Shown piece after piece: positions 1 to 64,000 of a DNA stretch of 64,000 nucleotides. Numbering within the stretch: position 1 is the first letter of the stretch; every line of letters begins with the position of its first letter. Under the pieces are notes generated by a model that saw nothing but the letters and a program-made list of their open reading frames with translations, did not search any database and was not told the origin of the DNA. This DNA is from Candidatus Altimarinota bacterium (GTDB lineage: Bacteria; Patescibacteriota; Gracilibacteria; BD1-5; UBA2023): contig JAQTON010000001.1 of NCBI GenBank assembly GCA_028713325.1, positions 1 to 64,000 of the forward strand. The letters are read 5' to 3'. The translations under genes were made by a program, and so were the position numbers.

Positions 1-110
1 GGTGTTTAATACGCGTGAGGTATACCTGTTCCCATCCCGAACACAGAAGTCAAGCCACGTCGTGCCTATGGTACTGCATTTCATGATGTGGGAGAGTCGG
101 TAAACGCCAA
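1..110 (+). rRNA. rrf: 5S ribosomal RNA (5' end at or just before window start)
   Basis: The first seven bases (ggtgttt) pair with aaacgcc at 102-108 to form helix I. The core cccgaacacagaagtcaagcc matches the conserved loop B/C region of bacterial 5S rRNA, and gggagagtcgg matches the helix IV/V side. Length is about 110 nt, as usual. It is followed directly by tRNA-Arg, so this is the tail of an rRNA operon whose 16S and 23S genes lie upstream of the window. Confidence 0.93.
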
Positions 111-148
111 GACAGTGAGGAGAAAGAGAAAACCTCTACTACTACCCA

Positions 149-225
149 GCCCGGGTAGCTCAGTTGGATAGAGCAGCAGCCTTCTAAGCTGAAGGTCGTG
201 GGTTCGATTCCCGCTCCGGGCACCA
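149..225 (+). tRNA. tRNA-Arg(TCT)
   Basis: Full cloverleaf with acceptor stem GCCCGGG (149-155) pairing with TCCGGGC, a D-arm GCTCAGTTGGATAGAGC, anticodon loop CTTCTAA with anticodon TCT at 183-185, a T-arm with GGTTCGATTCC, and an encoded CCA end. It lies 40 nt after the 5S rRNA and is probably co-transcribed with it. Confidence 0.95.
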
Positions 226-520
226 TTGAATTTTTATAGGAGGTTCTACCCTAAAGGTATGAATTTCCGCCATTTTTGGAGATGACAGTCAGTTTTTTGG
301 TTGTCAACGGCAAGGGCAAGCGTGGTCTCAAATAGAGATCGGTTCTTAGTATCGGTGCGAATCCTTCTTGTGCGGTCGTAACTTCGGGATGACCACCCAT
401 CAGGGAATTCCTAATGATATTATACTGGTTATCAAACTGTTTTCGAGACTTGATCTTCCTCCCGTGTCTATTTCGGTAGACTCTCCAATCCTATTCGCTT
501 CCCATCACGGGAAGCACCTC
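226..520 (+). other. Structured 295-nt spacer between two tRNA genes, unidentified
   Basis: There is no convincing reading frame on either strand, with or without TGA as sense. The stretch is rich in potential helices: GGTCGT/ATGACC around an AACTTCGGG loop near 364-384, and a perfect 7-bp hairpin GCTTCCC/GGGAAGC at 497-515 just before tRNA-Val. It shows no RNase P, tmRNA, SRP or 6S signature that I recognise. It may be a processed spacer of the rRNA-tRNA transcript or a distinct ncRNA. Confidence 0.4.
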
Positions 521-597
521 GGGTGATTAGCTCAGCTGGTTAGAGCATCTGCCTTACAAGCAGGGGGTCATAGGTTCGAATCCTATATTACCCACCA
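521..597 (+). tRNA. tRNA-Val(TAC)
   Basis: Acceptor stem GGGTGAT pairs with ATTACCC. D-arm GCTCAGCTGGTTAGAGC, anticodon loop CTTACAA with TAC at 555-557, T-loop GGTTCGAATCC and an encoded CCA. It closely matches bacterial tRNA-Val(UAC). A terminator follows after 10 nt, which closes the rRNA-tRNA transcription unit. Confidence 0.95.
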
Positions 598-607
598 TTT
601 GGATTTC

Positions 608-642
608 AAAATACCCTCGTCGCAAGACGGGGGTATTTTTAA
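608..642 (+). terminator. Rho-independent terminator of the rRNA-tRNA operon
   Basis: AAATACCC...GGGTATTT stem with an extra CGTC/GACG inner stem around a GCAA tetraloop, followed by a T-tract. Confidence 0.88.
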
Positions 643-775
643 GTCCAAATATTGAATAGGATTCGAAGTCACAGCGATACCAACGACGAAGGAGTTGGGG
701 AAAGAATGCCCTGAATGACATCCTTCGTTACAAGGAGTTTTTCTGTAGCTTTGCGAAAGAAAAAAGAATCCTACA

Positions 776-2857
776 TTAGTAACAAGAGACTGGATCCCCG
801 CGTTCGCGAGGATGACGATAATCCCTACTTTCCCCTTTCCCTATCATCGCAATCGCGAGATGGATATCGAAATACCGAATATCTTTCCGCCCTTCCGCCT
901 CAAGTACATCCTTGATTTCGCGAAGTTTCTCCGCTTTGCCGTCGAATTTCTTTTCGATAATATCCCGAGCATATTCGATGTTTTCCAAAACGGTGAGTTT
1001 GCTGACTTCTTCAAGAGTGATAGTGCCTCGTCCGTAGAGTTTAGCGATATGGGCCTCGATGGTCTGGGTAGTGACCCCGCGCTCGTCTGCAATGGCGGAG
1101 AGGTTCTTCTGTTCTCGAAAGAGTCGGAGAGTTTCCTCGTAGGTATCTGTTTTCTGACTTTGCCCCACTTGTTTCTCCTTGCGTTTCCTTATTTCTTTTT
1201 TCTCCGTGGTATAGTCCGGTTTCTTGCGAATCACTCCTTTCTTCTGGTCTATACAGTAGTCGCACATTCCGCAATTTCTCGGGAGTTTTTCAAGATCGGT
1301 GATGTCGGAAAAATAATTCAGGATGAATCGTTTGCGACATTGCGGAGTAAAGAGGAGTTTTTTTATGGCAATGAGTTTGCTCGTGGATTCACTCTTGAGC
1401 ATATTTTGGTGCGCCCAATCTATGGGGATATACTGATGCGCTCTCTTCTCTTTCAGAAGAGTGATCCCTTTTCCCCGAAATCCTGCGGTTGAATCTTTTT
1501 CTCCGTCTATTCCGCGACTGACTATTTTGTATTTTTCGAGTATTTTTATAATGGATCCCACTTTCATATCCGTTCCGATCCCGCTCTCGTGACCCATAGC
1601 GGCATAGGTTTTCTCTATAGTCTTCCCTTTTCATTCCCCATCTTTCAGATCTTCATAGAGATAATCGTAAAATTCCAGTATCTCCTCCTGTCATGGATTG
1701 CCATTCTCCACGAAGAACTCCTGTATCTTCGTATCGGCAAAACTCGCGAGGATGACGGCGATACTCATCTTGCCATCGCGTCCCGCACGTCCGATTTCCT
1801 GGTAGTACCCTTCGACGCTTCCCGGGAGATTGTAATGGATGACGAACCGTATGTTTTTTTTGTCGATTCCCATTCCGAAAGCATTGGTGGCGACCACGAC
1901 ACGGGTAGTATCGTCCATAAAATCATTCTGTCCAAGTTCACGACTCGTATTGTCCATGCTTCCGGTATATTTCCCCACACTCACTCCTCGGGATTTGAGG
2001 TAATTATATACCTCTTCCACATTCTTGATGGAGGCGGCATAGACGATACCGCTTCCGGGAGTTTTTGCGATAATGTCCGCCACTTTTTCAAGTTTTTCTT
2101 CTTTTTTGGGTATTTCTCGTACAAGCATGACGATATTTTTTCGATCGAATCCATAGATGAATTCCTGCACCCGATCAAGTCCCAATCGATCCATGATGTC
2201 GCCACGAACTTTCTTGGTAGCGGTTGCGGTGAGAGCGATGATGGGGATAGTATGGTTTTCGGAGGGATTGCTTTCGAAGCTTTCGTCTCCCTCTTCTTCA
2301 TACGAGGAAGACTCCCGTTCTCACGGAAATGACATATTTTTTCATCCTTGATTCCTGAGGCTTTTTATAAAATCCTTGATCTTCATATAGCTCGGACGGA
2401 AATCATGCCCCCACTGACTCACACAATGAGCTTCGTCTATGGCAACGAGACTCACTTTCACATTTCTGATGACATTCAAAAATTCTTCGTTATGAAGTCG
2501 TTCCGGTGCGATATAAACAAACTTGATGGGATTCTCTCCGGGATACCGAATCTCTTCCAGAATATCGCGTTGTTCCTGAGGAGATATGGTCGAATTGATG
2601 CACACGGAAGCGATTCCCCGCTCACGAAGCTTGTCGATCTGATCCTTCATGAGAGAGATGAGGGGAGATATGACGATAGCGATTCCATCCAAGGCTATAC
2701 CCGGAATCTGATAGGTCAAACTTTTACCACCGCCCGTGGGCATAAACACCATGGTATTGTGTCAGGATACAATACTCTTGATAATATCCTCTTGTCCTTC
2801 GCGAAAGTCCTCCAGATCGAAGGTCTTTTGAAGAATGGAGCGGATATTTATGGACAT
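776..2857 (-). CDS. recQ: ATP-dependent DNA helicase RecQ
   Basis: This 693-residue superfamily 2 helicase unwinds DNA 3' to 5' in recombinational repair. Three standard-code fragments join through in-frame TGA codons read as Gly. In order it shows an N-terminal helicase start (about 5-35), Walker A MPTGGGKS, DEAH in VAIDEAHCVSQWGHDFRP, motif III ALTATAT, a helicase C domain with AFGMGIDK and QEIGRAGRDG, then a RecQ zinc-binding CxxCxxC in NCGMCDYC and a winged-helix tail. The start at 2857 gives the expected N-terminus (LQKTFxLxxFREGQ); the Gly before HNTMVFMPTG is a TGA. The last 15 or so residues (RHPRERGDP) are encoded by a dispersed repeat, so the C-terminus may have been extended or replaced. 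No operon partner is adjacent. Confidence 0.95.
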
Positions 2858-3071
2858 GAAATCAGAGGGGAAAAGATAGACGCGTATCATATCGATTTCA
2901 GGCGAGAATCAAAATTTTATATTTCATTTTTTTGCTTTTTACAAACTTTTCTGTTATATTTTTTGCCGGTTATGATTTTTGAGATGAGGTATCGGTACCC
3001 TTTTTAAGTACTGGTACCATATTTTATATTTGAAAGACCGTGAAGAAAGAGTGAAGAGACCGAGGAATCAT

Positions 3072-3098
3072 TTGACTTTATACTCTTTTCTATATAAT
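3072..3098 (+). promoter_or_regulatory. Promoter for the SLH surface protein
   Basis: TTGACT at 3072-3077 and TATAAT at 3093-3098, spaced 15 bp. It lies about 345 bp before the SLH-protein start, so the mRNA would have a long 5' leader. Confidence 0.65.
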
Positions 3099-3194
3099 CA
3101 CCCGTACTGATACCCAGATTCTCTCGTGTTTCAGAAGTTCTTTAACATCCTATATATAACTAAATATTCTCTGTTTTAGCGTGCATCCTTGCTG

Positions 3195-3325
3195 TGAACC
3201 GTAACAAGAGGAAGTGATGATGGAAAATTCAATTCTCCGTTATTCTTCCTCTTGTTATGTAAATAACAGAGGTTAAAGCTTTAACTTCGTAGGTAAGTCC
3301 GCAAGACCCCTACACTAATCTTCTC
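3195..3325 (+). promoter_or_regulatory. Structured 5' leader of the SLH protein mRNA
   Basis: A 13-bp perfect stem pairs 3202-3214 (taacaagaggaag) with 3244-3256, with an inner GGA/TCC-AATT stem in its loop. A TTAAAGCTTTAA palindrome follows, then nested stems GTAGG/CCTAC and GTC/GAC around a CGCAA loop near 3290-3313. It does not match a riboswitch class I know. It may be an mRNA-stabilising or regulatory leader for an abundant protein. The rest of the 2858-3443 gap is AT-rich, with no gene seen. Confidence 0.5.
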
Positions 3326-3443
3326 TATTTATAGATCTCATATCATGAGACGCTCGTCCGCAGAACTTGCCATTATGATGGAAAGAAATATAAAAAAAGA
3401 AAAAGACACCTGACACTTTTTATCTTTTAACTCACAGTTTTCT

Positions 3444-6400
3444 ATGAGTATTCTTTTAAAGAAAGTTACGTCTGCTGTAAGTGTGGTTGCTATCGTTGCA
3501 TCTGCTATGAGCTCAACGCTTGTTGCTAATGCCGCTAGTACATTCACTCCTTACGCTGACGCACTTGCTACTGCTGGTATTATTGCTAAGCAATCTACTG
3601 AAGCAGGATATAATCTCGGTAATAATGTAACTCGAGCTGAAATGGCTAAAGTTGCTGTAAACATTAAGGGAGTAACCGTAACTGAATGTACTGGTAAAGT
3701 ATTTTCTGACGTTACTTCTGCAATTGGTGACCTTTGCGGATACGTAGAGGCTGCTGCTACTGCTAATCTTGTTAACAAGATTGCTTCTAAGTTTCGTCCT
3801 ATGGACCTCGTAACTCGTGCTGAAATGCTCAAGATGCTCCTTTCTGCAAAGGGTATCGCTGCTACAGACGAGGATCAAGGATTCCAGGATCTTGGTACTG
3901 ACGCTAGTTTGAATGGATTTATTAATGCCGCTGCTAAGGCTGGTATTATTAACAAGGGTCTTCTCTTCAATCCAAACAACACGGCATCTCGTGGAGAAGC
4001 ATTCAAGGTAGCTGCTAATTCAGCTGGTCTTACTACTACTGCTACTGCAGAAACTGGTGATGATCTTAACCTTGGTGACCTCTTCGGAGACACTACTGAC
4101 ACTACTACTGGAACTACTACAACTACTACTACTGGAACTACTACTACAACTACTGTTGTAGCTGCTGGTGATCTTGAAGTAGCACTTAGTCCTACTTCTC
4201 CTGGTGCTAAATCTATTCCTCAAGCTGGAACTGTATCTTTTGGTACATTTGATTTCACTGCTGGTGGTTCTGATATTTCTCTTAACACTGTTAAGATGAA
4301 TAGAGGAGGTCTTGGAAGTCGTACAGATGTTAATCGTGTATGGATGGAAAAGAATGGAATGAGAGTCTCTGGAAGACAATCTGTAGGAAGTGATGGTACA
4401 GTATTTGTAACATTCTCCCCTGCTCTTGTTGTTAAGGCTGGTTCTACTGAATCTCTTGACCTTGTAGTTTCTATGAGTGGTGCTAGTAATTCACAACACG
4501 TGTTTACTATTGCTTCTGCTTCAGATGTAACTTCATCTGCTGCTGCTGTTAAGGGAACTTTCCCAGTTTCTACTGCTAGTATGACAACTACTTCTTACAC
4601 TGTAACTCCAGTTCTATTCTCTACTGGAGGTACTACATCTACTTACCGAGTAGGTGATACAGGTGTAGAACTTGGTCAATTCAAACTTCGAAATGATGCA
4701 ACTGATGATAAGTCAGTTACATTCAAGGCTATTAGTCTTCGAAATGATGGTACTGGTGATATGGCTAAAAACCTTACAAACCTTGCTATCTACAAGAACG
4801 GTGCTAAGATTTCAACTGCTGCTGTTGTTGACGGTAAAAACGTTACCTTCACAGTAAATGATTCTGTAGCTTTTGGTCGACAAGAAACTTACTATATTCG
4901 AGCTGATATTGCTTCTGTTGATAATACAACTGGAAACACATATCAATTCTCTCTTCGTTTCTCAGATGATCTTAATGTTACTGAAGCATTGACTGGATTC
5001 AAATCTACTGTTAATGGAGTTACTTCAAGCGTAAGTCTTGTTTCTTACTCTGTAAGTGGTGGAGATGTGATTCTTAGTAAGTCTACGACTGCACCAAGTT
5101 CACAAACTGTTGCTCCTGGTACAAACGATGTAGTTCTTCTTTCTGCAGATCTTGCAGTAGCTCAACCAGTAAATCTTCAGGATCTTGCTGTTACGCTTAA
5201 TACTACTGGATTCTCTGGTGCTACTGCTGGTGATCTTTCTCATGATTTCAGCTCACTTAAGTTAGTGGTTGGAGGACAGACTGTATCTACATTTACTCCA
5301 TCCGCTTCAACTACGAGTTCATTCACGTTTGAAGGTACAGTAACTGTAAGTAAATCTACGACTATCCAAATTCTTGGAAATGTTCGATCTGGTGCTACTG
5401 GTAAATATAAACTTAATGATGTGGCTCTTTCTGCTTTCTCTATTAAAGAATATGCAGTTAATGGAAATACTATCCAATCAGCTCAGATTGTTGGTTCTTC
5501 AAACGGAGTAAGTACAACTATCGGTTCTGCTACTCTTACTCTTACACGAAATGACGGTGTTGCTGATCAGGCTCTTACTATCGGTTCGACATCTCAAACT
5601 CTTATGCAATTTGCTATGAGAGCAAACGATGTTTCTGACGTAACAGTTACGAAGTTAACATTCGGTACAGGGGCTGGTTCTTCTGGTTCTCTTAATACTA
5701 CAAATGTTACTAATGTACAACTCGTTGTAAATGGAGTAGTTGCTTCTACAAAGAGTATGTCTACTGGTGTTGCTGATTTCAATGACATCAATATTAAGAT
5801 TCTAAAGAATACAGACGCTACTGTTAAGGTAGTTGCTAACTTCTCTACGGCTCTTACTTCTGGTGAACAGTTTAAGGTGGCACTTCAGTCTGTTGAGGCA
5901 CGAGATTCAAATAGTCTCACTCTCGGTACAGCTGCGGTTACTACTCTTCCTGTTACTGGAGTACTCTACACATTTGTAGGTGCTGGAACTGCTACATTGA
6001 CACAAAATTCTGCTACTCCAAATGCTGCTGTTCTTACAGCATCTGCTGTTGAAACGGAAGTGGCTCGTTATACACTTGCTGCTACTAATGATGCACTTCA
6101 ATTGACTGATCTTTATGTTTACAATACTGGAACTGCTGATCTTTCTTCTCGAATTAAGACTATCGGTCTCTACGATGTAAATGGTACTAAGCTTGCTGGA
6201 GGTTCTGTTCTTGGAACTGGAACTGTACAGTTCTCTCTTGGTTCTACTTCATCATTTGTTGTTGCGAAGAATACATCTAACTCAGTAGTTGTTGTTAAGG
6301 CTTCCTTCAATGACATTACTGACGGAGCACAAGATGCAACGTCACTTCAGCTTGCTGTTGGTACACTTGCTGGTGTTACTGTAGTTGACGGTACTAATAA

Positions 6401-6941
6401 TGGGGTACGACTTGTATCTCAGAGTACTGGAAATACTGCTACTGGAACTACTGCTACTGCAGCTATTTCTAAGACAAGTCTTCTTGTACGATCTAAACCA
6501 GTTATCGCTGTAAGCGGAGCTGCTACTAACTCTACTCATACATTCACTGTTACTGCTGATGCTAATAACCGAATTACTCTTTCTGGAGTAACTCTTACAT
6601 TGGCTAACCCAGTAAATGGTCCTACTTCGTTTATCCTCTATAAGGATCAACAAGTTACTGGAAATGAAGTGGCTACAGGAACTATTGCTTCATCTGGAGC
6701 AACTGTAACTCTTACTCTTCCTTTGAGTACACAGGTAGAAATTTCTGCTGGAAGTACAAAGACATTTATTCTTGAAGTTAATGGTGCTACTACTGTAGCT
6801 GTTAACTCTAAGAGAATCATGAAGGTTACAGACATTAGTTACATCGATATGATGAATACTGGTGCTAACGTAACTATTTCTAGTATTCTTAATTACTCTA
6901 ATGTTGGTCTTCCAACTTCAGAATCTACTTTCAACTACTAA
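3444..6941 (+). CDS. Large SLH-domain S-layer-like surface protein
   Basis: This 1165-residue secreted protein has a signal peptide (about 1-31, ending VANAAS) and three S-layer homology motifs near residues 33-75, 85-135 and 145-195 (TRAEMAK, TRAEMLK, SRGEAFK). A Thr-Gly-Asp linker near 205-240 is almost pure TTT/TTG. A long array of beta-sandwich-like repeats follows, rich in Ser, Thr and Val. SLH domains normally bind cell-wall polymers, so this is probably the surface-layer or main envelope protein. It has no TGA codon and a narrow codon set (GCT, ACT, GTA, GGA), the sign of very high expression. A strong promoter, a long leader and a terminator make it a single-gene unit. Confidence 0.9.
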   Translation: MSILLKKVTSAVSVVAIVASAMSSTLVANAASTFTPYADALATAGIIAKQSTEAGYNLGNNVTRAEMAKVAVNIKGVTVTECTGKVFSDVTSAIGDLCGYVEAAATANLVNKIASKFRPMDLVTRAEMLKMLLSAKGIAATDEDQGFQDLGTDASLNGFINAAAKAGIINKGLLFNPNNTASRGEAFKVAANSAGLTTTATAETGDDLNLGDLFGDTTDTTTGTTTTTTTGTTTTTTVVAAGDLEVALSPTSPGAKSIPQAGTVSFGTFDFTAGGSDISLNTVKMNRGGLGSRTDVNRVWMEKNGMRVSGRQSVGSDGTVFVTFSPALVVKAGSTESLDLVVSMSGASNSQHVFTIASASDVTSSAAAVKGTFPVSTASMTTTSYTVTPVLFSTGGTTSTYRVGDTGVELGQFKLRNDATDDKSVTFKAISLRNDGTGDMAKNLTNLAIYKNGAKISTAAVVDGKNVTFTVNDSVAFGRQETYYIRADIASVDNTTGNTYQFSLRFSDDLNVTEALTGFKSTVNGVTSSVSLVSYSVSGGDVILSKSTTAPSSQTVAPGTNDVVLLSADLAVAQPVNLQDLAVTLNTTGFSGATAGDLSHDFSSLKLVVGGQTVSTFTPSASTTSSFTFEGTVTVSKSTTIQILGNVRSGATGKYKLNDVALSAFSIKEYAVNGNTIQSAQIVGSSNGVSTTIGSATLTLTRNDGVADQALTIGSTSQTLMQFAMRANDVSDVTVTKLTFGTGAGSSGSLNTTNVTNVQLVVNGVVASTKSMSTGVADFNDINIKILKNTDATVKVVANFSTALTSGEQFKVALQSVEARDSNSLTLGTAAVTTLPVTGVLYTFVGAGTATLTQNSATPNAAVLTASAVETEVARYTLAATNDALQLTDLYVYNTGTADLSSRIKTIGLYDVNGTKLAGGSVLGTGTVQFSLGSTSSFVVAKNTSNSVVVVKASFNDITDGAQDATSLQLAVGTLAGVTVVDGTNNGVRLVSQSTGNTATGTTATAAISKTSLLVRSKPVIAVSGAATNSTHTFTVTADANNRITLSGVTLTLANPVNGPTSFILYKDQQVTGNEVATGTIASSGATVTLTLPLSTQVEISAGSTKTFILEVNGATTVAVNSKRIMKVTDISYIDMMNTGANVTISSILNYSNVGLPTSESTFNY

Positions 6942-6978
6942 TCGTTTAGTATCTGAAATAATTCAGAGAGTTATTCTC

Positions 6979-7010
6979 AAAACCCCCTCCAAATGGAGGG
7001 GGTTTTGTTT
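6979..7010 (+). terminator. Rho-independent terminator after the SLH gene
   Basis: AAAACCCCCTCC-AAAT-GGAGGGGGTTTT stem-loop followed by TGTTTTG. Confidence 0.92.
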
Positions 7011-7084
7011 TGTGGAAAGAGTTTTGTTTTTTGTCGATTCTGGATATAATATCGGCAGATACTGTATATTTTTTCTTTCTCTCC

Positions 7085-8203
7085 ATGAATATCTTCATTT
7101 TCCGTATCGGGTTTTTCTCGTTACTTTCAATCCTCTATTTTTTCTCATCCGTCTCGGCTTTGAGTGTTTCTTTACAGGATGCAAAGACCTATCACCCAAA
7201 CCAAGGAGAACAGACGATAACCCCGCTTACGATTACTTTTGATCGCGATAATGAAACATCGAGTGGTTCGTATCTGACTTTGAGCTTGCCAACTGAAGCG
7301 AATATCCGCTTCAGTTCAAAAAATATCCATTCGGTTACTATCTCGGGAACAGGTTCTGACAAAATCGCTGCGAGTGGAAGTGTTCTTCCGGATCTTCTTC
7401 ATATCCGCTTCCCCCTCACCTCAGTACTCATGAAATGAGATTCTCTCGTTTTTACTGGAATTCAAGTGATTATCTACTACAAACAGGATTCGTTTCGTTC
7501 TATCGGTGTGGACATAAATGGTGATGGAATGATTGAAAGCGAATCTGTAAATGGTCTCAGGGTAGATGATCTGTATGTGTACCAGGACACTCTTTCTCCA
7601 GCTGAAATGATGAACTTTACTTGAGTGATAAAAGATAATATCCTGACGATGAGCGGAAGTCTTCCATGAGACGTAGATCTACAGGCAGTGGAAGTGAATT
7701 ATCTTGACGGAAGTGGATTGAGCGTAAGGACGGACTTTATCCAAGGAAGTATTGTAGGGCATACACATCTGATTCCTAATGGGACAAATTCTATTCGAGT
7801 GAGAACGGTTGATTATCGTGCGAACTATTCCTCAGGTATAGCCTATCCAATAAGTTTGTTTGCGGAGGGGACTCTTCCTGCCATATCAACTTCGTCTTGA
7901 TCTACGAGTTCTGGTACTACCACTGTTACTAGTTCTGGAATGACTGAGTCAATGATTATTACAAAGACCGGAAAAATATTGTTCTTATTTAAAAGCTCTC
8001 GTTTCTCTGCCTTTGCTCTTCGTCTTGATGTTCTTACAGATAGGAAAGTTATAAAACTTGGAGAAAGTGTCCGTGAAAGAGTAATGATTATTCGAAATGG
8101 AATTATCCAAGTTCTTTTGGATTATGAGGTTGGAGCGGTAGGGAAAAGTGAAGCGATTACGAAGCTGAGTCGGTTGATTGGAGAGTTTAATGGAATTAAA
8201 TAG
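7085..8203 (+). CDS. Secreted protein of unknown function with a DxNxDG motif
   Basis: A 372-residue product assembled by reading several TGA codons as Gly. The N-terminus is a signal peptide (start at 7085, hydrophobic to about residue 25, SVSALS cleavage region). The middle is beta-rich; a calcium-binding-like DINGDG lies near residue 145. A Ser/Thr/Gly linker near 275-290 leads to a basic, helical C-terminal domain of about 85 residues. An upstream in-frame ATG at 7010 is less likely because 7085 gives a clean signal peptide. It follows the SLH gene and may be another envelope or adhesion component. I do not recognise the family. Confidence 0.75.
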
Positions 8204-8217
8204 AAGTTTCCTTATTC

Positions 8218-8277
8218 CGTAAGGTATAAAGTTCAAAAAATCCCCCGAAGTCCGAAAGGACGACGGGGGATTTTTTG
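8218..8277 (+). terminator. TA-array repeat R1: terminator repeat at the left boundary
   Basis: Rho-independent terminator with stem CCCCCGaaGTCC-gaaa-GGACgaCGGGGG and a T-tract. It is the first of seven near-identical copies between 8218 and 11660. About 20 extra bases on its left (cgtaaggtataaagttc) recur only at copy R7, the other end of the array. Confidence 0.88.
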
Positions 8278-8299
8278 TGTTTGCTTTTTGGTGAGAAAT

Positions 8300-8375
8300 G
8301 AGACCGGTCTCAATCTTCTTGGACTCTCAGAGAGAGATTTGAGGACAGAGGTTTCTTCATGAGGAGACCGATCTC
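8300..8375 (+). promoter_or_regulatory. Putative paired operators of TA module 1
   Basis: Two near-identical palindromes, GAGACCGGTCTC at 8300-8311 and GAGACCGATCTC at 8364-8375, lie 64 bp apart just upstream of the module 1 promoter. A related palindrome, GAAACCGGTTTC, lies upstream of module 5, whose antitoxin is homologous. This suggests binding sites for autoregulation. Confidence 0.55.
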
Positions 8376-8397
8376 TTTTGAGGAGAGAGAAAAACTT

Positions 8398-8425
8398 TTT
8401 GTGTTTCCAGTGGTTTGGGTATAAT
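8398..8425 (+). promoter_or_regulatory. Promoter of TA module 1
   Basis: TATAAT at 8420-8425 with a weak TTTGTG -35 region about 16 bp upstream. The block from the -35 region to the downstream TTTATAAATAACTT recurs almost unchanged before modules 4 and 5. Confidence 0.6.
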
Positions 8426-8455
8426 GAAGAGGATTTATAAATAACTTTTGAAATT

Positions 8456-8644
8456 ATGGCACAGATTCTTGATAAAACACGTAGTATAGTACTGGTAAAA
8501 TTTAGCACCAGTGAATTTAAAAGACTTCATTCATTTATAGACGATGATAAAAAAGAACAATTACTCAGACTCGCAGAGGATACAGAAGTAAATGGGGTGG
8601 AATTTAGAAGTTCAAAAGAGATGTTTGAATATCTTAATAAATAA
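8456..8644 (+). CDS. Antitoxin of TA module 1 (MAQILD family)
   Basis: A 62-residue acidic protein starting MAQILD and containing VLVKFSTSEFK, with an acidic, toxin-wrapping C-terminal half. It ends 3 bp before a YafQ-type toxin, the usual antitoxin-first order. It is homologous to the module 5 antitoxin at 11172, which shares MAQILD and LVKFS. The family is not one I can name. Function is inferred from size, charge and neighbour. Confidence 0.72.
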   Translation: MAQILDKTRSIVLVKFSTSEFKRLHSFIDDDKKEQLLRLAEDTEVNGVEFRSSKEMFEYLNK

Positions 8645-8647
8645 AAT

Positions 8648-8926
8648 ATGTCTCTCTACACACTAAAGCTCTCCTCCCGATTTAAGAGTGATTATAAGAA
8701 ACTTAAAAACAATAAACGTTTCATTCAAGAGTTTGAGAGAGTAATAGGCTTACTTGAGAATTGAGAAAGACTCGAAAAGAAATATCGCGATCATAATTTA
8801 GAAGGGAAATTATCCAATCTCAGAGAGTGCCATGTATTTCCTGATATTCTTCTTGTATATAAGTTATTAGATAAAGAGTTAATCTTGCAGTTATTGCGAG
8901 TTGGTTCTCATAGTGAAATATTTTAA
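8648..8926 (+). CDS. YafQ/RelE-type mRNA interferase toxin (module 1)
   Basis: A 92-residue RelE-superfamily toxin, expected to cut mRNA on the ribosome. The signature is the C-terminal half: LEGKLSNLRECHVFPDILLVYK followed by LLRVGSHSEIF, matching YafQ (RECHxxPDxLLxY and a final HSxxF). One internal TGA (after LLEN) must be read as Gly, so the standard code sees a broken gene. It starts 3 bp after the antitoxin stop and is followed by terminator repeat R2. Confidence 0.88.
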
Positions 8927-8930
8927 CTCT

Positions 8931-8988
8931 CCCCGAAGGGGCAAAAAATCCCCCGAAGTCCTGAAAGGACGACGGGGGATTTTTTGTG
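8931..8988 (+). terminator. TA-array repeat R2 (terminator)
   Basis: A small hairpin CCCCGAAGGGG at 8931-8941 precedes the shared CCCCCG/CGGGGG terminator (8946-8986). The following 30 bp (gtcgagagaggaggtcgataaaaatc) are repeated after R5. Confidence 0.87.
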
Positions 8989-9037
8989 TCGAGAGAGGAG
9001 GTCGATAAAAATCTTTTTGATTTTCTGAAATTTTGTA

Positions 9038-9128
9038 TATAATACTCATGTTCTTCCACTTGAACCGTTGGAAGTACGGGGTTAAAGAAATAATGTCGAA
9101 AAAAGAGGCTCTGATCAGCCTCTTTTTT
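9038..9128 (+). ncRNA. Possible small RNA with its own promoter and terminator
   Basis: TATAAT at 9038-9043 would start a transcript near 9050. It folds into a CTTCCA/TGGAAG hairpin (about 9052-9073) and ends in a terminator AGAGGCT-ctgatc-AGCCTCT with a T-run at 9099-9128. A leaderless 33-codon frame starting at 9048 overlaps it but runs through the terminator, so an RNA is the simpler reading. Confidence 0.42.
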
Positions 9129-9316
9129 CTTTTGACTAAAACCCGATAATGAGCTCTAGTTTCACTATCCAGATGGATAGAGTGAACCGTACTTTCATAA
9201 TGAAAGGGGGTTAAGGAGTAAAGTACCCCTTCCTCTTCCGAGAAAGAGGCGCAAGCAGTATATGGAAAAGAATATAATCGCCAAATCTTTTGCCGAACAG
9301 GATAGTACTCAAAATA
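9129..9316 (+). other. Non-coding part of the R2-R3 cassette
   Basis: No credible gene is seen here. The sequence holds a strong hairpin TTCACTATCC/GGATAGAGTGAA near 9158-9186, a GTACTTTC/GAAAG hairpin, and a GGGG...CCCC pairing around AGTAAAGTA. This is the only interval between array repeats that lacks a toxin-antitoxin pair. Confidence 0.4.
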
Positions 9317-9359
9317 GAACCCCCGAAGTCCGAAAGGACGACGGGGGATTTTTTGTGTT
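9317..9359 (+). terminator. TA-array repeat R3 (terminator)
   Basis: Same CCCCCGaaGTCC-gaaa-GGACgaCGGGGG stem with TTTTTT as the other copies, here without the small CCCCGAAGGGG hairpin on its left. Confidence 0.86.
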
Positions 9360-9361
9360 TG

Positions 9362-9385
9362 CTTTTTGGTGGGTTTGGATATAAT
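9362..9385 (+). promoter_or_regulatory. Promoter of TA module 2
   Basis: TATAAT at 9380-9385 in the repeated context GGTTTGGATATAATGAA, directly after repeat R3. Confidence 0.55.
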
Positions 9386-9416
9386 GAAGATATAAATTAT
9401 TTTTCACTATCAAATT

Positions 9417-9587
9417 ATGTTATCAACCGAAGCAAGAGAAGATCTCAAAACGGATTGTTCTTTTGAGGAGATTCAGAGAATCTCTCAGAGTTTAAAGAAG
9501 ATCAAGTCTTGAAAAGTTCTATCCAAAAAGCAAGTGGATGATTTTATAGAGACAAAACTATTTTCTCAATATACGGCTCATGTATAA
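9417..9587 (+). CDS. Antitoxin of TA module 2
   Basis: A 56-residue protein with one TGA (Gly in KKIKSGKV). It is helical and charged, and its stop codon overlaps the ParE-like toxin start by 8 nt, so translation is coupled. The family is not recognised; the antitoxin role follows from position and size. Confidence 0.68.
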
Positions 9588-9855
9588 GATTATCTACTCA
9601 GAAGATACTCTTCTGGATCTGCAAGAAATTGCTGATTATATCTCTTCGGATAATCCTTTTTATGCTAAAAAAGTTATCACGAAAATTTATAAGAGTATAG
9701 AATTTTTGGAGACATATCCTTTTATCTGAAAACCAAGAAAAGATGAACTGAGAGAATTGGTGGAACCCCAATACAAGTTTCGGATATTTTATAAGGTAGA
9801 AAATAAAAGCGTCTATATTATCTCGATATTCAAATACAAAAATGATTGGAAGTAG
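9580..9855 (+). CDS. ParE-type toxin (module 2)
   Basis: A 91-residue RelE/ParE-superfamily protein. The pattern LQEIADYISSDNPFYAKKVITKIYKSIEFLETYPFIG is typical ParE: two N-terminal helices, then a Pro-Gly turn. It is followed by ELVEPQYKFRIFYKVE and a C-terminal strand. The Gly of the PxxG turn is a TGA codon. ParE homologues usually poison DNA gyrase, but that target is inferred only from the family. Its ATG overlaps the antitoxin stop, and repeat R4 follows. Confidence 0.85.
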
Positions 9856-9858
9856 AGT

Positions 9859-9919
9859 CCCCGAAGGGGCAAAAACTCCCCCGTCAAGTCCTGAAAGGAC
9901 GACGGGGGATTTTTTGTTT
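9859..9919 (+). terminator. TA-array repeat R4 (terminator)
   Basis: Small hairpin CCCCGAAGGGG at 9859-9869, then the shared terminator stem with TCAAGTCC-tgaa-AGGAC at its tip and a T-run to 9917. Confidence 0.87.
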
Positions 9920-9921
9920 TG

Positions 9922-9945
9922 TTTTTTGGGAGGTTTGGATATAAT
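9922..9945 (+). promoter_or_regulatory. Promoter of the hicBA module
   Basis: TATAAT at 9940-9945 in the repeated context GGTTTGGATATAATGAA, directly after repeat R4. Confidence 0.55.
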
Positions 9946-9974
9946 GAATATGTTTAATTGATAATATCAAATAT

Positions 9975-10196
9975 ATGGTTACGCTCGGTGGGCTTAATAT
10001 TCAAGTATACCAGGAAGAAGATAATAGTTACTATGCTTCTGTTGAAAATCTTCCAGGATGTTTTACTATGGCAGAAACTCTTGAGGAACTTGATGGAAAT
10101 ATACGAGAAGCTATAACATCATATCTGCTGAGTGTTCAAAAAGATTTGCCAAAGTATCAGTTTCATATTACTTCTAAAGATATAATTCATGCCTAA
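9975..10196 (+). CDS. hicB: HicB-family antitoxin (module 3)
   Basis: A 73-residue protein with the HicB partial RNase H fold. VYQEEDNSYYASVENLPGCFTMAETLEELDGNIREAI matches the canonical DGGYxAxxPxLPGCxTxGxTxEEAxxNxxEAI pattern. It is a short HicB with no separate C-terminal DNA-binding domain. It comes before hicA, the reverse of the commonest hicAB order, with a stop/start overlap. It should neutralise the HicA at 10189. Confidence 0.9.
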   Translation: MVTLGGLNIQVYQEEDNSYYASVENLPGCFTMAETLEELDGNIREAITSYLLSVQKDLPKYQFHITSKDIIHA

Positions 10197-10404
10197 ATTT
10201 TCTCAAGTATATGGCATGGATCTTATAAAGATTCTGGAAAAACATTGATTCATTCAACACTCCCGTTCTGGAAGTCACTATACTCTCAAACATAATTTTA
10301 ACGGTAAACGTACCACAATACCAGTTCATAATAAGCCACTTGGAAAGTGATTATTGACTGCTATTCTTCGACAAGTATGATTATCGAAAGATATTTTAGA
10401 ATAG
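10189..10404 (+). CDS. hicA: HicA-family mRNA interferase toxin (module 3)
   Basis: A 71-residue double-stranded-RNA-binding-fold toxin. GFIQHSRSGSHYTLKH contains the catalytic His of the HicA GSHxxx motif, and TTIPVHNKPLGKGLLTAILRQVGLS matches the HicA C-terminus. Three of its glycines, including those in HGF, GKGLL and QVGLS, are TGA codons, so no standard-code ORF covers it. It overlaps hicB by 8 nt. Confidence 0.92.
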
Positions 10405-10410
10405 AATGTA

Positions 10411-10472
10411 CCCCGAAGGGGCAAAAAACTCCCCCGTCAAGTCCTGAAAGGACGACGGGGGAGTTTTTGTGT
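10411..10472 (+). terminator. TA-array repeat R5 (terminator)
   Basis: CCCCGAAGGGG hairpin at 10411-10421 plus the shared terminator at 10428-10467. The sequence after it (gtcgagagaggaggtcgat) duplicates that after R2. Confidence 0.87.
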
Positions 10473-10497
10473 CGAGAGAGGAGGTCGATAAAAATCT

Positions 10498-10526
10498 TTT
10501 TGTCTTTCCAATGGTTTGGATATAAT
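10498..10526 (+). promoter_or_regulatory. Promoter of TA module 4
   Basis: TATAAT at 10521-10526 with TTTTTGTC about 17 bp upstream. The block is nearly identical to those at 8398 and 11108. Confidence 0.6.
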
Positions 10527-10556
10527 GAAGGGGATTTATAAATAACTTTAGAGATT

Positions 10557-10685
10557 ATGAATAATAATATAGAAGCATGAAAGCTTTCAAAACAATTGGA
10601 CGATCTCATTATTGAACAATCACAGATTTTACGAAAGTCTTTGCGATCAAAAAAATCATCTTTTATTCTTGCCGATCATGTTTAA
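10557..10685 (+). CDS. Small antitoxin of TA module 4
   Basis: A 42-residue protein with one TGA (Gly in EAGKL) that reads as an amphipathic helix. Its last 8 nt overlap the toxin start at 10678. Too short for family assignment; the role is inferred from the arrangement. Confidence 0.6.
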
Positions 10686-11001
10686 GGTATACTTTTCTCG
10701 AGAAAGTTCTGCCCGGTTAGCACGTTATATTATTCAGTATAGGGAATATTATGAAAATCTCTATAGGGATAGCGGTATCTGGTCTGAAGATCAGATTATT
10801 GATGGTTATATTGCGGAGTCAAAACAGAGAAAAAATGAAATTATCACACTTATAACAACTCGATTATCACAAGAAGTGGTACTTGGGAAAACATTATTAA
10901 ATACCATTATCTTACCTTGGCGATCAAAATATATTTTTTTGGAGTGGGTAGAAGATTGTGATTCAAAAGAACGACGTATTATCAAATTTGATATCCGATA
11001 A
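10678..11001 (+). CDS. Putative RelE/ParE-like toxin (module 4)
   Basis: A 107-residue protein. Its C-terminal half (YIFLEWVEDCDSKERRIIKF) resembles ParE-like toxins, where a strand-forming IFxEW segment precedes a final Arg/Ile-rich strand. The N-terminal half is helical with an acidic GIWSEDQIIDGYI segment. It contains no TGA. Start at 10678 chosen because it overlaps the antitoxin stop as in modules 2 and 3. Family assignment is tentative. Confidence 0.65.
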   Translation: MFKVYFSRESSARLARYIIQYREYYENLYRDSGIWSEDQIIDGYIAESKQRKNEIITLITTRLSQEVVLGKTLLNTIILPWRSKYIFLEWVEDCDSKERRIIKFDIR

Positions 11002-11008
11002 ATTTTCT

Positions 11009-11057
11009 CCCCGAAGGGGCAAAAACTCCCCCGTCCGAAAGGACGGGGGAGTTTTTG
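11009..11057 (+). terminator. TA-array repeat R6 (terminator)
   Basis: CCCCGAAGGGG hairpin, then a tidier form of the shared stem, ACTCCCCCGTCC-gaaa-GGACGGGGGAGT, with a T-run. Confidence 0.88.
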
Positions 11058-11072
11058 CGTTTCTCGTCCACT

Positions 11073-11084
11073 GAAACCGGTTTC
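11073..11084 (+). promoter_or_regulatory. Putative operator of TA module 5
   Basis: The perfect palindrome GAAACCGGTTTC lies 47 bp upstream of the TATAAT of module 5. It is the counterpart of the GAGACCGGTCTC pair before module 1. Confidence 0.5.
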
Positions 11085-11107
11085 AAAATTGAGGTGAATG
11101 AAAATCT

Positions 11108-11136
11108 TTTTGTCTTTCCAATGGTTTGAATATAAT
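11108..11136 (+). promoter_or_regulatory. Promoter of TA module 5
   Basis: TATAAT at 11131-11136 in the repeated TTTTTGTCTTTCCAATGG context. Confidence 0.6.
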
Positions 11137-11171
11137 GAAGGGGATTATTTATAAATAACTTATGAGAGATT

Positions 11172-11339
11172 ATGGCACAGATTCTCGATCGAGATACGAA
11201 AAATGTTCTCGTAAAATTTAGTATACAGGAATTTAATTCTATTAAAAAAGTATATCCTATCGATGATGAGGATATGTCTCAGTATGAATTTATCCTGAAT
11301 ACCCCAGTGTCTGCAAAAGAACTTCTTAAAACTTTTTAA
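11172..11339 (+). CDS. Antitoxin of TA module 5 (MAQILD family)
   Basis: A 55-residue protein starting MAQILD with LVKFSIQEF, clearly related to the module 1 antitoxin. The C-terminal half is acidic and differs from its paralogue, as expected if it binds a different toxin. It ends 1 bp before the RelE-like toxin. Confidence 0.72.
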   Translation: MAQILDRDTKNVLVKFSIQEFNSIKKVYPIDDEDMSQYEFILNTPVSAKELLKTF

Positions 11340-11340
11340 T

Positions 11341-11577
11341 ATGGTTCAGTCATGGGAGAAGTATATCGAAAAGAATCCTAAAAAGGATGAATTAAAAAAG
11401 GTTATCTTTGATATTTCGGTGTGAGATATTGCAAGATACGATATCAAAAAACTTTCATGATATAGAAATAAATTTCGTCTTCGAGTTTGAAAAATACGAA
11501 TAATTTTTTCTAAAATAGGAGATGAGTACTTCATAGAGGCGGTTGACACGAGGTGAGATATTTATAAAGGATTATAA
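11341..11577 (+). CDS. RelE-type toxin (module 5)
   Basis: A 78-residue RelE-family mRNA interferase. The core KKLSGYRNKFRLRVGKIRIIF followed by TRGDIYK is the standard RelE pattern (LxGxxxxxRxRVGxYRxxY, then RxxIYR). Four glycines, including both in the LSG and RVG core positions, are TGA codons, so the standard code shows only short pieces. Repeat R7 follows. Confidence 0.9.
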
Positions 11578-11598
11578 TAAGTAAAGGTTTCTTTCTTT

Positions 11599-11660
11599 CG
11601 TAAGGTATAAAGTTCAAAAAATCCCCAGAAGTCCGAAAGGACGACGGGGGAGTTTTTGCG
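11599..11660 (+). terminator. TA-array repeat R7: right boundary
   Basis: Last copy of the shared terminator. Its left 28 bp (cgtaaggtataaagttc and on) match R1, so R1 and R7 bracket the array. It lies at the 3' end of the convergent murB gene and could stop transcripts from both sides. Confidence 0.85.
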
Positions 11661-11665
11661 TTTGT

Positions 11666-12532
11666 TTATTTATTCTCTATGATTCTCACTTCTTCTTGCA
11701 GCTCCACCCCAAACATCTCCCGTACTTTCTCTTTCGCGAGATCCCGTAGAGCGAGGATGTCCCGGTAGCTTCCCTGCTCGTCGTTCACGAAGAAGTTGGC
11801 ATGAATCTCCGATATCTTTACTCCGCCGATGCGGTGTCCCTTGAGTCCGACCTGATCGATGAGCCGTCCGGCGGAATCGAGAGGAGGATTCCGAAAAAAC
11901 GATCCGCAGGTGAATCCTCCGGGTTGTTTCCCGGAGCGGAAAGTTCTCGGATCGGTAGTGTCGTCGGAAACAAGGTCGGTTTGAAAAACCGCATCGACGA
12001 GGAACCAGGTAGGTCTCTCTTTGAGAAGAGAGTGACGGTAAGAGAAATCCAATTCGGTGTTTTTTAGGGTTATATATTCATTGATTTCCATATCAAAAAG
12101 CGTCGCTTCCAGAACGGCATCTTTTGCTTCGAATCCGAAACATCCGGCATTTCCGGCGATTGCTCCGCCGACCGTCCCAGGAAGCCCGACCCACTTTCCG
12201 AACAAAGAACCTTCCTGTTTTTTTGATATATGGAGCGAAAGCAAAGACAGAAGTTCTCCCCCCGTCACTCGTATAGTATTCCCGCTCCATTCTATTCACT
12301 TGAGCATGTTTCGCACGATAATTCCCTCGAATATCTCAAATGCAAACAGCACATTGGTTCCGCTTCCGAGAAAAACTATCGGGAGAGAATTTGTTTGTGC
12401 AAATTGCCAAATATCATACAGCCTTGCCATATCCGACCGTTCCCGAAGTTCGAAAAAATACCGTGCGATGGCAGGAGTATGAAAAGAAGAGTATTTAAAG
12501 AGATCTTTATTGTTTTCGAGAAATGGAGGCAT
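11666..12532 (-). CDS. murB: UDP-N-acetylenolpyruvoylglucosamine reductase MurB
   Basis: 288 residues. This flavoenzyme reduces UDP-GlcNAc-enolpyruvate to UDP-MurNAc with NADPH in the cytoplasm, an early peptidoglycan step. The FAD-binding part has FLGSGTNVLF and GLPGTVGGAIAGNAGCFG; the C-terminal domain has the catalytic Ser region GSFFRNP, GLKGHRIGGVKIS and HANFFVN, and the C-terminal Glu in ELQEEVRII. One TGA joins the two standard-code halves (NMLK-G-IEWS). It starts 6 bp after the uvrA stop, so the two share a transcript. Confidence 0.93.
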
Positions 12533-12538
12533 AGACGA

Positions 12539-15502
12539 TTAACGATGAGAAATATTTTTCTTCTCGCGATATTTTTTTAGAGCTTGTCCGGTATAGGAGC
12601 GTTTTTCTTTCAGTATATCTTCGGTCCTTCCTGAAAATATCAATTCTCCTCATCTGTCCCCTCCTTCCAATCCGATGTCGATGCAGTAATCGGAGTTGGC
12701 GATGATGTCGAGATTGTGCTCGATAACGAGGACGGTATTCCCTTTCTCCACGAGACGATCGAGGATGAGGAGAAGCTTCAGGACATCCGAGAAGTGGAGT
12801 CCGGTGGACGGTTCGTCGAGGATATAGATAGTTTTACTGGTCGAACGCTTGGAGAGGTCGAACGCCAGCTTGATTCGTTGAGCTTCTCCTCCCGAGAGAG
12901 TAGGGGCTGATTGCCCGAGTTCTATGTACCCGAGTCCGACATCGTTCAAAACTTCGAGTACGCGCTTGATGCGAGGAAAAGCCGTGAAAAATTCGAGCGC
13001 TTCCTCGACGGTCATCCGAAGGACTTCCGCAATGGTTTTTCCTTTGAATCGAACCTCCAGAGTTTCCGGATTATACCGACTTCCCCGACAGGATTCACAC
13101 TCTATATAGACATCGGGAAGGAAATGCATTTCGATTTTCTTGACTCCGCTTCCTTCACAGGTCTCGCAACGCCCGCCCTTGGTATTGAAGCTGAATCGCC
13201 CGATTCCATACCCCCGTTTCTGTGCTTCGAGTGATGCGGCGAATACTTCTCGAACATGACTGAACATCCCGGTATACGTGGCGATATTGGAGTGGGGAGT
13301 GCGACCGATGGGGGATTGATCGATGAGTATTACCTTGTCCAACTGTTTGGCTCAATCGATTTTTCGAACTTTCCCGACAGAAACAGTATTTCCGGTACTG
13401 AGCTCGTTGATGAGGTGCGGTGCGAGTATGTCCATAATGAGGGAAGACTTTCATGATCCGGAAACTCCGGTCACCACAGTGAGAACCCCGAGAGGGATTT
13501 TGACGCTTATATCCTTGAGATTGTTTTCCTCTGCCCCTTCGATGGTGATATATCATAGGGGCGTATGTCTTCTCTTTTCCAGAAGCACTTGTTTTTTCCC
13601 GGAGAGATAGAGTCCAGTTTCCGAGACGGGATTATTTATAATCTCCTCATACGTTCCTTGTGCCATAATCTCCCCCCCGTGCTTTCCGGCTCAGGGACCG
13701 ATGTCGAGGATATAGTCGGAAGCTTCCATGATATCTTCGTCATGTTCGACAACGATGACACTATTTCCCACGGCAACGAGCTTCTTGATATTCTCTATAA
13801 GCATTCCGTTGTCTCTCGGATGGAGTCCGATGGACGGTTCGTCGAGGATATAGGTGATTCCCTCAAGTTTCGTCCCGATTTGAGTGGCAAGCCGTATGCG
13901 TTGCGACTCTCCTCCGGAAATAGTTCCCGCTCTCCGAGAAATGGTCATATAGTTGAGTCCTACTCAGGAGAGAAACTCCAGACGCTCCGTGACGTTCTTC
14001 ATTATTCCTTTGGTGATGGTTTTTTCTCCTACAGAGAGCTTCAGTTCTCGGAAAAATTCGAGCGAATGAAGGATGGACATATTGGAAAGTTCTCAGATAT
14101 TCTTTTCTCCAACAAATACATGAAGGGAAGATTGTTTCAATCGGTGTCCATGACAGACTTCGCACTCCATCTCGGTTATGTACTGAGATATCCGTTTCAT
14201 AAAAGCATCGTTCGCCTCGGTTTCGTGATATCGGCGCGTGAGGTTACCTACTACTCCCTCATATCGCGTATGGTAGGCTTTTGCTTCCGTCCCTCCTTCA
14301 AAAGTATGAAATACCTCGAACGTCTCCGGACATCCGTGGAGGACTATCTCCCGTGCTTTTTTACCGAGAGTATTATAGGGTACATTCATGTCAATCTTGT
14401 ATTTTTTCGCCGCCGCCCGAAGAATTTCCATATAGTACACATGATTGGTCCATGGAAGGATAGCACCTTCTTCCAGAGTGAGTCTCCCATTGATAATCTT
14501 TTCCTCGAGAAAAACCACCTTCGTACCGAGTCCATGACAACTCTCGCATGCCCCGTAATGGGAATTGAATGAAAAATGAGAAAGCGAAAGGGTTTCCTGA
14601 GACGTTCCACACTGAGGACAGGAAGCTTTCGCACTAAAAGTAAAAGTCTCTGAAAAACTCGTCTTTTGGATTCAAAGCTCCGTTCCTCATTCTCCGTACA
14701 GTCGTACGGTTCACTTCGGTACTCCCTTTTCATCCAAATTATTTCGCTTTCGAGAAACTTTATCATCTCAGAAAACATATATTTCGAGCACGTCCTCCCC
14801 TATCTTATAGGCGAACTCGAGGGAATCTCGGAGACGTTTTCCGAACGATTCCTCCTCTTTTACCACGAGACGATCGATAACGACCGATATCTTCGAATTT
14901 TTCGGAATAGTTTCATTTTCGAGGGAATCGGCGACGGAGTAGACGGTATCGTTGATTTGGAATCGAACAAATCCGCTATCGAGCACATACCGTTTGATGG
15001 ATTCCATGGTAGAATCGGTCCCGAAAAACGGAATCGGTGCCATGATGTGAATTTTGGTTCCTTCCCCAAGGTGTTTCACAAAGGAGATAATTTCCGAAAC
15101 AGGATGTTTTTTAAGCGTAACCTCGGGATGATTCGGACATTTCTGGGTTCCGATGGTCGTAAAGAGGAGACGATAGAAGTCATATATTTCCGTAATGGTT
15201 CCGACGGTCGAGCGGGGATTATTGGAAACGGTTTTCTGATCGATGCTGATGGTCGGAGAAAGCCCGCGGATCTCATCCACTTTCGTGTCTTCGTTGATGG
15301 AAGAGATGATCATCCGAGCATACGTCGAGAGACTCTCCAGGTAACGTCGTTGTCCCTCGGCATAGATGGTATCGAACGCAAGCGAGGATTTTCCGGATCC
15401 CGAAACTCCCGTTACGACCACGAGTTTGTTTTTCGGAATCTTCACCGAGATATTTTTGAGATTGTGGGTTTTTGCTCCGATAACTTCGATGGAGTGGGAC
15501 AT
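12539..15502 (-). CDS. uvrA: Excinuclease ABC subunit A (UvrA)
   Basis: 987 residues joined from four main fragments by TGA=Gly. It is the damage-sensing ATPase of nucleotide excision repair, acting as a dimer with UvrB. Visible motifs: first Walker [15 protein letters not shown] near residue 34, a zinc site starting CPNHP, a second zinc module CPQCG...[11 protein letters not shown] signatures [11 protein letters not shown] and [11 protein letters not shown], the third zinc finger CETCEGSG...[10 protein letters not shown], and a GGDRGGELIFSG C-terminus. The protein is longer than the usual 940 or so residues. Around residues 248-287 it carries a peptide encoded by a palindromic repeat (14643-14761) inserted in frame between the strand ending EIYVF and the [11 protein letters not shown] zinc motif. 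It forms an operon with murB. Confidence 0.95.
14643..14761 (-). repeat. Palindromic element, copy A, in frame inside uvrA
   Basis: A 119-bp element bounded by imperfect 9-bp inverted repeats (aaagtttct/agagacttt), with a central CCGTAC-gact-GTACGG hairpin. It is clearly homologous to copies B-F. In the uvrA frame it encodes a peptide with KRxNLxEKGxPKGTVR and ELGxQKTSFSE, with TGA as Gly at three positions. Confidence 0.88.
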
Positions 15503-15736
15503 AGGGAAAATAACAAATGAATAAACGTGAAACTACGAGGGGCGAGTATACACGAAAAGTAAGAAAAACGAAAAAGATTTTTTAGAAAACCCCTATTTCT
15601 CTTTTCCATCTTTGTTTTTTCCCGGAAATTTGTTCGCATTCGAAATCGTGAGAAAAATAAAAATCCCGAGATAATTTGCAATCTTCCGAGTTCTCTCTAT
15701 AATCAATCTCTGATTATTCTTACCGTATAAAAATCC

Positions 15737-16234
15737 ATGCAATTCACCATTCAAACCGGTAAAACCAATGAAATCCTCAGAACTAAAAGTGAGAGTGTCT
15801 CTTCTGTGGAACTGCGGAAATTTACCAGACTCGCCGAGGATATGGTTCGATATATCAAAAACCCGGACAATGGCGGAGTGGGGCTCGCGGCTCCACAGAT
15901 TGGAGTCAATAAGCGCATTATTGCCGTGAGTCTTATGCGGGATGGAGATGACGAAAACTATCGAACCATTGCTATGATAAATCCGGAAATCATCGAACAT
16001 GCCGATGAAACGGAACTGGATAACGAGGGGTGTTTGAGTATTCCCGGGGAGCACGGAGATGTAGACCGTTGGAAACGAATCAAAGTTTCCTATATTGATA
16101 CTTCTTTGCGTCCGCAATCCATTCTCCTTTCGGGGCTTGCTGCCCGCATTGTGCAACACGAGGTGGATCACCTCGAGGGGATACTTTTTATCGATCGGGT
16201 AAAGAAATCCGAAAATATTCTTGCAAAGAAATAA
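15737..16234 (+). CDS. def: Peptide deformylase
   Basis: 165 residues. It removes the N-formyl group from nascent proteins using a bound metal. All three signature motifs are present: GVGLAAPQIG (about 47-56), EGCLS with the metal-binding Cys near 99, and HEVDH near 141-145 supplying two His ligands and the catalytic Glu. It contains no TGA codon. It is the first gene of a + strand run after the divergent uvrA; the 234-bp divergent gap should hold both promoters. Confidence 0.95.
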   Translation: MQFTIQTGKTNEILRTKSESVSSVELRKFTRLAEDMVRYIKNPDNGGVGLAAPQIGVNKRIIAVSLMRDGDDENYRTIAMINPEIIEHADETELDNEGCLSIPGEHGDVDRWKRIKVSYIDTSLRPQSILLSGLAARIVQHEVDHLEGILFIDRVKKSENILAKK

Positions 16235-16253
16235 TTTTTTCACCTCATTTATT

Positions 16254-16448
16254 ATGGCAGATATCTATGTTCTCGATTCCGAAACGAAAAAAATCAGAGG
16301 GTGTGTTTCTTTTTCCCCATCCGAATTCAGCAGTGTTCTTAATTGTTCTCGGCTTATCGGAGATGTCGGGGTGCGTCTTTTCGATGGGGCAACAGGGATA
16401 ATGGAGCAGGGTTTTATAGCAAGAGAAGATATCGTTATTATCCATTAG
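16254..16448 (+). CDS. Small hypothetical protein
   Basis: 64 residues beginning MADIYVLDSETKKIRG, with alternating short strands and helices and no membrane segment. It lies 19 bp after def and 13 bp before ung on the same strand, so it is probably co-transcribed. No family recognised. The start at 16254 follows the T-rich leader typical of this genome. Confidence 0.6.
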   Translation: MADIYVLDSETKKIRGCVSFSPSEFSSVLNCSRLIGDVGVRLFDGATGIMEQGFIAREDIVIIH

Positions 16449-16461
16449 TTCTAAAATTTCT

Positions 16462-17121
16462 ATGTCCATTTGAATTCATCCTTCTTGGCAGAAGGTTCTC
16501 GCAAACGAGTTTACAAAACCGTATTGGCGGGAGCTTGATTCTTTCGTCAAGGACGAATATTCAAAAAATGCTTGTTTTCCCGAGAAAGAAAATATCTTTC
16601 GTGCTTTTGATTTGACCCCGTTTGATACGGTTAAAGTGATAATCCTCGGACAGGACCCCTATCATACGCCCGGAGCTGCCATGGGTATGTGTTTCTCGGT
16701 TCCGAACGAGAGTAAGTCGCAACCGAGCCTTGGAAACATATTTAAGGAACTTGCGGTCGATATGAAGATATCGAGAACTCAAAAAGATTTGACGCATTGG
16801 GCGGAACAAGGAGTTCTTCTGCTCAACAGCGTTCTCACCGTTCGTTCCCATGAGGCGGCATCACATCAGGGAAAATGATGGGAAATATTTACGGATGAAG
16901 TGATTCGATTATTGTCCGAGAAGCGGGAACATCTCGTATTTATCCTTTGGGGAAACTACGCCATCTCCAAACAATCCCTCATTGACGAGTGAAAACATTT
17001 GATAATTACCTCTCCTCATCCTTCTCCATTTTCTGCCTATAAAGGTTTTTTCGGAAGTCGCCCTTTTTCGAGAACGAATGAGTATTTAAAGAAGTGGGGG
17101 ATGAAAGAAATAGAGTGGTAA
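16462..17121 (+). CDS. ung: Uracil-DNA glycosylase
   Basis: 219 residues. It excises uracil from DNA in base excision repair. Family-1 motifs are visible: [18 protein letters not shown] (catalytic Asp, water-activating loop), [10 protein letters not shown], and [18 protein letters not shown], the DNA-intercalating loop with the catalytic His. The usual GQAHG is GAAMG here, a small change in the uracil pocket loop. Three TGA codons serve as Gly, including the one before WEIFTDEVI, which is conserved as Gly-Trp in the family. The start at 16462 is the only ATG giving a full N-terminus. Confidence 0.93.
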
Positions 17122-17190
17122 TGTTTTTTCTTGACTTCCTTCCATATTTTCCTATCCTTTCCCATATAAAACTCACTTATTACGTAGCCT

Positions 17191-17973
17191 ATGCCAGAGA
17201 AAACTTTCCAAGAACTCGAAAAAGAAAATGAAAAACTCAAACATCATCTGGAGATTGCCACGAGATGGATGCGTCGCGAGGTGGAAGAATCGATTCATAA
17301 GATATCCAAGCGAAAGGTAAATAAGATGACCGAAACGGGTCGCGATGATTTTCTTCGGGAAAATCAGGGAGCGATTATCTCCAAGTGCATTCAGGATTAT
17401 TTCGGAGACCTTCTTCTTCTCAATGCTCCGAAAGAAACCATCGAGTACCTCATAAGTTCCGAAATCAGTTTCTACAATCTCGGGAAGAATCCTTCTCTCG
17501 ATGGTTTTTCGGTCATAGGATCCTATCATAAAATCCTCGACGTTTGGGTGGAACAGATGATTGTGAATCAGTTTCGGAAGTTTGCTCAAAAGAAGGGGGC
17601 AACAGTATTGCGAGTCAACGATCCGATGGAAAAGGCACTCCACTCAGTCGTGACGAAAAAATTCATCTTCTCTCTCGGGCGACTGTATGGACTTCTCAAG
17701 ATGATTCGGAACGGTGAAAAACTGTATGATTTCTGACAAACTTTTCGAGAATATTTGGACAAATACCCAGATCTTCGCAACATGCTCTTATCCGATCGGT
17801 TCTTTCTTCTCTTCGAGAAAGTGATAGAGAGTGATGTATTCGGAGGGAAGCGTCACCAAGGAAGCATCTCTCTGTCGGATACAAAAAATACTCGCAAATG
17901 GATTGCGGGTGATTTTATGGACAAGGATGGACTATTGTATCAGGTGCTGGAATCTCAGGCAGTTCTCTATTAA
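17191..17973 (+). CDS. Hypothetical protein with an N-terminal coiled coil
   Basis: 260 residues. Residues 1-40 are highly charged and predicted coiled coil (TFQELEKENEKLKHHLE). The rest is helical, with no signal peptide or membrane segment. A TGA after KLYDF, read as Gly, joins two standard-code pieces. It has no motif I recognise. It lies between ung and ruvC, which hints weakly at DNA metabolism. Confidence 0.75.
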
Positions 17974-17979
17974 AATAAT

Positions 17980-18123
17980 CTAGAGGAGGAGTCGGAGTTC
18001 ATCTATCTCTCCCGGAGTAAAGTACGAGAGAAGATGGAGAAAATGGTTTTTCTCTTCCGGTCCGATGGCGTTCGATGTGCGAATTTTGGATGCGATATCG
18101 GTTTCTATGAGAGTATATATCAT
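17980..18123 (-). CDS. Possible small hypothetical protein
   Basis: A 47-codon frame beginning MIYTLIETDIASKIR and ending GEIDELRLLL, with a stop 7 bp from the convergent gene at 17191. Composition looks protein-like (amphipathic, acidic), but it is short and unsupported by homology. Confidence 0.4.
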   Translation of the reverse strand: MIYTLIETDIASKIRTSNAIGPEEKNHFLHLLSYFTPGEIDELRLLL

Positions 18124-18198
18124 GATGAATATTTTTAAGTGGTTGAATAAAGTTTTGTTTCTCATCTATAAAGTCTATTAAAACATAAAATATAATAT

Positions 18199-18678
18199 AT
18201 GTCAATAATTTTAGGTATCGATCCGGGGACGACCACCGTCGGATTCGCTGTCATCGAAAAAAGCGGGAGAAATATATCAATTCTCAATTACGGAGTCATC
18301 ACCACTCCTCCGAAAATAGACATTGCACTGAAGCTCCAGGGTATAGCAAAAGATCTCGAAGACCTCATAGATATCTATCATCCAACGGTTTGCGGAATCG
18401 AAAAGCTTTTTTTCCTCAAGAATCTCAAGACGGGAATCGACGTGGCTCAGGCTCGCGGTGCAATTCTTCTTATCCTTCAGAGAAAAGGAATTTGCATTCA
18501 TGAGTTCACTCCTCTTCAGGTGAAGCGGGGAATTTCCGGAAACGGAGCCGCCAAAAAAGAGCAGGTACAGAATGCTTTGAAAATCATATTTCATCTTGAT
18601 GCCGTTCCAAAACCCGACGATGCGGCCGACGCGATTGCGATAGCCTATCTCGCGAGCTTGCAAAAAAACGGATTATAG
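18199..18678 (+). CDS. ruvC: Holliday junction endonuclease RuvC
   Basis: 159 residues. It resolves Holliday junctions with RuvAB. The RNase H-like active site is complete: Asp in LGIDPGTTTVG (residue 8), Glu in CGIEKLFF, and the Asp pair in PKPDDAADAIAIA. AQARGAILL and VKRGISGNGAAKKEQV match the family. No TGA codons. A TATAAT-like sequence sits just before the ATG, so the message may be nearly leaderless. Confidence 0.94.
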   Translation: MSIILGIDPGTTTVGFAVIEKSGRNISILNYGVITTPPKIDIALKLQGIAKDLEDLIDIYHPTVCGIEKLFFLKNLKTGIDVAQARGAILLILQRKGICIHEFTPLQVKRGISGNGAAKKEQVQNALKIIFHLDAVPKPDDAADAIAIAYLASLQKNGL

Positions 18679-18721
18679 ATACTATCTTTAGAAGTTTTTA
18701 TAACTTTTTCTTTTCTTTTCT

Positions 18722-19021
18722 ATGGCCTTCAATATACTCTTTTCCCAGTATGGAGATATGATCGAGGCTCGAATCCATGATGGAAAGAGTCCCGGTTGCG
18801 AGCTTATCAAGTGAGTGAAAGGAAAAATCTGAGACGTATTCTCTCAGAAACTCGGTTCTCTTCGTATTCCGATTCATCTGGTACGCGAAGAATGAGGGGA
18901 GTTTATGACAAACAATCTGAAACTGTTTAATGAAATTCTTGACATTCCACCGATGGACGAACCCCTAAAAACAGACCCAGGTTTTTCTCTTTCGCCACAA
19001 AAAACAAAAGATACCATTTAA
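18722..19021 (+). CDS. Hypothetical protein with three recoded glycines
   Basis: A 99-residue reading frame visible only with TGA as Gly (three TGAs: IKGVKG, KIGDVF, REEGGEF). It begins MAFNILFSQYGDMIEARIHDG and ends in a Pro-rich segment. No membrane segment or family recognised. It lies between ruvC and alaS on the same strand. Confidence 0.65.
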
Positions 19022-19036
19022 TTTTTAAATACTTTT

Positions 19037-20863
19037 ATGCACATCACCTCCACAGAAATCCGTTCCAAATATCTGGAGTTTTTCAAATCCAAGGCTCACG
19101 CCATTATTCCATCTTCTTCGCTCGTGCCGGAGAACGATCCGTCCGTACTTTTCAATACCGCGGGGATGCAACCGCTCGTGCCGTATCTCCTCGGGGAGCG
19201 TCACCCGCTCGGAAAACGCATCGCGGATGTGCAGAAGTGTGTCAGAACCGGAGACATCGATGACGTCGGGGACGATACGCACCTGACTTTCTTCGAGATG
19301 CTCGGGAACTGGTCGCTCGGGGATTATTTCAAGGCCGATTCCATCGCGTGGTCATGGGAATTCTTGACCGACTCGAAATGGCTCGGACTCGACCCTCGGA
19401 TGATATCGGTCACGGTATTCGAAGGGGATAAAAACGCTCCGCTCGACGAAGAGAGTATCGCAATTTGGAAGGATGTTTGGAAGAAAAACGGACTCGATTT
19501 CGGTGACGAACGAATCGCGAAGCTTCCAGCAGAGGACAATTGGTGGGCGGCAGGACCGACCGGACCGTGCGGACCCGACACCGAGATATTTTACTATATG
19601 GGCGAAGGGCTTCCGCCTGAGGGTTCCAACAAGGGAACCGATTCCAAGATGTGGATGGAAATCTGGAACAATGTTTTCATGCAGTACAACCGTGTCGATG
19701 CGAATACGCTTATTCCGCTTCCCGCTCCGTGCGTCGATACGGGGATGGGACTCGAACGATGTACCGTGGCGCTCAATCACATGAAGTCGGTCTATGAAAC
19801 GGATCTTTTCGCTCCCGTGCTTGCCCGAATTAAGGAGATTGTCGGTGCTGGAAACTACGTCGAAAAATCCGCTCGCATTATCGCCGACCATATCCGAGCA
19901 GCGACGCATATGATAGCGGACGGAGTCGTTCCGAAGAATGTCGACCAAGGCTACATCCTCCGCAGACTCATCCGTCGTGCGATTCGCGAGTTCTACAAGA
20001 TGAACTACGAGCAACCGGTTATTGCCGAGATTGCGAAAATGTACATCGTGCAGTTTGAATGAATCTACGACAGTGTGCGGGTAAATAATGGGAAGATTCT
20101 GGAGGAACTGAGTGCGGAAGAGGGAAGATTCGGAAAAACCTTGAAAGATGGAATCAAAGAATTCGAGAAACTTGTTCGAGGATTCGCTATGGCATTTGAA
20201 CGAAGCGGTCAGAAAGTGACGACTATTTCTGGGGAAAAAGCTTTCCGTCTTTATGATACCTATGGTTTCCCTATTGAGATGACCGAGGAACTCGCTCGTG
20301 AAGCGGGATTTGGAGTCGATAAGACAGGTTTCAATAAAGCTTTTGAAAAACATCAAGAACTCTCCCGTACCTCCTCTGAAGGGAAGTTTAAGTGAGGACT
20401 CGCGGATTCCGGAACGGAAACGACGGAGCTTCATACGGCGACGCATCTCCTCCTTGCAGGACTCAGGAAAGTCCTCGGAGACCATGTCATGCAGGCAGGG
20501 TCCAATATTACCACCGAACGGCTTCGATTCGATTTTACGCACGCAGAGAAAGTAACTCCCGAACAATTGAAGGCGGTGGAGGGGTATGTGAATGGTGCCA
20601 TCCGTGCAAATGCGACGATGACCATGCAGGAAGTTCCGAAAGAAGAAGCGAAAACTTCGGGAGTGGTCGGAAGCTTCTGGGAGAAGTATCCGGATATCGT
20701 GAAAGTGTACACCATGACTGGATCCGACGGGGTTATCTATACCCGAGAGCTTTGCGGAGGTCCGCATATCGAGACAACTGCTCAGATGGGGACATTTAAA
20801 ATCCAGAAAGAAGAAGCGTCCGGGGCGGGAGTGAGGCGAATAAAGGCAGTATTGGAGAAATAG
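19037..20863 (+). CDS. alaS: Alanyl-tRNA synthetase, short form lacking the C-Ala domain
   Basis: 608 residues. Class II synthetase charging tRNA-Ala. The N-terminal aminoacylation domain is complete (FFKSKAHAIIPSSSLVP, FNTAGMQPLVPYLLG, the DDVGDDTHLTFFEMLGNWSLGDYF block), followed by the tRNA-recognition region and the editing domain with zinc-site residues HTATHLL and CGGPH. It ends right after GVRRIKAVLEK. Bacterial AlaRS is usually about 875 residues, so the coiled-coil and C-Ala domains are missing. Two TGA codons (QFE-G-IYDS and FK-G-GLADSG) join three pieces. Confidence 0.94.
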
Positions 20864-20960
20864 TTTGCAAAAATAAATTAGTTCATATAATTAAGGAAAG
20901 ACAAAATTTATTTCGCAGGAGCATTTCCCTCGGCAGTAACTATTTTTTAATTTTTCTTTT

Positions 20961-21371
20961 ATGTCCATTCTCAACTCCGTAGAACTTTTCGATTCTCTCA
21001 GTGACAGTGAAAGAAACACTCTTTCGCTCTTTTGTCAGGAAAGACTCGTCCATAGCGGAGAAGTGCTTTTCTACGAATGAGACGATGCCGTAGCACTCTA
21101 CGTGGTAAAGCGGGGATCACTCAAAGCATACAAGGAACGTTCGGATGGAGAAAAAGTTCTCGGGTATATAGGAACGTGAGAACTTGCCGGAGAGATGGCA
21201 CTTTTCGATCCAAGTGCTCCAAAGATTCGCATAGCAAGCGTGCGAGCCGTTGATGATACGCTCCTTCTTGTTATTATGGATTATGCCATTCTTGAGCTTT
21301 CAAAAAAACACCCGGAGATATATGGGAAGATTGCTCAGATAATAATGAAGCGAAAAACAATCGCTCTGTAA
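20961..21371 (+). CDS. Cyclic-nucleotide-binding-domain protein
   Basis: 136 residues, visible only with TGA=Gly. It forms one CRP-type cNMP-binding beta barrel: GEVLFYEGDDAVALYVVKRGSLKAYK, then GTGELAGEMALFD, the phosphate-binding cassette region, then VRAVDDTLLLVI and a C-terminal helix. There is no helix-turn-helix domain, so it is not a CRP-like regulator by itself. The usual Arg of the cassette is not evident, so nucleotide binding is uncertain. It stands alone between alaS and infA. Confidence 0.85.
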
Positions 21372-21451
21372 TATACTCATATATCGCTTCTTAATTCCCT
21401 CTCCTTTTGGGAGAGGGTTAGAGGGAGGGCAAAAGAAAATTATAAAAAGAT

Positions 21452-21479
21452 TTGCAATAATCACTTTTTTTTATACAAT
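21452..21479 (+). promoter_or_regulatory. Promoter of the infA-rpoA ribosomal operon
   Basis: TTGCAA at 21452-21457 and TACAAT at 21474-21479, spaced 16 bp, 45 bp before infA. Confidence 0.6.
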
Positions 21480-21523
21480 ACGCGAGCTCATTTTTTAATT
21501 CTCTTCATTTTTGACTTATCCCT

Positions 21524-21784
21524 ATGGGAAGTAACGACCAAGACTCCAGAAAACAAAAAGAAGATAAAATCGAAGTTGAGGGAACGATTGTAAAGACCCT
21601 CCCCGGCGCTATTTTTGAGGTTAAGCTCCCGGATGATTTTGGGGGCGGGGGAATGATTATACGAGCATATATTTCTGGCAAGATGCGAAAGAATTTTATA
21701 AATCTTATAGAAGGCGATACGGTTCTTGTAGAACTTACTCCCTATGATCTCTCTCGAGGTCGAATCGTTTTCCGTAAGAAATAA
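21524..21784 (+). CDS. infA: Translation initiation factor IF-1
   Basis: 86 residues. It binds the 30S A site during initiation. OB-fold motifs are present: [19 protein letters not shown], then [37 protein letters not shown]. It has a 12-residue acidic N-terminal extension and a small GGGG insertion in the loop that is usually NGH. No TGA codons. It opens the spc/alpha-like cluster. Confidence 0.95.
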
Positions 21785-21833
21785 ATCTTCCTATATATAA
21801 GGAGTTTACGAATATTTACTATCTTTTTTCTCT

Positions 21834-21947
21834 ATGAAAGTTCGTCCATCTGTTAAAAAAATGTGTGATCACTGTTCCGTTATCCGCCGAAAGGGGGTAG
21901 TTCGAGTGATTTGCGAGAATCCAAAACATAAACAACGACAAGGGTAA
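21834..21947 (+). CDS. rpmJ: 50S ribosomal protein L36
   Basis: 37 residues ([21 protein letters not shown]...). The zinc ligands CxxC and the later C and H ([13 protein letters not shown]) are intact. It lies between infA and rpsM in the conserved alpha-operon order. Confidence 0.95.
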
Positions 21948-21985
21948 TACCTATCTATTTTTAGTTCCAATATTTCTTTTTTATT

Positions 21986-22351
21986 ATGGTTCGAATAGCC
22001 GGAGTTAATCTCCCGAACGGAAAGCATGCTGATATCGCTCTTATGTACCTTTATGGAGTAGGACGACCTCTCGCGATTACTATTCTTGATACTCTCGGTA
22101 TTGAGAAAACTACGAAGATCGACCTTCTTTCCGAAGGAGATCTTGATAGAATTCGAGATGAACTGAAGAAGTTTGTTATTGAAGGAGATCTTCGTCGAGA
22201 AGTATCAACGAATATCAAACGATTTCAGGAAATCAACTGTTACCGTGGTATGCGTCATAAGAAACGACTTCCCGTTCGAGGACAGAGAACGAAGACAAAT
22301 GCTCGTACTCGTAAAGGGAAGGCGGTTGCTATCGCCGGTAAGAAGAAATAA
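21986..22351 (+). CDS. rpsM: 30S ribosomal protein S13
   Basis: 121 residues. Head protein of the small subunit contacting the P-site tRNA. Begins [14 protein letters not shown], has [27 protein letters not shown] and a basic tail. No TGA codon. Its stop codon abuts copy B of the palindromic element, which separates it from rpsK. Confidence 0.96.
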
Positions 22352-22469
22352 GAATTCTGTAAAATACGAACTTTGAGCTTAAATCTCCGATTCCTCGTTC
22401 TCCGTACAGTTGTACGGTTCACTCCGGGTCTCGATTTGCACTCAAATTTCATTATTTTCCAAGAATTCT
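22351..22469 (-). repeat. Palindromic element, copy B, intergenic (rpsM-rpsK)
   Basis: A 119-bp element with flanking AGAATTCT inverted repeats and a central CCGTAC/GTACGG hairpin. It is homologous to the uvrA and glycosyltransferase copies and lies inside the ribosomal operon. Confidence 0.85.
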
Positions 22470-22510
22470 CTCCATTCAATTAAAAAAACTAATAACTAAT
22501 AACTCTATTT

Positions 22511-22900
22511 ATGGCAAAGGTTTTGAAACGTTCCAAGAAGACCCGCAGAAATATCTCCGAAGGGGTGGTTTCTATTAATGCAAGTCTCAATAATACTCAC
22601 GTCGTTGTTTCTGATAAGGACGGACAAGTTCTCTCTTGGGCAACCGGTGGAAGTGCTGGATTTAAGGGGGCTCGCGAAGCGACTCCGTATGCTGCTCAGA
22701 TTACTTCTGAAAGTGCGGTTTCCAAAGCAAAAACACTCCATGGTCTTGAAAAGGCTATCGTATACGTGAAAGGAATCGGTGCCGGTCGAGAACAAGCTAT
22801 TCGAGGTATTATCAATTCATGAGTAGACCTTACTGCCATCTATGATATCACTCCTGTTCCGCACAATGGATGTCGTAAGAAAAAAGTTCGAAAACTCTAA
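22511..22900 (+). CDS. rpsK: 30S ribosomal protein S11
   Basis: 129 residues. Platform protein near the Shine-Dalgarno/anti-SD helix. SINASLNNTHVVVSDKDG, FKGAREATPYAAQ, GLEKAIVYVKGIGAGREQAIRG and the C-terminal ITPVPHNGCRKKKVRKL are standard. The Gly in INS-G-VDLTAIYDITP is a TGA, one of only two recoded positions in this ribosomal cluster. The start at 22511 follows an AACTAATAACT leader with no Shine-Dalgarno. Confidence 0.96.
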
Positions 22901-22929
22901 TTCTCATCTCTTAATTTAATCTTTTCATT

Positions 22930-23556
22930 ATGCGTTTTACTGGTCCGAAGATGAAGCTTTGCCGAAGAGAAGGTATTAACCTTTTCGGTTCTGAAAAATA
23001 TGATCTCTCCCAAAATCACCGAAAACTTCTTGGTGGAAAGTTTGGAAAAACTTCCGAATTTGGAGTACAGCTTCGTAAGAAGCAAGCTGCAAAAAGAATG
23101 TATGGAGTAAGTGAAAAACAATTCGCTGCCTACTATGCTCGAGCTCTTAAAACAAAGGGTGTTACCGGAGAAGCTATGCTTCAGGCTCTCGAACTTCGTC
23201 TCGACAATGTTGTTTTCAAATCAAACTTTGCCCGAACGATTATGCAGGCTCGTCAGTTCGTGGGACATGCTCATTTCCATGTAAACGGAAAAAAAGTAAA
23301 TATCCCGTCTTACAGTGTAAAAATCGGAGATGTTATCTCTCTTCGAGAAAAGATGAAAGAATCCCCTCTTTATAAGACGCTCGTGGAAGAATTCGGAGAG
23401 TTCGTTAAAAAGAATTCCGCAGGAACTATCACGACGGCTAAATGGCTCACTGTCGATGCAAACAAACTTACTATCACTGTAAAAGCACTTCCACAAAAAG
23501 AAGATTTCGATCAGGTGATCGATATCCAAAAGATTATAGAGTTTTACTCAAAATAA
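22930..23556 (+). CDS. rpsD: 30S ribosomal protein S4
   Basis: 208 residues. Primary 16S rRNA-binding protein. GPKMKLCRREGINLFG, KKQAAKRMYGVSEKQFAAYYARA and the S4 domain RLDNVVFKSNFARTIMQARQFVGHAHFHVNGKKVNIPSY are canonical. No zinc-finger Cys cluster at the N-terminus and no TGA codon. Confidence 0.96.
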   Translation: MRFTGPKMKLCRREGINLFGSEKYDLSQNHRKLLGGKFGKTSEFGVQLRKKQAAKRMYGVSEKQFAAYYARALKTKGVTGEAMLQALELRLDNVVFKSNFARTIMQARQFVGHAHFHVNGKKVNIPSYSVKIGDVISLREKMKESPLYKTLVEEFGEFVKKNSAGTITTAKWLTVDANKLTITVKALPQKEDFDQVIDIQKIIEFYSK

Positions 23557-23612
23557 TCGAATACATTCGACAATCCCGTTTCTATTTTTGTTATTTATAT
23601 AACCAACGTTAT

Positions 23613-24593
23613 ATGCACATAATCCACCACACTATCGGGGTTCCCAAGATTATAAAAAAATCAATTGATACCAATGAAGCACATTTCTCTGTAGGACCAC
23701 TTCCGAGTGGATATGGTGTTACTATCGGAAATTCTCTCCGTCGTGTGATGCTTTCTTCTATTCCGGGAGCTCGTGTTACCGGTATCAAGGTTAAGGGTAT
23801 CACTCACGAATATGCAACTCTTCCCGGTATTAAAGACAGCATCCTTGATATTATGCTCAATTTGAAAAACCTCGTAGCACTGAAAACAGATTCTGAAATC
23901 GAATGGGTTCACCTCGTGAAATCAAAAGCAGGAGTTGTTACCGCTGGAGATATCAAGACCAGTGCAGGAGTTACCATTCTCAATCCTCTCATGGTTATCA
24001 CCGAGATTGACCGAGATGGATTTGAACTCAATATGAGCATCCGTATCGAAAAAGGAGTGGGGTATATGGGAATCGAAGAACTCAAGAAACGAGAAGAAGA
24101 CGTTCATGTTCTTCTCCTCGATGCAAACTTTTCTCCGGTTCAGAGTGTAAAATATGAAGTTTCCAGTATCCGTTTTGGAGAAATGACTAATCTTGATTCT
24201 CTTGATATCACTGTTAAAACGAATGGTGTTATGAGTCCGGAAGACGTACTTCGTTTCTCTGGAGATATGCTTACTTCCTACTTCGGACTCTTCAATGAAG
24301 AAGGTCTTCAGATCGAAGGCGAATTTATTGGAAATATCAAGGAAATTATCGAAAAAGAAAAACAAGAAGTAAAATCAGAACTCGAGAAAGAAACCTATAC
24401 TCCAATCGAAATCATGGGACTTTCTCCTCGTACGCTCAACGCTCTCGTAAATGGAGATATCCTTTCCATCGAACAATTGATACGATGTACGGAGGCAAAA
24501 CTTTCTTCTATAAAAGGATTCGGAAAGAAGGCTATGACCGAAGTTCGAGATGCTCTTCGAGAGCGAGGATTCAAACTTCTCGGAGACGATTAA
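23613..24593 (+). CDS. rpoA: DNA-directed RNA polymerase subunit alpha
   Basis: 326 residues. The N-terminal assembly domain has LPSGYGVTIGNSLRRVMLSSIPGARVTGIKVKGI. The C-terminal domain, from about residue 245 (IMGLSPRTLNALVNGDILSIEQLI...IKGFGKKAMTEVRDALRERG), contacts promoters and activators. The ATG at 23613 gives the expected N-terminus; an upstream in-frame start overlapping rpsD is rejected. No TGA codon. Confidence 0.96.
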   Translation: MHIIHHTIGVPKIIKKSIDTNEAHFSVGPLPSGYGVTIGNSLRRVMLSSIPGARVTGIKVKGITHEYATLPGIKDSILDIMLNLKNLVALKTDSEIEWVHLVKSKAGVVTAGDIKTSAGVTILNPLMVITEIDRDGFELNMSIRIEKGVGYMGIEELKKREEDVHVLLLDANFSPVQSVKYEVSSIRFGEMTNLDSLDITVKTNGVMSPEDVLRFSGDMLTSYFGLFNEEGLQIEGEFIGNIKEIIEKEKQEVKSELEKETYTPIEIMGLSPRTLNALVNGDILSIEQLIRCTEAKLSSIKGFGKKAMTEVRDALRERGFKLLGDD

Positions 24594-24640
24594 TTTAGAA
24601 AATTCCTGAAAAAACCACTAATCAATAACTATTCCCTATT

Positions 24641-25012
24641 ATGCGACATCGCGTTAGAAAAAACCTTCACTTCAAGAAAAAGGACGTTGATCATCGAAAT
24701 TCGATGCTCCGAAGTCTTATGACGAGTCTTTTCACTCATAAGTCTCTTATGACAACAGAGAAACGAGCAGAAGCCGTAACTCCTTTTGTTGATACTCTTA
24801 TCAATGTGGTAAACTCGGTAACCAGTGATCAAGACAAGATGAACGCTATCCGACGAGTGGGGGAATATCTTTTCACGAAGGAATCTTCCATCGCACTTTT
24901 CGAACAGGTTGCTCCGAAGTATAAAGGAAAAACTTCCGGATTCACTCGAATCACTCCTATCAAGTATCGAACGGGAGATAACGCAAAGCTTGTTAAACTC
25001 GAACTCTTCTAA
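24641..25012 (+). CDS. rplQ: 50S ribosomal protein L17
   Basis: 123 residues starting MRHRVRKNLHFKKKDVDHRNSM, the standard L17 N-terminus, with MTSLFTHKSLMTTEKRAEAV. It ends the alpha-operon part of the cluster. No TGA codon. Confidence 0.95.
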   Translation: MRHRVRKNLHFKKKDVDHRNSMLRSLMTSLFTHKSLMTTEKRAEAVTPFVDTLINVVNSVTSDQDKMNAIRRVGEYLFTKESSIALFEQVAPKYKGKTSGFTRITPIKYRTGDNAKLVKLELF

Positions 25013-25038
25013 ATTTTACCCATTTGTTCCCTATTTTT

Positions 25039-25470
25039 ATGAAAACTCTTACACCTACACAGATTCCTCTTGATGCCCGAAAGTGGTACATCGTGGATGC
25101 AAAAGGTCAGACTCTCGGACGACTCGCGTCAAGACTCGCAACTATTATCTCTGGAAAGAATCGTGTTGATTTCTCTCCACACATGGATAATGGTGACTAT
25201 GTTATTATCCTCAATACGAAAGAAATTGCCGTAACGGGAGATAAGGAAGAAGCAAAACTCTACCGAACGCATTCCGGACATATGGGACATCTGAAAGAGG
25301 TAAAGCTTTCAAGACTTCGTGCAGAAAAACCAAACAAGATTTTGGAACATGCCATCTCTGGAATGCTTCCAAAAAACCGTCTTCGTCAGGGGATGATGCT
25401 TCGATTGAAACTCGTTGACGGAGCAACTCACGGATACGAATCACAGAATCCAATTACCATCACTCTTTAA
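25039..25470 (+). CDS. rplM: 50S ribosomal protein L13
   Basis: 143 residues. WYIVDAKGQTLGRLAS, LNTKEIAVTGDKEEAKLYRTHSGHMGHLKEV and HAISGMLPKNRLRQGMM are canonical. The start at 25039 is preferred over 25024 because the first five residues upstream are not family-like. It directly precedes rpsI, as in most bacteria. Confidence 0.95.
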   Translation: MKTLTPTQIPLDARKWYIVDAKGQTLGRLASRLATIISGKNRVDFSPHMDNGDYVIILNTKEIAVTGDKEEAKLYRTHSGHMGHLKEVKLSRLRAEKPNKILEHAISGMLPKNRLRQGMMLRLKLVDGATHGYESQNPITITL

Positions 25471-25498
25471 TTATATATATCTCTAATCAGTAGATTTT

Positions 25499-25894
25499 AT
25501 GGCAGATAAAAAGTACATTTACGCTATCGGACGCCGAAAAACAGCAACCGCTCAAGTTCGTCTTTTCGTCGGATCAGGAACATCAGAAATCAACGGAAAA
25601 CCGATGAATGAGTACATTCATCGAAGTGACCTTTTCGCGGTGCTTCTTGCCCCACTCAAGACTCTCGGGGTACAGGATAAGTACCACTTCTCAGTAACGG
25701 TTGAGGGTTCCGGAGAACATTCTCAGGCTGAAGCTATTCGTCTCGGTATCGCACGTGCTCTCGTTCTCGAAAATGCTACTGCCAGAAAATCTCTCAAAGA
25801 TGAAGGATTCCTCAAACGAGATTCTCGAATCGTTGAACGTAAAAAACCAGGACTTCATAAAGCTCGAAAAGCTTCCCAATGGTCTAAACGATAA
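25499..25894 (+). CDS. rpsI: 30S ribosomal protein S9
   Basis: 131 residues. YAIGRRKTATAQVRLFVGSG at the start and KKPGLHKARKASQWSKR at the end; the terminal Lys-Arg reaches the P-site tRNA anticodon. No TGA codon. Confidence 0.95.
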   Translation: MADKKYIYAIGRRKTATAQVRLFVGSGTSEINGKPMNEYIHRSDLFAVLLAPLKTLGVQDKYHFSVTVEGSGEHSQAEAIRLGIARALVLENATARKSLKDEGFLKRDSRIVERKKPGLHKARKASQWSKR

Positions 25895-25930
25895 AATATT
25901 TTTCTTAATTATTCATTATAAATTCCCCTC

Positions 25931-26350
25931 ATGCCTACTATTAGCCAACTGGTAAAAAATCCTCGTCGAGATAAGACTCGTAAGAGTAAATCTCCTGCTC
26001 TTCAGGTTATCAAGAATAGCATCAAGAGAAAAACTCTTGCACTTTCTTGTCCTCAGAAACGAGGAGTATGTACGAAAGTATATACTATGACTCCAAAGAA
26101 ACCGAACTCAGCACTTCGAAAAGTGGCAAAGATTCGTCTTACTAACGGGTATGAGGTAATCTCTTACATCGGAGGGGAATGACACAATCTTCAAGAGCAT
26201 TCCGTGGTTATGATTCGTGGAGGTCGTGTGAAGGATCTACCGGGAGTTCGATACCATATCGTTCGTGGGGTTCTCGATAGTCAGGGGGTGGATAAACGTA
26301 ACCAGAGCCGAAGTCATTACGGAGCAAAGAAACCAAAAGCAAAGAAATAA
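25931..26350 (+). CDS. rpsL: 30S ribosomal protein S12
   Basis: 139 residues. Decoding-centre protein. [49 protein letters not shown] and [16 protein letters not shown] are standard. The Gly in YIGGEGHNLQEHS is a TGA codon at a position that is Gly in nearly all S12 proteins. It lies with rpsG but not with fusA, which is 35 kb away. Confidence 0.96.
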
Positions 26351-26419
26351 TCTACACTTCACTCTAACCCTCTTCCAAGAGGCGAGGGAATAACAAACTA
26401 ACAACTAATAACTATTCAT

Positions 26420-26872
26420 ATGAGTACGAAAGGAACTATCATCGCAGTCAAAAATGAGAGAATTGCAAAATTTGCAAACTATATCATGAAAGCAGGAAAG
26501 AAAACCCTTGCTATGAAGATTCTCTCCAATACTTTTGAGGCCATGAAGAAAAAGGGTCATGAAAATCCGGAAGAAGTTTTCGAAAAAGCATTCGAGAATG
26601 TTATGCCACGAATCGAGGTTCGTCCAAAACGAGTCGGTGGATCTATCTACCAAGTTCCTCAGGAAGTGAAACCGAAACGTCAATTCGCTCTTGCGGTTCG
26701 TTGGATTCTTGCTTCTGCTCGTGCTAAGAGCGGTGGTGAATTCTCTAACTTTCTTGCTCAAGAACTCATCGAAGCATCCCAGGAGACTGGAAATGCGGTA
26801 AAGAAGAAACTTGAAACGTACAAGATGGCTGAGGCAAACAAGGCTTTTGCTCGATTCGCTACGAATAGATAA
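26420..26872 (+). CDS. rpsG: 30S ribosomal protein S7
   Basis: 150 residues. Head protein that nucleates 16S 3'-domain assembly. FANYIMKAGKKTLAMKIL, EVRPKRVGGSIYQVPQEVKPKRQFALAVRWI and a C-terminal KMAEANKAFARFATNR are canonical. No TGA codon. Its leader carries the AACTAATAACT motif also seen before rpsK. Confidence 0.95.
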   Translation: MSTKGTIIAVKNERIAKFANYIMKAGKKTLAMKILSNTFEAMKKKGHENPEEVFEKAFENVMPRIEVRPKRVGGSIYQVPQEVKPKRQFALAVRWILASARAKSGGEFSNFLAQELIEASQETGNAVKKKLETYKMAEANKAFARFATNR

Positions 26873-26906
26873 TCAAAAAAAACTATAATTATTAATTTTT
26901 TCTATT

Positions 26907-27179
26907 ATGGCTCATAAAAAAGCACAAGGTTCCACCGCCAACGGTCGTGATTCGGTCGCGAAACGTCTTGGGGTAAAAGTATATGGTGAACAACCGGTAC
27001 TTGCCGGAGGTATTATCATCCGTCAGAAAGGGAATAAATTTTGGCCTGGTGAAAATGTACAACAGGGTCATGATTTCACTCTCTTCGCTACAAAAGCGGG
27101 ACTCGTTTCTTTTCAAGAGAAACGTAAGACTGGTTTTGATGGACGGGTGTATCGAGATATCTTTGTAAGCGTTAAATAA
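26907..27179 (+). CDS. rpmA: 50S ribosomal protein L27
   Basis: 90 residues. [42 protein letters not shown] matches L27, whose N-terminal tail approaches the peptidyl transferase centre. There is no N-terminal cleavage extension. The usual partner rplU (L21) is not adjacent. A strong terminator follows, ending the cluster. Confidence 0.95.
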
Positions 27180-27183
27180 CCTT

Positions 27184-27213
27184 AAAAACCCTCCGATTTT
27201 CGGAGGGTTTTTC
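27184..27213 (+). terminator. Terminator of the ribosomal cluster
   Basis: AAAAACCCTCCG-attt-TCGGAGGGTTTTT stem-loop with a T-run. Confidence 0.92.
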
Positions 27214-27228
27214 ATAATCAATTCTTTT

Positions 27229-27684
27229 ATGATTTCTATTATCACTGTTTCCGATTCCTCTGCTCACTTCCGCGAGCCAGTCGAGGAATATATCCATCGC
27301 CTGAAAGGGGTCGTTGAAGTAAGAAATATTAAGCCGGAGAAATCCGAGAACCCAGCTCTTATTCGCCAGAAAGAAAGCGGGCGGATTCTGGAGCTTCTCG
27401 GCAAACAAAAAGGGCTTATTATCTACTGCGATATAGGATCTGAGATTCTCTCGACCGAATCCCTTGCTCATATGGTCGAGAAATCCAAAATAACCCACCC
27501 AAACATCATTTTCGTTATATGAGGGGCATACTGAATAGATGAAAACATCCTCGCACCCTCCATACACAAAAGAATTTCTTTCTCTCCTATGACCTTCCCT
27601 CATTCACTTGCATTCCTGATGCTTCTCGAACAACTCTACCGAGTCGAGCAGATTCGGAAGAATACTGGGTACCATCACGGATAA
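27229..27684 (+). CDS. rlmH: 23S rRNA (pseudouridine1915-N3)-methyltransferase RlmH
   Basis: 151 residues. A SPOUT-class (trefoil knot) methyltransferase that modifies position 1915 of 23S rRNA, using SAM. FVIGGAYGIDENIL is the conserved glycine-rich SAM-binding loop, and SFSPMTFPHSLAFLMLLEQLYRVEQIRKNTGYHHG is the diagnostic C-terminus. The first G of GG and the G of AYG are both TGA codons, so the active-site loop is readable only under code 25. Confidence 0.95.
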
Positions 27685-27697
27685 CACCCTCATTTAA

Positions 27698-27812
27698 AAT
27701 TATTTCTCAGGTTCTTTTCTTCATTTGCTGTGGAACTCAACCATCCCGCTTTGCGGGATTGGGATTCAAACAGGTCCTCGCTTCATTTCGAAATAAAACC
27801 TGAGAAATAATT
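27698..27812. repeat. 115-bp element with 16-bp perfect terminal inverted repeats
   Basis: AATTATTTCTCAGGTT at 27698-27713 is exactly repeated inverted at 27797-27812. Inside is a second hairpin, ATCCCGC-ttt-GCGGGAT (about 27751-27767). It fills the gap between rlmH and the next gene. It could be a small non-autonomous element or a nested regulatory hairpin. Confidence 0.65.
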
Positions 27813-27840
27813 CATAATAAATATATCTTCTCTCATTCCC

Positions 27841-28527
27841 ATGAAACAAGTTTTTTCTCACTCCATCACCCTCGTCCCCGATACTGATTCTCTCGATAAC
27901 CAGTATCTTTTTCGCCTTGCGACGGATATTGCTTCGCTGATTATTGTCGACCTTGCAGAGCTTCTGAAAGAGTTTCGAAATGATCGTGTAGAATTCAAGA
28001 AAGATTACAAACTCTGGAATCAGGTGTACCCAACCGAGAAAGAACTGGATCTTTTTCGGACAGTAGTGGAGAAGTCTCTTGTGGATGGGCGGAAGGTTCA
28101 TATTATCAATTGTACCCTTCGTGAGGAAGTGCTCCTCGTTCGGGAACTGTATGAAGAACTCGGATACTTCGATGCGAAAGAGAATCGGTTTGTGGTTCCG
28201 TTTGCGACTGTTCCCGTTACCATCGGAGTGAATATCCGGAATCTTGTGTATTCCACCAAGGATTACAAATCCAAACGAGAGAGTATTTGTTTCATCCCGC
28301 CGCCACGCGAATCGGGACACGTTAAAACTCTCTTCGCGGCAATCAATTCGTGAGTCGTATCGACGGTTGGTATTAATAATCTTTCGACAGAAAAAGAACT
28401 CTTGAAAACTCTTTTGGAGACCGAAAAGATAAATCTGACCACGCTTGCACAAGTGATGTACGGAAATTTTATGGAAATGGGGTGTCAGGTAGGGAAGACG
28501 GAAGAATGGAGAGTGGAGCTCTCGTAA
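27841..28527 (+). CDS. Hypothetical protein
   Basis: 228 residues with one TGA (AINS-G-VVSTVGINN). It is soluble and mixed alpha/beta with no signal peptide. A repeated theme of strand-helix units and the phrase CFIPPPRESGHVKTLF suggest an enzyme-like fold, but I recognise no family. It is followed by its own terminator. Confidence 0.75.
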
Positions 28528-28561
28528 TAAAATCCTCTTCGTTAGAAGAGGATTTTATTTG
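28527..28561 (+). terminator. Bidirectional-looking terminator
   Basis: AATAAAATCCTCTTC-gtta-GAAGAGGATTTTATT, a long near-perfect stem with A- and T-rich flanks between convergent genes. Confidence 0.88.
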
Positions 28562-28567
28562 TATTAC

Positions 28568-28873
28568 TTATGCTCCTTTTCCTTGGAGGGTGATATTGAG
28601 GAGCGATTGCTCGATTTCTTTTTCGAGCTCCCCCTGTACTTCCTTCATAAGAATCAAATCCCTAATGACATTGCGTTTTGCTTCTTTTTCATGCTTTTTT
28701 TCGTTCGCCACGAAAAAACTGTAGATATGGGGTGCGAGAAAATAAACGCATCCGTAGAGAATTATGGTTCCAAGCACCATGAGCGGTACCATAAGGCTAT
28801 CCATGCTGAATACGTAGGAAAAAGCGTGGAGATTTTCCGGATTGTATTGGAAGGTGTATGTAGTAGAAAGCAT
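28568..28873 (-). CDS. Small single-pass membrane protein next to sortase
   Basis: 101 residues. One clear transmembrane segment near residues 29-53 (LMVPLMVLGTIILYGCVYFLA), then a cytosolic-looking charged coiled coil (ANEKKHEKEAKRN...EKEIEQ). It follows the sortase gene with 24 bp between. The role is unknown; it may be a sortase accessory. Confidence 0.7.
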   Translation of the reverse strand: MLSTTYTFQYNPENLHAFSYVFSMDSLMVPLMVLGTIILYGCVYFLAPHIYSFFVANEKKHEKEAKRNVIRDLILMKEVQGELEKEIEQSLLNITLQGKGA

Positions 28874-28897
28874 ATACGAATAGTTATGAATTATTTT

Positions 28898-29896
28898 CTA
28901 TTTCTCTTCCTGAAGTTCTGCAAATATAATGAGACGGTTGAGGGTTGTGCCGATTGGCCAACACGTCATGAGAGATATTTCCTTTTTCGTATCGCCTCGT
29001 TCAAGGATTTTTACATTTCCCGGTTTCACCACTTTTTTCTCACGGATAATATAGGTGAATTTCTTTTGGTTATAGTAAACGATAATCTCGTCCCCAAAAG
29101 TAAGTTCGTCAAGGAGTGCAAAAACACTGTTATACTCTCCCTTTACCCAGGGGTAATTGGAGCTGTGTCCGAAAATGAAGGTATTTCCCGTCTCTCCCGG
29201 TTTCGCTGTTCCCGGATAGCGAACCACTCATTTTTCGAGTTCCTGCATGAAGATATTTTCAATATGATCAAAATCGAATCCTGCATCGAGCCTCACATCC
29301 ACGAGAGGGATATTTTTTCCGATTTTTGGGATAATGATACGATTATCATAGGGGGTTATATCGAGATCGATATTCATTTTTGCTTCGAGTGAGATCAGTC
29401 GTTTTGGAGAAAATCGATCTTCCCGGACACTCGTATTGCTTTCCTCTAGTTTTTTTCGGATACTCGTTTGCTCCTCCTCGTTTGCTCCGATATCCACACT
29501 ATTATCCGCATACACCGTTACCCGTGATTTATCGAGCACCGAGATGATATCATTCTTGGAATCGGTGAGTCCTTGGGGATTTATATAGGCGGAAAGAAGG
29601 GTAGAATAGGAATTCCAGTTTGTGGTGGCGAGAAGTACGACAAATACGATGGCGGAAATACTCAGATAATAGAACATAAACTGGATTTTTGGTACGCTCG
29701 CACGACGAAAACGAGTCAAGAGGGATTCTCGGGAAATATTTTTCGATTCCTTGTTTGTAAAGATTTCTACAGAAGGATTTTCGATAAGATTCAGAGGATC
29801 AACCATGATTGATACATCATTGCTCGCAATTATCTCCTCTCTATCAAGAAGAGCGAGAATATCGAGGGTGTTTGTGGGTGTTTGCTGTAAATGCAT
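28898..29896 (-). CDS. Sortase-family transpeptidase
   Basis: 332 residues. A membrane-anchored cysteine transpeptidase that would attach or trim surface proteins. A transmembrane segment lies near residues 75-95 (FMFYYLSISAIVFVVLLA) after a long cytosolic N-terminus. The catalytic domain has GVVRYPGTAKPGETGN, the catalytic His in FIFGHSS, and the Cys/Arg pair in SLMTCWPIGTTLNRL. The Gly before VVRYPG is a TGA codon and is conserved in sortases. Natural substrates may include the SLH or pilin-like surface proteins in this window, but no sorting signal was seen. Confidence 0.9.
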
Positions 29897-29999
29897 GGTA
29901 TGTGTTTTTGTATGAAATATTGATATGTATTGATGACCTGAATATCTTACCTTATTTTTTTATGAGAGTCAAAAAAGCGAATTGACAAAGCGGTATATG

Positions 30000-31265
30000 C
30001 TATTCCATTGTAAAACGTACCATCGTATCTTGCTTTTGTACTGCTTGTAAACGCTTGGTATTTTTGAGAAGTCCGAAGGTGAGAGTATTGAGAATCGCAT
30101 ATATCTCGTATACGAGAGGTATTCGGATAAATACATTCGACTCGAGAGAGGCGATTCCATAGAATACAGGAAAAAAGAGAAAGAGTTCGAGGGGAGACGT
30201 GAAGTCGAAAAGAAATCCGATACAAACGGCAAGGAGTGTAATGACGAGCCCTTGACCTATGGCAAGAACATACCGTGTTGCACGATTCATAAAGAGTTTT
30301 GGGAGAAATATCAGGTTACAAAAAGGGATAAAAATCCAAAAAGGTTGGAACGGAAGTTTCTCATCCGTGAAGTACCCCTGAAGAGATATTTGAAGGTTTC
30401 TGTCTTTCTCTTGTGTATTTTTCAGATGATTCGCAAAAGAAACGGAATCTTTTTTCCCGAATATCATCCTGCCGATATCCATGAGATACGGAGGGATGGA
30501 ACGAACTGTTTCATAGACGGATTCCATTCCCGGTATGCGTTCAAAAAAATAAGGAACGGTGTGATTATCGGTTGTAAAGAACCGTGCCGCAAGGAAAACA
30601 ATCATAAATATTCCCAAAAAGAGCAAAATCATGGAAAGCGAATCAAAGCCCCCGTTTGTGAACGAGAGAATATAGATGAATCAAAAAATCGAAGACACCC
30701 TCGCTCCGGTAATCGTAACGATATTGGGGAGTCTTTTTGCAATAATCATTCCGACAAAGGGTATATGGGAAAGGAGGAGAAGGATTCTCTGTGCCTCGGA
30801 TGCTCCGGAGAACTGAAAGGTGTGCCCTTGCAAGGAAAACAATCCGTTACCATTTTCCGTACTCTCTCTCTGATCGTTCTTTTGTCCCATATATACTCCC
30901 TGGATAATAAAAAGCGTTAGCGTAACGAAGAAAGCGATTTGGATACAGTGGTCTATTGTAATTTGAAAAACCGGAATGGAGTAAGAGAAGAATCCGCTGA
31001 GAAATTGGGCGTAGAAAAAGTAGGCTACAAAAAAAAGAATATGCCCTTTGGTAGCGATTTTTGCATGCTGTTTGATGAACGGATCGGCGAAATTGGGATT
31101 ATTTTTTGCGAGCAAAAAGAGCCATCCGAGAAAGAAATAGGAGATAGAGGCGTTGTTTCGTACTTTTTGCGGTATCATAGCAGATAGAGGATTAGGACTT
31201 CGCAGATAGGTTTTTACTTCTTGTCCATATGAAGCCAGTGGTTTCTGAAAGCTCTCTAAGGCCAT
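30000..31265 (-). CDS. Multipass membrane protein
   Basis: 421 residues formed by reading one TGA as Gly (SSIF-G-FIYILS), in frame between two long standard-code pieces. It has about eight hydrophobic segments. The first part (ISYFFLGWLFLLAKNNPNFADPFIKQHAKIATKGH) looks like the Tic20/DUF4870-like integral membrane family; the second half has more segments and a basic C-terminus. Function unknown. It lies upstream of the sortase on the same strand, so the two may share a transcript. Confidence 0.75.
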
Positions 31266-31372
31266 ATGAACGGCGAAATGAAAATCCTATCTGCTTCGAT
31301 GAAATATATGAGAATTCAAATTTTTTCTTATATTCTCGTCCATCGTACCATATACTTCTTTTTTTTGCAAAA

Positions 31373-31404
31373 AAATCCCATCCCGAAAACTCGGGATGGG
31401 ATTT
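31373..31404 (-). terminator. Terminator of rpsU
   Basis: AAATCCCATCCCGA-aaac-TCGGGATGGGATTT. Read on the minus strand it is followed by TTTTTTGC, just after the rpsU stop. Confidence 0.9.
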
Positions 31405-31418
31405 GAAAACCAGAGCTC

Positions 31419-31622
31419 TTACGCTCGTGCTTTTTCGTTGATATCGCGGTACACTTGACGAATAATCGCCTTTTCTCGAATCTTTCGTGAAGAAAGAGCT
31501 CGTACAGCATAACGTCCGTTTCGGAGTTTATTTGCTACACGAGTCTGGAAGAACATCTTCTTGTATCGAAGGATGAGCTTCTCGTTTGACTCGGAATCGT
31601 TTTTGATAGTGTATACAATCAT
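31419..31622 (-). CDS. rpsU: 30S ribosomal protein S21
   Basis: 67 residues: MIVYTIKNDSESNEKLILRYKKMFFQTRVANKLRNGRYAVRALSSRKIREKAIIRQ matches bS21 (one helix, then a basic helix). The start at 31622 is supported by an AGGAG Shine-Dalgarno 7 bp upstream, unusual in this genome. It is monocistronic, with a terminator. Confidence 0.9.
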   Translation of the reverse strand: MIVYTIKNDSESNEKLILRYKKMFFQTRVANKLRNGRYAVRALSSRKIREKAIIRQVYRDINEKARA

Positions 31623-31741
31623 GATGGATCTCCTGTATAAATAATAAAGTGCGGTCATTGTATGGAAAAGGTCGGATTTGTCAAAACAATCGAAATTTTT
31701 ATGAAAAATCGTCGAAATTTCTATAATTCATCAAAAGAAAC

Positions 31742-31769
31742 TTGCATATTTATGAAAAGTGTGTATAAC
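31742..31769 (+). promoter_or_regulatory. Promoter of the beta-CASP hydrolase gene
   Basis: TTGCAT at 31742-31747 and TATAAC at 31764-31769, spaced 16 bp. The leader contains GTTCTTTAACA, also found in the SLH-gene leader, and a GGAGA Shine-Dalgarno-like site before the ATG. Confidence 0.6.
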
Positions 31770-31825
31770 AAATTCAGTTCTTTAACAAAATCTATCTACA
31801 TTCACATCTCAACGGGAGAATTGTC

Positions 31826-33544
31826 ATGCCAAAACGTACAGTGGAAAACATATTGCTTCAACATTTCGGAGGTATAGGGAATGACGATCAGAGTCTCACG
31901 GGTTCCTGTCACAACCTGATTATCGAATATGCTGATGGCACAGAAACAAGCATCATCATCGATATGGGGGCGTTTCAGGGATTGGGACAGGATTTAAACC
32001 CATTTCTTCCATTCAATACCGACAGTGTTCATGCGGTTATCGTAACTCATGGACATATCGATCATTGCGGACGTCTTCCGATGTTGTTTAACCAAAAGAA
32101 ACCATTCGGGGGCGATATTTACACTTCGGAACTCACGAAACTTGTCGCTCATACGGCTCTGCTCGATAGTGCGAAGATATTCGCTACCGAGTACGAGAAG
32201 GAAAAACGCAAGTATGACAAATTCGTTGAAGAATGCAAGGAAGCACGTCGCACAGTGACAAGTTATGAGTCTACCGGCGTTAAGCGTGATTCCGGCGGAA
32301 ATCGTAACGAAACTCATGACGCTCGTCCGAGCAAGGAAATATACGATATTGCCAAGAAACTCTTGCGTGATCAGAAGATCGAAAAGGAAGCGGATATCTA
32401 TACCAAGATTCAAAAACCCCTGCTTCCGATTTTCACGCCGGACGATGTCGAAACCGCCATACAAGGGACGACGGAAGTGGAATTTTCTGTGGATAAAAAG
32501 GTTCACTGGCAGGAAATCTGTCCAGAAGTATCTTTTTCTCTCTGGAACGCCGGGCATGTTGCCGGTTCTGCTTCTGTTGTCTTTCGTGTCGCAACGGGAA
32601 AAGCCAAGATGAAGTATTATCTCTTCTCGGGTGATCTCGGTCCGACTCGTACGCCCATTCATCCATTTGGTCTTGCGGAGGTTCCTAACTTTCCGTTTGA
32701 TGTAGTGGTTGCAGAAACGACATACGGCAACGAAGTTCGTAAAGAGTTCCATGTCGGACATCGTGAATTTGAGGAGAGTGTTATCAAGGCCTCAACGACA
32801 CGAGACCGTCTCATTATTCCTTCTTTCGCACTCGATCGGGCACAGATGCTTCTGTTTTTGCTCATTAAAATGCGTCAGGAGGGGAAATTCAAAGGGAAAA
32901 TCTACTTGGATTCTCCGCTTGCAACCGTGTACACCGATCTTTATCGACAGTATGGTGTACCGGAAAGCGGGATGAACGAACTGAAACCGGGTTCAGGCAC
33001 CTTTTCATTCATCGATGCAACTTTGCGCGAAGGGATTCTCGCCGAGGAAGGTTTCAAAATTATCGTAACGTCATCGGGTATGGCAACGGGTGGGCCGATT
33101 ATGACCTATCTTTTGAAATATCTCGCCGATATTCGGACAACATTCTTCTTTATGGGGTACATGGCCGAAGGAACACTCGGTCGTGATCTGACGGATGATA
33201 TCAAGCCGAAAAAACTGGTTCGTCTTCCGGATGTGGAGCATCCCATCGAAGTACTTGCTCGGGTGAAGCGTTTTAATTTCATCTCGGGTCATATGGATCA
33301 GAAAGATCTCTGGGAATGGTACAAGAAATTGCACCTTCGTCCCGGGGCTCGCGTTGTTCTGGTTCATGGGGAACGTGATTCGTCAACCTTGGCATTTAAG
33401 CACTTCCTCGGTCGTCGGAAAATCGACTCTACTGCACAAGGAATAGTCATTCCTGAAGCGGACAACATTCTCGTACCGGATGTGAATGAGATATATTCTG
33501 TTTTTTGAACCCAAAAAATATTTTCCCGGAAAGGAGGAAAATAA
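31826..33544 (+). CDS. Metallo-beta-lactamase/beta-CASP-fold ribonuclease-like protein
   Basis: 572 residues when the TGA at 33506 is read as Gly (560 if it stopped there). The metal site HGHIDH lies near residues 75-80, with further ligands at GHVAGS, SGDLG and SGH. Beta-CASP motifs (PSFALDRAQ, TSSGMATGGP, GYMAEGTLGR, HGERDS) place it with CPSF73/RNase J-like RNA nucleases. An insertion of about 100 residues, rich in Lys/Glu, follows HGHIDH. Among about 45 glycines not one internal codon is TGA, unlike neighbours, and codon use looks more even. Under code 25 the frame adds a 12-residue basic tail, ending at TAA 33542. Confidence 0.88.
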
Positions 33545-33580
33545 ATCCCCGCCACACATTTCGTGTGGCGGGGATTTTAC
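33543..33580 (+). terminator. Terminator after the beta-CASP gene
   Basis: A perfect 15-bp stem AAATCCCCGCCACAC / GTGTGGCGGGGATTT with a 5-nt loop. The left arm overlaps the TAA stop codon. Confidence 0.92.
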
Positions 33581-33588
33581 TTTGTTTT

Positions 33589-33924
33589 CTATCCGTGACA
33601 TGCGAGAAGTTGCTGTACCCGATTGCAGAAATTCTCTTTTTGTCTGCTTGCTATTTCGGAGAGAAATGGATGAATGCAGGCGTAGAAAAACATCGTTTTA
33701 TCATGAGCGGAAAGACTATTGTGTGCCGTGAGAAAAAGATTTGCATGTATCGGAAATCTCTCTCTGGAGAGATCGATCACCGTATCGATGAATTTATTTT
33801 TCTTATGGAAATATTTTTCGATGCAAACGCCATCTTCTTTTAAGATACGCATAACATCGAAAAAATACAACTCTGTTTTGGTGTAAAGACTCGGATTTTC
33901 TATTTCTGTGGAGGGGTAAAGCAT
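33589..33924 (-). CDS. Hypothetical protein
   Basis: 111 residues, soluble, with a helix-rich, Cys- and His-containing C-terminus (FFYACIHPFLSEIASRQKENFCNRVQQLLACHG). It follows the ferredoxin gene on the same strand with a 19-bp gap, so it is probably co-transcribed. Family unknown. Confidence 0.6.
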   Translation of the reverse strand: MLYPSTEIENPSLYTKTELYFFDVMRILKEDGVCIEKYFHKKNKFIDTVIDLSRERFPIHANLFLTAHNSLSAHDKTMFFYACIHPFLSEIASRQKENFCNRVQQLLACHG

Positions 33925-33943
33925 GAAAAAAAGAGGGTAAATA

Positions 33944-34177
33944 TTATTTCGTCCAACGGATGGCGTTTACGGGACAGGCTGAGATGGAATCATCCACATC
34001 TTTCCCTTCATAGTCGGGAAGATCTTTCACTATGGAGTATCCGTCCTCGTTGATTTCAAATACGTCTCCTGAAATCGCTACGCAGGCACCGCAACCGATA
34101 CAGGCACTGGAAACGACGGGCTTTCTCTTGAGAGCGGTGATGGTTGTCGCTACTTTTGTGGGATCTATCTGCGTCAT
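33944..34177 (-). CDS. [4Fe-4S] ferredoxin
   Basis: 77 residues. An electron carrier with one cluster site, CIGCGAC...ACPVNAI (three Cys close together and a distant Cys-Pro), as in Pseudothermotoga/Bacillus-type single-cluster ferredoxins. The start at 34177 (MTQIDPTKV) is preferred; an in-frame ATG at 34243 would add 22 residues with no ferredoxin character. Confidence 0.88.
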   Translation of the reverse strand: MTQIDPTKVATTITALKRKPVVSSACIGCGACVAISGDVFEINEDGYSIVKDLPDYEGKDVDDSISACPVNAIRWTK

Positions 34178-34270
34178 ATGTTTCGAATGAAAGGGAATAA
34201 AATTTTTGCTTGCGTATTGTATGGAATTCACTAATATACGCAAGTAATTATTTGATATAAAAAGAGTAGG

Positions 34271-34424
34271 TTTGTCATTTCGACCGTAGTGGAGAAATCC
34301 CTTTTCTTCACCATATATGAAACAATACCTCCAGACGCAGAACTAATACTATGTAATTTTTTTAAGTACAGCATTGTAATCGCGATCTAAAGGGATTCCT
34401 CGACTTCGCTCGGAATGACAGTAT
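34271..34424. repeat. Two dispersed 'HSERSRGIP'-type repeats
   Basis: gtcatttcgaccgtagtgga at 34273 and, inverted, the block around attcctcgacttcgctcgga ending near 34420. These belong to the widespread bacterial intergenic repeat whose chance translation reads HSERSRGIP. They fill most of the gap between the ferredoxin and the O-antigen-ligase gene. Confidence 0.6.
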
Positions 34425-34454
34425 TTTTCACTATATATAATCTTCAATTCTCCT

Positions 34455-35723
34455 ATGTTTGACCGCATCTTCCGCATATTTCTCGTCCTCCTTCCCTGGA
34501 GCGTCCTCGGAACCGTATTTTTTGGAAGCAAGCTCGGAATCCCCGGAGTGAGTTTCTTCAAGGAGATATTTCTCGTCCTCCTTCTCGGTTTGCTCGTATG
34601 GGATTTCTGGAAGCAAAAGATACTTCCGAAATTGGACATCCTCGATTACCTCGTCGCATCGTACATAGGGTACTTGGTGATAATTACGCTCGTAAACGGG
34701 CTCGGACTCGCGTCACTCGTATACGGCGGACGATATGATTTCGAGTTTCTCATCGCCTTCCTCATCGCGAAACACGGAAGCAGTCTCCTCGCGGGAAGCG
34801 TCTCGCAGTACTTGAAGATATTCCTCCTCTCCGCGAGTCTCGCTCTTTTCGCGGGACTTCTCGTGCGGTTCGTGTTCCACGAAACGATTCTCATTCACTT
34901 TGGATTCTCTCCAAATCTCAGTAACTGGAGTTTCGGCGGAACACCGCCCATCTACCACGGAATCGATGGGGCTCGGGTCAAGCGATTTCAGGGAATCTTC
35001 GACGGGCCGAACCCCGCGGCGTATTTCCTCCTCGTGTATACAGGACTCCTGTTTCACTATTTCCGAACCAAAAAAGCGTACCATTTCCTCATAGGACTCT
35101 GGACTATCGTCCTCCTCGGACTCGTTTTCCTTACCTACTCGCGAAGTGCGCTCATCGGCATCGTCATCGGATGTTTGGCACTCGTCGTGTTTTCTCTCGG
35201 GACCATCTGGCGTCGATACAAAAAAGAAAGTCTCTTCGTGGTACTCTTTCTCGTGGTACTCTCCGGACTCTTTTACCTCCGATACGAAGGAACCATCGAC
35301 CGAATCATCCTCCGTTCCGGCTCGTCCCAAGGGCATTTCGATCGAGCGATGACCGGACTCCAAAGGTTCGCGGAACACCCGATGGGACAATGACTCGGAA
35401 CCGCCGGCCCCGCCTACCGCTATGTCGTGAAACTCTCCGAGAATCCCATCTACGGCGGGGAAATCAAGAAGACCGAGGACTACTCCATTCCCGAGAGCTG
35501 GTACATCCAACAACTCGTCGAATGAGGCGTCATCGGATTCGTCCTCTTCGTCGCCATCATGGGAACCATTGCCTGGATCCTGTTCCCGCTCTCGCCGACC
35601 TTCTTCGCCTCGTTCGTTGCCGTTCTCACCATGAATCTCTTCCTCCATAGTTTCGAGTCCGTGTATATATCCTTGATTCTGTTCTTGATTTTGGGGCTGT
35701 TTGTGGGGAAGAGGAAGAAATAA
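34455..35723 (+). CDS. O-antigen ligase-like (WaaL family) membrane protein
   Basis: 422 residues, with two TGA codons (MGQ-G-LGTAGP and LVE-G-VIGFV) joining the C-terminal third. About ten hydrophobic segments surround a periplasmic loop containing RVKRFQGIFDGPNPAAYFLLV and RYVVKLSENPIYGGEIKKTEDYSIPESWYIQQLVEGG, the pattern of the Wzy_C/O-antigen-ligase family. It would ligate or polymerise a surface glycan. It neighbours a glycosyltransferase, with the restriction-modification gene between them. Confidence 0.85.
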
Positions 35724-35901
35724 ATTTACAGAAAATATAGTTTTTTGTAAAAAATTGAAATATAATACTTGTAAAATAGAGATAAGTGAGTATATTGCTT
35801 GAAATAATAGTTCTCAATAAAAAAATTTTTAGAAAAAGTTCTAATATCCTCTCTAAAAAAAGAAGTCTTTGGATATCCCTTTAAAAATCACCACAAATAG
35901 T

Positions 35902-38619
35902 ATGTCTGAACAATTAAAACAACTAGATGCTTGAGTTAAAATTTGAAATAAATTTGAATATTTCAATTTATGAGATGTTACAATTCAATCTTTGGCAAAA
36001 GCTGGTATAATTCCAAAAAAAGATTATTGAGATTATAATATTAAGAGACCAGACTGATTACTTGTTGATAGATCAAATAAAAAAAATCCAAAAGTTATTG
36101 CGATTGTTGAGTATAAATCAACAAAGAAATTTAAAACGGAAAGAGATATTCAAGAGGCAATAAAGCAATGTAATGATTATGCACAAGTTTTGTGAGCTAT
36201 TTTTTGAGTTGCTACTGATACAAATGTATCAGCATGGATAAATCCAAAACAAGAAAATAAGGAAAATGAATACATTGATAGTTTCTGAGTTGTTAGGAGT
36301 TTTAGTTTTATAAAAGATGAGGAGAAACAAAGACTCAGTAATAACTTTTATTTACATTTACAGAAAATTCATGAAACTAATTTTGAGAAGTTATCTGATG
36401 AAGTAAAAGAAACTTTAAAAGTTATACAAAGAATACTGGATTCTGATATATGAAAAGATAATTCACAATTGAAGGATACTATTTTTGTAGATCCCACGAA
36501 CCTTGCTAAATCAGTCTGGCAAGATATTTATGTTGCAACCTGAAAAGAACCAGAGAAGTGTTTATATAATGTGGTTGAAATATTTATTTTCAAGTTTTTA
36601 AGTGACTTGTGAGTTTTAAGGGACAATTATAGCTTTGGTCACCTTATTAAGATGTTGCCAGTAAGTAGAAATATTAAGAATATTTCTCAAAAAGAATGTG
36701 AGGATATATTGAAACATTATGCGAAGATAATTAGACCGGAAATTAAAACGGTACTTTTTCCAGCAGATATAGAAGATTGAACAACTATAATGAATTGAAC
36801 TATATTTGTAAATGAGAAAAGCGATCCTGTCTTAGAATTCGCATCTTTATTTGTTAAATCTCTCATGAGGTATGATGATTTTTGAGATTTAACAAATGTT
36901 GAAAAAGCTTTTAAAACTAAATTGTATGAAACATTTTTGAAAAGAGATAGTGGGGTAAAGTGAATGGGGCAATTTTTTACGCCAAGAAAAGTTATATGAA
37001 ATATAGTTGAAATGGCAAAAGTAGAAAATCTCAAATCTTGAGCAAGGGTTTGTGATCCATTTTGTGGAGTTTGAGGGTTTCCCTTGGAAGTTATGGCAAA
37101 TAGGAAAAATAAAGATTTTCTTATAAAAAATGGAAGGATAATAGAAAATATAGAGTATTTTGGATTTGATAAATGATCAAGTGAAAAAGATAGTGAGAGA
37201 ACAATTATTTTAGCAAAAGCCAATATGCTTATTTATTTATCAGATTTGATAAAAAATAATTCAACAATTACAGAGGAATTTTCTCGTATTTTCAATAAAA
37301 CTTTTAAATTAAAAAAATGAATTTTATGAACTTTGGCAGATATTGAAGATAACGAAGAAAATAAATATGATTTAATTATTACAAACCCACCTTATGTAAC
37401 TAAATGAAGCAGTATATTAAAACAAGAAATAGAGAAAAACTGAGATATAAGTGATTTTTATAAAATTAGCTGAACATGAGTAGAATCACTAGCTATTGAA
37501 TGGATTGTAAATAAACTGAAAAAATGATGAAAGGCTTTTGTTGTAGTTCCTGATGGAATTTTGTTGAGAAATTCCGAAAAAACTTTAAGAGAATTTATTC
37601 TAAAAGAATGTTTTTTAAATTGAATAATATCTTTGCCAAATAAAACATTTTTTACTACAAATCAAAAAACTTTTATTTTAGCACTGACAAAAAAAGATAG
37701 TGAAAATCAGAAACAAATATCTCCAATTTTTACTTACTTGGTAAGTGATATTTGAGAAGAATTAGATGTAAATAGATTTGACACTTGAAAAAGTGATTTA
37801 GAGACAGCAAAAAACCTTTTTAGAATGTTTGATGGAAACGAAACTCACTTCAAAACAGAAGATAAGAGATGCAAAATTCAAAACATATCAAAATTTGAAA
37901 GTGAAAAAAACTGGATTATAGATAAATGGTGGAGTGTTGAAGAAAAAGTTCAACTATGAATTGAAAATGAAAAAGTCTCTATAGAATTGAATGATTTTAA
38001 AACTTTATCATCCGAAGCTAAAGATAATTATTTCGAGATAATTAAAAATTTTGATATTCAGAATATCGATTCAAATTATAAAGACTTTCAAGTTTGATGA
38101 GAGGTATGAATTTTTGAAGTTAGAAAATGAAAATCCGATTATACGAAGTCTTTTATAAATGAAAATAAATGAACTTTTCCAGTTTATTCGTCTCAAACTT
38201 CAAATGATTGAATTATCTGAAACATAGATACTTATGATTTTGATCATGAGTGTTTAACTTGGACTACTGATTGAACTTATGTATGAACAGTATTTTATAG
38301 AAATAATAAATTTTCTATGACAAGTCATTGTTGAGCTTTATTTTTAAAAGAAAAATATAAATGAAAGGTCTATTTACCATATGTAAGAATAATTTTAAAT
38401 CAGGAATTGCCAAATTATAGAGAGTGAGAATGAAGTAATAAAAGACTTTGAAGTAATCTTATAAAAAATATATTTGTTAAATTCCCAGTTAATAAAAACG
38501 GAGAATTTAATATTGAAGCTCAAAAAACAATATTCAATAATTTCCAAAAAGCCGAGAGGTTAAAAAAAGATATAGAAAATATTTTTTGAGATTTATTTAA
38601 TAACAATATTGTTATATAA
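35902..38619 (+). CDS. Single-chain restriction-modification enzyme (nuclease-methyltransferase-specificity fusion)
   Basis: 905 residues, invisible under the standard code because of about 46 in-frame TGA codons. Residues 1-120 hold a PD-(D/E)xK nuclease-like site, RPDGLLVD (Asp near 51) and AIVEYKS (Glu 70, Lys 72). The N6-adenine methyltransferase domain has GQFFTPRKV (about 356), motif I DPFCGVGG (about 385-392) and motif IV NPPY (about 495). From about 730 comes a type I HsdS-like target recognition domain (GTFPVYSSQTSNDGIIGNIDTY...SMTSHCGALF...LPYVRIIL). The domain order matches type IIG/BcgI-like enzymes that cut and methylate. The gene is much more AT-rich than its surroundings, yet uses code 25 heavily, pointing to transfer from an AT-rich code-25 relative. 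Confidence 0.92.
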
Positions 38620-38649
38620 AATAGTATTGAGTAGGGATATCCTATTTTT

Positions 38650-38690
38650 CTTCTATGGACTTTATCTCCTTCTGACGACCTGGAAAGAAA
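38650..38690 (+). pseudogene. Fragment duplicating the start of the glycosyltransferase gene
   Basis: The segment beginning atggactttatctccttctg matches the true start at 38766 (atgaacttcatatttttctg) in 18 of its first 25 or so positions, including the shared TTCTGACGAC. It then runs into a palindrome and a TAG. It looks like a remnant left by rearrangement or insertion. Confidence 0.5.
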
Positions 38691-38713
38691 TTTTCTAGAA
38701 AAATCATTTGCAA

Positions 38714-38755
38714 AAAAGTACATAGTACATAGTCTACTATGTACTATGTACTTTT
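38714..38755. terminator. 19-bp perfect palindrome, probable terminator
   Basis: AAAAGTACATAGTACATAG - tcta - CTATGTACTATGTACTTTT. It lies downstream of the restriction-modification gene and 10 bp before the glycosyltransferase start. Each arm also contains a direct GTACATAGTACATAG repeat. A-rich on one side and T-rich on the other, it could stop transcription both ways. Confidence 0.65.
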
Positions 38756-38765
38756 AAAACTCTCC

Positions 38766-40169
38766 ATGAACTTCATATTTTTCTGACGACTCGCGAAAGA
38801 GAAGGGGTTTGATTTGCTCGTCCGATCCCTTGAAAACATCATGCAAAAAACCGGAGAACTTCCTGGAAATTTCTTCCTGTTCGGGGAAGGAGATTTGCAA
38901 GAGATGTTGTTTCAAGCATTCGGGGAATCTCCTTTTTTTGAAGACTGTTCCTGACTTACTCCCGCAGAAATCGCTGATAAGATAGAGCTCCTCGAAACTT
39001 CGGAGGAGTGAGAAGAGTGCAAAATCTACTTTTTCGGATGGCAATCGCTCTCCACGATACGGGGCGTTTTGGAAGTGTCCCACTTTTCCCTGATGCCGTC
39101 GCGATTCCTCGAGACTTTCGGACTTTCGGCACTCGAGTCCCTCTCGGAAGGGGTTCCCGTGATGGGGTTTCGGAAAGGAGGACTCATTCCGTTTATATCG
39201 CAGGAACTTGCCGTTCCTTTTTCTGCAAGCGATGAGGAAAACATCGAAGCTTTCTCGAATACAATCGTGGAAATTTCGGAGAAGTATTCCTCTTTTTCTT
39301 CTCTCATGGGAGAAAAGGAATCCGATTGGGATGCTCTTTCGCATGAATCGCGACGAATCGCGGACAGCTACACTGAAGGGCGATGGATACGACAGGTTCG
39401 GGAAATGCTCCCATCGAACACGAAGAGGATTCTCCTCGCGAGCGATTATACGACTCTCCTCGGGGGGATAGAAACGCATGTACAAACCATTGCACGAACG
39501 CTTCGACAGCACGGGTATGAAGTGGAGATTTTCGGCTGGAACCTCCCGAAAGGACGGTTTTCGAAGGTGCTTCGTCTGGTGGGACTCGTATATTCTCTCT
39601 GTAATATCTCTTCTGTTTGGAGTATTCGCAGAAAGATTCGAGAATTCAAACCCGATGTTATCTGGCTCCATAGTGTGAGCCGATTTCTCGGACCACTGGT
39701 GGTTCGGGAGGTGGTGAATTGGGGGAAAGATAAAAAAAATTATGTGAAACATGAAATTTCTCAAAAGCGAAGTAATTTGAATGAAAAATGAGAACCGGAG
39801 TGAACTGTACGAGATAGTACAGTGAACGAGGAAACGGAATTTTGAAGTCAAAGAACGAGTTTTTCAGAAATTTCAACCCTGGTGACGTATCACGATCTTT
39901 GACTTTTCTCCCCCTTTCCTTCGGAAGTCGAGAGCGAAGCAATGATTTCGAAAAACCCGAGACTCGGAGCGTTTCTCTTCTCGGTACGCTCCAAGAATCC
40001 CATCATGTATCTCGCAACGTACTGTAAATATTTTCAAGTTTGTATTCTCAGGAAACTCCTGAAGAAAATCCATGTCCATATCGTCCCGTCGGCTTTTCTC
40101 GTTCCGCATATTCGCGATATAGAGGAAGTTCCGGAGGAACAAATCGTCGTACTCGAACATTTTCTCTAG
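38766..40169 (+). CDS. Glycosyltransferase (GT4 fold) with the two lobes in reversed order
   Basis: 467 residues in one frame, with several TGA=Gly. Residues 1-200 form a GT4 C-terminal lobe: FFGRLAKEKGFDLLVRSL at the very start, then PSRFLETFGLSALESLSEGVPV with the donor-binding E-x7-E. From about 225 a GT4 N-terminal lobe begins (KRILLASDYTTLLGGIETHVQTIARTL, PDVIWLHS, VTYHDLGLFSPFPS, IVPSAFL) and ends at VVLEHFL, where a normal enzyme would continue with FFGRLAKEKG. It is therefore either a circular permutation or a fusion of two truncated tandem genes. Residues 330-370 are encoded by palindromic element copy C. Activity is uncertain. Confidence 0.8.
39753..39874 (+). repeat. Palindromic element, copy C, in frame inside the glycosyltransferase gene
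   Basis: A 122-bp element with 9-bp perfect inverted ends (GAAATTTCT/AGAAATTTC) and a central CTGTAC-gagata-GTACAG hairpin. It encodes KRSNLNEKGEPEGTVR and TEFGSQRTSFSE in the same frame as the uvrA copy, with three TGA codons as Gly. It splits the glycosyltransferase between YVKHE and LVTYHDLG. Confidence 0.9.
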
Positions 40170-40251
40170 ACTCTTGATTTTTCCGTATTTCTCCATATAC
40201 TCTTAAAGAGTTACAAAAATTGTAAACTCCCTTTCTAAAATTCTAAATGTT

Positions 40252-40530
40252 ATGTCATTAAAATCATCAGTATCTCATATAAACTGAAGTAAAAAAAATT
40301 CGCCATTAAGCACTTTATCATATAAGGTAGGAGATTTAATAGAAAAGACATTACGTCTCAGTGCTAATACGCTCCCTGTGCCTCCTGATAAATACATACC
40401 GAGTAGAACTCTTATTAAGACCTTTCAGACAGGTCATGGACTTCCTCGTTGAATGATTACTCAACAAGATCACGATGAAGCATGGGAATGATTACAAAAT
40501 TATCGTTTTTGTGGTACAGATACTCAATAA
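40252..40530 (+). CDS. Hypothetical protein
   Basis: 92 residues, readable only with TGA=Gly (three TGAs). Basic N-terminal third, Pro-rich middle (LPVPPDKYIPS) and acidic end. No family recognised. It lies 22 bp before htpX, so it may be co-transcribed. Confidence 0.55.
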
Positions 40531-40552
40531 TTTACTCCATAATTCATAACAT

Positions 40553-41467
40553 ATGAACTTTCTCAAACGTATTTTTCTCTTTCTTGTGACGAATCTTGCC
40601 ATTATCCTCGTAGTAACGGCTCTCATATTCGTATTGGAACGATATTTCGGCATAGAAATTACTCCGAATCTGAGCAATGGATACCAGAGTCTCTTCATCT
40701 TCGCTCTCATCTTCGGTTTTGCGGGATCATTCCTGAGTCTCGCCATTTCCCGATGGATGGCAAAAAGAGCCTATAATATCCAGCTTCTCTCCGAGAGCCG
40801 ACTCATGGACTACGATTCCAAAACACAGATGGTCTATACCACGGTTGCAAATATCGCAAAACAAAACGGTATCGCCATGCCGGAAGTCGGAGTATACGAG
40901 AGCGAAGATCCGAACGCTTTTGCAACGGGACCGTCGAAAAATCGGTCCATCGTTGCGGTTTCGACCGGACTTCTCGAAAGTATGACTGCAGCTGAAATCG
41001 AAGGGGTAATTGCCCATGAGATGAGCCATATTCTGAGCGGTGATATGGTGACGATGACTCTCCTTCAAGGCGTGCTTAATACCTTTGTCATCTTCTTTGC
41101 CCGCATCATCGGGGAGGTTATCGACAAAACCATTCTCAAAAACGACGAGGGACACGGATGGGGATACTTCCTCTCCGTTATGATTATGGAGCTGTTGCTC
41201 GGTATTCTCGCATCCCTTGTGCTTATGACATTTTCCCGATATCGCGAATACCGTGCCGACGAAGGAAGTTCCCGCTTGGTAGGGAAAGATAAGATGATTC
41301 TCGCACTGAAACGACTCCAACACATCGTTGCAAGCCGAGAAATCGTGGACGACGGAAAACTCACTGCCTTCAAAATTCATTCGGAAAAAGGATTCTTGCA
41401 TCTCTTCATGTCGCATCCGAGTCTCGAAAATCGAATAAAAAATCTGGAGAACAATTACCAATTATAG
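40553..41467 (+). CDS. htpX: Membrane zinc protease HtpX (M48 family)
   Basis: 304 residues. Degrades misfolded membrane proteins. Two N-terminal transmembrane segments (about 8-28 and 44-66), the zinc motif HEMSH, another hydrophobic pair after it, and YRADEGSSRL supplying the third zinc ligand Glu. FATGPSKNRSIVAVSTGLL and a C-terminal SHPSLENRI are family features. No TGA codon. Followed by a terminator. Confidence 0.95.
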   Translation: MNFLKRIFLFLVTNLAIILVVTALIFVLERYFGIEITPNLSNGYQSLFIFALIFGFAGSFLSLAISRWMAKRAYNIQLLSESRLMDYDSKTQMVYTTVANIAKQNGIAMPEVGVYESEDPNAFATGPSKNRSIVAVSTGLLESMTAAEIEGVIAHEMSHILSGDMVTMTLLQGVLNTFVIFFARIIGEVIDKTILKNDEGHGWGYFLSVMIMELLLGILASLVLMTFSRYREYRADEGSSRLVGKDKMILALKRLQHIVASREIVDDGKLTAFKIHSEKGFLHLFMSHPSLENRIKNLENNYQL

Positions 41468-41506
41468 AAATAGTATCGAATGCTTATGGAAAACTATCAA
41501 ATCTAA

Positions 41507-41536
41507 AAAACCGCCCGGAAAGGGCGGTTTTATTTT
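41507..41536 (+). terminator. Terminator after htpX
   Basis: AAAACCGCCC-ggaa-AGGGCGGTTTT with a T-run. Confidence 0.9.
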
Positions 41537-41750
41537 TATATGAGCAATCGAGGAAGCATCTCGGTACCGGGTCATAAAACATAGACCGATACCGAGAACA
41601 TCGCAACAGCTCTAAGTCGTAGTACGTCATGAAGCCTCTTGAATGCAAAGTGCGATAAATAAACCATCACAATCGTACCAGCAAAGACCCCGAGGATAGA
41701 GAATATCTGATATCAAACAAAAGGATCGAGACTATATAATCAAAGAAGCA
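41536..41750 (-). CDS. Possible small membrane protein or C-terminal remnant
   Basis: A frame with three TGA=Gly (LLLGLYS, FVGYQ, VLGPGTE) and two hydrophobic stretches, ending RLLI at a TAA by the htpX terminator. It has no clear ATG: the frame runs back into the 3' end of the next gene. It may be a truncated gene or start at an internal GTG or ATG. Confidence 0.35.
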
Positions 41751-41765
41751 AGCCTATAAGACCTC

Positions 41766-42197
41766 CTATTCTGGAAAAACAATCCCCAATTTTGCCGCAA
41801 GCGTGACAAAGTATGGTTGTGCGGCAATCCAATCCCCGTGGTTTTTTACTTCATTCATCGAAAGTTTGATGCTATTGAACACGAGATATCGTTCGTTTCC
41901 GAGGTATATAAACGAGTCAAAAATACTCCCATCAGCTTCCGTGTCAAAATGAAAATCACCGGGAAGATATTCACCCTCCATTACTTCCCCGCGAATCAGT
42001 TTGAAGTCCTGACGAAAACTTGCCCGGATTTCTTGTTCGCTTCTCGCACTTTGGTGCCAATCCAGACACAAAGCATTTCCGCGAAAACTCACAAGTAACA
42101 CCTCGTCGAAAACTTTCTTGATTCCCTTCGGATCATAGACCCGATTCATGGCATCGAGAGTGGTTCGTACTGCAGTTTGAATTTCGGTCAGGTCCAT
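41766..42197 (-). CDS. Hypothetical protein
   Basis: 143 residues, soluble, alpha/beta. Starts MDLTEIQTAVRTTLDAMNRVYDPKG and has DWHQSARSEQEIRASF and GDFHFDTEADGS. No TGA codon and no family recognised. It is divergent from the channel-like gene at 42394. Confidence 0.65.
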   Translation of the reverse strand: MDLTEIQTAVRTTLDAMNRVYDPKGIKKVFDEVLLVSFRGNALCLDWHQSARSEQEIRASFRQDFKLIRGEVMEGEYLPGDFHFDTEADGSIFDSFIYLGNERYLVFNSIKLSMNEVKNHGDWIAAQPYFVTLAAKLGIVFPE

Positions 42198-42393
42198 ATT
42201 ATAAACTCCCTTTTATGTGTTTGTCCAGCATCGTGCTGTATGTGTATTTATATTGATTTCTCACCCATTGTCAAAATTTTTCTATGAAAGTTTTTTTATA
42301 ATTCGAATTGAGGATTTCAAATGGGTTTTTCTATTGATTTTTTTTACCTTCTCCCTATACTCGGTGGGTGTATTTTTAAATTTCAATAGGAAT

Positions 42394-43251
42394 ATGGAAG
42401 AATTTTCTCTCAATCAGATAAAAGGGTTCTTGTGCAGCGTAGCACCGGAAACGAAAAAAACTCTCCAAAATTTTGATGCGTTTCTCAAGAGTGAGTTAGA
42501 AAAAATCGATTATGACCAAGAAAAAAGGCTCGAAGTGCTTTTTTATCTGCTTTTAACAAAGCTTCAGATGGCATCAATAGAGACGCCCGAGATTCGAAAA
42601 TATTTTTGTCAATTTTTGGAGGAGATGAAGAAGAGTACGGTATATGTTACCTATGAAAAAAATATTGAATCTGAGAATACATTTTTTCTCGGGCGTATTT
42701 CGAATGTCACAAAAAACATTAACTATCGTCTCAAAATTCTTTCGAATAAAGTAAAAGTTAATCAGATTCGGGCATTTCTTCAGGTTTGCGAATACTATAT
42801 CCATTCCCTTGAACAGATATATAAAAACCTGAGCATGTCAGATCGAGTGATGGATCTTTATGTGGTGAGAATGGATATAAAACGGAGCGTTCATTTTTTT
42901 AATCGACGTTTCGCGTTATATGTTGGCTTCACTATCTTTAAAGGAATATCTTTGTATGGAACAAGCTTTGGTCGTCTTGCCATCACTTGTTTTTCGTCGA
43001 TTATTCTATTTGGAAGCATTTACTGGCTTGCAGATTTTTTTGCCCCTGCAAATCTTCGGATGATTGACGATCTTTATAATTATTCGGGATATCTTTTTAA
43101 TTCACTGACCACAATAACGGGACTTGGTATAGATGCGAGTCCTGCAACTTGACTCCAAAGGCTTGCTATGGGAATCAATGCCATCTATGGAATGGTTGTT
43201 TTCGGGATGCTTTTTAATGTTATCTCGACGAAACTGAGCATGAATAATTAG
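42394..43251 (+). CDS. Potassium-channel-like membrane protein with a non-canonical filter
   Basis: 285 residues. The first 165 are soluble and helical. The end holds two transmembrane segments around a pore-loop-like LFNSLTTITGLGIDASPATGLQRLAM, then IYGMVVFGMLFNVIST, the layout of Ion_trans_2 channels. The filter position reads TITGLG rather than TVGYG, so ion selectivity is uncertain. One TGA (Gly after SPAT). The start at 42394 is chosen because a TTGATT/TATACT promoter-like pair sits just upstream; an in-frame ATG at 42217 would add a hydrophobic 59-residue segment. Confidence 0.68.
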
Positions 43252-44372
43252 GTAATTTGAGTTGGAGATGGAAAGTTCTTTGGCAGATATTGAACGGTGA
43301 CATTTCTTTTTTCCTTAGCCTCTTTGACGGCCGCATCGGCTAATTTTATAGCACTTTGCTGAAGAGAAATACCCTCTTTTATGATGATATCATTCGGAAT
43401 ATCATGTATATTACAAAAACCGACTGAGGTAGTGAGAATGAGTTTCTCAGTTTTGTTGTTAAAAATAAATTCAAACGGAGTTTCCGATAGATTACACCGG
43501 ATAGTATCTATCTCATCAATCGTGGCAGTTCTTGGGAGAGTTGCAGCAAATTCATCTCATCCATATCGAGCAATAGTCCCTCCGAGTTTCTCTATAGACT
43601 GTTTGAGCGTATATGCGACATGATAAATTGCAGCATCGCCTACAGCATGATCAAAACCATCATTAATACGTTTGAATTTATCGAAATCAAAGAAAAGGAC
43701 AGATTGTATTTGGGGGATAGAATTTCCAAATAGATCTTTTCATTCGTTTATCATATTATCGAGAGATCTACGATTCAATAGTCCTGTAAGCGTATCAGTT
43801 CAGGCTGTGTGTATGGCGTGTCAGGCATTATATGCGGTAGCAAGAAGAAGTGCTGTAGGTTTCATAGTAATCATATCTTCTCGAGAGAATTCTCTTGCCC
43901 CATCGGTATTATCGAGTCCTACGATGAGATTATTACGTCCTATAGGGAAAGCGACATCAATACCAATTCCTGGAACTGGAACTTGTGAGAGTGTTTGTGT
44001 AGATGTTGCTTGTTCGAGATTTGGATTTCCAGGTATTGGAACTATTTGTCCTACATATTCAGGCTCATTACTACAAGAAGAGAAAATAAGAAGAATTTCC
44101 GCCTCTGTTACATTTACGATACGATAGAGGATGAATCGTTGAATATTGAGGATTTCTCCAACATCGAGAAGTATCTGGATAAGCTCCTGAGGACCATTTA
44201 TCGCTCTTGATCCACAGAGAAATTGGAGTGTTTCCTCTTGAATATCAAGTATGGGGTTTTTAATAGTTAATACTTCTTGCACTCTGGATTGAATATTGTC
44301 TTGTCATTGAGACATTCTATTGCTACCAATAACTCATTCATTATCAGCAACCGGATGTAATTTATGAATCAT
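43248..44372 (-). CDS. Diguanylate cyclase (GGDEF domain)
   Basis: 374 residues. The N-terminal 190 residues look like a GAF-type sensor (LIQILLDVGEILNIQRFILYRI...). The GGDEF domain begins at DTLTGLLNRRSLDNMI, with FFDFDKFKRINDGFDHAVGD and the active site RYGGDEF near residue 271. The second Gly of GGDEF is a TGA codon, as are the Gly of NEGKDL and several others. No RxxD inhibitory site precedes GGDEF. It would make cyclic di-GMP, often linked to surface attachment. It overlaps the convergent channel-like gene by 4 nt. Confidence 0.92.
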
Positions 44373-44557
44373 ATGAATTATATTTTTTAAACACTAAATG
44401 GTTTTTCTAAAAGAACCGGCGTATCTGATATGAGATACTATATAATGATTTTTTTCGAAAAAGCAATGACGATATGAAAAAACTTTTCGGTTAAATTTTG
44501 TTTTTTCTCCATCATCCATATACTCACCTGTATATTTCTCCTCTTTTCTCCACAGAA

Positions 44558-46000
44558 ATGGCACTCTACCAAAAATATCGACCCAAAGATTTTCATTCCC
44601 TTTTCGGACAGACATTTGTCCGAGAGGTTTTGCAGAATGCCCTTTTGCAGAACCGCACGGTCGGAGCCTACCTCTTTCATGGATCTCGCGGAACTGGTAA
44701 GACGACCGTCGCGCGCATTCTCGCGAAGGGAGTGAATTGTCTTTCTCTCACCGCCGACGGAAATCCTTGCGGAGAGTGTCAGAACTGTCGCGATGCGGAA
44801 AACGGAAGTCTCCTCGATATCATCGAGATAGACGCCGCTTCCAATACCGGAGTCGATAATATCCGAGATATGATCGAGCGTGCCCAGTTTCAACCGACCC
44901 AGGCACCATATAAAGTGTACATCATCGATGAGGTGCATATGCTCTCGAAAGGAGCATTTAATGCTCTTCTCAAAACTCTTGAGGAACCTCCGAAGCATGT
45001 GAAGTTTATCCTTGCGACAACGGAGATTCACCGCATTCCCGATACGATTATTTCCCGTTCGCAACGCTATGATTTCAAGCGAATCAATGCTGAGGATATT
45101 ATCGAACGACTTCATTTTATCGCTCATGCAGAGCAAATTCAGGTGGAAGAATCCGCATTGGAGCTTATCGCGAGGCTTGCCAAGTGAGGACTTCGGGACG
45201 CTATAACGCTTTTTGAACAGTACTCCGTCGGAGGGGTGTTGAAGCGAAAATATATCGAGGAAAATCTCGAACTCATCGGGGATGATTTTCTTTCGGACTT
45301 TTCGGAAGCTCTTGTTGCAAAAGATGCAGAAAAAACTCTCAAAAATCTGGATTTTCTTCGAGAAAAAAGTCTCGACGTACGACTCTTTTTGGAACAACTC
45401 CTCTTTTTTCTCCGAGATCGCATGAAAGAATCTTTAAAGAAGACAGAATTCTCTTCGTATGCGGGACTTTTCGAGATATTTGAGGGAGTGTATGGACGAT
45501 TGAAATTTTCTCCGGATCCGTTCCTTCTTCTGGAAACGAGTGCCTTCCGATGCATTGCCAGTCACTCTATTGTTCATAAGGAGTCTCCCGTAACCCTAAA
45601 GACAGAAGTCATATCCCTCCCGATTCCCGCAAAAAAAGAAGAAAAAGCCATCATCTCGCCCATCATTTCGGAAGAAAAAACCATTTCCGAGAAAAAACCA
45701 ACGAATTCTTTTGATTTCAGTCGATTCATTGAACATATACGCACAGTACCAAAGCGATCTTTTGTTTGACTCTGACTCCGGGTATCAACCTATAGCGAGG
45801 AGGGAAACACGATTGTTATACATCCGGACAATGATTTTAATTACAAAAAACTCGATTCCGCCGACGTGCGGCTCTTTCTTCAAGAAACACTCGATGCTCT
45901 TTTCGGAGAAGGGTATCAGATCAGTATCCGTAAATGAGGGATTGGGAAACAAGAACAAAAAACAACATCTCTTACGGATGATGCAACGGATATATTTTAA
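44558..46000 (+). CDS. dnaX: DNA polymerase III subunit gamma/tau
   Basis: 480 residues. AAA+ clamp-loader ATPase. MALYQKYRPKDFHSLFGQ is the standard start; Walker A GSRGTGKTT, zinc site CGECQNC, Walker B DEVHML, and the sensor region ATTEIHRIPDTIISRSQ follow. The TGA in LAK-G-GLRDAI is at an invariant Gly. The last 80 residues are reached only through three more TGA codons (SFVGLGL, RKGGIG), and end DATDIF. No frameshift signal for a short gamma form was evident. Confidence 0.94.
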
Positions 46001-46035
46001 TCTCGCCATTCTTAATTTCTTATTTTTCGTTCCCT

Positions 46036-47256
46036 ATGCATCTCCCGTTTCTTTTCAAACTTATTCTCAATCGTTATTTTTTCCAGAAGCTCTTTGCCGT
46101 AGCCCTTCTTTTCATAGGAATCTATTTTCTCGAGTCTTTCCTCGCTATCTTCCTCATAGCCTTTCTTTTTTCCTATCTTTTTCTCGACGTAGCAAAGGCT
46201 ATAAGTCTCAAAATGATGCAATTGAGTGATCATGTGTCTCACAGATTGGTTCGGAAATTTTTTCGAACAGGATCCTCTCTTCCTATCGTCATCACGGTTG
46301 TATACATCACCTTCATCGCCGTAGTGGTTTCACTTTTCTATACGCTCATTCCACACTTATTGGAGGAATGAAAAGGACTTATTCATGATGCTCCGGTTAT
46401 CACCAATCAGCTTCAAGGTGCTATTGCCAGACTGGAAAATAGCGTAAATATGGATCTCGGTATCAATAAGGCTCTGAGCAGTATTTTTAATCCGGTATCG
46501 GTTCAAGAAATTGTAAAAGGAACATTTGAAAATATTAAAAATATCGGAATATTTTTGACAAAATTTTTCATCGCTCTTATTTTGAGTTATGTGTTTCTGA
46601 TAGACAGAAGGAAGATAAGTGATTATCTTGAAGCGATGAAAGGAGGGAATTTTTCATTTCTCTATGAAGAATACCGTATTATCTTCGGGAAGATTACCAA
46701 AGGATTCGGTCTTATCTTTAAGGCACAAGCAATCATTGCACTCGTGAACGCAGTACTTACCATTCTCGGACTTCTGATTATCAGTTTTTTTCATGAAGGA
46801 GGGACTTTCCCGTATATCATCACTCTTGGGGTTATCGTTTTCATCTTCGGATTCGTCCCTATTCTCTGAACATTTCTTTCCGCTGTTCCCATTCTTATTA
46901 TCGGATATAATTACGGTGGCACCAGTGTTATAATGGCCATTATCAGTATGGCGATTTTCATCCACGCGGTAGAGGCGTACTATCTCAATCCGAAAATAGT
47001 TTCCTCTTATATGGAACTCCCGGTATTCCTTACATTTTTGATACTTCTCGTCTCCGAACATATCTTCGGATTTGTCGGACTTCTCATCGGAGTTCCGCTT
47101 TTCTATATCCTGGTGGATGTACTCAAGGATTTCGATCAATTCATCACCAAGATCTCTCATGCGTCCAATCTTTTCCGTGAAACCAAGGAGGGGACAAAGG
47201 AAGCTATTTCTCACGATATACGACTGAGTCGTTCGGGAAAACGGGAGGGAAAATAG
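46036..47256 (+). CDS. AI-2E family transporter (UPF0118)
   Basis: 406 residues with two TGA codons (LLEE-G-KGLIHD, VPIL-G-TFLSAVP). Eight predicted transmembrane segments with the family marks VTVVYITFIAVVVSLFYTLIP, LILSYVFLIDRRK, GFVPILGTFLSAVPILIIG and EAYYLNPKIVSSYMELPVFLTFLILLV...GFVGLLIGVP. Members export small molecules or signalling compounds or act as Na+/H+ antiporters; the substrate here is unknown. Confidence 0.9.
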
Positions 47257-47295
47257 GGGAGTTTATTTTTGATTTTTCCGGAAAATCCTTATAAT

Positions 47296-47536
47296 CGAAA
47301 CGCATCTTGTTTTGCTCGTGCATCTGCCTCGATTTTTTCTCTACAATTTTGTACGCTTTCAAAGGAGTGACTCAAGAATGGTGTGGTCATCGTACCTTCC
47401 AGGTTGCTCCTCACGTCGTCCCCACAGGGGATGGCGATTACCGCCGAAAGGGAATACAAATGGGGTTACAACGGCGTATCCGAAGATGTTCTGAATGAAT
47501 TAAAAAATACCCTACAAACTTGTAGGGTATTTTTAT
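47296..47536 (+). ncRNA. Putative ncRNA of about 235 nt with promoter and terminator
   Basis: TTGATT near 47272 and TATAAT near 47290 form a promoter. The transcript would end in the stem AAAAATACCCTACAA-act-TTGTAGGGTATTTTT at 47501-47535. The body is GC-richer than its surroundings and has AGGAG/CTCCT and other pairings. Reading frames of 60 or so codons exist but none looks protein-like. It is not recognised as RNase P, tmRNA, 6S or SRP RNA. Confidence 0.5.
47501..47535. terminator. Bidirectional terminator
   Basis: A perfect stem with A-run and T-run flanks, lying between the putative ncRNA and the convergent pilin gene. Confidence 0.88.
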
Positions 47537-47555
47537 TGGGTTAACTGAGAAACTT

Positions 47556-48515
47556 TTATGGTGCGAAAGTACAGTAATTCGTTGTTCCATCACCAAACTT
47601 CCCATTCACAGGATCTGTGTCAAATACGCAATTCACCGAGGTATCAAGATCTGCTTTACAACTCGTAATACTCGTATCAACACCTCCGTTTACCCCAGTA
47701 CACCCCCATGTCCACTTGTTAACAACTCAACCGTTGTCGAGCATTCCCGTAGAAGTTCCGACTGCACAAAGATTATTCGTTGGTGTTACCGTGAAGAGTT
47801 GTCCATTGGCAGTTCCGCATGATCCGTCTTCCGGTACGTTAGTTGGAGGGACGAGAGCCAATGTGCCTCCCATAACAATGGTTTCTGTTCCAGAGAAAGT
47901 TTTTATTCCGTCTGCTCCAATAGGTTCTGTGTCCCAAGCGGCCGCATCGACCACGAGATTATTGATTTCTCCGGTAGCGGTGAAGTTTCCTTTTATGAAA
48001 GCGTATCCCACTGCACCACTTGCAGCAAATGCCTGACTTACAAACGAAGGGAGAATGAACGCAGATTTTGCATTTTCCGGATTTTCTAATGTTGCGAGAA
48101 CCTGATATTTTTTCTCATTAGGGAAATAACCGTATCGGTATTCCTGAAATCCGTCATAAACAGCGGTATCGTTCCCCATTACTTTAATAGACTGAAGGAG
48201 TGTGTCATTGATTATTCCATAATACCCGGTCATCGTCAGTCCGGATCCGACAAGCGATATATTGTAACCGGTAGACGTCTTGGAAGTATTAACGAATGTT
48301 CCTGCGGCAAATGCTATATCGAATCCTTTTGCAATGAGAGCGGCATTTGAAATACGTTTGGAATCCCGGGAACTACTTAAATATCCGCTGGCAGAAATGA
48401 AAGCGATGGTTCCGAGAATGGCAAGAATCGAAATAACAACGATAAGCTCCACAAGAGTGAAACCAGAAAGAGAAGAATAGGCTTTTTTTGTTTGTTTTTT
48501 TATTGTGATTGCCAT
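47556..48515 (-). CDS. Type IV pilin-like protein
   Basis: 319 residues. The N-terminus has a short basic leader, then the prepilin peptidase site SG/FTLVELIVVISILAIL, with the Glu at position +5 and a hydrophobic helix that packs the pilus core. The rest is a large, Gly/Thr-rich extracellular domain with six or so Cys near the C-terminus (TWGCTGVNGG...SCKADL...NCVFDT...YCTFAP). One TGA (LDNG-G-VVNKW). A longer antisense frame covering 48516-50114 is a shadow of the CNNM gene. No pilus assembly genes are in the window. Confidence 0.88.
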
Positions 48516-48680
48516 AAAAATAATAGTTAGAAAAAAATAATAGTTAAAAACTGAGGTATGTATTCCCGAGAAGTTTATACTTAAAAAATAGAAAGTCAAA
48601 AAAAAAATCCTTTCTTCGAAAAACTTGCAAATTAGAAGAAACCAATATAATACTTCACATTCTATTCTTTTTCCTTCATT

Positions 48681-49991
48681 ATGGACCCTGCGTCGCTCGG
48701 TATATTTTTCATCCTCCTCCTCCTCCTTGTGTTTTTTGCGGGAACCGAGATTCCTCTCATGTCCATCTCCGACCATGTCATAGCATCCGCTGTTAAAAAA
48801 CGTCGATTTGGTGCAGTAACTCTTCAATTTATCAAGACTCAGAACGAGCGTCTTCTCATGACAAATTTGGTGGGGACAACAGCCGTTACGATTGCTATCT
48901 CCAGTTTTTCCACTATCGTAGCTCTCGATTTTTCCAAGCAATTCCAGTTCCCCGGAGAACTTGGCGTTACTTTCGCTCTTCTTGTTGTTTCTACTATCAT
49001 TCTCCTTTTTGGAGAGATTGCACCCAAGATTCTTGGAGTACGCTTCTCCGATCAGGTAGCACTTATCGTCGCTCCGATATATCGAGTTCTTATGTTTCTC
49101 CTCTTTCCGCTCAATTGGCTTATAGAATACTTTGTCCGATTCATAAGTTTTCTTACCGGAGCCCATGCCCATCTTCATAACAAGAGAATGACCACAGAAG
49201 AATTCGAGGCATTTATCGACATCTCCCATGAAAAATGAGGAGTGGAATCCCATGAACACAAAAAGATCAAGAATATTCTCGATCTTTCTGAAACTGAAGC
49301 CTCGTCTGTTATGACTCCGCGAGTATCGGTGGACTTTGTTTCCCGTGAAATGACGGTTCTGGAACTTTGTACTTTTTTTCTGAGTTCCAGTCATTCGAGA
49401 ATCCCCGTGTATGCCGAGACCCCGGACGATATTGATTATGTGGTTACCTTCCGGGAGGCTTTTATCTGGAAGAAAGAAGGACTTGGCGATAAGAAGCTCA
49501 AAGAATTGGATCTTGAAAAGATTATCAAAGTTCCTTCGACACAGCCGATTGACCGCATACTTACTATCTTCCAGAAATCCCATAAACACATCGCACTCGT
49601 GCTCGATGAACACGGGGGAGTGGACGGAGTTATCACTCTTGAGGATATTATCGAGGAAGTATTCGGAGATATAAAAGATGAAAAAGATCAAGAAGAGGAA
49701 TATATTCGAAAAACCTCGAATGGAGCGATTATTGCTCAGGGAAGCGTACTGGTAGAAGATATTCTCGAAGAATACGGACTCACAAATGCCGGAGTAAACA
49801 TTGGCGAAGAGTATATCGGCGAAACGGTGAGTTATTTGATCCTCTCTCTTTTGGAGAGATTTCCGAAAAGCGGAGAATCCATCACTCTTGCCGGACAAAA
49901 AAATTCTCTTATCCTCACAGTTGAGGATATCGAGGATGGAAAAATTGAAACCGTACGAGTGGAAAGAACTCATCTGCACAAAGGGGGATAA
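48681..49991 (+). CDS. CNNM/CorB-type transporter (DUF21-CBS-CorC_HlyC)
   Basis: 436 residues with one TGA (SHEK-G-VESHEH). The DUF21 part has four hydrophobic segments (about 5-30, 55-85, 95-120, 130-150). A CBS pair follows (VMTPRVSVDFVSREM, SRIPVYAETPDDIDYVVTFR, HIALVLDEHGGVDGVITLEDIIEEVFGDI), then a CorC_HlyC FAD-like fold at the end. Family members move magnesium or other divalent cations. No operon partner; own T-rich leader. Confidence 0.92.
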
Positions 49992-50173
49992 AAAAAATTG
50001 AACACTTCTCGAAGTTGGCTCGGAACCCCTCAAATACAGAGAAAAATTTCGAGTTCTGAAAAATTTCCACATTTTCCTTTGCATTTTTAGATTTTTCCAT
50101 ATAATAACGCCCACTTATTCGATAGGAAGCGAGAAAATCGCTCTATCATCCTATTTTCTTACGATTCACCATC

Positions 50174-50407
50174 ATGTCTTTCGCACCTAAAAAGAAAGCT
50201 TCCAAAGTTCAAACTGGAAAACGCCATGGTAAATGGCTCGAGCTCAAGACTCGAAAAGTTCTTAACAGTGTTTCTCTTCAGTATGATACAGAAGGGAATG
50301 CTATAGGACTCTCTCACTTCGCTTCTCCTATTACCGGAGAATACAAGGGACGAAAAGTGTATTCTGTTGGGAAGACTGCCAAGAAAGTTACAACCGTTCG
50401 TGCATAA
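50174..50407 (+). CDS. rpmF: 50S ribosomal protein L32 (zinc-free form, tentative)
   Basis: 77 residues. APKKKASKVQTGKRHGKWLEL at the start and ITGEYKGRKVYSV near the end fit bL32 (PKxKxSKxxxxxR, and GYYKGRxV). The four zinc Cys of typical L32 are absent (LSHFASPITGEY replaces HxxCxxCGxY). A TTGCAT/TATAAT promoter-like pair lies near 50080-50105, and a terminator follows. L28 was considered but fits less well. Confidence 0.68.
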   Translation: MSFAPKKKASKVQTGKRHGKWLELKTRKVLNSVSLQYDTEGNAIGLSHFASPITGEYKGRKVYSVGKTAKKVTTVRA

Positions 50408-50433
50408 TTTACGAAAATTATAATAAATACAGG

Positions 50434-50470
50434 CGAGAACTTTGCGAGAAGAAATTTTCGCAAAGTTTTT
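50434..50470 (+). terminator. Terminator after rpmF
   Basis: AACTTTGCGA-gaagaaat-TTTCGCAAAGTT stem followed by TTTTTCGTTTTTTAT. Confidence 0.85.
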
Positions 50471-50506
50471 TCGTTTTTTATCTCTTTCTCCGCTCATTTA
50501 CAATCT

Positions 50507-50980
50507 ATGATTAAAGTTTCTCGTCGCAAGACTCGTTCTTATCTGCTCCAAGCACTTTATGCTCGATCTATGGGCGGAATAAATTTCGATGAGCCAAGCT
50601 TTCTTTTGGCCTTCTTCGATGAAGCCACTCCTTCGTTTCTCGATAGTTCCTATTTTCAAGCGATGTTTACCGGAGTGATAGAAAAAGAAGGAGAACTCCT
50701 GACGATTATACATAGATATGCACCAAAGTTTGATATTACCAGTATGCCGGTCGGTAATCTTCTTCCGATTATGATAGCATCATATGAGATGCTGTATCTG
50801 ACTATCGATACCATTCCTGAAAAAGTGAGCATCAACGAAGCAATCGAACTGGCAAAAATCTTTTCTGATGATACTGCTCGCACGATGGTAAATGGTGTTC
50901 TCAACGCTCTCAAAAATGAGAAGACGACTATATCTGAAGCCATTAAAAAAGATACCCTGAAAGCAAGATTTTTCGTGTAA
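50507..50980 (+). CDS. nusB: Transcription antitermination factor NusB
   Basis: 157 residues. An all-helical protein that binds boxA RNA with S10 in rRNA transcription. SRRKTRSYLLQALYA and the C-terminal IMIASYEMLYLTIDTIPEKVSINEAIELAKIFSDDTARTMVNGVLNAL match the family. No TGA codon. It precedes rnc on the same strand, 158 bp apart. Confidence 0.9.
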   Translation: MIKVSRRKTRSYLLQALYARSMGGINFDEPSFLLAFFDEATPSFLDSSYFQAMFTGVIEKEGELLTIIHRYAPKFDITSMPVGNLLPIMIASYEMLYLTIDTIPEKVSINEAIELAKIFSDDTARTMVNGVLNALKNEKTTISEAIKKDTLKARFFV

Positions 50981-50984
50981 TGAA

Positions 50985-51112
50985 AAATGTCATCCTCGCG
51001 AAGGCGGGGATCTACCTTGTATTTCAAAATACAATGGAACCACAAAATATAATTTTTCTATTATTTTCCCTTCGGGATAAGTGAAAGATTCCCTCCTTCG
51101 AGGGAATGACAA
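50985..51112. repeat. Dispersed 'ERGDP' and 'HSERSRGIP'-type repeats
   Basis: gtcatcctcgcgaaggcggg at about 50990 is the same repeat as at the recQ 3' end. gattccctccttcgagggaatgac near 51089-51110 is a hairpin repeat of the HSERSRGIP type. They fill the nusB-rnc gap. Confidence 0.6.
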
Positions 51113-51138
51113 ATATTGTTAATTCTTAATCCACGATT

Positions 51139-51888
51139 ATGTCCAAAAAAATTGTCTCCATATCGAGCAAGGCATTTGAAGAGAAAATAGGATCATTTGT
51201 ATCCTCTCTTTCCATTTCTTATAAAGATATCACTAATTACTGTCTTGCGTTTATTCATCGGTCGGTTTTGAATGAAAACATCATCCATGTCTCGGAGAGC
51301 AATGAGCGTCTTGAATTTCTCGGAGATGCAGTTCTCGAGCTTATTACTACAGAACTTCTCTTCCATGCGTACCCAAGCAAGCCAGAGTGAGAACTTACCG
51401 ATATGCGGAGTGCTCTCGTTCGCGGGAAAAATCTTGCATCTATCGGATTGACTCTGAATCTCCAAGATTATGTGCTCGTATCCAAGGGAGAGCTTCTCGC
51501 AGGGGGGAATACGAATCCCTATATAGTTGCCAATACTTTTGAAGCATTTCTCTGAGCCCTCTATCTCGATCTCGGGTACACAGAAGCAAAATCTTTCGTG
51601 GAGAAATACGTTCTCTCTACGCTCTCGGAAATTCTCGAAAAAGAGCTCCATGTCGATCCGAAGTCTCATCTTCAAGAGATAGCTCAGGATAAGTACCTCA
51701 CTACTCCCACTTATGAAGTGCTCTGAGAGTCGGGATCGGATCATAACAAATCTTATATGGTCGGTGCCTACATAGGAACCAAACAAGTAGGAACGGGATC
51801 CGGATCAAGCAAGAAGAAAGCACAACAGGAAGCGGCAGAAAATGCTCTGTCACAGCAAAAAATTTGGGAGAAAACAATGAAAAATTAA
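51139..51888 (+). CDS. rnc: Ribonuclease III
   Basis: 249 residues with three TGA codons at expected glycines (PE-G-ELTDMRSALV, FL-G-ALYLDLGY, VL-G-ESGSDH). It cleaves double-stranded RNA. The catalytic signature NERLEFLGDAVLEL lies near 55-68, the second acidic cluster at NTFEAFLGALYLD, and a dsRNA-binding domain from about 170 ends in SGSSKKKAQQEAAENAL. Confidence 0.95.
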
Positions 51889-51954
51889 GCATTTGCAAAT
51901 AAAGACAATGTGTGTTAGTATGAAAGCATATTTACTTATGTAACTGCCGTTTTT

Positions 51955-53172
51955 ATGGAAAAATGAAGAGTGAGTGTAGATTGGGCAAAGGCTCAGGTTC
52001 CAAAGGAAGTACAAGAAAATCCTTCTATTCTTGTTCCGAAAGCTATCGAAGAGATTCTCTCTCTATGAGGAGTCCCAAAAAATGCGAAAGATATTCTCGC
52101 GATTCAAACAGCTCTTTCTAAGCTCGGATACTCCCCCGGAAAACTTGATGCTATATTTAAGGATAAAGCGGCTATAACCTCCCATACGATGGATGCTCTC
52201 CGTCGCTTTCAGAGTGAACATGGATTGAAAAAAATAGATTGACAACCAGGGAAAGAAACTTTACAAAGAATGTTGATGATACTTTCTCAACAATCATCAG
52301 AACAACCAAAAGCAGCAACAAATATTCCACCACCAGTCTTAGAAGTACCAAAAAAAATAGTAGAAATAGTACCATCAAATTCAAAAGCTATTATCACAAA
52401 GAAATCCTCCGAAGAAGAATGAATTCTTATGCAGAATATTCATGGTCTAAGTGCGGCAAGCTCCATGCTTTCTTACGGATTATTTTATCAACAAACTCTC
52501 GACAATATTCGTGGTATACTTAAGCCTGCGGATGATTTGCATCATGGAAAAGATGCACAGACAGCGATACTTATACCAGGATTCGCTTGTAATCAGGGTG
52601 TTATGAGAGGACTTGGTGACAAGCTTTCTGCGAGCATGAATGTTGTGTACCCCGATATTGGTATAGTTGATTATTCTCATCTTTCTCTCAATGAAATGGC
52701 TGATAAAATTGCTATATATATTGGAAGATTAGAACAGGAAGGAAAGCTCAAGAAAGATGGTCAATATACTATTATCGGTCATAGCCTTGGTGGAAGTATT
52801 GCTTTTTTGGTTTCTCAAAAACTTCGAGCACAACATATTGTACAGATATCCACACCAAATGAAGCCCCTGTTGTAGCGAAGATATCTTGATTGGGGTTTA
52901 TTCCAGCCATGATTGACCTACGAAATATCTCAAAAGTATATGAACAAGTTACCCCGAGAGAGCCCATAGAAAAACTCACGACTATTATCGCCAAAAAGGA
53001 TAAGTTTATCGGAACAGATGTTCAGGGAATATGAGGAATTCCCCAGAATATATCCATACACAAGACCGATGGAATTATTGCAGAAGGATGACATCTTGAT
53101 CCTATTCTTACAGAGAGCGGAAAAAGAACGATTATAGAAGCTGTTCGAGGCGTTTCACCGGGAAAAATATAA
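51955..53172 (+). CDS. Peptidoglycan-binding domain fused to an alpha/beta hydrolase
   Basis: 405 residues with seven or so TGA codons. Near residues 45-105 lies a PG_binding_1-like unit (AIQTALSKLGYSPGKLDAIF...TMDALRRFQSEHGLKK). A Pro/Lys linker (about 115-160) leads to a lipase-like alpha/beta hydrolase: nucleophile elbow GHSLGGS, an Asp later, and a catalytic His in GGHLDPIL near 385. The Gly before that His is a TGA. No clear signal peptide or membrane segment is seen. Substrate unknown. Confidence 0.82.
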
Positions 53173-53178
53173 TTTGTT

Positions 53179-53206
53179 TTGACTTTCCGACATTTTTTCA
53201 TACAAT
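53179..53206 (+). promoter_or_regulatory. Promoter of rpmH-rnpA
   Basis: TTGACT at 53179-53184 and TACAAT at 53201-53206, 16 bp apart. About 190 bp separate it from rpmH, and palindromic element copy D lies in that leader. Confidence 0.62.
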
Positions 53207-53236
53207 TCCCGCACTTTCATAAAAAGAAGCTTTTAT

Positions 53237-53358
53237 GAGATTCTCAAAAACGAAGTAATTTGAATAAAAAGTGAGTACCGGAGTGAGCTGTACGAAAGTA
53301 GTACAGTGAACGAGGAAACGGAACTTTGAGTTCAAAGAACAAGTTTTTCAGAAATCTC
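53237..53358 (+). repeat. Palindromic element, copy D, in the rpmH leader
   Basis: A 122-bp element flanked by GAGATTCTC/AGAAATCTC with a CTGTAC-gaaagta-GTACAG core. It is nearly identical to copy C over most of its length but is interrupted by a TAA in the coding frame. Confidence 0.87.
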
Positions 53359-53399
53359 AACTCTCTCTTTTTACTATTATTTCTAATAAATCAGCCACT

Positions 53400-53681
53400 A
53401 TGCTCGCTAAATTCAAGAAAAGAAAACGACTTCGAACTCACGGATTCTTGACGAGATCTCTTTCTGTTGGAGGACGAGCGGTTCTCGCTGCACGACGCCG
53501 AAAAGGTCGTCATGTTCTCGCCGTTAGCTATCCGACTCGTTACAAGATGACGAAAGGAAAATCCAAACTTCATATCGTAGCCGGGGGTACCGCTCGTGTG
53601 GTACAATACCCAGGATCCAGCAAGCATTTCCGCGTAGATAACTCTGCGCGATACTCTAAGGTAGATGCAAAAGCCGAGTAA
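53400..53681 (+). CDS. rpmH: 50S ribosomal protein L34 with a long C-terminal extension
   Basis: 93 residues. The first 45 (FKKRKRLRTHGFLTRSLSVGGRAVLAARRRKGRHVLAVS) are a complete bL34, which normally ends there. A further 48 residues follow (beginning YPTRYKMTKGKSKLH), basic with a VAGGTARVVQYPG segment. No TGA codon. It lies just before rnpA as usual, with copy E of the palindromic element between them. Confidence 0.88.
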   Translation: MLAKFKKRKRLRTHGFLTRSLSVGGRAVLAARRRKGRHVLAVSYPTRYKMTKGKSKLHIVAGGTARVVQYPGSSKHFRVDNSARYSKVDAKAE

Positions 53682-53705
53682 TATCACGAAATAATAGTCT
53701 CTCTC

Positions 53706-53835
53706 GAGAATGATTGCAAAAACGAAGTAATTCGAGTGCAAATCGACGCCATAGTGCACCATTGTGGTGTCACCGGAGTTGAATTTGAGGAAACGGAGAT
53801 TTAAACTTGAAGAACGAGTTTTTCCAAAAATTCTT
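53706..53835 (+). repeat. Palindromic element, copy E, diverged
   Basis: About 130 bp between rpmH and rnpA. It has AAAACGAAGTAATT at the left, ACCGGAGTTGAATTTGAGGAA in the middle and AGAACGAGTTTTTCC at the right, as in the other copies. The rnpA ATG follows immediately. Confidence 0.7.
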
Positions 53836-54177
53836 ATGATTCCAAAAATATATAGGCTCAATGAAAACGAGGTAAAAAAGGTTTTACGATTTCGTAAACC
53901 TTTTTTTGCGTATGGATTCATAGCGAATATACTCCCGAATAAAGCCGGACACAATCGTTTCGGGGTAGTTTTCTCAGGAAAGCATACTCGTACGTCCATA
54001 TCACGCAATTTCTACCGTCGCCGACTCTATGACGCAGTCGCCGATATCTGCACCACCGGGAGCAACGATATCGTATTCGTTCCCAAGAAGGGAAAAGCCT
54101 TCCATCACAAGAATGCGGAAGACATAGCGGGATTCGATAAGGATATGGGATTTCTGAAGAAATTGGTGAAGAAATAA
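53836..54177 (+). CDS. rnpA: Ribonuclease P protein component
   Basis: 113 residues. Basic protein subunit of RNase P, which trims tRNA 5' ends. The RNR-like motif is SRNFYRRRLYDAV, preceded by NRFGVVFSGKHTRTSI. The ATG at 53836 is chosen over upstream GTG codons that lie inside palindromic element E. A terminator follows. Confidence 0.9.
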   Translation: MIPKIYRLNENEVKKVLRFRKPFFAYGFIANILPNKAGHNRFGVVFSGKHTRTSISRNFYRRRLYDAVADICTTGSNDIVFVPKKGKAFHHKNAEDIAGFDKDMGFLKKLVKK

Positions 54178-54216
54178 AATCTCCCATATCTTTACAAGAT
54201 ACAGGAGATTTTATAT
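54176..54216 (+). terminator. Terminator after rnpA
   Basis: AAAATCTCC...GGAGATTTT stem with an inner ATCTTTACAAGAT hairpin, followed by ATATTTTTT. Confidence 0.8.
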
Positions 54217-54231
54217 TTTTTGGTGCCCGGA

Positions 54232-54335
54232 GAGAGACTTGTCCCGTCCCGGGAACTCCTTGCGACGAAAAGCCAAATCGTTGGCTTTTTCCCTAGTTCG
54301 TTCCTCACTAGTGTCGCTGCGGCTTCAAGTCTCTC
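54232..54335. repeat. Family-2 palindromic element whose ends copy the tRNA-Leu 3' arm
   Basis: A 104-bp element ending in perfect 10-bp inverted repeats GAGAGACTTG/CAAGTCTCTC. Its left end, with the preceding tggtgcccg, equals 22 bp of the intact tRNA-Leu 3' end at 54395. The centre holds AAAAGCCAA-atcg-TTGGCTTTT. Confidence 0.65.
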
Positions 54336-54394
54336 ATCTCAATGTGCACAAAAAAATAATCCCTCCTCCTTTCGGAAGAGGGCTTATATTTTTT

Positions 54395-54478
54395 TGGTGC
54401 CCGGAGAGAGACTTGAACTCTCACACCGTAAGGCAACGGCTTCTAAGACCGTCGTGTCTACCATTTCACCACCCGGGC
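54395..54478 (-). tRNA. tRNA-Leu(TAG)
   Basis: Class II tRNA: acceptor GCCCGGG/CTCCGGGC, D-arm GGTGAAATGGTAGACAC, anticodon loop CTTAGAA (TAG), a long variable arm TGCCTTACGG, T-loop GTTCAAGTC and an encoded CCA. Confidence 0.94.
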
Positions 54479-54599
54479 AGGTTTGATGTGAGGATAGTAT
54501 ATAGAAAATGGATGGAAAGCAAGTTTTTTTATGTGAAATTAATAGTCTATCGATACCATAGTTTCAGAGAGTATTTTGTTTCGATGTTCATATGAGCTT

Positions 54600-54979
54600 G
54601 ATAAATGTGAGAATAGGCACTGCTTTCATACGAAGGAGAAATAATATACTTTCTGAAAAAAGTCTTTCCCAGACGGAAGATGCGGGCCGGGTAGGGATCT
54701 TTTTTCTTCCGCTACGCTCCAGAAAAACTCCTTGCGATGCTACGGTTTCGATATCTACAATCTAAAGCACCCCATTGGGTAGGGATCTTTTTTCTCAGTG
54801 TCGCCCCGATTCCATCGGGTCTCGCTTCGAAAAACGCACTCGGTCGAAAGCCACGTCAGTGGCTTTCTATTTTCTCCGTTTCACTCCGAAAATACCTCAC
54901 GTTCGATCCCTACTCATTCGGGTCACATTATTTGTCACTAAAAAGACCCTGTAAAAACAGGATCTTTTTTGATGACAAA
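54600..54979. repeat. Family-2 palindromic elements carrying tRNA-Tyr 3'-end sequence
   Basis: Two segments begin with the tRNA-Tyr 3' sequence: ggccgggtagggatc at 54684 and gggtagggatc at 54778. The second is a full element with GTAGGGATC/GATCCCTAC inverted ends (54780-54934) and a central GAAAGCCAC-gtca-GTGGCTTTC hairpin at 54848-54869. A terminator-like AGACCCTGT-aaa-ACAGGATCTTTTTT follows at 54940-54972. No gene is seen in this stretch. Confidence 0.6.
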
Positions 54980-55064
54980 TGGTGGGCCGGGTAGGGATCG
55001 AACCTACGAAGGCGAAGCCAAAGGATTTACAGTCCTCCCCATTTGACCACTCTGGAACCGACCC
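54980..55064 (-). tRNA. tRNA-Tyr(GTA)
   Basis: Class II tRNA: acceptor GGGTCGG pairing with CCGGCCC, anticodon stem AGGAC with loop TGTAAAT (GTA), variable arm TTTGGCTTCGCCTTC, T-loop GTTCGATCC and an encoded CCA. Confidence 0.94.
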
Positions 55065-55150
55065 AAAAAGAAAAAAAGTTCATAGTTTCCAGTTTCAAGA
55101 AGAGATTCTCATCTTTCAACCTTTACGACTGAACCATTCAAAAAATACAA

Positions 55151-55226
55151 TGGAGCCGCTTGTCGGAGTCGAACCGACGACCTACGGTTTACAAGACCGT
55201 TGCTCTACCAACTGAGCTAAAGCGGC
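55151..55226 (-). tRNA. tRNA-Thr(TGT)
   Basis: Acceptor GCCGCTT/AAGCGGC, anticodon stem ACGGT with loop CTTGTAA (TGT), T-loop GTTCGACTC, encoded CCA. It is the first tRNA of the minus-strand Thr-Tyr-Leu cluster. Confidence 0.94.
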
Positions 55227-55346
55227 AAAAATTTTTATAAATTTTGCAAAAAAATGAACTTTTATGGAGATTTCTCCCCAAAGAAGTGCGGGCATTGTAT
55301 AGAAAAGTAGTTGTTTGTCAAAATTTTTGGAAAAAAAGTTAAAAAT

Positions 55347-55376
55347 TTGACTTGCGTGCCATTATCGTATACAATA
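55347..55376 (+). promoter_or_regulatory. Promoter of the gene at 55409
   Basis: TTGACT at about 55347-55352 and TACAAT at about 55371-55376, giving a short leader before the ATG at 55409. Confidence 0.65.
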
Positions 55377-55408
55377 CACGGGTATTTATCTTATTGTCCC
55401 ATACCTCT

Positions 55409-55945
55409 ATGAGAGACCTCTTTCAGGATTATAAAAAACAGAATTCCAAGAAGAATACGGTGATTATCGTGGCAAGTCTTGCATTTGCTTTCTCTATCAA
55501 TACGTTTCTCTTCGGCACTGACATCGGAACTCGTCTCCAAACTTCGGTTATCAATTCTACTACCAAGACTCCCGGTGCTTCTGCTGATATCAGCGTTATA
55601 AGTGCCGGTACCGGTACCGATATGTTGAAAATTCAAACGAATAGTCGTCTGGAGAACGTTTCTAAAATATATCTTTCCCTTGCTTTTGATCCGGAAGGAC
55701 TCAATATCAACGATGTTTTCTCTGAGGATAAGGAGGTGGAGGTTATAAAGAATTCCAATATTCCAGGGAACTCTGCCATTACTCTCCTCTTCAAGAAACC
55801 GAGAAATATCGCAGAAAAAACCTCTCTCGTAACGCTTGTATACAAAAAAACCGTACCGGAAACCGTCCTCAATCTCGGAGAAACTCAGTTCGTGAGTCTG
55901 GACGGAACACTCTATAATCTCACAAATACCTCCCTCCAATTCTAA
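55409..55945 (+). CDS. Membrane-anchored extracellular protein, unknown function
   Basis: 178 residues. A short cytosolic basic N-terminus (DYKKQNSKKN), one transmembrane anchor near 20-38 (TVIIVASLAFAFSINTFLFG), then a beta-rich outer domain with LSLAFDPEGLNINDVF and LVTLVYKK, resembling cohesin-like folds. No TGA codon. Monocistronic, with promoter and terminator. Confidence 0.72.
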   Translation: MRDLFQDYKKQNSKKNTVIIVASLAFAFSINTFLFGTDIGTRLQTSVINSTTKTPGASADISVISAGTGTDMLKIQTNSRLENVSKIYLSLAFDPEGLNINDVFSEDKEVEVIKNSNIPGNSAITLLFKKPRNIAEKTSLVTLVYKKTVPETVLNLGETQFVSLDGTLYNLTNTSLQF

Positions 55946-55952
55946 AAAATCC

Positions 55953-55992
55953 CGTAAAAATCCCCTTCGTTAAATAAACAAAGGGGATTTTT
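55953..55992 (+). terminator. Terminator
   Basis: AAAAATCCCCTTcgttaaataaacAAAGGGGATTTTTT stem-loop. Confidence 0.85.
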
Positions 55993-56048
55993 TAATTGAT
56001 AAATTTGTATTTTTCGCTACAATCCGGCTCGTTATCTCTCATCATCAC

Positions 56049-57563
56049 ATGCATATGAAAAAACACTCCATTCTCGAAAACATCCATATCGATAAACTCA
56101 TATTCGGAGGAAAAGGGCTCGCTGTCGCTCCCGATGGTCGAAAGATTATCGTCGCATGAGGTGCGGTTCCCGGGAGTATTGTGAATCTTCGAATACTTAA
56201 AGCTCGCACTAATTATTTCGAAGCACAGATCGTAGATACCGTGAAGAAGTCCCCGCTCGAACAGGATCTTCCCGCTCATTTTCAAGTATATGGCGGATGT
56301 AAGTGGCTTCCTATCTCTTATCCAGAGCAACTTCGAATCAAAGAAGAGCAGGTGAGAGAAGCATTTCATTATGTGGAAAAATACTGGGATGGCTCCAAAT
56401 GAGCAAAAACGAGCGAGATTATGGAGATGGAATCATCTCATGAATGAATACCTCAGACTGAAGCTCCCAGTATCGTTCTCAGAAAACCTCCAGTATTTCA
56501 CCCCATCGTTCCATCCCCGGAAATCTACGGGTACCGCAATAAAGTGGAGTTTTCTTTCGGGAAATATATTTCAGAGAGAGAAAATATTCGAGATGAATTC
56601 CGTTTCGGATTCCACGCCCAAGGACAATTTGATAGAATCATCGATTGTGATTTCTGCGTGCTCGCCGATGATGAAATAAATGCTATTTTTCGCGAGATGA
56701 ATACCTATTCTCGAGCATCCTGACTTCCGACGTATGATCCGAAAATAAATGTCGGATTTTGGAGACATTTTGTCGTCCGTAAAGCACACTTTACCGGAGA
56801 GATTATGCTCATTCTCAGCGTGAATCACGAGTTTGAGGGATATAGCCGAAAACATGAGGGGGATATCCTTGTATTCGCGGGGAAACTCATGGAACAATTT
56901 CCGCATATCGCGTCCATCTATCTCCTTTATAACTCCTGAAGAGCGGATATCGTCACCGGAGAAGCAATTCTCTTGAAGGGAAAACCAACCATAACCGAGA
57001 ACCTTCTCGGGAAATCGTTCGAAATCAATCCGAAGAGTTTTTTTCAAACGAACTCCCTCGGGGCGGAGAAGCTCTATACGGTCGTTCGGGATCTTATGAA
57101 AACGAACGGAGGAATACTCCTCGATCTCTATGCGGGAACGGGAACCATCGGAATACTTCTCGCCGACCGATTCGAACACGTGTATAGTGTCGAACTTTCA
57201 CCGGAAGCAAGCAAGGACGGAATAAAAAACGCTCTGAAAAACGAAGTGACGAATATTACTTTTATCAATGAGAAAACGGAGAAATTCCTGCCGAAATTTC
57301 TTTCTGAAAACAGTGATATTAAAAATACTTCTTTGATAATCGACCCACCGCGGGATGGCATGCACCCCGACGCTCTTCCGGATATCCTCAAATTTAATGC
57401 AAAAGAGATTATCTATGTGAGTTGCAATCCTGCCACCCTCGCACGAGATCTCGACTATATCCTCGCCAATTCTGATTATCGTTTGACTGATATTACTCCC
57501 GTGGACATGTTTCCCCATACGCACCACATAGAAACAGTCGTGAGATTGGAAAAAAACGCGTAA
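56049..57563 (+). CDS. TrmA/RumA-family RNA (uracil-C5) methyltransferase
   Basis: 504 residues; at least five TGA=Gly. An N-terminal TRAM-like region (GGKGLAVAPDGRKIIVAGGAVPGSIV) leads to GGCKWLPISYPEQLRIKEEQV, then YRNKVEFSFG, KSFFQTN, the SAM site LLDLYAGTGTIGILLA, IDPPRDGMHPDAL and the catalytic Cys in YVSCNPATLARDL. The family methylates uracil in tRNA or 23S rRNA; which one is not clear. Start is 56049 or the in-frame ATG at 56055. Confidence 0.9.
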
Positions 57564-57690
57564 TAACTTCAGGATTCATTAAGATACAAAAGAACGATAG
57601 AATTTGTGTGAAAAACGAGTACCGGAGTGAACCGTACGGCTATACGGAGAATGAGGAAACGGAATTTTGAACGCAAAGTCTGAAGTTATT
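57562..57690 (+). repeat. Palindromic element, copy F, between the methyltransferase and ftsK
   Basis: A 129-bp element bounded by AATAACTTCAG/CTGAAGTTATT. The core GTACCGGAGTGAACCGTACGG...GGAGAATGAGGAAACGG matches copies A-D. Its left end touches the stop codon of the methyltransferase gene. Confidence 0.83.
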
Positions 57691-57699
57691 CTGTGTCTC

Positions 57700-59922
57700 C
57701 TATAGCACTTCTCTCGGCTTGCTCCCGTCCGCGGGTCCGACGATTCCCATCCCTTCGAGGATATCGATCACTCGGGCAGCACGAGCGTACCCAAGTTTCA
57801 TGCGGCGTTGAAGCATGGATGTGGAGGCTTTTCATTCTGCTCGAACCGTATGAATAGCTTCCTCGATAATCTTCGGATCTTCATCATATTCACGACTTCC
57901 ATCGTTCATACTTCCCTCAAAATTTCCCCGATCCCCATCGACGATGGAGGCATCGTAGATATCCTCGAGCATAGCAGGGTCGATGGTTCGCTTGATATGA
58001 TTCACCACCGCCTCGACTTCCTCGGTACTCACATACACCCCCTGAATACGCTCCGGAGCACTGGAACCGACTGGAGAATAGAGCAGGTCTCCGTTTCCAA
58101 GGAGATCCTCCGCTCCCATATTATCGAGAACCGTTCGGCTGTCTATCTGCGAAGCGACCGTAAAGGCGATTCGACTCGGGATATTGGCCTTGATCAGCCC
58201 GGTGATGATATCGACCGACGGACGCTGAGTCGCAACGATCAAGTGCATACCGACCGCTCGAGCCATCTGAGCGATGCGGGCAATGGCATTCTCCACTTCT
58301 TTTTTGTTTCCGCTCATCATCAGATCCGCAAGCTCGTCGATAATGATGACGATATGAGGCATCTTATCTTTTTTCCCGATTTTTTCATTGTACTCTCCGA
58401 GATTCCGGGCTCGTGCCACTTGGAGGATGTCATACCGACGAAGCATCTCCGCTACCGACCACTTGAGAGCATTGAGTGCTTTTTCCGGATCGTTGATAAC
58501 GGGAGTGAGGAGGTGAGGGATTCCGTTATAGATACCGAGCTCGACTCGTTTCGGATCGACCATAATCATACGGAGCATATCGGGCGAATTTTTGTAGAGG
58601 AGAGAGAGGATAAATCCGTTCATCCCGACTGATTTTCCCGATCCGGTCTGTCCAGCGATGAGGAGATGGGGCATCTTTCCCATGTCGGCAACGACATATT
58701 CGCCGTTAATATCCTTCCCGACCGCCATCGCGAGATTCGATTTATGACCCGTAAAATTCGGATGTTCCAGAACCTCCCGAATCCCGACCATATCACGTTT
58801 ATCGTTCGGCACTTCGATACCGACGAGACCGACTCCGGGAATAGGAGCCTGAATACGGATGGACTTCGCTTTGAGTGCGAGCGAGAGATCTTTCTTCAGG
58901 TTCTCGATGCGATTGAGTTTCACTCCTTCGGCAGGCTTCAGACGGTATTGAACCACTGTCGGTCCCACTTTTTCCCCGATCATTGTCACATCGATCTTAA
59001 AATGGAGAAGGGTTTTTTGAATTTCCAAAGATTTCTGTTCGATTTCTTTTGCATCGATAACGTTTTCGTGAGAAACATTGTCGAGGAGTTTGGTACTCGG
59101 GAATTCCCACTTGCCGAAATCCGGTTTATTTGCTTCTTTCTTGGGAATATCCGCAACACTCAGTTGTTTTGCTCGGGAAATAGGTTCTCCCGAAGACTCA
59201 CTCGATGCACCGAAGAAACCACCGAGAATCCCCTTATTCTCCTTTTTTTCAATCTGAATATGTTTTGGAGATTCTTTTACTCCCTTCTCGGGCGTGGCTC
59301 GAGATTTCTTGAGGAGATTGATCTGGTCCTCGAGTTCCTTCGCTTTGTCTTTATAAAAGGCATCATTTTTATCCTCTTTCATCTCGTCTTTTATCGCTTT
59401 CCCTGTATCTTTCATCGTTTGTTTTACGCTATGAATCGACGGAATCGACGGGAGGGTCGAGTGAATGCTTCCAAATATTTTGCGATACGATATTCGGAGA
59501 GTGAGATAGAGAGAAACGAGAAATCCACCGACGAGGAAAACAAGGGCGGGTGCATATCCGAGAAACGACACGAAGAAACTTCCGAAGTCCAAAAGCCCCG
59601 CTTCATAGGGGTGAGTAAATATATTTTCAAGCGACACGACCGATATCCAGAACATGAGAAGTCCGATGAGTCGCACCATACTCCAGGAGAGCTTGTTGAT
59701 GACGATCAAAAATCCGAGGATAGTAACGATAGGGGCAAAAATGAATCGAAAGTCCGTACCAAAAACAATGATTCCTATTTTCGCGACAATATCCCCTACA
59801 GTAGAACCGGTATCTCCGGCAAGTACGAGAACTCCGAGAAAGAGGAGGAGCCATCCGACAATCGTGTTGCGGAGTTCGTAGCTCCAAGTCGGTCGGGATT
59901 TCTTTGTCTTTTTTTTGGACAT
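57700..59922 (-). CDS. ftsK: DNA translocase FtsK
   Basis: 740 residues. It pumps DNA during chromosome segregation and division. N-terminus: four transmembrane segments (about 20-150). A linker with coiled coil follows (about 170-300), then the motor with Walker A GQTGSGKS, Walker [11 protein letters not shown] and [31 protein letters not shown]. The gamma winged helix ([24 protein letters not shown]) is reached through one TGA (AE-G-KAS). The start at 59922 ([11 protein letters not shown]) is preferred; longer starts add an unneeded hydrophobic stretch. Confidence 0.95.
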
Positions 59923-60053
59923 GGGAGGAAAATAGTCTTTAGAGGGCATTGATAATGCTTTGATTATAGGGAAAAATAGGAAAAAGCAAGAAAAGGATTT
60001 GGCTAAATCCACTTTTTCATATAATCAAAACCAATATATCACTTTTCTTTTTT

Positions 60054-61286
60054 ATGAACACTCTCATCCTCATCCTTCTCCTTATCCTCATCCTCTCCAT
60101 CGGATATGCGATTTTTCTCCTCTCCAAAAAACAGGAATGAGGAAGTTTCAACGAGAAACTCTTGCTTCTCGAACGGGACAAAACCCGACTCACGGAAAGC
60201 AAAATACGACTCGAATCGGAACTGGAGAGAAAGTCCGAGGAGCTCGGGGAACTCAAAGGGGATGTGAAGAAAATTTCCAAAGAACGGGACGAACTCGCTG
60301 GAAAATACGAAACTCTCTCACTCGAAAAAACAGAACTCCAGTCCACTCGGAAATACCTCGAAAAGGAACTCGGAGAAACCAAGGATATATTGGCTCGCCA
60401 CGAAGCGGAGGAGATGCGGAAACAGAAAGAGTTCGAGGAGCGAATCCACAAACTCGCGAGTGCCGAGAAAGCTCTCGAGGATGAGCGACAACGTATCCGT
60501 CGAGAGGATGAGGAGGAGCAGTCGAATATTCTCGAGGAGCAGGCTCGTATCTGGAATGATCACGAACAGACGGTTCTTTCCCGTCTGCGAGAAGTGTGTC
60601 AGAAACCCGCCATTGGTTTTATTCTCCATGACAATACCACTCTTCCGCCTCTTTTCACCAAACTCAAACCCGATGCAGTCATACCGTTTCTCGGACAATA
60701 TGTCGTATTCGATGCGAAGAAATCGAGGAGCATCCGAACCTATATAGGCGAGCAGGTCAAATCCACCGCCCGAAAATACAAGGATATCCCCGAGATCTAC
60801 CCGACGGTATTTTTCGTGGTTCCGGCGAATGAACTAGGAGAATTAAAAACGCTCAGTTTCGTGGAGGAAGGATTCTCCTTCTATATCATCTCTTCCGAAT
60901 CCGTCGAGCCGATTCTCGCGAGCCTTCGAAAGATATCGGAGTACGATACGATTGCCGATTTCGATCCGCAGGATCGCGAGACTATCGTGAATCTCATCGC
61001 GAATTACGATCGACATATCTCTCTCCAAAATGCCGCAAATATTCTTTTTACCCGCGAATCCATAGGACTTATGAATTCCAAGGAAGGGCTTCATTCGGAA
61101 ATTCAGAAAGAGATTATCAATAGAAAGGAAGGGATGCGAACCAAAAAACTCAATGAAGCCGAGCTGAAGAGAATCTCAGAGAGTATGAGTGAACAGGAAC
61201 GACAGACTGAGGAACTTCTTGCCCCAAGGGTGATAATAGGAAGTGAGGAACGGACAGAAGTGGAAGAGAAAATTAAATTTGACTAA
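60054..61286 (+). CDS. RmuC-like protein (membrane-anchored coiled coil plus nuclease-like domain)
   Basis: 410 residues. Residues 1-24 form a membrane anchor (MNTLILILLLILILSIGYAIF), 30-170 a long coiled coil, and from about 185 a nuclease-like fold (LKPDAVIPFLGQYVVFDAKKSRS, the D...DxK pattern of RmuC). A C-terminal coiled coil closes it. RmuC limits DNA inversions in E. coli. Two adjacent glycines after KKQE include a TGA. It is divergent from ftsK. Confidence 0.75.
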
Positions 61287-61306
61287 TACTCTCTTTCCTA
61301 TACAAT
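61279..61306 (+). promoter_or_regulatory. Promoter of fusA
   Basis: TTGACT at 61279-61284 (inside the upstream stop region) and TACAAT at 61301-61306, 16 bp apart, 56 bp before fusA. Confidence 0.65.
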
Positions 61307-61361
61307 CTCGCCAAATTCTTTTATATAAGGAATATTTTTTATTTTTCTCTTAATTATTTTT

Positions 61362-63497
61362 ATGGCAATTGCAACCGAACTAAAAAACATCCGAAATATT
61401 GGTATCATCGCCCATATCGATGCAGGTAAAACAACTACTTCCGAACGTGTTCTTTTCTATACGGGAAAGACTCATAAAATCGGAGAAGTTCATGAAGGTG
61501 CTGCAACTATGGACTGGATGGCACAGGAACAGGAACGAGGTATTACCATTACGTCAGCGGCAACGACGTGCGAATGGAAAGGAACTCAATTTAATTTGAT
61601 CGATACCCCGGGTCACGTGGATTTCACGATTGAAGTAGAACGTTCTATGCGGGTGCTTGATGGAGGAGTTGCGGTATTCGACGCATCTCAGGGAGTGGAG
61701 CCTCAGTCTGAGACGGTATGGAAACAGGCGGATAAATACGGTGTTCCGCGAATCGCATTTGCGAACAAGATGGATAAGACCGGTGCTTCGTTTCAGATGA
61801 CCTACGATTCTATCAAGAAACGTCTTTCCGGAAATAAAGTTATCGCTATCCAGATGCCCATGGGTGAAGAAGACAAGTTCGAAGGAATTATCGATCTCGT
61901 TGGCATGAAGTCCTATACTTTCGAAGGAAAGATGGGGGAGAAAGTTATCGAAGCGGAAATTCCAGCACAGTATCTTGAAAAAGCACAAACAATGCGTCTC
62001 GATGTTATCGAAAAAGCCGCTGAGCAATCCGACGAGCTTATGGAGGTATACATGGAGAATGAGACACTTACTGTGGAACAGATTAAGAAGGGCCTTCGAA
62101 TCGGTACGGTTTCCAGCTCTATTTACCCACTTATGTGCGGATCTTCTCTTATGAATAAAGGAGTTCAACTCGTACTTGATGCGGTAGTAGATTATCTTCC
62201 ATCACCTCTTGACGTAAACGAAGGAACGATTACCGGTTCTGACGAAGACGATATCGAGAAGAAAATCACCTATAAACAGGATAAAGATGAACCTCTTACG
62301 GCTCTTGCGTTTAAGATTGCAACGGACCCTTTTGTCGGACGAATAACCTTTGTACGAGTGTATTCAGGGACTCTCAAATCAGGATCGTACGTATATAATC
62401 CTATCTCTGGACAGAAAGAACGTATCGGGCGTCTCCTTCAAATGCATGCAAACAATCGACAAGAAATCGATGAAATCCCAGCGGGAAATATCGGAGCCGT
62501 TATCGGACTTAAGGATACGAAAACGGGAGATACTCTCTGTGAAGTGGATAAGCCAGTCGTTCTTGAGCGAATGACATTCCCAGAGCCGGTTATTTCTATC
62601 TCAGTAGAGCCAAAAACAAAAGCGGATCAGGAACGTATGGGTATGGCACTTAGCAAACTTGCCGAAGAGGACCCTTCCTTCCGTGTAACATCCAATCCGG
62701 AAACGAACCAAACAATCATCTCAGGAATGGGAGAGCTCCATCTTGAAATCATCGTAGATCGAATGAAACGAGAATTCAAGGTAGAATCCAATGTCGGAGC
62801 ACCTCAGGTTGCATACCGAGAAACCATTACTCAAAAAGTGGTGGACGCGGAATTTAAACATCAGAAACAAACGGGAGGTCGTGGACAGTACGGGCATGTT
62901 ATCATCACCTTCGAGCCAATCACTTCAGATGAACGAAAGGCAGATCCAGAATTCAAAGAAGAGAATGTATTTATCAATAAGGTTGTCGGAGGAACGATTC
63001 CAAAGGAATACATCCCCGGTGTTGAAAAGGGTCTTCGTGATTCTTGGTCTCGAGGTATGATTGCTGGATATCCGGTGGTGGATGTTCGAGCGACTCTGAC
63101 ATTCGGTTCGTACCATGATGTCGATTCGAATGAACTTTCCTTTAAGATGGCAGCTTCAAAATGTTTCCGTGAGGCGGCAAAGAAAGCTCGACCAGCACTT
63201 CTCGAGCCAGTGATGCTTGTGGAAGTAAATACTCCAGAAGAATATATGGGAGACGTACTCGGAGGTATCAACTCGAAACGAGGTCAAATCATCGAGATGA
63301 CAGAACGGGGAATGGCGAAGATTATCAAGGCATACGTTCCACTTGGAGAAATGTTCGGATACTCAACAGACCTTCGGTCCATGTCACAGGGACGAGCGAC
63401 CTATGTTATGGAATTCTCTCATTACTCAGCAGTTCCGGCAGCTCTTACTGAAAAGATTCGAGCAGAACGTGGAGTGAAATTCGATGATGAAGAATAA
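61362..63497 (+). CDS. fusA: Elongation factor G
   Basis: 711 residues. The GTPase that moves tRNA and mRNA through the ribosome. P-loop AHIDAGKTT, switch I with [23 protein letters not shown], and NKMD are in the G domain; domains II-V follow with the loop region GGRGQYGHV. No TGA codon among 50 or so glycines. It stands alone, not with rpsL-rpsG as in the usual str operon. Confidence 0.97.
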
Positions 63498-63508
63498 AAT
63501 GATTCATA

Positions 63509-63546
63509 AAAAACTCCCCCGTTTTTCGAACGGGGGAGTTTTTTAT
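63509..63546 (+). terminator. Terminator after fusA
   Basis: AAAAAACTCCCCCGTT-tttcg-AACGGGGGAGTTTTTT stem. Confidence 0.92.
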
Positions 63547-63779
63547 TCCGGATTTTTAATCCCCTCTATTGTATTTTCTTTTTTTCGTCTATAATAGGCT
63601 CAGTTTATTTCATAAACACTCTTTAATATTATCGGGCAAAATAAATGGATATGCTTTTGATATCAAGAGAATTACTGTATACAATTTTTGTTCTTGAGCA
63701 CCTTACGTAAGTGCTAAAGTTTGTACGACATAAGTTTTTAGTGTCTTTAATTACTTTCTATCTCATTACTTTTTTCTCT
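63547..63779 (+). promoter_or_regulatory. Leader region of the last gene
   Basis: A TATAAT-like box near 63590 (cgtctataataggc) follows a T-rich stretch. The leader contains CTTTAATATTATCGGGC and a hairpin GCACCTTACGTAAGTGC at 63698-63714. No other gene is seen. Confidence 0.45.
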
Positions 63780-64000
63780 ATGAAAACTATTTTTCTGAAG
63801 AAATTAAGAAAAGCAACTTCCGGGACTCTTGTCTTCGCGTTGCTTTTTTCTATTTTAAGCCCATGGGGGAATGTGGCATTTGCTACTATAGACAGTACAT
63901 GAAATACCGTTTCCGGTTGAAATAGTGGGCATATAAATCTTTCAAACTCCGGTGTGTATCCTGTAAATTTTAGTTTCAGCGGTACTTTGGATGCATGAGA
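63780..64000 (+). CDS. Secreted protein, 5' part (cut by window end)
   Basis: The first 73 codons. A signal peptide (KKLRKATSGTLVFALLFSILSPWGNVAFA) with cleavage near residue 32, then a Gly/Ser/Asn-rich mature start (DSTGNTVSGGNSGHINLSNSGVYPVNFSFSG) with three recoded glycines. It resembles envelope or adhesin proteins. The start at 63780 is used because upstream ATGs lack a signal-peptide pattern. Confidence 0.75.

What the first reader, a model, noticed from the sequence alone, without database searches (positions are those of the whole stretch)
35902..38619. A complete 905-residue restriction-modification enzyme hidden by about 46 TGA codons
Nuclease (RPDG...EYKS), N6-methylase (GQFFTP, DPFCGVGG, NPPY) and HsdS-like recognition domain are fused in one chain. 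Standard gene calling sees nothing over 2.7 kb. Nearly all its glycines are TGA, and its base composition is far more AT-rich than its surroundings.
Basis: partly seen in the sequence, partly recalled or inferred. Interest (0 to 1): 0.7.

Follow-up and report, generated by a model that had tools for sequence, protein, structure and literature searches.

The report
Foreign code-25 restriction enzyme in hotspot
The gene is a real, complete cut-and-protect enzyme (one protein that both cuts and methylates DNA) acquired from another bacterium that also reads the stop codon TGA as glycine, and it sits in a chromosomal slot where related species carry different restriction or defence-type genes.

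Summary
The host does use that code: its genome has release factor 1 only and a tRNA with a UCA anticodon. In-frame TGA positions align with glycine in standard-code homologues in 95 of 151 cells (background 6%). Domain order is an HsdR-like PD-(D/E)xK nuclease, an N6-adenine methylase and one HsdS-type target-recognition domain (TRD), which makes it a single-chain Type IIG enzyme with HaeIV-like organisation. Its closest relatives (73-75% identity in the catalytic part, also code 25) are split into RM plus a two-TRD S gene like BcgI. Standard-code Peregrinibacteria-type relatives fuse two TRDs like AloI. So one family shows all three textbook layouts. The gene is foreign: 26% G+C against a 43% gene median, and 81% TGA glycine against 9%. 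It occupies the junction between an O-antigen-ligase gene and a glycosyltransferase gene. That junction is 18-21 bp in two sister species and holds unrelated restriction or defence-type genes in others, which suggests a genus-level restriction hotspot. The enzyme is a new member of a known kind. Homodimer action on a gapped palindrome is predicted, not shown.

The parts
35902..38619 (+). 905-aa single-chain restriction-modification gene, code 25, 46 TGA=Gly, stop TAA
35932..36246 (+). PD-(D/E)xK nuclease domain (aa 11-115); catalytic candidates D51 (36052-36054), E70 (36109-36111), K72 (36115-36117), Q89
   Evidence: Invariant D51/E70/Q89 in 8 homologues; HSDR_N_2 in 6 of 8 members; predicted strand-strand-helix-strand-strand with nuclease-fold matches
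36919..37893 (+). Gamma-class N6-adenine methyltransferase domain (aa 340-664): GQFFTP, DPFCGVGG (37054-37077), NPPY (37384-37395)
   Evidence: Pfam N6_Mtase 5.7e-31; only N6_Mtase-family (PF02384) gene found in the genome
38077..38616 (+). Single HsdS-type target recognition domain (aa 726-905)
   Evidence: Pfam Methylase_S 1.1e-14, PADLOC Specificity_I 2.5e-26; 52% identical over 113 aa to TRD2 of G325
38512..38598 (+). C-terminal helix (aa 871-899), expected dimerisation helix
   Evidence: Predicted helix in the low-confidence full model; alignment to the C-terminal S-unit ends
35724..38765 (.). 3042-bp insert (25.8% G+C) between the ligase stop and the GT start; 21 bp in G004, 18 bp in G002
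38714..38755 (.). Perfect 20-bp-arm palindrome at the right edge of the insert, also at the same junction in G006 and G001 (copy b)
34455..35723 (+). Left flank: Wzy_C O-antigen-ligase-like gene, conserved in the genus
38766..40169 (+). Right flank: glycosyltransferase, conserved in the genus, domain order permuted

Best explanation
It is a functional single-chain Type IIG restriction-modification enzyme with HaeIV-like organisation: R ~ gamma-M ~ one TRD. Predicted mechanism (inferred from the anatomy): the C-terminal TRD reads a short half-site; two chains pair through their C-terminal helices in opposite orientation, so the full target is a gapped palindrome; each methylase domain puts N6-methyladenine in its half-site; unmethylated sites are cut at a fixed distance, probably on both sides, by the N-terminal PD-(D/E)xK domain. 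The chain belongs to a family otherwise split as RM + S1~S2 (BcgI-like) or fused with two TRDs (AloI-like), and probably arose by fusing the RM gene to the second TRD with loss of the first. The gene came from a more AT-rich code-25 bacterium and sits in a junction that houses different restriction or defence-type genes across the genus.
For: Shown: open frame, homology over its whole length and TGA=Gly; host code 25 from RF1 only plus a UCA tRNA; domains; conserved D51/E70/K72/Q89, DPFCGVGG and NPPY; purifying selection, dN 0.17 against dS 0.84 to G053; split RM+S relatives G053 and G145, fused two-TRD relatives G155, G325 and G242 (= the Peregrinibacteria record); the window chain falls with G053 inside the code-25 clade (100% for the clade, 78% for the pair); TRD tail matches second-TRD tails best in the class relatives; compositional outlier and absent from six same-genus genomes; empty junction in G004 and G002. 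The 'dimer on gapped palindrome' step follows from the HaeIV and M.DrdI precedents in PMC3874165.
Against: No activity, methylome or structure data. The full-length model failed (mean pLDDT 32); the nuclease-domain model is moderate (60.5) and its matches are weak (best Foldseek E 0.013; best Z 6.3). Oligomeric state and target are not testable here. The same single-TRD layout could act as a monomer on an asymmetric site.
Confidence: 0.75

Rival explanations
1. Monomeric Type IIG enzyme (Eco57I/MmeI-like): one TRD reads an asymmetric site, methylates one strand and cuts to one side.
For: One R, one M and one TRD per chain also fits these enzymes; Pfam Eco57I also matches.
Against: The TRD is HsdS-type and ends in a long helix, the feature linked to dimerising gamma-MTases (PMC3874165); the closest relatives use paired TRDs.
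Confidence: 0.2
2. Degraded remnant: a two-TRD enzyme that lost one TRD and now only methylates or is inactive.
For: It carries half the specificity module of its relatives.
Against: 46 TGA codons but no TAA/TAG within 905 codons; all catalytic motifs kept; dN/dS about 0.2 against G053; a comparable full-length single-TRD homologue of 894 aa exists on a Geobacter plasmid.
Confidence: 0.08
3. Assembly chimera: a fragment of another code-25 genome joined into this contig.
For: Strong composition break and no copy in the same genus.
Against: The insert ends in a palindrome shared with the same junction in G006 and G001 (92-100% identity), and sister genomes hold restriction or defence-type genes at the same junction. 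Reads were not available.
Confidence: 0.04

Closest known systems
HaeIV (Type IIG/IIB, 2 x R~gamma-M~[GAY], GAY N5 RTC)
   Same: One chain with nuclease, gamma-class adenine methylase and one specificity domain (PMC3874165 Table 4)
   Different: No HaeIV sequence was compared here; window target unknown; code-25 gene
BcgI (RM + S1~S2)
   Same: Organisation of the two closest relatives of the window gene (G053 and G145), 73-75% identical in the catalytic part
   Different: The window has no separate S gene and only one TRD
AloI / TstI (R~M~TRD~TRD)
   Same: Organisation of the standard-code relatives (1042-1049 aa), about 49% identical
   Different: The window lacks one TRD; AloI-type chains are about 1250 aa (PMC3874165)
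Single-chain homologue on a Geobacter anodireducens plasmid (ANA41815.1, 894 aa)
   Same: Same R~M~one-TRD layout over 97% of the query
   Different: 28.8% identity, standard code, 52% G+C
Type I HsdM/HsdS
   Same: Methylase and TRD homologous (2okc, 1yf2)
   Different: No HsdR helicase part in the chain

Membership tests
Type IIG R-M enzyme | Gamma-class N6 MTase with an N-terminal cleavage domain in one chain | tested here: met
   N6_Mtase 5.7e-31; N-terminal PD-(D/E)xK motif conserved in 8 homologues, HSDR_N_2/HSDR_N marginal in several, nuclease-fold matches weak but consistent
Type IIG R-M enzyme | Cuts at a fixed distance from its site without ATP-driven translocation | not testable with these tools
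   The Pfam scan of the whole chain reports no helicase family; cleavage needs an assay
HaeIV-like subgroup | One HsdS-type TRD fused to the C terminus | tested here: met
HaeIV-like subgroup | Homodimer, symmetric bipartite target, cuts both sides | not testable with these tools
   Only a predicted C-terminal helix
HaeIV-like subgroup | Sequence relationship to HaeIV itself | not tested
BcgI-type | Separate S gene with two TRDs next to RM | tested here: not met
   The insert 35724-38765 holds no second gene; the RM stop is followed by 146 bp to the GT start
AloI-type | Two TRDs in the chain | tested here: not met
   One unit only, aa 726-905
Genetic code 25 | TGA read as glycine: no RF2, tRNA with UCA anticodon, TGA at conserved Gly | tested here: met
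   RF1 458 bits over cut-off, prfB 276 below cut-off; UCA tRNA at C1:506736-506811; 95/151 Gly

The most novel reading that the evidence does not exclude
The ligase-GT junction is a dedicated exchange slot for restriction systems in a genus of code-25 Gracilibacteria. Six occupied copies carry six different restriction or defence-type contents, all AT-rich and without a recognised transposase or integrase in the parts examined, and three share an edge palindrome that may take part in the exchange. Because systems such as this one are written almost entirely with TGA glycine, they can be expressed only in code-25 cells, so the slot would draw on a code-locked gene pool.
Probability: 0.3. Interest if true: 0.6.

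Novelty: new member of a known kind. Interest (0 to 1): 0.45.

Why it matters
It gives a recoded bacterial lineage a testable restriction-modification enzyme. It also shows within one protein family the three layouts of Type IIG enzymes (RM+S1~S2, RM~TRD~TRD, RM~TRD), with the single-TRD fusion 73-75% identical to split relatives, so the fusion step is recent enough to test by experiment. The shared junction suggests where these streamlined genomes accept and exchange defence genes. A gene with 46 in-frame TGA codons cannot be expressed outside code-25 cells, so it traces gene flow restricted to that code.

Tried and rejected
Structure of the whole chain from a two-row alignment failed (pLDDT 32), so only the nuclease domain was used. 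A sequence-profile search of the nuclease domain against solved structures found nothing; the TRD alone as a single sequence found nothing but its profile found an HsdS. BsaXI was not among the sequence matches to solved structures and only a weak fold match, so I do not place the enzyme in the BsaXI subgroup. Viral contigs gave no relative and phage records only the methylase part at about 25%, so a phage carrier is not supported. A standard-code host with one stray code-25 gene was rejected: RF2 is missing and other window genes also carry in-frame TGA. I first thought the glycosyltransferase had been broken by the insertion because its halves are in reverse order; sister species have the same order, so it is not a scar. 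Claiming that all restriction genes sit in this slot was rejected: other methylase genes lie elsewhere in these genomes.

Full report
CHECK. Under table 25 the stated interval translates to 905 residues with 46 TGA codons and a TAA stop. Under table 11 the strand is closed; only an antisense 168-aa frame of 100 aa or more appears. Homologues begin at the same residue, so the ATG at 35902 is the likely start, although the mechanical ORF begins at a TTG at 35869.

GENETIC CODE. The host genome (1.05 Mb, 5 contigs, 95% complete) has one release factor match, which scores as RF1 (458 bits, over its cut-off) and below the RF2 cut-off. A tRNA with anticodon UCA lies at C1:506736-506811. In the gene, TGA columns hold glycine in 95 of 151 cells of standard-code homologues, against 5.8% background. 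So the gene is ordinary to its own cell and invisible only to a table-11 gene caller. Code 25 is established for Gracilibacteria and Absconditabacteria (PMC6851277; PMC8080830). One relative in the same class is the public record MFXK01000040.1, a Peregrinibacterium, which places the host in class Gracilibacteria in the GTDB sense; I did not name the species.

FOREIGN ORIGIN. 252 genes from about 464 kb of the genome use TGA for 9.4% of glycine codons (gene maximum 48%) and have a median G+C of 43%; this gene uses TGA for 46 of 57 glycines (81%) and has 25.9% G+C. It is absent from six same-genus genomes and, at strong scores, from the same family. The closest relative, G053, lies on a contig with 21% G+C in the 20 kb read, and 35 of its 38 RM glycines are TGA, which is the kind of donor expected.

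ANATOMY. N-terminal nuclease: D51, E70 and Q89 invariant and the ExK lysine kept in eight homologues; HSDR_N_2 matches six of eight members weakly; the predicted domain has the expected core, Foldseek's best match is the Type IIG enzyme BpuSI at E 0.013, and the second look is led by restriction-endonuclease-fold chains including an HsdR, at Z 5-6, each weak. Methylase: N6_Mtase E 5.7e-31, the only gene of that Pfam family found in the genome. Specificity: a single HsdS-type TRD, Methylase_S E 1.1e-14, profile match to a solved HsdS. dN/dS is about 0.2 against G053, so the catalytic part has been under purifying selection.

FAMILY. In code-25 genomes G053 and G145 the same catalytic protein (716/718 aa, 73-75% identical) is followed directly by a separate S gene with two TRDs. 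In standard-code G155, G242 and G325 (and probably G444, a 1041-aa frame) both TRDs are fused to the catalytic part. A Rhizobium plasmid has the split form, and a Geobacter plasmid a single-TRD fusion. The window chain falls with G053 (78%) inside a code-25 clade (100%), so its fusion is best read as derived from a split ancestor, with the first TRD lost; its tail matches the second-TRD tails of the class relatives. TRDs shuffle: the second TRD of G053/G145 groups with the first TRD of the standard-code fusions (98%), and the window TRD is 52% identical over 113 aa to the second TRD of G325 although the catalytic parts are 49% identical. These layouts match the published organisations of BcgI (RM + S1~S2), AloI (R~M~TRD~TRD) and HaeIV (2 R~M~[GAY]) (PMC3874165).

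HOTSPOT. The gene lies between a Wzy_C ligase gene and a glycosyltransferase gene that are neighbours across the genus. The junction is 21 bp in G004 and 18 bp in G002. In the window it is 3042 bp (25.8% G+C). In G006 it is 1748 bp with a DUF4357 protein that PADLOC lists as PDC-S14 (a candidate defence protein). In G001 (contig 51) it is 6569 bp with a D12 adenine methylase, a GmrSD-type endonuclease, a DpnII endonuclease, another methylase and a Fic protein. Partly assembled copies hold a C5 methylase with a Sau3AI-type endonuclease (G001 contig 1), a Type II methylase (G003) and an NgoFVII-type endonuclease (G005). The inserts are 26-34% G+C and share no long DNA similarity except short pieces, chiefly a palindrome at the right edge in G000, G006 and G001 copy b. 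Three copies are spanned on both sides, three on one side only, and G001 may mix strains, so this is a strong suggestion and not a finished proof. Other DNA methylase genes also occur elsewhere in these genomes. Horizontal-transfer hotspots and a type I R-M island in Patescibacteria are known (PMC5635113 abstract; PMC12455944); my few literature searches found no paper describing this junction.

MECHANISM. Shown: intact, conserved, selected gene with all motifs. Inferred: C-terminal helices pair two chains head to head, giving a gapped palindromic target, N6-adenine methylation of both strands and fixed-distance cuts. The rival is a monomer on an asymmetric site.

VERDICT. The enzyme is a new member of a known kind; the junction is the more novel part.

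Noticed in passing
38766-40169: Glycosyltransferase with reversed domain order (GT group 1 domain at aa 11-179, then family 4 N-terminal domain at aa 242-316, numbered from 38739); the same order is kept in one frame in several same-genus and same-family genomes.
   Followed up: partly
39758-39880: Roughly 120-bp palindromic repeat inserted in frame in the glycosyltransferase (about 49 extra aa relative to sisters); about 17 further similar copies in 464 kb of this genome, resembling in-gene palindromic elements known from Rickettsia (from memory).
   Followed up: partly
38714-38755: Perfect palindrome AAAAGTACATAGTACATAGT-CT-ACTATGTACTATGTACTTTT at the insert edge; found at this junction in three genomes of the genus and nowhere else in the sampled part of this genome.
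   Followed up: partly
35872-35881 and 38634-38643: GGATATCC-containing stretches in inverted orientation just outside both ends of the R-M gene.
   Followed up: no
34273-34420: 32-bp inverted repeat (84%) upstream of the ligase gene, possibly another interspersed repeat.
   Followed up: no
G000:C1:214241-215296 and G000:C4:23869-24816: Further DNA methylase genes of the same genome (N6_N4_Mtase with 14 TGA; C5 methylase with 4 TGA), outside the window.
   Followed up: no
L098:862-7175: Sister species G001 carries a DpnII-type system, a GmrSD-type endonuclease (17 TGA, 26% G+C) and a Fic protein in the same junction.
   Followed up: partly

Follow-up and report, generated by a model that had tools for sequence, protein, structure and literature searches.

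A glycosyltransferase gene lies at 38739..40169 on the forward strand of the window, the 64,000-nucleotide stretch of Candidatus Altimarinota bacterium DNA that was analysed. Translated with table 25, the gene contains GT1 and GT4 lobes by Pfam. In this open reading frame Pfam places the GT1 (C-terminal) lobe ahead of the GT4 N-terminal lobe, and the protein looks as if it were permuted or a fusion of two genes. Within it lies a hairpin element, copy C (39753..39874, forward strand), which is in frame (phase +2), encodes SQKRSNLNEKGEPEGTVRDSTVNEETEFGSQRTSFSE and is bounded by the arms GAAATTTCT (39753-39761) and AGAAATTTC (39866-39874). With TGA translated as glycine, the frame of the GT4 gene runs through the element without a stop, as ...YVKHEIS-QKRSNLNEKGEPEGTVRDSTVNEETEFGSQRTSFSE-ISTLVTYHDLG. 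The genetic code was identified as table 25 (UGA=Gly), as conserved genes were fully open only under this table. Copy C contains in-frame TGA codons, and the frame of the insert is open because UGA is read as glycine.

A second copy (14641..14763, reverse strand) lies in frame within uvrA (12539..15502, reverse strand; PDB 2r6f, E 7e-300), where it encodes a peptide with QKTSFSE and is positioned between residues 260 and 262 of the UvrA structure 2R6F. A preliminary description of this DNA had proposed that the same element interrupts both proteins in one frame, and our analysis confirmed this, both copies being in phase +2. The peptide TSFSE, which it had regarded as common to the inserts, is indeed shared by the GT4 and uvrA copies; in the copies within sufS, murG and the addA-like gene, the second half of the peptide reads NEFF or DEFF owing to insertions and deletions in the loop.

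Four further copies were found in the window outside genes. One (22348..22472, reverse strand) lies between rpsM and rpsK, directly behind the rpsM stop codon (TAA, 22349-22351) and in reverse orientation, within the S13-S11-S4-rpoA operon; no element was found behind rpsM in three relatives (G003, G004 and G006). Another (57578..57702, forward strand) has its right end at the stop codon of ftsK (reverse strand, 57700-60042) and is in reverse orientation relative to this gene. The copy upstream of rpmH (L34) at 53234..53361 (forward strand) is the one most like copy C. It had been described as a leader copy closed by a TAA in the shared frame; the +2 frame is closed, and the codon that shuts it is a TAG (53299-53301). 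A diverged copy (53706..53835, forward strand; 77 bits) lies upstream of an rnpA-like open reading frame, a name given without Pfam confirmation. Near-identical terminator-like repeats (CCCCCGAAGTCCGAAAGGACGACGGGGG...TTTTTTG) are also clustered at 8197-11670 of the window, several of them followed by a similar promoter-like block.

Form, copy number and spread of the element

The full-length element is an imperfect palindrome of ~124 bp, represented by 60 copies in the window's own genome (G000; Gracilibacteria, 1.05 Mb, five contigs) at E < 1e-5 with a covariance model of 124 positions and 35 base pairs built from 29 copies. At 24 of the 35 pairs both sides were altered yet pairing was kept, and these compensatory changes show that the hairpin is conserved. 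BLAST with copy C gave 42 matches across this genome (E down to 1e-44 for other copies) and the fold of copy C scored z = -4.6 against shuffles; the element is therefore a repeat far beyond chance expectation. Conservation is strongest in the centre and the ends are variable: the outer 9 bp form terminal inverted repeats which are complementary in most copies, with letters that vary from copy to copy. Three subfamilies (A, B and C) were recognized. Among the inner pairs, 85 G-U were counted against 35 A-C, which suggests folding of the forward strand; this indication is weak because the subfamilies are related. Three elements (L014, L076 and L085) carry a nested extra insertion of 20-50 nt, often a GCTCCCC/GGGG-like hairpin, and rsmA is still in frame.

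All six other genomes of the same genus were positive, with 10 to at least 60 copies each. Some genomes of the same family contain 1 to at least 60 copies, and few genomes in the order contain any. A scan of a public genome collection with one core pattern matched only Candidatus Gracilibacteria. An Rfam search of the window returned tRNA and 5S rRNA only, and the element matched no family.

Reading frame and host proteins of genic copies

A total of 166 copies from G000 and its relatives were analysed by applying a codon model to both flanks. The model was trained on six window genes with Pfam or homology support and gave the correct frame for 62 of 62 test pieces (taken from three genes, of which two had also served for training). 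A copy was counted as genic when one coding frame was found on both flanks and was open throughout; the openness of genic copies is thus no independent result because the set is partly defined by it, and the choice of frame and the absence of interrupted genes are independent of this definition.

Among 37 genic copies, 31 were in phase +2, three in phase +0 and three in phase -1, and none was found in +1, -0 or -2. The share expected for +2, from frame openness among non-genic copies, is 17%; the excess gives p ~1e-18 over copies and p ~4e-15 over independent host sites (~26 of 32, counted by hand). The frame differs by subfamily: forward copies of A (20 of 20) and B (11 of 11) were all in +2, and those of C (3 of 3) in +0. 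One copy within a dus gene was assigned to B but probably belongs to C, whose peptide it encodes. Three genic copies are in reverse orientation. The frame tally thus bears out the earlier proposal of selection on, or structural tolerance for, one frame, since equal use of all frames did not occur. The idea of a single frame is nevertheless incomplete, as subfamily C uses another one and most copies are non-genic and docked at stop codons.

The insert adds ~40-45 hydrophilic residues. In the two larger subfamilies the fraction of large hydrophobic residues is lowest in +2 (0.23 for A and 0.27 for B), compared with 0.37-0.47 in the reverse frames. Nearly all genic A and B copies start at a codon boundary, and +0 is also open, yet unused, in many genic copies. 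About 11 further copies lie in +2 a few codons past start codons. The other copies flanked on either side by forward genes are N-terminal or leader insertions, and none of them was found to interrupt a gene out of frame.

These observations bear on whether the inserts reach the protein at all. The hairpin might be removed or skipped, as an RNA intron-like or intein-like element or by translational bypass like that of byps, leaving a protein without the insert. The inserts are hairpins in conserved genes, as this reading would have it, and ribosomes are known to skip coding palindromes such as the byps of Magnusiomyces mitochondria (cited in PMC6649704). A skipped insert, however, needs no frame, whereas the embedded copies keep that of the host, none has the same gene on both sides out of frame, and the choice of frame is fixed for each subfamily. 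With no Rfam match either, we consider skipping very unlikely.

The 37 internal in-frame copies are carried by ~32 host sites in conserved enzymes. The hosts in G000 are sufS, GT4, pcrA, an addA-like helicase, uvrA, rlmE, rsmA, rimO and a femAB-like gene; the names sufS, pcrA, addA, rsmA, rimO and femAB come from reading translations, and uvrA, rlmE and GT4 are better supported. Hosts in the relatives, most identified by Pfam, include murG, murB, pheT, aspS, cysS, valS, gatB, recG, radA, an rlmD-like gene, a dus gene, a miaB-like gene and a copper-type ATPase. The copper-type ATPase carries two elements, one in each orientation, and the rlmD-like methyltransferase carries two forward copies (L195 in G003:C117 and L053 in G005:C85). 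The radA site is filled in two species in opposite orientations.

Comparison with same-genus orthologues revealed that the element is absent from uvrA in 6 of 6, rlmE in 5 of 6 and rimO in 4 of 6, from the GT4 site in 4 of 4 (G001, G004, G005 and G006) and from the sufS site in 6 of 6, one of which has an unrelated insert. Set against orthologues that lack the element, RlmE shows a clean insertion. As the element is missing from most same-genus orthologues at the tested sites, the genic copies are insertions. AlphaFold predictions of RlmE and RsmA (6-7 relatives) had a mean pLDDT of 43, too poor for placing the insert, and were set aside.

At sites occupied by the element in G000, some relatives contain an unrelated C-rich palindromic insert of the CCCTAACCCTCTCC...GGAGAGGG type, apparently in frame (L103 and L104 in pcrA, L094 in sufS, L136-L138 in the addA-like gene, L118 and L121 in rsmA). 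These C-rich inserts apparently represent another family of coding palindromes that uses the same loops. As several loops are shared by both kinds of insert, they resemble hot spots at which insertion does no harm. For annotation, this means that 40-residue inserts and an apparent second, C-rich palindrome family share loops in enzymes of DNA repair and RNA modification.

Differences between occupied orthologues fell on codon positions 1, 2 and 3 in the ratio 26:26:30 within the insert and 77:77:264 in the flanks (Fisher p ~1e-5 for the contrast). This codon-position test of occupied orthologous inserts gave no sign of selection on the peptide sequence. As the differences in the insert fall equally on the three positions, the result favours a frame that is tolerated and a peptide sequence that is not conserved; of the two possibilities raised earlier, it speaks for tolerance rather than selection on the peptide. 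The orthologous inserts of rimO (L126, L127 and G000:C1:363728-363856) and rsmA (L119 and L120) are 95-98% identical across species, with flanking third positions 35-44% different. A simple neutral-passenger reading does not explain this identity; possible explanations are gene conversion, strong constraint or recent arrival of the element at one and the same site.

Docking behind stop codons

Among 128 non-genic copies, 102 have a reverse-strand gene to their right. For 95 of them the offset between the stop codon of that gene and the end of the model is -5 to +3 nt. In the sense of the docked gene, the hairpin begins 0-8 nt past the stop (58 TAA and 37 TAG). If positions were uniform over a spacer of ~36 nt, this would have p ~2e-48, an exact value that depends on a spacer length taken from one example. 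Docked copies are reverse-oriented relative to the gene, and forward docking is rare (~5). Several gene ends carry the element in two or three species. For eight docked genes, most orthologues end at the same residue, mostly without a comparable hairpin, and the stop codon therefore predates the insertion; other palindromes were found at orthologous gene ends at L255 and L257. A YTA target motif at the right end was considered and rejected: 12 of the 34 genic copies in forward orientation lack one nearby, and the spacers contain further TAA/TAG triplets that are unused. Beyond the hairpin of non-genic copies, read in the direction of the upstream gene, there is often an AATCTC-like motif, which resembles the first arm of the element itself and is possibly a remnant of duplication.

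Such docking might mean that the element is chiefly a functional 3'-end hairpin, a terminator or mRNA stabiliser, with genic copies as stray by-products. The short distance from the stop, the single orientation and the gene ends occupied in more than one species are in keeping with this role. A terminator, however, has no need to sit 0-8 nt from a stop codon, and many orthologous gene ends are without the element. Termination is not the likely role because a strong terminator between rpsM and rpsK, inside an operon, would be harmful; together with the orthologous ends that mostly lack a comparable hairpin, this copy weakens a pure terminator role, and a mainly 3'-end function appears unlikely to us.

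The excess of one frame might instead be a product of the insertion mechanism, acting between codons only or coupled to translation, with no filter on the peptide. The start of genic A and B copies at codon boundaries, the precise docking of the same element at stop codons and the +0 frame left open but unused in most genic copies all point this way. The offsets from the stop, in contrast, show no three-base rhythm, subfamily C stands in another frame and three genic copies are reversed, so that we hold a purely mechanistic bias to be quite improbable.

The explanation that we regard as probable is a mobile element of Gracilibacteria, dispersed and non-autonomous, that forms a hairpin, works like the Rickettsia palindromic elements and occupies two niches. 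A copy landing in a gene would survive only with an open frame and where 40-45 extra residues can be tolerated; forward orientation and one frame per subfamily would then mostly be kept because only open, tolerable insertions survive. Under this proposal the insert would be translated and would form a surface loop of a working enzyme, selection would target the open frame and the nucleic-acid hairpin rather than the peptide sequence, and the filter would purge harmful frames and orientations. The second safe place would be directly behind a stop codon, in reverse orientation; a hairpin in reverse sense may interfere with transcription or translation except where the footprint of the terminating ribosome covers it. 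It is conceivable but doubtful that reading frames govern where the element inserts or is retained, through a mechanism that senses translation or the mRNA and places it at codon boundaries in one orientation and at stop codons in the opposite one.

If such a coupling to reading frames were true, one mobile element would combine a stop-codon safe harbour with a coding safe harbour, and we know of no described element with this combination. In-frame coding palindromes have so far been reported mainly from Rickettsia and Wolbachia. The present family would be an independent case from a CPR phylum, indicating that selfish DNA can repeatedly extend conserved proteins and that a frame can become available to it through an altered genetic code (UGA=Gly). 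The precise, oppositely oriented docking at stop codons makes it possible to ask, in testable form, how a small hairpin comes to occupy two harmless places.

Comparison with known systems

The attC sites of integrons lie directly behind stop codons in fixed orientation, measure ~124 bp in Vibrio cholerae and fold as single strands. The Gracilibacteria element resembles these repeats in all four respects, at ~124 nt, and, as in most bacteria, there is a tyrosine recombinase belonging to the wider family. In contrast to integron cassette ends, its copies are dispersed without cassette arrays, many lie inside genes, and its central conservation and variable ends are the reverse of the attC pattern. 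A search for an integron integrase gave no match above the cut-off in 27 genomes. That the copies are dispersed attC-like recombination sites is, accordingly, exceedingly improbable.

The element resembles REP/RAYT systems as a set of dispersed palindromes that are mostly at gene ends. REPs are 20-40 bp and extragenic (PMC3733652); the Gracilibacteria element, unlike these, is longer and also genic. A Y1 transposase (PF01797) was considered as mobiliser and rejected, as none was found in G000, nor in G002, G004-G006 and G013.

Bacterial MITEs with open reading frames include ERIC, the 107-bp Correia/NEMIS, YPAL and the QMITE of Coxiella, which are 100-200 bp long and form some in-frame fusions (PMC2229807). 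The present element is likewise non-autonomous and hairpin-forming, with terminal inverted repeats and some in-frame fusions. Unlike in MITEs, its terminal 9 bp vary yet stay complementary, many in-frame insertions lie in conserved enzymes, and neither a clear target-site duplication nor a cognate transposase (PF01797 in G000) was found. The sequence GAAATTTC occurs at both ends of the GT4 copy and once in the empty site of G001; this octamer is self-complementary, and with relatives too diverged for a clear comparison it is no more than a candidate duplication.

The closest likeness in form and placement is to the Rickettsia palindromic elements (RPEs) and their Wolbachia equivalents. RPEs are imperfect palindromes of 105-150 bp with terminal inverted repeats, lying between genes or in frame in unrelated conserved proteins, and their target-site duplication is unresolved (PMC2229807, PMC10969869); a guanylate kinase bearing an RPE is translated and active (PMC2229807). 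The Gracilibacteria element shares with them its size, its palindromic form, its dispersal and its in-frame presence in conserved proteins. In the open-access literature searched, no report was found of stop-codon docking of RPEs or of coding palindromes in Gracilibacteria. Unlike RPEs, the present element belongs to another phylum, its frame depends on UGA being read as glycine, and most of its non-genic copies are docked at a stop codon with reversed orientation.
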